A stretch of 16,248 nt of DNA. Origin: Solirubrobacteraceae bacterium (lineage in GTDB: Bacteria; Actinomycetota; Thermoleophilia; Solirubrobacterales; Solirubrobacteraceae). The notes under the pieces are model-generated. The model did not search any database. It saw only the letters and a program-made list of their open reading frames with translations, and was not told the DNA's origin. The stretch is taken from positions 1 through 16,248 of the forward strand of contig JAICJK010000009.1 in the NCBI GenBank assembly GCA_025928415.1. The letters are read 5' to 3'. Both the position numbers and the translations under genes were made by a program. Positions 1 to 16,248 of the stretch are shown here, piece by piece. The stretch's first letter is position 1. The number at the start of each line of letters is the position of its first letter.

Positions 1-999
1 GAGCGGCGGGACGGCGCCGAAGCCCTGCAACAGCGGCGGGAGGCGGTCGGCGTCGAGCGGGACGGCGGGGATCTGGATCGTCTTGACCGCCTTCCACTCG
101 TCGCCGTCCTTGTGCCACGTCCACACCGACGCCGACAGGTCGGTGACGTCGATCACCACGCCGAGGAAGCCGTAGGTCTTGGTCGGGTCGTGCGCGGGGC
201 GCACCTCCAGCGCCATCTGGTGCTGGTCGCCGAGGTCGATCTCGGCGACGTGCGAGCGCGTCTTCAGGTCGAAGAAGTGCAGGCGGTGGCCGTACTCGCG
301 GCCGAGCAGCGCCTCCGGGACGATCCCGTTCTCGATCAGCCGCGGCGGGGCCCACTCGCTGGAGATCAGGACGCCCTCGTCGACGTGCCACCAGAAGTCG
401 TAGGCGTAGAACTGGCTGCCGCGGTCGGCCTCCCACTGGCCGGTGACGCTGAAGTCGGAGTGGTCCATCGTGAAGATGCCGGCGGGGCCGTCGTTGCCGT
501 CGACCGAGCCCGCGCCGAGCGCGCTGACGAACAGCCCGTCGGGCCCGCAGTGGATCGTGTGCGGCCGGCTGTAGCCGCCCTTGCCCATGACCTCCTCGGG
601 CTCGATCGTGCGCACGAGCTTCGGGTTGCGCGGGTCGGGCTGGGTGTCGAGCACGTAGACGCGGGAGGAGCGGAGGCCGGGCACGACGAGGTAGCGGCGG
701 TCCATGGCGCCGTCGCCGTCGCCGTGGTCGTGGCCGCCGCCCAGCGCCGAGCTGCAGATGTTCCAGCCGTAGTGGTGGAACTCGTCGGGCGGGTCCTGGG
801 CCGGGGCGTCCCACTGCCCCACGACGGTGCCGTAGGTCGCCGAACCGGGGTCGACGTCCACGACGGCGATCGCGTCCGGATCCAGCAGCGCCACGTAGGC
901 GAGCTGCTCGGCCGGTGCGGCCATCGCGTCGCTCGGCGTCCGGTACAGCGTCGTGGCGCCGTGGTCATGTCCGTGCGCGTCGTGAGCCGATCCGCTCAT
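1..999 (-). CDS. Selenium-binding protein 56 / methanethiol oxidase family protein (partial, C-terminus outside window)
   Basis: The 333 residues visible here match the SBP56 (SELENBP1/MtoX) beta-propeller family from near the N-terminus. Examples are the TPSDAMAAPAEQLAYV opening, VVDVDPGS, the metal-site segment HHYGWNICSS (residues 75-84), RPHTIHC (146-151) and DFWWH (201-205). Characterised members oxidise methanethiol to H2S, formaldehyde and H2O2 using copper. The family is about 450-470 aa long, so roughly 130 residues lie beyond base 1. The ATG at 999 is preceded by the purine-rich stretch AGAAGAAGGG, a usable ribosome binding site. Two points are unusual. There is a histidine-rich N-terminus (H6, H9, H11, H13) and a second GHDHGDGDG loop near 89-97. 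The Cys that binds selenium in human SELENBP1 (Cys57) aligns, by my recollection of that sequence, with a non-Cys position, while C82 is kept. Family assignment is firm; the actual substrate is inferred. Confidence 0.93.
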   Translation of the reverse strand, partial: MSGSAHDAHGHDHGATTLYRTPSDAMAAPAEQLAYVALLDPDAIAVVDVDPGSATYGTVVGQWDAPAQDPPDEFHHYGWNICSSALGGGHDHGDGDGAMDRRYLVVPGLRSSRVYVLDTQPDPRNPKLVRTIEPEEVMGKGGYSRPHTIHCGPDGLFVSALGAGSVDGNDGPAGIFTMDHSDFSVTGQWEADRGSQFYAYDFWWHVDEGVLISSEWAPPRLIENGIVPEALLGREYGHRLHFFDLKTRSHVAEIDLGDQHQMALEVRPAHDPTKTYGFLGVVIDVTDLSASVWTWHKDGDEWKAVKTIQIPAVPLDADRLPPLLQGFGAVPPL

Positions 1000-1116
1000 C
1001 GCCCATCCCTTCTTCTCGCTGGCCGTCGGGGTGGTGACGCATGTTGTCAGTTGGCGCCCGCCGGCCCCGGGCCGGGGACTGGCCGGACGGGGAGTCCGGG
1101 CTGCGAGCATCCGGCG

Positions 1117-1284
1117 ATGCGCGTCGCGGCGGTGCTGCTCGCCCTCGTCGCCGTCGGCTTCATGGCCGCCGCGATCCGCGACATGGTCCTCGAGGCCGGC
1201 GACGCGCGGCGCGGCCTGCTGCTGCGCATCGCGGCGGTGGCGTGCTTCGCGGCGGCGGTGGCGCTCAACGTGCTGGCCGGGTGA
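1117..1284 (+). CDS. Small two-helix membrane protein, function unknown
   Basis: A 55-aa frame starting MRVAAVLLALVAVGFM. It has two hydrophobic segments (about residues 3-20 and 35-54) separated by a short charged loop, RDMVLEAGDARRG. This gives a helical hairpin of the kind seen in many small actinobacterial membrane proteins. Codon third positions are almost all G/C, as in the neighbouring genes. The start lies 117 bp from the divergent SBP56 gene. No clear Shine-Dalgarno sequence precedes the ATG, so the transcript may be leaderless. The gene ends 36 bp before the acyltransferase start and may be co-transcribed with it. I do not recognise a named family. Confidence 0.55.
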   Translation: MRVAAVLLALVAVGFMAAAIRDMVLEAGDARRGLLLRIAAVACFAAAVALNVLAG

Positions 1285-1320
1285 GGTCGTCGCGGCCGCC
1301 GTCTTGGGAGCATGACGGGC

Positions 1321-1968
1321 ATGAGCGCCGCCGACCCCGTGCCCACCACCTACCGCGTCGCGATGTCCGTCTGCTCGCCGATCGTGCGGCAGTGGGGGCG
1401 CCTGGAGGTCGGCGGGCTGGAGGCCCTGCCGCCGTCCGGGCCGGCGCTGATCGCGCTGAACCACGACAGCTACTGGGACCCGGTGTCCGTCGGCGTCGCC
1501 GCGCTGGGCGTCCGCCCGATCCGCGCGCTGGCCAAGTCGTCGATGTGGAAGATCCACGGGCTCGACCGCGTGCTGGACGGCATGGGCCAGATCCCGATCG
1601 ATCGCGGCGCCAAGGACGAGGCCGCGATGTCACGCGCGATCGAGGAGCTCCGCGCCGGCGCGTGCATCGGGGTCTTCCCGGAGGGGACCCGCAGCCTGGG
1701 CCGCGTGCTGCGCCCGCGCAGCGGCATCGGGCGCCTGGCGCGGGCGGTGCCGGAGGCCGAGATCGTCTGCTGCGCGGTGACGGGGACGGTCGACGTGCCG
1801 CGCTTCCCCAAGCGCCCGCGCATCCGCGTCGACTTCTTCCGGCCCGCCGGCGGCGGCCTGGCCGACGGCGAGGAGCTCGCCGCCTTCTCCGCGCGCCTGC
1901 TCGCCGAGGTCCGCGACCGCGCCCCGATCGCCCACGCGGGCCGGAAGCCGGGCCCGCCGCCGGAGTGA
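1321..1968 (+). CDS. PlsC-like 1-acyl-glycerol-3-phosphate acyltransferase
   Basis: A lysophospholipid acyltransferase (LPLAT/PlsC) domain fills the protein. The catalytic HX4D box is in NHDSYWDP, and the glycerol-phosphate-binding block FPEGTRS lies about 70 residues further on. The GxGQIPIDR-like segment (MGQIPIDRG) between them is also typical. The family transfers acyl groups to lysophosphatidic acid or related lipids at the membrane face. The protein is short (215 aa) and has no clear transmembrane helix, like the soluble or peripheral actinobacterial PlsC paralogues. Two ATGs compete, at 1312 and 1321. GGGAG at 1306-1310 is 1 nt from the first and 10 nt from the second, so I prefer 1321 (MSAADP). 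Which lysolipid it uses cannot be read from the sequence. Confidence 0.9.
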   Translation: MSAADPVPTTYRVAMSVCSPIVRQWGRLEVGGLEALPPSGPALIALNHDSYWDPVSVGVAALGVRPIRALAKSSMWKIHGLDRVLDGMGQIPIDRGAKDEAAMSRAIEELRAGACIGVFPEGTRSLGRVLRPRSGIGRLARAVPEAEIVCCAVTGTVDVPRFPKRPRIRVDFFRPAGGGLADGEELAAFSARLLAEVRDRAPIAHAGRKPGPPPE

Positions 1969-2016
1969 CGCTGCGAGGCTTACGGCATGCGCACCGCCGT
2001 CGGCCGCGCTCGCGCG

Positions 2017-2208
2017 CTACGCCGCCTCGGCGGCGCGGACCTCGACCGTGCAGCCCAGGCGGGCGACGATCTCCGGCGGGTGCGCGAGCAGCCGCTCGAC
2101 CTGGCGCCGCGACTGGTGCTCGAAGCAGGCGAGCTCCTCGCCCGTCCTGCCGGAGCGGAACGTCACGGTGCTCGTGGGGGCCGGTTGCGGGCGCCGCGCG
2201 GGGAACAT
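2017..2208 (-). CDS. Hypothetical protein, 63 aa
   Basis: A short frame from the ATG at 2208 to a TAG at 2017, beginning MFPARRPQPAP. A predicted beta-strand (STVTFRSGRTG), a helix-like segment (ELACFEHQSRRQVERLL) and a last strand (GCTVEVRAAEA) follow. Nearly every codon ends in G or C, which supports real coding. It lies 74 bp downstream of the nuclease-helicase on the same strand and converges with the acyltransferase, leaving a 48-bp gap. No ribosome binding site is obvious; AACACT six bases before the ATG could be a weak -10 box of a leaderless transcript. I do not recognise a family. Confidence 0.6.
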   Translation of the reverse strand: MFPARRPQPAPTSTVTFRSGRTGEELACFEHQSRRQVERLLAHPPEIVARLGCTVEVRAAEAA

Positions 2209-2282
2209 GCTCTGAGTGTTCGGCAGCGCTGGCGCGAGCTGCAGCCCCCTGGGTGTCGATCCGCGCCACCCCGGGCGCGGCG

Positions 2283-5200
2283 TCAGGCCGCCAGCTCGGC
2301 GCCCCGCTCCGCGGAGGGCTCCGCCAGCTCCACGAACCGGCACGCCCCGTCCACGAGCTCCATCGCCGCAAGCGTCCGGCAGTCCGCGTCGAGCAGGCGC
2401 GGGGAGTGGACGAGCACGGCGAGGCACTGCGCGCGGGAGACCGCGACGTTGAGCCGGTTGCGCTCGAACAGGAAGTCGAGGCCGCGCGGCACGTCCTCGC
2501 CCGACGAGCAGGTCATCGCGAAGAAGACGACGGGCGCCTCCTGGCCCTGGAAGCGGTCGACGGTCCCGACCCGCACGCCGGCCGGGACGTGCTCGCGGAT
2601 GCAGCGCACCGCCATGTTGTAGGGGGCGACGACCATGACGTCGGCCGCGACCAGGCGCCGGGTGACGCCGCGGTCGTCGGTCACCGTGCCGGCCGCCAGC
2701 ACCTCGCGGCAGGCCTCGGCGATCGCCTGCGCCTCCTCCACCGAGCTCTGGCTGCGACCCTCGTGCTCCACCGCCAGCACGCGCAGGCCCGCGCCGGTCA
2801 GGCGCCCGGCGCCCGCGTCGATCCGCCGCAGGGCGCAGGCCTCGCGCGAGCGCAGCCGGTCGTCGTAGCTGCGCTCGGAGACGAACGCGCAGACGCCGGG
2901 GTGCATCCGCCACGACTCCGTCAGGAAGTAGCCCTGCGTCGCCGGCACGGTGCTGCGCCCGCCCAGCGCGTGGGCGAGCACGGACAGGCCTGAGGATCCG
3001 GGGTGCGCGGCCTTGGTGACCTGGGCGAGCTGCTGCGGGTCGCCGAGCAGCACGATGCCGGGCGCGCAGAGCCCCACGGCCGCGGCGTTGGCCAGCGAGA
3101 ACTGACCGGCCTCGTCGATGAACAGCAGCCCGAACTGCCCGCGGTGCTCCTCGCGGGACAGCAGCCAGGCGGTGCCCGCGACCAGGTCGAAGGCACCGTC
3201 CGCGCCCTCGTTGTCGTCGACGCAGGTGATCAGCCCGTGCGCCGACGCGTAGCCCGCGCCCTTGTAGACGCCGCGGAAGGCGACGCCGGCCTCGGCGGCC
3301 GCCTCCTCGATCGCCGCCAGCAGGTTCTGCACCGCCGCGTGGCTCGGCGCCGTGACGGCGACGCGCCGCCCGTCGGCCAGAGCCGCGACGACCATGCGCG
3401 CGCCCCGCCACGTCTTGCCCGTGCCGGGCGGGCCCTGGACGACCAGGTGGCTGTCGCGCAGGTCGAGCGCCGTGCGCACCATGTCCTCCAGCGACGGGTC
3501 GCCGACCTGCTCGAAGGCGCCACCGGAGGCCAGCCGCGGCGGCTCGCGGCGCAGCACGCTGCGGGCGGCGGCGCCGAGGGGCCGGCCGGCGGCGACCGCG
3601 CGGCCGAGCGCCTCCAGGCTCTCGCGCAGGGCCTTCGCGTCGACCGCGCCGCCGCCGATCAGCGCGCGGACCTCCGGCGGGCCGTCCTTGGTCTGGCGGC
3701 GGATGACCGCGCGGTCGTCCTCGATGCGCTGGACGTTGACGCGCCGGCCGGTGGCGGGGTCGACGCAGCGGTCGGAGTCGAGCTTGAACTCCTGCGGGGG
3801 GAAGCTGAAGGTCCAGTCGGTCGACCGCTTGACGGGCACGGGGGCGACCGCCGCGTCGAGCGCCAGGTCGCCGATCGCGTCGCGCTCGTCGATGAGCTGC
3901 TCGGCGGTCATGGCGCGCAGCTCGAAGTACCGCCACCACTCGGGCTTGGCCTCGCGCCGGTGGAAGAGCATGAGATGGGCGAGCAGCCGGCGCTCGGCGG
4001 CGCCGGCGTCGTCCGACGCGTCGTCGGCCGGCAGCCCGGCGGCCAGTTCCCCGGCGAGGGCCTGCATGCGCACCATCCAGTCGGCGGGCACGAACTCCTT
4101 GGCCGGCGCGGCCCCGAGCCCGTCGAAGTCGCAGTCCAGCTGCGCCGCGGCCTCCGGCTTCATCCGGTCCTGCAGCCAGTCACGCAGCACGAGCGTCGAG
4201 ATGCAGTCCTCGACGTTGTAGGCGCGGATCGCGTCGAGCATCGCCTGGTCGCGCGTCTGCAGCCAGTGCTCGTAGGCGACGATCGAGCCGCCGCCCTCGC
4301 GGACCGTCGTCTCCCGCCGGACGAAGCCGGTGTGGCGCTCCAGGCGCTTGAGGCCGTAGCTCTCCTCCCCCACCTGCAGCCCCTGGCGCACCACGGCGAA
4401 GAGGTCGACGAGCACGCCTTGGCGCAGCAGGTCGTCGACCTCGTCCTCGCGCGTGGCGTACTTCAGCGCCAGGGAGCGCAGCTTGGACGCCTCGTGGGGC
4501 GCGTAGTGGAAGACGTGCAGGCCCGGGTGCCGGCGCCGGCGCGCCATCACCAGGTCGACGAAGTGCTCCAGCGCCGCCTTCTCGCCGGCGGCGTCGTGCG
4601 CCCAGACGCACGCGTAGGCGCCGTCGGCCGTGCACCAGCCCCACAGGTACTCGATCCCGCCGTCCGTCCCTGCGTAGGGATCGCCCTCGAGATCGAAGAA
4701 GAGGTCGCCGGCGTCGGGCGCCGGAAGGCGGGCGTAGCCGCGCTCGGCCTCGGGCGCGAGGTGACGATGGTGGAGCCCGCCGTCCTCCCAGGTCTGCACC
4801 TGGAGGGCCGCCTGGTGGCGCAGCAGGTCGAACCGCTCCGTGCCGAGCTTGGCGACCGCCAGGTCCTCCGGCGCCGCGGCGAGGTCGTGGACCCGCGGCA
4901 GGCCGGCCTCGACCAGGCGCGCGCGCAGGTCGCGCCGGGCGCCCGCGACGAGGCTCAAATGGTCGTCGGCACGCCGCCGGGCACGGCACTCGCGATCCAG
5001 GTCGCAAAGTCCGCAGTGGGCCGTCGGCTCGGGGTAGGTCGGCCGTGCGCCCGCCGCGACGAGCCGCTCGAGCCGTCGGACGACGTGGCAGTGCAGCGCG
5101 CCGTAGCGCCGCAGGTCGACGATCCGCTCGGCGCCGTCGCCGAGGACGAGGTACGCGGCCTGCGGCGTCCGCCCCTGGGCCTCGCCGAGCAGGCGCGTGT

Positions 5201-5675
5201 ACAGCGCGAGCTGGTGGACGACGTAGGGCTTGACGTCGCGGGCGAGCTTGGTGTCGAGGACCTCGTAGCTCCACGGGCCGAGTTCCGAGGCGACCGGCAC
5301 GCGCCGCAGGAAGTCCACGCGGCCCTGCCAGCGGCCGTCGAACAGCAGGGCCTGGTAGATGAGCGGCGCCCCGGCCCGCATCGCCGCCTGCGTGCGGGCC
5401 GCCTGCTCGACGTGCCAGGCGCGCGTGAACTCCGTCGCAGGCGCCGTGAGGTCGACGTGGCCGCCGAGCTGCGCCGACAGCCGCGCGAGCGTCTCCTGCT
5501 CGTGGTCGATGCCGCGGGCCCGGGCCAGCTGGCCGTGCGGATCCTCGAGCTTGGCCCACCGCGGGCGCTCCCGCGCCGCGACGGCGCGCTTCTGCTCGAT
5601 GAGGTGCTCGCAGGCGAGGTAGCTCGTCAGGTCCGTGGCGGACAGGACGAGCTGATGGTCGTCGAGGCGGAACAT
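2283..5675 (-). CDS. TM0106-type RecB-like nuclease / RNase H-like exonuclease / SF1 helicase fusion
   Basis: A 1130-aa protein with three enzymatic parts. Residues 1-235 form a RecB/Cas4-type nuclease: HEQE at 58-61, GRVDF with D121, EVLDTK at 138-143, the QxxxY motif QLALY at 155-159, and four cysteines (C22, C221, C224, C230) in the 1+3 spacing of the 4Fe-4S nucleases AddB and Cas4. Residues 325-500 form an RNase H-like, YprB-type DEDD exonuclease domain: DLEGDPY with D328/E330, D424, and YNVED ending in D490. Residues 720-1095 form an SF1 helicase of the Upf1/Dna2 class: Walker A GPPGTGKT 748-755, DEAGQ 854-858, GDPQQ 878-882, VDRFQGQE 1039-1046, and NRLNVAVSRAQ 1073-1083. A role in DNA end processing, repair or defence is inferred. 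The start at 5675 fits the family opening LSATDLTSYLACEHL and lies inside the preceding gene. GGAG is 13 nt upstream. Confidence 0.93.
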   Translation of the reverse strand: MFRLDDHQLVLSATDLTSYLACEHLIEQKRAVAARERPRWAKLEDPHGQLARARGIDHEQETLARLSAQLGGHVDLTAPATEFTRAWHVEQAARTQAAMRAGAPLIYQALLFDGRWQGRVDFLRRVPVASELGPWSYEVLDTKLARDVKPYVVHQLALYTRLLGEAQGRTPQAAYLVLGDGAERIVDLRRYGALHCHVVRRLERLVAAGARPTYPEPTAHCGLCDLDRECRARRRADDHLSLVAGARRDLRARLVEAGLPRVHDLAAAPEDLAVAKLGTERFDLLRHQAALQVQTWEDGGLHHRHLAPEAERGYARLPAPDAGDLFFDLEGDPYAGTDGGIEYLWGWCTADGAYACVWAHDAAGEKAALEHFVDLVMARRRRHPGLHVFHYAPHEASKLRSLALKYATREDEVDDLLRQGVLVDLFAVVRQGLQVGEESYGLKRLERHTGFVRRETTVREGGGSIVAYEHWLQTRDQAMLDAIRAYNVEDCISTLVLRDWLQDRMKPEAAAQLDCDFDGLGAAPAKEFVPADWMVRMQALAGELAAGLPADDASDDAGAAERRLLAHLMLFHRREAKPEWWRYFELRAMTAEQLIDERDAIGDLALDAAVAPVPVKRSTDWTFSFPPQEFKLDSDRCVDPATGRRVNVQRIEDDRAVIRRQTKDGPPEVRALIGGGAVDAKALRESLEALGRAVAAGRPLGAAARSVLRREPPRLASGGAFEQVGDPSLEDMVRTALDLRDSHLVVQGPPGTGKTWRGARMVVAALADGRRVAVTAPSHAAVQNLLAAIEEAAAEAGVAFRGVYKGAGYASAHGLITCVDDNEGADGAFDLVAGTAWLLSREEHRGQFGLLFIDEAGQFSLANAAAVGLCAPGIVLLGDPQQLAQVTKAAHPGSSGLSVLAHALGGRSTVPATQGYFLTESWRMHPGVCAFVSERSYDDRLRSREACALRRIDAGAGRLTGAGLRVLAVEHEGRSQSSVEEAQAIAEACREVLAAGTVTDDRGVTRRLVAADVMVVAPYNMAVRCIREHVPAGVRVGTVDRFQGQEAPVVFFAMTCSSGEDVPRGLDFLFERNRLNVAVSRAQCLAVLVHSPRLLDADCRTLAAMELVDGACRFVELAEPSAERGAELAA

Positions 5676-6055
5676 GAGGGGTGGGTCGCTCCTGGCGGCG
5701 GGGAACTGACGTCCTGGTCTGCTTCGGACGCCGGCGACGCGCGCTTGAACGGGAGGTCCGCCGGCGATCCGCGCCGCCCGGCCACGCTCTGGGTCGCGAG
5801 CTGCACGAGCTCGGGCCAGCGCGCGGCCAGCCGCGGCGCCTCGCCCGCGATGCCGGGGAGGCCGGCGGCCAGCGCCAGCGAGCAGCAGAGCATCGTGCTC
5901 GCCGCGTCGAAGCCGCGGGCGACCGGGACGGTCAGCGAGCGCGCGCCGGCGGCGTCGATCAGGCGGATCGCGTGGCGGCCGTCGTCGCCGAGCGGCGCCA
6001 GCACCTGCACCCCGGCGCGGTCCATGGCGTCGCACAGCGCCGCGAAGGCGATCAC
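5627..6055 (-). CDS. Hypothetical protein, 142 aa, overlapping the nuclease-helicase start
   Basis: The frame opens at a GTG that shares GTGA with the stop codon of the short upstream frame, a classic translational-coupling arrangement. It reads VIAFAALCDAMDRAGV, then LGDDGRHAIRLIDAAGA, which suggests a compact alpha/beta fold. Codon third positions are G/C almost throughout the first 110 codons, so the gene looks genuine. The last 45 residues are Ser/Pro-rich and low in complexity, and their codon bias weakens where the frame overlaps the first 49 nt of the helicase gene. The overlap implies co-expression with the helicase. I do not recognise a family; an accessory subunit is possible but only inferred from position. 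ATG at codon 11 (MDRAGV) is an alternative start. Confidence 0.6.
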   Translation of the reverse strand: MIAFAALCDAMDRAGVQVLAPLGDDGRHAIRLIDAAGARSLTVPVARGFDAASTMLCCSLALAAGLPGIAGEAPRLAARWPELVQLATQSVAGRRGSPADLPFKRASPASEADQDVSSPPPGATHPSCSASTTISSSCPPRT

Positions 6056-6147
6056 GACCCGCCCTCCGCGCCGAGGTGGGCGGCGGCGGCGAGCGCGCGG
6101 TCGACGCGCGCCCGGCGCTCGAGCGGGAGGGAGAGCGTTGCCGGCAT
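6052..6147 (-). CDS. Possible 31-aa peptide at the head of the helicase operon
   Basis: A short frame, MPATLSLPLERRARVDRALA to a final GGS, ends in TGA overlapping the GTG of the 142-aa gene. Third positions are mostly G/C and a charged helix is predicted (ERRARVDRALAAAAHL). There is no Shine-Dalgarno sequence before the ATG, and the same frame stays open further upstream through the intergenic region, so the start is uncertain. It may be a coupling leader for the next gene, or the true N-terminus of that gene if a frameshift or sequencing error lies near 6050. Confidence 0.3.
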   Translation of the reverse strand: MPATLSLPLERRARVDRALAAAAHLGAEGGS

Positions 6148-6177
6148 GGCACGCGGGTCGTCGGCCGATCCGCCGAT

Positions 6178-6213
6178 CTGACACCGGCGCCGGACCCGGG
6201 CGGCGCCTGTCAG
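6178..6213. promoter_or_regulatory. Strong inverted repeat in divergent intergenic region (candidate operator or hairpin)
   Basis: CTGACA (6178-6183) and GGCGCCG (6186-6192) are exactly complementary to TGTCAG (6208-6213) and CGGCGCC (6201-6207). This gives a 13-bp stem with a 2-nt bulge and an 8-nt loop. It lies 54 bp before the VWA start and 30 bp before the minus-strand peptide start, so it could act as a shared operator or as an RNA hairpin in the 5' leader of the VWA operon. The complementarity is seen directly; the role is inferred. Confidence 0.55.
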
Positions 6214-6253
6214 GCCCGCGGCCCGCCCGGCGACCCATGCCCGAACCCAGCCC

Positions 6254-6260
6254 GAAGGAG
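6254..6260 (+). promoter_or_regulatory. Ribosome binding site of the VWA gene
   Basis: GAAGGAG lies 7 nt before the ATG at 6268. It is one of the two best Shine-Dalgarno matches in the window, and it fixes this start over the in-frame ATG at 6076, which would read back through the intergenic region. Confidence 0.8.
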
Positions 6261-6267
6261 CGCGCCG

Positions 6268-7497
6268 ATGCACGTCAACGCCCACCTCGACATCGACCTC
6301 GTCGCCGTCGAGCAGACCGACCAGGTCACCGTCATGCTCGAGCTGCTGGCGCCCGAGGCGCCCGCCGGCGCCGAGCGTGCCGCCGCCTGCGTGCAGGCCG
6401 TCCTCGACCGCAGCGGATCCATGCAGGAGCGCGACCGCCTGGCCGCCGCGCGCACGGCGCTCATGGCGCTCGTCGACCGCCTGGACCCCCGCGACGCGTT
6501 CGGGCTGGTCGTCTTCGACCACGAGGTGGACGTCGTCGTCCCGGCCGGCCCGCTGACCGACAAGGCTGCGGTGAAGGCCGCGATCGCCGCGGTCCCCCCG
6601 CGCGGCGGAACCAACCTGTCCGCCGGGCTGCTGCGCGGCGTCCAGGAGGCGCGCCGCGCCGCCGGCCCCGGGGGCGCCACGCTACTGCTCGTCTCCGACG
6701 GCATGGCCAACCAGGGCGTGACGGAGCCCGAGCGGCTGGAGGCGGTCGCCGCGACCGCCCACCGCGCCGGGGTCACGGTGTCCACCGTCGGGATCGGCCT
6801 CGGCTACGACGAGACCGTCCTGGCCGCCGTCGCCCGCGGCGGGCAGGGCGAGCACGTCTTCGCCGAGGAGGCCGACGCCGCGGGCGCCGCGGTGGCCGGC
6901 GAGGTCGAGGGGCTGCTGAGCAAGACGGTGCAGGCGGCCTCGCTGCTCATCCGGCCGACCGGCGACGTCGCGTCCGTACAGCTCTACAACGACCTGCCCG
7001 CGCACGCCGTCGACGGCGGCGTCATGGCCGAGCTCGGCGACCTCTGGGCCGGCGAGGAGCGCAAGCTGCTGCTCGGCCTCACGGTCCCGGCGATCGCCAC
7101 CCTCGGCGTCGCGCAGATCGCGGAGCTGGAGCTGCGCTACGTGACGCTGCCGGACCTCTCCGAGCAGACCGTGACGCTGCCGATCAGCGTCAACGTCGTG
7201 CCCGGCGACCAGGCCGCGGGACGCATCGCCGACCCGCGGGTCCGCACCGAGCTGCTGTTCCAGCAGGCCCAGGAGGCCAAGCGCCGCGCGGCCGACGCCA
7301 TCGCCCGCGGGGACCACCGCGAGGCGATGGCGGTGCTCGGGGAGGCCGGCGACCGCCTGGCGGGCGTCGACGATGCCGAGCGCCAGGTCGTGCTCGGCCT
7401 GGCCTCCGAGCTCGCCACGGGCTCGGCGCGCCGGGCCGCCAAGACGGCCCGCATGCAGCAGGCGCGCGCGGCCCGCAAGCGCGGGCGGGGCATGTGA
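6268..7497 (+). CDS. VWA domain-containing protein
   Basis: A 409-aa protein. Residues 38-215 form a von Willebrand factor A domain with a complete metal-dependent adhesion site: D47-R-S49-G-S51 (DRSGS), the threonine in GGTNLSAG (T115), and D144 in VSDGMANQG. VWA domains bind partner proteins through Mg2+. A beta-rich region (220-315) follows, then a basic helical tail (325-409) that ends AARKRGRGM. There is no signal peptide or membrane segment, so it should be cytoplasmic. It is the first gene of a three-gene operon, 12 bp before the sigma factor gene. It may serve as a sensor or scaffold for that module; this is inferred from position only. VIT/VWA proteins of unknown function are the nearest description. 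Confidence 0.9.
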   Translation: MHVNAHLDIDLVAVEQTDQVTVMLELLAPEAPAGAERAAACVQAVLDRSGSMQERDRLAAARTALMALVDRLDPRDAFGLVVFDHEVDVVVPAGPLTDKAAVKAAIAAVPPRGGTNLSAGLLRGVQEARRAAGPGGATLLLVSDGMANQGVTEPERLEAVAATAHRAGVTVSTVGIGLGYDETVLAAVARGGQGEHVFAEEADAAGAAVAGEVEGLLSKTVQAASLLIRPTGDVASVQLYNDLPAHAVDGGVMAELGDLWAGEERKLLLGLTVPAIATLGVAQIAELELRYVTLPDLSEQTVTLPISVNVVPGDQAAGRIADPRVRTELLFQQAQEAKRRAADAIARGDHREAMAVLGEAGDRLAGVDDAERQVVLGLASELATGSARRAAKTARMQQARAARKRGRGM

Positions 7498-7509
7498 GAG
7501 TGTCAGGAC

Positions 7510-8166
7510 ATGCTCGAGCCGAGCGACCCGCCTAGCGTGGGAAGGCACGAGGATGAGCACCTGCGCCGGTTCGTCGCCGCGCGCCGGCGTGGCGACGCCG
7601 GCGAGATGCGCCGCTGGTGGGAGGAGCTCGTGATCGACTTCTACGACCGCATGGACGGCCTGGCCTACGCCGCGCACAGGGGGCGGCTCGACGCCGGCGA
7701 GCACGAGCAGGCCGTGCAGCTGTGCATGGTCCGCTTCTCGAACAAGCTGATCACCACGTTCAAGGGGACCTCGATGGGCGAGCTCGTCAACGCCTGCAAG
7801 CCGCTGGCACGGGGCATCTGCATCGACGTCCAGCGCAGCGCGATGCGCGAGCACCGCAACGCGGGCCCGTCGCTCGACGCGGGCTGGACCGCCGCCGACG
7901 AGGACCGTCCCGCGCCGCGCTGGGAGGCCGACGAGGCCATGCGCCGCTTCGAGCGCGACGAGGAGCGCGCCGAGGCCCGCGACTTCCTCGGCTGGGCGCT
8001 GCCGCAGGTCAAGGCGGAGCGCCGCCGCGCGCTCGAGCTGACCATCCGCGGCGCCGCGCTGCCCGAGATCGCCCAGGAGCTCGGCATCAGCAAGGACAAC
8101 GCCTACCAGCGGCGCTGCCGCGGGATGAAGGACCTCACCACGCTCAAGGGGCGGTACGACGCATGA
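7510..8166 (+). CDS. Sigma-70 family RNA polymerase sigma factor (ECF-like)
   Basis: A 218-aa protein of the size and layout of an ECF-type sigma factor. Residues 16-110 are a helical region-2-like part with the FSNKLITTFKG and LARGICIDVQRSAMREHRN segments, which resemble the -10-recognition and DNA-melting helices. An acidic linker (125-155, ADEDRP and FERDEERAEARD) follows. Residues 160-212 are region 4, with the recognition helix-turn-helix LPEIAQELGISKDNAYQRR (184-202). Region 2 is divergent, so it would sit outside the common ECF groups. The weak binding site TCAGG lies 3 nt before the ATG. The stop overlaps the next start as ATGA, which implies translational coupling with the XRE-like protein, a natural position for its regulator. 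Confidence 0.85.
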   Translation: MLEPSDPPSVGRHEDEHLRRFVAARRRGDAGEMRRWWEELVIDFYDRMDGLAYAAHRGRLDAGEHEQAVQLCMVRFSNKLITTFKGTSMGELVNACKPLARGICIDVQRSAMREHRNAGPSLDAGWTAADEDRPAPRWEADEAMRRFERDEERAEARDFLGWALPQVKAERRRALELTIRGAALPEIAQELGISKDNAYQRRCRGMKDLTTLKGRYDA

Positions 8167-8816
8167 GCACCATCGAGCAGGTCCTCAGCGACTTCATCGA
8201 GGCGTGGAGCGCCGGCCGGCGCCCGTCGGTCCGCGAGCACCTCGCCCGCGTGCCCGAGGGCCCCGAGCGGGACGCGCTCGCCGACCAGATCACGACCTGG
8301 CTGGAGGTCGCGCCGACGCCGGCCTACTCCGAGACGGCCCGCGCCGAGATCCGCGCCGAGCCCGCCGTGCGGCACGTCCTCGACGCGGCCGGGCAGGACG
8401 CGGGGCTGTGGCCGGCGGTCATCCCCGGCCTCCGGGCGCGCGCCGGGCTGTCCGTCCGGCAGACGGCGTCCCGCCTCGTGGAGCGCCTCGCGCTGGCGCC
8501 CGGCAGCGAGGAGCGCACCGCGGACTACCTCGAGCGCCTGGAGCGCGGCGAGCTCGAGCCGTCGCGCGTATCCCGGCGGCTGCTCGGCGCGCTCGGGGAG
8601 CTGCTGGGCGCAAGCGCCGACACGCTGGCCGACGCCGCGCGGTTCGGCACCGGGCTCAGGCCCGCGGCGGCGGGCGGGACGCTGTTCCGCGCCTCGGGGG
8701 AGGCCGGCGACTGGGTGGCGCGCGACCTCGAGGCGCTCAGCGCGGCCGCGATGCGACCGGCGCCCCCGGAGCTGGACGAGCTCGACCGGCTGTTCGTCGG
8801 CGGCGCGGACGCCTGA
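8163..8816 (+). CDS. XRE-like helix-turn-helix protein, putative regulator of the upstream sigma factor
   Basis: A 217-aa protein in two parts. The N-terminal 50 residues (FIEAWSAGRRPSVREHLARV, then PEGPERDALADQI) resemble the short element found in front of many planctomycete-type Ser/Thr kinases, but no kinase follows. Residues 88-155 read like an XRE/Cro helix-turn-helix with a widened turn: LRARAGLSVRQTASRL, then YLERLERGELEPS, then LLGALGELLGAS. The C-terminus is acidic (APPELDELDRLFVGGADA). The gene is coupled to the sigma gene by an ATGA overlap and converges with the ImmA/IrrE peptidase gene. By analogy with DdrO and ImmR it could be a peptidase substrate; by position it could be an anti-sigma factor. 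Both are inferences. Confidence 0.7.
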   Translation: MSTIEQVLSDFIEAWSAGRRPSVREHLARVPEGPERDALADQITTWLEVAPTPAYSETARAEIRAEPAVRHVLDAAGQDAGLWPAVIPGLRARAGLSVRQTASRLVERLALAPGSEERTADYLERLERGELEPSRVSRRLLGALGELLGASADTLADAARFGTGLRPAAAGGTLFRASGEAGDWVARDLEALSAAAMRPAPPELDELDRLFVGGADA

Positions 8817-8828
8817 CGCGGCGCTGGA

Positions 8829-9551
8829 TCAGGTGAGCAGCCGGCCGACGGCGCCCGCGTCGCCCGCGTCGAGCGCCGCGTCCCCGCGCAGGCTCGCCGC
8901 CAGATGGGTGCCGTCGAGCGCCGGGGAGAGGTACGGGAGGTGCTGCAGCGCGCCGAGCCGGTCGTCGAGCGGGCGGCAGCCCAGGCGGTGCCACGCGTCC
9001 TCGTGCAGCCCCTCGCGGACCTCGGCTTCGAGCTGCGCCAGCCGCTTGGGCGACGCCAGGCCGAGCTGCTTGAGGCGGTAGACGACGACCGGGGTGCTCA
9101 CGCCGTAGGCCGCGGCGATCAGCACCGCGACGTCGAGCGACGGCTCGCCGTCGACGAGCCGCTCCATCGCCGCCCGCGGGACGAGGAACTCCGCCGCGAA
9201 CGCGTTGGCCTGCAGCTCGTAGGGGTTGGTCGTCGACCCGTTGAACGTCGTGAGCTTGTCGACCGGCTCGTGGCCGTCGTGGCCGCACCACGCGTGGGCC
9301 AGCTCGTGGGCGAGCGTGAAGCGCTGCCGCGGCCGGAACTGCCGGCCGTTGACCCACAGCAGCGCCCGGTCGCCGTCCCGGCGGCAGGCGCCGGCGACGT
9401 CGTCGGGCAGCGGCGCGACGATCACCGGCAGGCCGGCGCGCTGCTCGACGGCGTCCAGCAGACAGGGCAGCGGGGCCGTCGGATCGAGGCCCAGCGCCGC
9501 CCGGGCCTCGCGCGCGCGCTTCGCCCCGCGGTTGGAGTCCAGGCCGGCCAT
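8829..9551 (-). CDS. ImmA/IrrE family metallo-endopeptidase
   Basis: A 240-aa protein with the zinc peptidase signature HELAHAWCGH (HELAH at 82-86) and the third-ligand helix ELQANAFAAEFLVPRAAM (E112). A winged-helix-like segment DVAVLIAAAYGVSTPVVVYRL (140-160) follows, as in ImmA and IrrE. Characterised relatives cleave XRE repressors: ImmA cuts ImmR in ICEBs1, and IrrE/PprI cuts DdrO after radiation in Deinococcus. Its obvious candidate substrate is the XRE-like protein encoded convergently 12 bp away. No Shine-Dalgarno sequence is visible before the ATG at 9551, and the DNA upstream is the palindromic element, so its promoter may lie in or beyond that element. The C-terminal 70 residues show no motif I know. 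Confidence 0.93.
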   Translation of the reverse strand: MAGLDSNRGAKRAREARAALGLDPTAPLPCLLDAVEQRAGLPVIVAPLPDDVAGACRRDGDRALLWVNGRQFRPRQRFTLAHELAHAWCGHDGHEPVDKLTTFNGSTTNPYELQANAFAAEFLVPRAAMERLVDGEPSLDVAVLIAAAYGVSTPVVVYRLKQLGLASPKRLAQLEAEVREGLHEDAWHRLGCRPLDDRLGALQHLPYLSPALDGTHLAASLRGDAALDAGDAGAVGRLLT

Positions 9552-9596
9552 CGGGGAGATGGTCGCACCGGCGTTGCGCCGAGGGTCATGCGGCGC

Positions 9597-9764
9597 GCTC
9601 AGCCTGGATCCACCGATCGATCGTGGATGCGAGCCGTTCGGAGGCCAAGCCAGGTGGGATCGGGGCCGCATCCTCAGGGTGACCCCTTCGGAGCGGGCCC
9701 GATCCCGGATGGCGACGGCATTCCGGACGGCTCGCGCCGCGAGAATCGGTGGATCCAGGCTCAG
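9597..9764. mobile_element. MITE-like palindromic element with terminal inverted repeats and target duplication
   Basis: The core 9603-9759 (157 bp) has perfect 15-bp terminal inverted repeats, CCTGGATCCACCGAT (9603-9617) and its complement (9745-9759). A 6-bp direct repeat GCTCAG flanks them (9597-9602 and 9759-9764, sharing one base with the repeat), consistent with a target-site duplication of 5-6 bp. Inner arms also pair about the same centre (9681): 9629-9642 with 9722-9735 (13 of 14), 9656-9669 with 9693-9706 (13 of 14), and GGGT/ACCC at 9677-9685. The whole element is thus one long imperfect hairpin. It codes for nothing I can recognise. Such non-autonomous elements move with a transposase encoded elsewhere. 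Confidence 0.75.
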
Positions 9765-10090
9765 TCGTCGTCCTCGTCCTCGTCCTCGAAGAAGTCGATG
9801 TCGTCGTACTCCGCGGCCGAGACGTCCTCGGGTCCGGCCAGCGCGGCCTCGACGCAGCGCCGCTCGCTCTGGCGCTCCGCGAGCGGCAGGAGCACGACGC
9901 AGACGTGGATCTGCTCCGGCGGGGCGCCATGGATGACCTCGTAGCACCGGCGCGCAGCGTGCACCATCGCGACCAGCGTCGCGTCCTCCGGCGCCCCCGG
10001 CGTGCGGTGGTCGACGAGGTAGCGTCCGCCCGGCCCGTCGAGGCTCAGCGTGATGTCGTGCGTGGCGGCCAGCGCGGAGATCGTGTCCAC
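9761..10090 (-). CDS. Hypothetical protein with acidic C-terminal tail, 109 aa
   Basis: The frame runs from a GTG at 10090 (VDTISALAATHDITLSLDG) to a TGA at 9761-9763. Almost all codons end in G or C, so it is a real gene. It has a predicted alpha/beta core (ITLSLDGPGGRYLVDHRTPG, HAARRCYEVIHG, IHVCVVLLPLAERQ) and ends in an acidic stretch, EYDDIDFFEDEDEDDD. Part of that tail is encoded by three tandem GTCCTC units (9770-9787 on the plus strand). Such tails often bind basic proteins or mimic DNA, but no function is assigned. It is divergent from the dehydrogenase gene (63-bp gap). Its stop codon sits inside the repeat that flanks the palindromic element. ATG at codon 42 is an alternative start. 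Confidence 0.6.
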   Translation of the reverse strand: MDTISALAATHDITLSLDGPGGRYLVDHRTPGAPEDATLVAMVHAARRCYEVIHGAPPEQIHVCVVLLPLAERQSERRCVEAALAGPEDVSAAEYDDIDFFEDEDEDDD

Positions 10091-10102
10091 GCTCGAGGGT
10101 CG

Positions 10103-10116
10103 CGCGGGGCCCCGCG
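10103..10116. promoter_or_regulatory. Perfect 14-bp palindrome in divergent promoter region
   Basis: CGCGGGGCCCCGCG is identical to its own complement. It lies 3 bp upstream of the putative -35 box of the dehydrogenase gene and 12 bp upstream of the divergent 109-aa gene start. The position suits an operator shared by both genes. In GC-rich DNA such palindromes can also arise by chance. Confidence 0.4.
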
Positions 10117-10119
10117 ATC

Positions 10120-10147
10120 CTGACCCGCCGGCACCCGCGGCTAGGCT
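10120..10147 (+). promoter_or_regulatory. Putative housekeeping promoter giving a leaderless dehydrogenase mRNA
   Basis: CTGACC (10120-10125) and TAGGCT (10142-10147) are separated by 16 bp and resemble actinobacterial -35 and -10 boxes. Only six bases separate the -10 box from the ATG at 10154, so transcription would start at or next to the start codon. This agrees with the absence of a ribosome binding site. Confidence 0.55.
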
Positions 10148-10153
10148 CGGATC

Positions 10154-11269
10154 ATGTCGTCCTCGCAACAGGCCAGGGCCGTCGTGCTGGAGGCGTTCGG
10201 GGCGCCGGTGCGCTCGCGGGAGCTGCCCGTCGCCGAGCCCGGCCCGGGCGCCATCGTCGCGACCGTCGAGCTGGCCGGCGTGTGCGGGACCGACGTGCAT
10301 CTGCAGGCCGGGCGGCTGCCGATCCCGCTGCCGGTCGTCCTGGGCCACGAGGGCGTCGGCCGGATCGCGGCGCTCGGGGAGGGCGTGACCGAGGACTCGC
10401 TCGGCACGCCGCTGGCCGCCGGGGACCTCGTCGCCTGGGGCTCGAGCATCTCGTGCGGCGACTGCTTCTACTGCCGCGACGCGCAGGAGCCGACGCTGTG
10501 CGAGCGCCGCCGCATCTACGGCATCAACCGCCGCGCCGACGAGTGGCCGCACCTCGGCGGCGCGTGGGCGGAGGCGATCTACCTGCACCCGGGGTCGATG
10601 GTCGTCCGCCTCGGCGCCGGCACGCCGCCCGAGGCGGTCATCGCGCTGGGCTGCGCCGGCCCGACCGCGGTGCACGGCCTGCTCGGGGTCGCCCCCGTCG
10701 GCGTCGGGGAGAGCGTCGTCGTACAGGGCGTGGGCCCCGTCGGCCTGGCGACCGCGATGTACGCGCAGCTCGCCGGCGCCGCGAACGTCGTGCTCATCGG
10801 CGGGCCCGCGTCGCGGCTGGAGCGCGCCCGCGCGCTCGGCGTCGGCGACGCGTACCTGGAGCTCGACGCGCAGAGCCCGGCCGAGCGCCTGGACGCCGTG
10901 CGCGAGCTGACCGGCGGCCGCGGCGGCGACCTCGTCGTCGAGGCCACCGGCGTCCCCGCAGCCGTCGCCGAGGGCCTGGAGCTGTGCCGGCCCGGCGGGC
11001 GCTACCTCGTCCTCGGCCAGTACACCGACCACGGCCCGACGCCGCTGAACCCGCACCTGGTGACCCGCAAGCAGCTGCGGGTCCTCGGATCGTGGGCGTT
11101 CTCGCAGGCCGACTACGCGACGTACCTGCGCACCGTCCCGCAGCTCGCCGCGCGGTTCGACCTGCCGCGGCTCCTCGAGCGCTTCACCCTCGGCGACGCC
11201 CAGGCGGCGCTCGACGCCGCGCGGGCCGGGGAGGTCGGCAAGGCCGTGCTGGTCCCGGACGCGGGCTGA
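10154..11269 (+). CDS. Zinc-dependent medium-chain alcohol dehydrogenase family protein
   Basis: A 371-aa MDR-superfamily oxidoreductase. The catalytic zinc ligands are C44 (AGVCGTDVH), H65-E66 (VLGHEGVG) and probably C167 (GCAGPT). The structural zinc site is C101-C104-C107-C116 (CGDCFYCRDAQEPTLC). The Rossmann nucleotide-binding loop is GVGPVG at 192-197. The length is normal for the family. It should oxidise an alcohol or polyol, or reduce an aldehyde, with NAD(P); the substrate is not readable. It stands alone between a divergent unknown gene and the DUF1003 gene. A GGGCG/CGCCC hairpin lies 30 bp after its stop. Confidence 0.95.
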   Translation: MSSSQQARAVVLEAFGAPVRSRELPVAEPGPGAIVATVELAGVCGTDVHLQAGRLPIPLPVVLGHEGVGRIAALGEGVTEDSLGTPLAAGDLVAWGSSISCGDCFYCRDAQEPTLCERRRIYGINRRADEWPHLGGAWAEAIYLHPGSMVVRLGAGTPPEAVIALGCAGPTAVHGLLGVAPVGVGESVVVQGVGPVGLATAMYAQLAGAANVVLIGGPASRLERARALGVGDAYLELDAQSPAERLDAVRELTGGRGGDLVVEATGVPAAVAEGLELCRPGGRYLVLGQYTDHGPTPLNPHLVTRKQLRVLGSWAFSQADYATYLRTVPQLAARFDLPRLLERFTLGDAQAALDAARAGEVGKAVLVPDAG

Positions 11270-11299
11270 TCGCCACGCCATCGCCGCAGTCCACGGGAC

Positions 11300-11313
11300 G
11301 GGCGGTGCCGCCC
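11300..11313 (+). terminator. Short GC hairpin after the dehydrogenase gene (possible weak terminator)
   Basis: GGGCG, GTGC loop, CGCCC forms a compact stem-loop 30 bp downstream of the dehydrogenase stop. No T-run follows, so intrinsic termination is uncertain; many high-GC genomes use such T-less hairpins. Confidence 0.3.
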
Positions 11314-11370
11314 GGCGCGCGCGGGCGTGCGGGCATACTCGCGGGCGACCATCGATGGGCTCTGCCCGAC

Positions 11371-11377
11371 AGGAGGT
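11371..11377 (+). promoter_or_regulatory. Ribosome binding site of the DUF1003 gene
   Basis: AGGAGGT is a full anti-16S complement 3 nt before the ATG at 11381, and it rules out the in-frame upstream ATG at 11327. CATACT at 11334-11339 could be the -10 box, but no good -35 box is seen. Confidence 0.8.
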
Positions 11378-11380
11378 GCC

Positions 11381-11881
11381 ATGGCGTCCGCCTCGCCCCA
11401 CCGCTTCGTCCACCACGGCACCTTCGGCAACGATCGCTTCGGCATCCTCGCCGAGCGGTTCGCGCGGTTCTTCGGCACGCCGCGGTTCATCATCGGGCAG
11501 ACGATCGTCGTCGCGGTGTGGATCGCGGCCAACGCGGCGGCGGTCACGCTGCGCTGGGACCCCTACCCGTTCATCCTGCTCAACCTCGCGTTCTCGACGC
11601 AGGCGGCCTACGCAGCTCCGCTCATCCTGCTCGCCCAGACGCGGCAGGCCGAGCGCGACAAGGTCCGCGACGCCGCCGTGCAGGCGCACCGCGACGACGA
11701 GATCAAGCGGGAGGAGGCCTTCGAGACCGGCCAGACCGAGATGCTCGAACGCGAGCGGGCCACGGCCGAGCAGCACCTGACGCTGCTGGCCCAGAACACC
11801 AGGCTGACCGAGGAGATCGCCCGGCTGACCGTCGAGCTGCACACGGCGATCTGCCACGACGGGGGCCGCGACCGCCGCTGA
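11381..11881 (+). CDS. DUF1003 domain-containing membrane protein
   Basis: A 166-aa protein with the DUF1003 layout. A short N-terminal part is followed by two transmembrane segments (FIIGQTIVVAVWIAANAAAV, about 36-55, and PFILLNLAFSTQAAYAAPLI, about 63-82) joined by the conserved TLRWDPYPFILLN turn. The typical LLAQTRQAERDK boundary follows, then a long charged, coiled-coil-like cytoplasmic tail (88-155). The family's function is unknown; it is common in Actinobacteria and cyanobacteria. The protein ends with a short basic tail. It has its own strong ribosome binding site and is probably transcribed alone. Confidence 0.92.
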   Translation: MASASPHRFVHHGTFGNDRFGILAERFARFFGTPRFIIGQTIVVAVWIAANAAAVTLRWDPYPFILLNLAFSTQAAYAAPLILLAQTRQAERDKVRDAAVQAHRDDEIKREEAFETGQTEMLERERATAEQHLTLLAQNTRLTEEIARLTVELHTAICHDGGRDRR

Positions 11882-11910
11882 CGCTTCCGAGCGCCGCCCG
11901 CAGGTGTTCG

Positions 11911-12000
11911 GATAAGAGATCTCTCATGCACTCGGGAAACTCGTACTTCGCAGTTTCCGAAAAGACATGTTTCCGGCTGTTCTCCTGAACAGCCACTCGT
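11911..12000 (+). other. Low-GC intergenic island with palindromes and a possible 20-aa peptide
   Basis: These 90 bases contain 44 G/C (about 49%), far below the surrounding DNA. They hold the perfect palindrome AGAGATCTCT (11915-11924) and the dyad GGAAACT/AGTTTCC (11935-11941 with 11952-11958). They also hold a clean hairpin, GGCTGTTC-TCCT-GAACAGCC (11975-11994). A 20-codon frame (ATG 11926, stop 11986-11988) begins right after the first palindrome, and its stop lies in the last hairpin. Its codons use A/T endings unlike the genes around it. It could be a leader or small RNA region, or a remnant of foreign DNA. Only the structure is seen; the function is unknown. Confidence 0.5.
11975..11994. 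terminator. 8-bp perfect stem-loop downstream of DUF1003
   Basis: GGCTGTTC and GAACAGCC pair perfectly around a TCCT tetraloop. It lies about 95 bp after the DUF1003 stop and could terminate that transcript. There is no T-run, so it might instead be part of a leader structure for the downstream lipoprotein gene. Confidence 0.4.
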
Positions 12001-12134
12001 CCTCGGGCCGTGCGCGCGTCGCCGCGGACGGCGTCCGGACCTTTTCTCGCTCGTGACACCGGCCTACGGTCCGTGTCCTCAGGACCGCTCGCCGAGGTCA
12101 TGGCCTCGCGCTGAGCGGCCGGTTCCCCACGTGC

Positions 12135-12151
12135 GTGACCGGGACGGTCAC
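12135..12151. promoter_or_regulatory. Inverted repeat before the lipoprotein gene (candidate operator)
   Basis: GTGACC (12135-12140), a 5-bp spacer and GGTCAC (12146-12151) form a perfect 6-bp dyad 16 bp before the lipoprotein ATG. It is just upstream of the ribosome binding site AAAGGA (12158-12163), so a bound repressor or the RNA hairpin could limit expression. Confidence 0.4.
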
Positions 12152-12167
12152 ACCCCGAAAGGACACC

Positions 12168-13196
12168 ATGACGTCTGCGCGCAAGCTCGCCGGACTCGTC
12201 ATCGGCGCCGCCCTGGCGGTGGCGCTCGGCGCCTGCTCGGTCTGGCAGCCGCAGGGCGCTGCGACGCTGCCGACGTCGGGCGCCGCGTACGCCCACGCGC
12301 TCGCGGTGGCGAAGGCCTCCTGGCCGGCGCCGAAGCTGTCCGACATGAACAACCAGACCGACTCCTACGTCTGCACGGGGGCGATCGTCGCCGCGCGGAC
12401 GGGCGACGCAGCCCTGAAGAGCAAGATCGCCGCGGTGCTCGCGAAGGTGCGCGGCACCGAGTCCGGCGCGACGGCCCTGGCCCTCGGTCGCAACCTGCGG
12501 GGCTACGTCTGCGCCGCCGACGCGATCGGGTACTCCGACGCGGCCTTCAGGTCCTGGCTCGGCAAGGTGCGGGACGCGAAGACCACGGGCGGCCCGTCGT
12601 CGATCCGCAGTTGCGCGGCCACGCGGCCCAACAACTGGGGCACGCACTGCCGCGCCTCCATGGTCGCCGCCGACCTGTACCTGGACGACGTCGACGACCT
12701 GCGCGTGCAGGCCACCATGTTCGCGGGGTGGCTCGGCGACTACGGCGCCTACCACGGCTTCCAGTACGGCGACACCTCGTGGCAGTGCGATCCCGCGCAC
12801 CCGGTCGGCATCGACCCGCCGTGCACCAAGAGCGGGGTGAACCTCGACGGCGTGCTGCCGGACGACCAGCGCCGCGCCGGGAGCTTCACCAAGGGCGCCA
12901 TCCCGCACGAGAACTACACGCGCGAGGCCTACGAGCCCGCCCTGCAGGAGGCCGTGATGCTCAGCCAGGCCCACGCGATCGACGCGCAGTGCCTGAGCGA
13001 TCGCGCCCTGCTGCGCGCCGACCAGGAGTTCGCGCGCATGCGCTTCGCCGCCACCGGCGACGACACCAACGAGCCGTGGCTCGTGCGGTGGCTCTACGGC
13101 CAGAGCCCCTCCTCGCCGCTGGGCGCGACCGCGATCGGCAAGTCCTACTCGGACGCCGACTGGACGCACGGCAGCTCCTCCGGGAAGCCGTGCTGA
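12168..13196 (+). CDS. Lipoprotein resembling the alginate-lyase superfamily (putative polysaccharide lyase-like)
   Basis: A 342-aa exported protein. MTSARKLAGLVIGAALAVAL leads into the lipobox LGAC, so C23 should be lipidated and the protein anchored outside the membrane. The mature part has mostly helical repeats and motifs I associate with the alginate-lyase (alpha/alpha toroid) superfamily: NNWGTH (155-160), YHGFQYGDTSWQ (195-206), LDGVLPDDQRR (226-236), HENYTREAYE (247-256) and DWTH (331-334). Conserved N, H and Y residues in these blocks would be the catalytic candidates. Several cysteines (C69, C115, C149, C161, C207, C219, C275, C342) could form disulfides. AAAGGA lies 4 nt before the ATG. 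Family placement is by memory of motifs and moderately sure; enzymatic activity is not shown. It converges with the flavoprotein gene (9-bp gap). Confidence 0.75.
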   Translation: MTSARKLAGLVIGAALAVALGACSVWQPQGAATLPTSGAAYAHALAVAKASWPAPKLSDMNNQTDSYVCTGAIVAARTGDAALKSKIAAVLAKVRGTESGATALALGRNLRGYVCAADAIGYSDAAFRSWLGKVRDAKTTGGPSSIRSCAATRPNNWGTHCRASMVAADLYLDDVDDLRVQATMFAGWLGDYGAYHGFQYGDTSWQCDPAHPVGIDPPCTKSGVNLDGVLPDDQRRAGSFTKGAIPHENYTREAYEPALQEAVMLSQAHAIDAQCLSDRALLRADQEFARMRFAATGDDTNEPWLVRWLYGQSPSSPLGATAIGKSYSDADWTHGSSSGKPC

Positions 13197-13205
13197 CCGG
13201 GCGGC

Positions 13206-14348
13206 TCAGGCGACCGGCGCGCCGAACCAGCGCGCCCCGCGGCAGGCGCCGAACTCGTCCTTCTCGGCGACCAGCGCGGAGGACGGCGCGTTGAACGTGC
13301 CGGTCTTGACCGGGCCCGACAGGAAGTCGATGTCCACGCGCCCGACCCGCCCGGCACCGAACTCGATGTAGCAGGAGCCGCGCCCGTCGTAGGCGGCCGG
13401 CGCCTCGCCGCCGCGCTGCTGGGCGATGAGCTGCCGCGCGACCACGCGCGCGGCGCCCTCGGCGAACACGCCCGCCTTCGGCACGCCGGCCGTGGCGACG
13501 TCCCCGACCGCGTAGACGCCGTCGTAGCGCGTCCGCAGCGTCGCCGAGTCGACGGGCACGTAGCCGTTCTCGGTCATGCCGCTCGCGATGACCACGTCGG
13601 GCGCGCGGTGCTTGGGCACGCCGAGGAACAGGTCGAAGGCCAGATCCGTGCCGTCGTCGAGGACGGCGACGCTGCGCGCGGCGTCGAGCGAGGCGACGCG
13701 GCGGCCGGCGATGAGCGTGATGCCGCGCTGGTCGAACTCCGCCATGAGCGCCGCGGACGTCTCGGGCGAGGGCGGCACCGGCGTGCCCAGCGGGATCACG
13801 AACGAGATCCGGCAGGCGTCGCGGACGCCGCGGGCGCGCAGCGCGTCGTCGAGCAGCAGCGCGCACTCGCTCGGCGCCGGCGGGCACTTGAACGGCGCCC
13901 CGGCCACGCCGATGACCGCATGGCCCTCGGAGAACTCGGGGATGATCCCGGCCAGCCGCTCCGCGCCCGCGACGGTGTAGAACTCGTTGCCCGCCTCGGC
14001 GAGGCCCGGCGTGGCGTCCATGTCGTAGTCGGCGCCGAGCGCGACGACCAGCACGTCGGCCTCGTGGACGCCGGCGTCCGTGGTCACCACCCGCGCCTCG
14101 GGATCGATCGCGGTGACCGTCTCCTGGAGCACGCGCAGGCCTGGCTTGGCGATGTCGCGATAGGCGAGGCGGACCGCCTGCGGCGTCTCGCGCCCGAACA
14201 TCACGTCGAGCTTGGAGAAGCCGAAGACGAACGCGTCGCTCTTGTCGATCAGCGTCACGTCGACGTCGTCGCCGAGCGCCTCCGACAGCATCGTGCTGAG
14301 CTCCAGGCCGCCGAAGCCCGCTCCGAGGACGACCACGCGCGTGCTCAT
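13206..14348 (-). CDS. FAD-dependent oxidoreductase, sulfide:quinone reductase-like
   Basis: A 380-aa two-dinucleotide-binding-domain flavoprotein. The FAD-binding GxGxxG is VVVLGAGFGGLE (5-16), followed by the acidic-type strand end VTLIDKSD (31-38). The second FAD contact is YAVGDVATAGVPKAG (279-293). The segment GAPFKCPPAPSE (150-161) and the C-terminal GRGSCYIEFG (322-331) are typical of the sulfide:quinone reductase / flavocytochrome c sulfide dehydrogenase group. C155 and C326 are candidates for the redox-active pair. The end, EKDEFGACRGARWFG, is also typical. The reaction would be sulfide oxidation with quinone reduction at the membrane; an NDH-2-like role is the alternative. The ATG at 14348 lacks a ribosome binding site but has TAGGGT six bases upstream. 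It follows the PhoD-like gene by 19 bp. Confidence 0.88.
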   Translation of the reverse strand: MSTRVVVLGAGFGGLELSTMLSEALGDDVDVTLIDKSDAFVFGFSKLDVMFGRETPQAVRLAYRDIAKPGLRVLQETVTAIDPEARVVTTDAGVHEADVLVVALGADYDMDATPGLAEAGNEFYTVAGAERLAGIIPEFSEGHAVIGVAGAPFKCPPAPSECALLLDDALRARGVRDACRISFVIPLGTPVPPSPETSAALMAEFDQRGITLIAGRRVASLDAARSVAVLDDGTDLAFDLFLGVPKHRAPDVVIASGMTENGYVPVDSATLRTRYDGVYAVGDVATAGVPKAGVFAEGAARVVARQLIAQQRGGEAPAAYDGRGSCYIEFGAGRVGRVDIDFLSGPVKTGTFNAPSSALVAEKDEFGACRGARWFGAPVA

Positions 14349-14354
14349 CGGCCG

Positions 14355-14360
14355 ACCCTA
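14355..14360 (-). promoter_or_regulatory. Putative -10 box for a leaderless flavoprotein mRNA
   Basis: On the minus strand TAGGGT stands six bases before the ATG at 14348, the same spacing as TAGGCT before the dehydrogenase gene. No good -35 box is seen, and read-through from the PhoD-like gene is also possible. Confidence 0.4.
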
Positions 14361-14367
14361 TCCGGCG

Positions 14368-16014
14368 TCACGTCAGCTCGCGAGCGAACGCCGTCCGGAG
14401 CTGCGGGTTCTGCCAGTCGCCGTCCACGACGGCCTCGATCCGGAGGTGGGAGCGGTCGCCGTCGAGCGTGAGCGTGGCGATCTGGTTGGCGTAGGCGGGC
14501 CGGGCCACGACGCGCCAGCCGAACGGCACCGGCCGCACGCCGGCGGCCCGCGCCAGGCGACGGGCCAGGCGCCCGGCGACCGCCCCGTGGCCGAGCGCGA
14601 TGACCGCCCGCTCGTGCGGCGCGAGCTCCTTGCGGAAGGCCGAGCAGACGGCCTGCCAGACGGGGGCGTGCTCGCCGCGGCCGGGGCGGAAGCCGACCTC
14701 GGCCAGGTAGCAGTGGTGCACGTCGCCGGACAGCATCACGATCGACGCCGGCGCCTCGCCTTCCCGCGCGTGCGCAAGCTCGTCGACGAGCTCGGCGAGG
14801 CGGCGGAAGGTGCGCTGGAAGGACGCCCAGTGGTCCATGACCGCCCGGCGCCGCAGCCGCTCGCCCAGCCAGGCGCCGACCGGGCCCCACGCGCCGTCGG
14901 TCAGCGCCTCGTCGAACGCCTCGGCGTGATGCAGGCCCGGGGCGAGCAGGAACGGGACCGAGCTGGCCAGCAGCAGGTGCCGCGCGGGGCGCCGCGCCTG
15001 CTCGCGGATCCAAGCCCACTCGGCGTCCTGCACCAGCTCGCGCCGCCCGGGCGTCACGTCGCGCCCGGCGCGGGAGTCGATGACCACCAGCCGGGCCTCG
15101 CCGACGTCGCGCGCGAAGCTCCAGCGGCTGTGCCCGACCTGCCGTCCCTCGGTGTCCATCCGCGACGCGAGCAGCCCGGCGGCGTCCTCGGCCGAGCGCA
15201 GCGCGTCGTAGAGCCCGGCCTCGGCCAGGTCGCCCGGCGACAGGTTGCCGAGGTGCTGGAAGACCCAGTAGGCCATCAGTCCCGCGCGGATGTGACGGTC
15301 GAACCACGGCTCGGCGTTCATCTCGTCCAGCCAGCCCTGCGAGATCCGCCACTCGGCGTGGATCTCGTGGTCGTCGAAGACCATCGTCGTGGGCACGGTC
15401 GACAGCAGCCAGCGGATCGCCGGGTCGCTCCACGCCTCGCGGTAGGCCAGCGCGTACTCGGTGAAGTCGGCGAGCTCGCCGGGCGGCGCGTCCGCCGCGC
15501 GCTCCCGGCCGGCGACGGCCTGCTCGAGCGCCGGCGACGGCTCGTCGGCGTAGACCTGGTCGCCGAGCATCAGCAGCAGGTCGGGACACGCCGCTGCCCC
15601 GCCGCGCCGGGCGGCGCGCAGCGCGTAGGTGCGCAGCGCGTCGATGCCGTGCCCGGAGGGATGCTCGCGGGCCCGCAGCGTGTAGGGCGGCACGTGGGGC
15701 AGCGTGATCCGGCAGGACCCGAAGACGACGTCGCGGCGAGCCCGGGGGTCCAGCAGGCGGATCGTGCTGGCCGGGAAGCGCGCGCCGTCCTGTGGCCAGG
15801 CGACCTCGCCGTCGAGGCGCACCTCGTAGGGGTGGTCGGCGCCGAGGGCGAGCCCCTCGACCGCCACCAGCGCGAAGTGCAGGCCGTCGACGCACCACGT
15901 CCGCTCGCGCGCGCCGAGGATCTCGACCTCGCACGCCGCGTCGGTCTGCACCCAGACCGTCGCCACCCGATCGTCGACGTAGCGCAGCATCGGGCCGAGG
16001 ACGAGGCTGGGCAC
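14368..16014 (-). CDS. PhoD-like metallophosphatase (alkaline phosphatase D family)
   Basis: A 548-aa protein with the PhoD-type metallophosphoesterase blocks in order: FGSCR (98-102), LMLGDQVYADE (148-158), VFDDHEIHAEWR (212-223) and MLSGDVHHCY (427-436). These carry the metal-binding Asp, Asn/His and His residues. An N-terminal beta-rich domain (about 1-90) precedes the catalytic part, as in PhoD. Classical PhoD is exported by the Tat pathway, but this one starts directly with the beta domain and shows no Tat or Sec signal, so it is predicted to be cytoplasmic. It probably cleaves phosphodiesters or phosphomonoesters. The start is a GTG, with TAGGGT seven bases upstream and no ribosome binding site. 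It lies 18 bp after the DUF1206 gene and 19 bp before the flavoprotein gene. Confidence 0.93.
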   Translation of the reverse strand: MPSLVLGPMLRYVDDRVATVWVQTDAACEVEILGARERTWCVDGLHFALVAVEGLALGADHPYEVRLDGEVAWPQDGARFPASTIRLLDPRARRDVVFGSCRITLPHVPPYTLRAREHPSGHGIDALRTYALRAARRGGAAACPDLLLMLGDQVYADEPSPALEQAVAGRERAADAPPGELADFTEYALAYREAWSDPAIRWLLSTVPTTMVFDDHEIHAEWRISQGWLDEMNAEPWFDRHIRAGLMAYWVFQHLGNLSPGDLAEAGLYDALRSAEDAAGLLASRMDTEGRQVGHSRWSFARDVGEARLVVIDSRAGRDVTPGRRELVQDAEWAWIREQARRPARHLLLASSVPFLLAPGLHHAEAFDEALTDGAWGPVGAWLGERLRRRAVMDHWASFQRTFRRLAELVDELAHAREGEAPASIVMLSGDVHHCYLAEVGFRPGRGEHAPVWQAVCSAFRKELAPHERAVIALGHGAVAGRLARRLARAAGVRPVPFGWRVVARPAYANQIATLTLDGDRSHLRIEAVVDGDWQNPQLRTAFARELT

Positions 16015-16021
16015 GCGGGCG

Positions 16022-16027
16022 ACCCTA
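16022..16027 (-). promoter_or_regulatory. Putative -10 box for a leaderless PhoD-like mRNA
   Basis: TAGGGT on the minus strand lies seven bases before the GTG start at 16014, inside the 18-bp gap to the DUF1206 stop. It is identical to the box before the flavoprotein gene. The -35 region would lie in the DUF1206 coding end and is not recognisable. Confidence 0.4.
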
Positions 16028-16032
16028 GTGCG

Positions 16033-16248
16033 TCACACCTTCCGGTAGCGCGCGTCCGCCGCGGAGTAGGCCGCGAAGCCGATGAGCCCGGCGGCGACGA
16101 GGCCCAACAGCCACGGGCCGTAGGACGCGTCGGCGAGCTTCCGCAGGGCGCCGTCCAGCCCGACCGCCTTCTGCGGGTCGTAGTCGATCGCCGCCCTGAT
16201 CAGCCCGTAGCCGACGAGCGTGAAGACGACCGCGCGCGCGAGGTGCCC
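16033..16248 (-). CDS. DUF1206 domain-containing membrane protein (partial, N-terminus outside window)
   Basis: The final 71 residues are visible, from GHLARAVVFTLVGYGLIRAA to a TGA at 16033-16035. They form one DUF1206 repeat: a transmembrane helix (about VVFTLVGYGLIRAAI), the conserved loop DYDPQKAVGLDGALRKLADA, and a second helix (YGPWLLGLVAAGLIGFAAYS) ending ADARYRKV. DUF1206 proteins usually have three such repeats and about 270 residues, so this is the last one. Function is unknown. It is the first visible gene of the minus-strand run leading to the PhoD-like phosphatase. Confidence 0.9.
   Translation of the reverse strand, partial: GHLARAVVFTLVGYGLIRAAIDYDPQKAVGLDGALRKLADASYGPWLLGLVAAGLIGFAAYSAADARYRKV

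Follow-up and report, generated by a model that had tools for sequence, protein, structure and literature searches.

The window, meaning the whole stretch of 16,248 nucleotides that was analysed, contains the following genes and predicted elements.

2283..5675, minus strand: fusion of a TM0106-family RecB-like nuclease and an SF1-type helicase, 1130 aa, predicted output gene
5627..6055, minus strand: 142-aa ORF with a GTG start and no Pfam match
6052..6147, minus strand: 31-aa ORF, read from the sequence as the first of the leftward operon, with its ATG 9 nt past CGAC
6157..6183, minus strand: predicted promoter of the leftward operon, TGTCAG-N17-CGAC
6208..6234, plus strand: predicted promoter of the VWA gene, with 33 nt from CGAC to ATG 6268
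6268..7497, plus strand: VWA protein, 409 aa, predicted output gene
7501..7527, plus strand: predicted promoter of the sigma–XRE operon, a perfect match to TGTCAG-N17-CGAC
7537..8166, plus strand: ECF-type sigma factor, 209 aa from GTG, probably leaderless; ATG 7510 is a longer alternative
8163..8816, plus strand: XRE-like partner, 217 aa, proposed soluble anti-sigma factor
8394..8654, plus strand: HTH domain of the XRE-like protein (residues ~78–164)
8775..8804, plus strand: conserved C-terminal tail DELDRLFVGG of the XRE-like protein (residues 205–214)
8829..9551, minus strand: M78 (ImmA/IrrE-type) metallopeptidase, 240 aa with HELAH, proposed sensor protease

The preliminary description had recognized the VWA gene, borne out by a PF00092 match (E 1.8e-16), the XRE-like gene, which indeed overlaps the sigma gene through the ATGA at 8163–8166, and, 12 nt past the XRE-like gene, the convergent HELAH peptidase, whose match to PF06114 (E 1.5e-20) is over the cut-off. 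Its sigma-70-like gene stands as to the product, which matches TIGR02937 with an E-value of 1.1e-8, under the model cut-off for this member; its start is probably different. Because a perfect −35/−10 pair at 7501–7527 spans the proposed ATG 7510, and because V10 is nearly invariant among 52 aligned sigma homologues while the first residues are unconserved, translation probably begins at GTG 7537. The gap between the VWA and sigma genes, earlier given as 12 bp, is therefore probably 39 nt, with the sigma gene's own promoter inside it. Alone, the window sigma falls under the domain cut-offs. All 22 aligned members match the ECF model TIGR02937, with Sigma70_r2 in 10 and r4_2 in 13, and the sigma profile spans entire ECF chains in the PDB; by these profile matches, the protein is classed as an ECF-type sigma factor with sigma2 and sigma4 domains.

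The M78 family retains the catalytic HExxH and a later Glu, the third ligand, in 21 of 21 members. Its profile finds CapP as the best PDB match, and CapP–CapH is the best PADLOC model. The XRE-like protein matches HTH_31 under the cut-off (E 2.3e-4); the domain is detected in 44 of 60 family members, among which no known anti-sigma Pfam domain was found. Soluble anti-sigma factors are described as having little sequence homology in common (in a passage of PMC8999054). The AF2 model displays a lambda-repressor-like HTH at residues 78–164, a trait of DdrO/CapH/ImmR-type M78 substrates, then a disordered linker at 164–181 and a C-terminal helix; Foldseek E-values are weak, and outside the HTH the fold search hardly covers the protein. 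Among complete XRE-like proteins, the C-terminal tail motif is present in its strict form in 43/84 and in a looser form in 71/84, and this conserved tail, which follows a variable linker, may serve as a docking site for the protease or the sigma factor. A 370-aa protein (P0091) considered as an XRE fusion was not used as such; by eye, its frame shifts part-way.

We examined the neighbourhoods of 90 loci with an XRE-like gene; L152 and L153, in which none was found and which were among the weakest matches of the XRE search, are excluded from this number. The sigma gene lies directly upstream in 83 of the 90, and an M78 gene within 2 kb downstream in 77. Since the M78 family occurs only once in the 3.25-Mb draft assembly, its proximity to the XRE-like gene in so many loci indicates linkage beyond chance. 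At 13 loci no M78 gene lies within 2 kb downstream, 7 of these having less than 100 nt of contig left; it lies on the opposite side of the XRE-like gene in L056 and L146, farther off than 2 kb in L121 and L077, and was not found near it in L059 and L083. The seven loci without a directly upstream sigma gene comprise three contig ends (L069, L124, and L143), two with the sigma gene about 0.5 kb away (L133 and L150), and L091 and the fragment L126, with no sigma gene at the XRE locus. Setting aside frames that overlap the triad, every cluster of neighbouring ORFs was confined to at most 16 of the 92 loci, and these minor clusters are read as lineage synteny. Sigma factor, HTH partner, and metalloprotease are nearly always adjacent in one group of soil actinobacteria.

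The three proteins show correlated distances, as shared descent would produce (species tree uncorrected). XRE–COG2856 pairs are common and have been proposed as toxin–antitoxin modules (in part of PMC2701414), and the XRE-like and M78 genes could be such an ordinary pair, or a mobile-element regulator, lying beside a sigma gene by chance. The sigma linkage, the correlated distances, and dispersed targets such as ssb (see below) make this highly improbable.

Sigma and XRE-like genes are spaced by at most 25 nt in 82/83 pairs and overlap by 1–4 nt in 42/83. By this spacing, the XRE-like protein fits a trait of soluble anti-sigma factors, namely cotranscription and translational coupling with the sigma factor. 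Conserved linkage and coupling suit positive and negative partners alike, however, and the protein might instead be an activator or adaptor of the sigma factor, M78 cleavage then switching the system off or resetting it. Given that known M78–XRE pairs relieve repression (as reported in a section of PMC10904395), we consider an activating role improbable, and restraint of the sigma factor the better reading.

The predicted sigma promoter is TGTCAG-N17-CGAC, often with the start codon about 9 nt after it. A perfect motif precedes 40 of 82 sigma genes, where 0.12 were expected, which suggests that the sigma factor is autoregulated through this bipartite promoter; the other 42 upstream regions show no perfect match. 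In the 3.25-Mb draft genome the motif occurs five times, three of them in the window: before the sigma gene, the VWA gene, and the operon of the RecB-like nuclease/helicase. No perfect sigma-type promoter was found for the M78 gene in the window. Over 232 genomes of the order, a strict form has 174 matches in 76 module carriers, the sigma factor's own promoters included, and 75 in 156 others, with sites that have two fitting start codons counted twice (for instance in G010, G017, G186, and G208). The control for the 75 matches in genomes without a detected module is 31. Promoter matches track the module across genomes of the order, within which 21/71 sigma upstream regions match the strict form. 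TGTCAG was found in 0 of 11 class-level loci outside the order; GTAAGR takes its place with unchanged geometry in 9 of the 11, a count for which the expectation of 0.2 is flattering, as the variant was spotted in and then counted over the same loci. It looks as if promoter and sigma factor diverged jointly.

An alignment of 60 promoters shows no clear conservation beyond the −35 and −10 elements and the start codon, and hence no separate operator is seen. This bears on a reading in which the XRE-like protein is a DdrO/CapH-like repressor that blocks the promoters read by the sigma factor by binding at or over them, with the TGTCAG box as a possible site, until M78 cleavage unblocks them and the sigma factor amplifies the response. 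The fold matches of its HTH are to DNA-binding domains, among them the N-terminal domain of CapH. The charge of the HTH region is near neutral: −0.57 in 76 module XREs versus +2.39 in 23 other HTH_31 domains (p 2e-6). The control domains came from five module genomes; 28 of 30 fetched loci were used, the two left out being module XREs, and 23 of the 28 passed the motif filter. Both the near-neutral HTH and the promoter alignment argue against a repressor while still being compatible with DNA binding, and we regard this reading as rather unlikely.

The VWA protein, earlier cast as a sensor or scaffold within a four-gene module, is supported in neither role: most genomes with the module lack it, in several it lies away from the module, and a sigma-type promoter precedes it. 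We also rejected it as a core member, as it accompanies only 5 of 92 examined loci and occurs in 15 of 232 order genomes, namely 13/76 with the module versus 2/156 others (Fisher p 1.3e-5). A script scan of 15 places, in 3 of which it found no start, placed a sigma-type promoter before 9 of 12 VWA genes, in addition to that of the window. G176 and G008 have no detected module, yet their VWA gene is promoter-led. Because it is rare, enriched in module genomes, and carries a sigma-type promoter, the VWA gene looks like an output gene. What has stayed together of the four genes is the dedicated sigma factor with its coupled XRE-like partner and ImmA/IrrE-type peptidase; the conserved unit is thus sigma–XRE–M78 plus outputs.

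The RecB-like fusion of the window (RNase_H_2, AAA_11, and AAA_12 domains) is one of several putative targets. In some genomes the motif precedes ssb, sbcD, rmuC, and other nuclease genes; the list comprises RecB-like nuclease/helicase, SSB, SbcD, RmuC, NurA-like, AddB-like, and GIY-YIG proteins, as well as VWA, ARPP-1, DUF6361, and others, several without a known domain. The DNA-processing theme is read from targets picked by eye. Within the leftward operon, the 142-aa ORF resembles, by eye, a promoter-led 105-aa ORF of L032. The preliminary description mentioned neither the promoters and the autoregulation nor the RecB-like operon and the wider target set.

In a sample of the phylum, matches came from 22 of 396 genomes. 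Five of these, counting that of the window, belong to the same order and 10 to different orders within its class; the remaining 7 are from other classes, and only G311 among them matched strongly. A scan of named genomes with a single sigma sequence gave no match; a second one, run with XRE alignment A1, found 13 loci, all labelled Actinomycetota and with Paraconexibacter antarcticus among the carriers, but, having used the tail pattern only, says little on wider spread. A LexA domain is found in 210/232 order genomes, weakly in that of the window (E 2.8e-4). These cells need no SOS substitute, and we rejected the module as an SOS replacement.

Linkage, sigma identity, promoter motif, the association of motif and module, and the target list are supported by the computations. 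For the remaining steps, namely XRE restraint, M78 cleavage, and the signal, we infer the following. The ECF sigma factor would transcribe its own operon, and the XRE-like protein, translated from the resulting mRNA, would hold it in check. M78 would act as the sensor and cleave the XRE-like protein upon an IrrE/CapP-type signal such as single-stranded DNA; PprI and CapP are reported to cut their HTH partners when stimulated by ssDNA (in a section of PMC10904395). The freed sigma factor would then serve its own operon and a small dispersed gene set, many of its members DNA-processing, from TGTCAG-N17-CGAC promoters that would often be leaderless. Restraint by the XRE-like protein and its cleavage on a DNA-damage-type signal are the most likely reading; for the complete scheme, from autoregulation to dispersed targets, we put the chances at about even. 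Weighing against it are the DNA-binding folds matched by the HTH, the lack of a known anti-sigma domain in the XRE-like family, the presence of LexA in most order genomes, targets that were picked by eye and in several cases have no known domain, and the motif matches and promoter-led VWA genes of genomes without a detected module. A broader proposal is somewhat more tentative: Thermoleophilia may possess, beside LexA, a second, sigma-driven response to DNA damage or conflict. In it, M78 would sense DNA that is damaged or foreign and destroy HTH anti-sigma factors of a new class, whose conserved LFxGG tail would signal docking or cleavage; the ECF sigma factor so released would switch on, from leaderless promoters, SSB, end-processing nucleases, RecB-like helicases, and VWA/ARPP-1 conflict genes.

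XRE–M78 pairs are widespread regulators of stress responses and mobile elements, and to our knowledge those described all act by direct derepression. Such pairs and ECF sigma factors are each known; their combination was not found in the open-access literature, where none of the top-ranked papers dealt with a sigma factor linked to an XRE–M78 pair (the 2021 ECF reclassification was outside this scope), and a term search of the main text of a 2022 review on non-canonical ECFs returned neither 'XRE' nor 'M78'. The IrrE(PprI)–DdrO system of the Deinococcus DNA-damage response resembles the module in its M78 protease, HTH partner, and DNA-processing targets, and also in ssDNA-stimulated cleavage (passage in PMC10904395), a trigger that for the module is only proposed. 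DdrO, however, represses genes directly at the RDRM operator, whereas in the module an ECF sigma factor, reading a promoter code of its own, would stand in between, and no separate operator is seen. CapP–CapH, from CBASS operons, includes the closest solved relative of the M78 profile; its output does not pass through a sigma factor as that of the module would, and none of the five window proteins scanned is a CBASS nucleotide cyclase or effector. ImmA–ImmR of ICEBs1 directly represses a mobile element and has no dedicated sigma factor. It shares with the module an M78 protease beside an XRE-type protein (described in part of PMC2701414). Known ECF systems share the sigma2–sigma4 architecture, autoregulation, and a cotranscribed partner, and the ECF41 promoter, TGTCACA-n16-CGTC, is a precedent for that of the module (given in a passage of PMC3426412); the partner here differs in that it is an HTH protein, has no known anti-sigma domain, and is linked to an M78 protease. 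Through the promoter motif the regulon can be tested directly, and with it several target families whose function is unknown. If the model is true, the module is a switch with a readable promoter code that points to a DNA response separate from SOS in a little-studied bacterial class, and an XRE–M78 pair with a dedicated, self-amplifying sigma output joins two classes of regulator.

The window comes from a draft genome of 3.25 Mb that is 87.5% complete and that falls near Solirubrobacteraceae, judging from the organisms named for close protein matches. Its four genes are present as the preliminary description had them, apart from the probable start of sigma:

6268..7497, plus strand, VWA protein
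7537..8166, plus strand, ECF-type sigma factor (probable GTG start)
8163..8816, plus strand, XRE-like protein
8829..9551, minus strand, M78 peptidase

VWA, previously counted as a fourth member of the module, is treated here as a predicted output. Taken singly, the sigma protein matches TIGR02937 weakly (E 1.1e-8); since all 22 aligned members match it, the family is clear. The family profile spans ECF sigma chains in the PDB (best E 1.8e-15), and a Foldseek search using the AF2 model (mean pLDDT 74.6) returned sigma factors at the top, mostly of the ECF type, with E of 1e-4 to 1e-3 and low TM-scores. The HExxH motif and a later Glu are kept in 21 of 21 M78 members, and the nearest PDB match to the M78 profile is CapP, followed by an HTH protein (9vzy) and IrrE. 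The window genome contains this M78 family once. A zinc-type alcohol dehydrogenase (PF08240, PF00107) at 10154-11269 on the plus strand apparently bears no relation to the module.

The XRE-like query found 78 places in 76 of the 232 genomes of the order. Using profiles grown from the window proteins, we scored 92 loci, possibly including redundant ones: 77 places in the order (window excluded), 12 from other orders or classes, and 3 of 13 named loci. XRE was present in 90. Of these, 83 have sigma directly upstream and 77 have M78 no more than 2 kb downstream; M78 is codirectional in 54 and convergent, the window's arrangement, in 23. Five of the 92 loci gave a VWA match. Pairwise distances of sigma, XRE, and M78 correlate with r of 0.50-0.64 versus a permutation maximum of 0.13 (76 triads including that of the window), values uncorrected for the species tree. 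Paraconexibacter antarcticus is a named cultured species carrying the module. Some genomes have two modules, such as G170 (L032 and L065, one of each arrangement) and G078 (L048 and L056); locus L132 carries two XRE-sigma pairs that point toward each other, and in L133 and L150 sigma is separated from XRE by about 0.5 kb containing a further open frame.

Reading the sigma upstream regions revealed a common TGTCAG ... CGAC pair. Perfect pairs at a spacing of 14-19 nt occur in 40 of 82 such regions versus 0.12 expected from first-order shuffles, and the spacing is 17 nt in 39 of the 54 best pairs. Throughout the module loci, TGTCAG-N16/17-CGAC has 78 matches versus 4 for the reversed pattern. 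Open-frame ATG or GTG starts follow it 35 times within the four positions at 8-11 nt, versus 36 times within the 28 positions at 12-39 nt, a pile-up suggesting that many of these transcripts are probably leaderless. The 60 aligned promoters give the consensus TGTCAGAtc, gCGACyy, and start codon, with no further element clearly conserved. The ATG at 7510, proposed earlier as the sigma start, is probably not the true one: it is covered by a perfect pair at 7501-7527, and GTG 7537, the probable start, begins 9 nt past that pair. V10 of sigma is near-invariant among 52 homologues. At L040:1816-1851, the sigma promoter overlaps its own mirror image on the opposite strand in a near-palindrome, TGTCAGATCGTCCTGACA. 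In 11 loci outside the order, TGTCAG is absent upstream of sigma; GTAAGR takes its place in 9 of them, and in 8 of the 11 a start codon lies 24-34 nt after it. A TGTC-type −35 element is already known for ECF41, according to a passage of PMC3426412.

The window genome has five TGTCAG/CGAC sites at 16-17 nt spacing versus one for the reversed control. Three lie in the window, directed toward sigma, VWA, and a leftward operon, which comprises ORFs of 31 aa and 142 aa along with a RecB-like nuclease/helicase of the TM0106 family. The fourth has a gene for a GIY-YIG protein 9 nt behind it, and the fifth has no open frame behind it. One mismatch adds three sites in the window, not much above expectation; neither these nor the perfect sites there include one at the M78 start.

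Over the order, a stricter pattern that also requires a start codon 7-11 nt after the pair has 174 matches in the 76 genomes with the module, where the control gives 10, versus 75 in the remaining 156, where the control gives 31. At least two matches occur in 48 of 76 module genomes versus 12 of 156 others; the Fisher p of 6e-19 overstates the evidence because the genomes are related. XRE was not found in those 12 genomes; one of them, G111, has a sigma gene by sequence at a contig end (L230). A near-identical sigma-type promoter occurs in 11 genomes of one genus, with ssb about 126 nt downstream in the two inspected (L226:722-748 and L227); Pfam confirmed SSB in L226. Four of these 11 genomes (G093, G097, G100, and G101), all incomplete assemblies, have no detected module.

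VWA orthologues occur in 15 of the 232 genomes, 13 of them module carriers. A perfect promoter lies 9 to 83 nt ahead of the start in 9 of 12 script-scorable VWA genes, and likewise precedes that of the window. Genomes G176 and G008 (L240 and L241) have such promoter-led VWA genes although no XRE was found in them, which would reflect either assembly gaps or another sigma factor using the same promoter.

Further target loci were picked by eye and identified by Pfam. Promoter-led genes encode, besides VWA, RecB-like nuclease/helicase, RmuC, NurA (Pfam score barely over the cut-off), ARPP-1 (in three tested loci), DUF6361, TPR proteins, AAA with DUF5925, GIY-YIG, M78 (in one codirectional locus), SbcD, an SNF2 helicase (in G026, a genome without a detected module), a trypsin-like protein, cREC_REC, N-formylglutamate amidohydrolase, a Cas3-like helicase, an AddB N-terminal domain, ADP-ribosylglycohydrolase, and a PucR-type HTH protein, as well as HD plus OB-fold (YhaM-like) proteins in four genomes. 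About 10 of the submitted targets had no Pfam match. Among these targets picked by eye, a DNA-processing theme is a strong impression. Judged by eye, several genomes also share members of three small protein families downstream of the promoter (L048, L065, L214, and L305; L192, L196, L216, and L218; L184, L188, and L219); L048, L305, L192, and L219 gave no convincing Pfam family.

For the XRE-like protein we favor an anti-sigma role because of the translational coupling, the atypical charge of its HTH, and the absence of a visible separate operator. M78 would then be the protease that releases sigma from this restraint, as proposed by likeness to PprI-DdrO and CapP-CapH, both reported in PMC10904395 to be stimulated by ssDNA.

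Among the matches listed in the open-access literature, no paper combined a sigma factor with an XRE-M78 pair. Autoregulated ECF sigma factors are a known class. XRE-M78 pairs are known already, as a passage of PMC2701414 attests, and a term search of the main text of a 2022 review on non-canonical ECF factors (PMC8999054) returned neither 'XRE' nor 'M78'. Because each half is known separately and their combination was not found in this literature, we regard the module as a variant of known systems in which the combination would be what is new.
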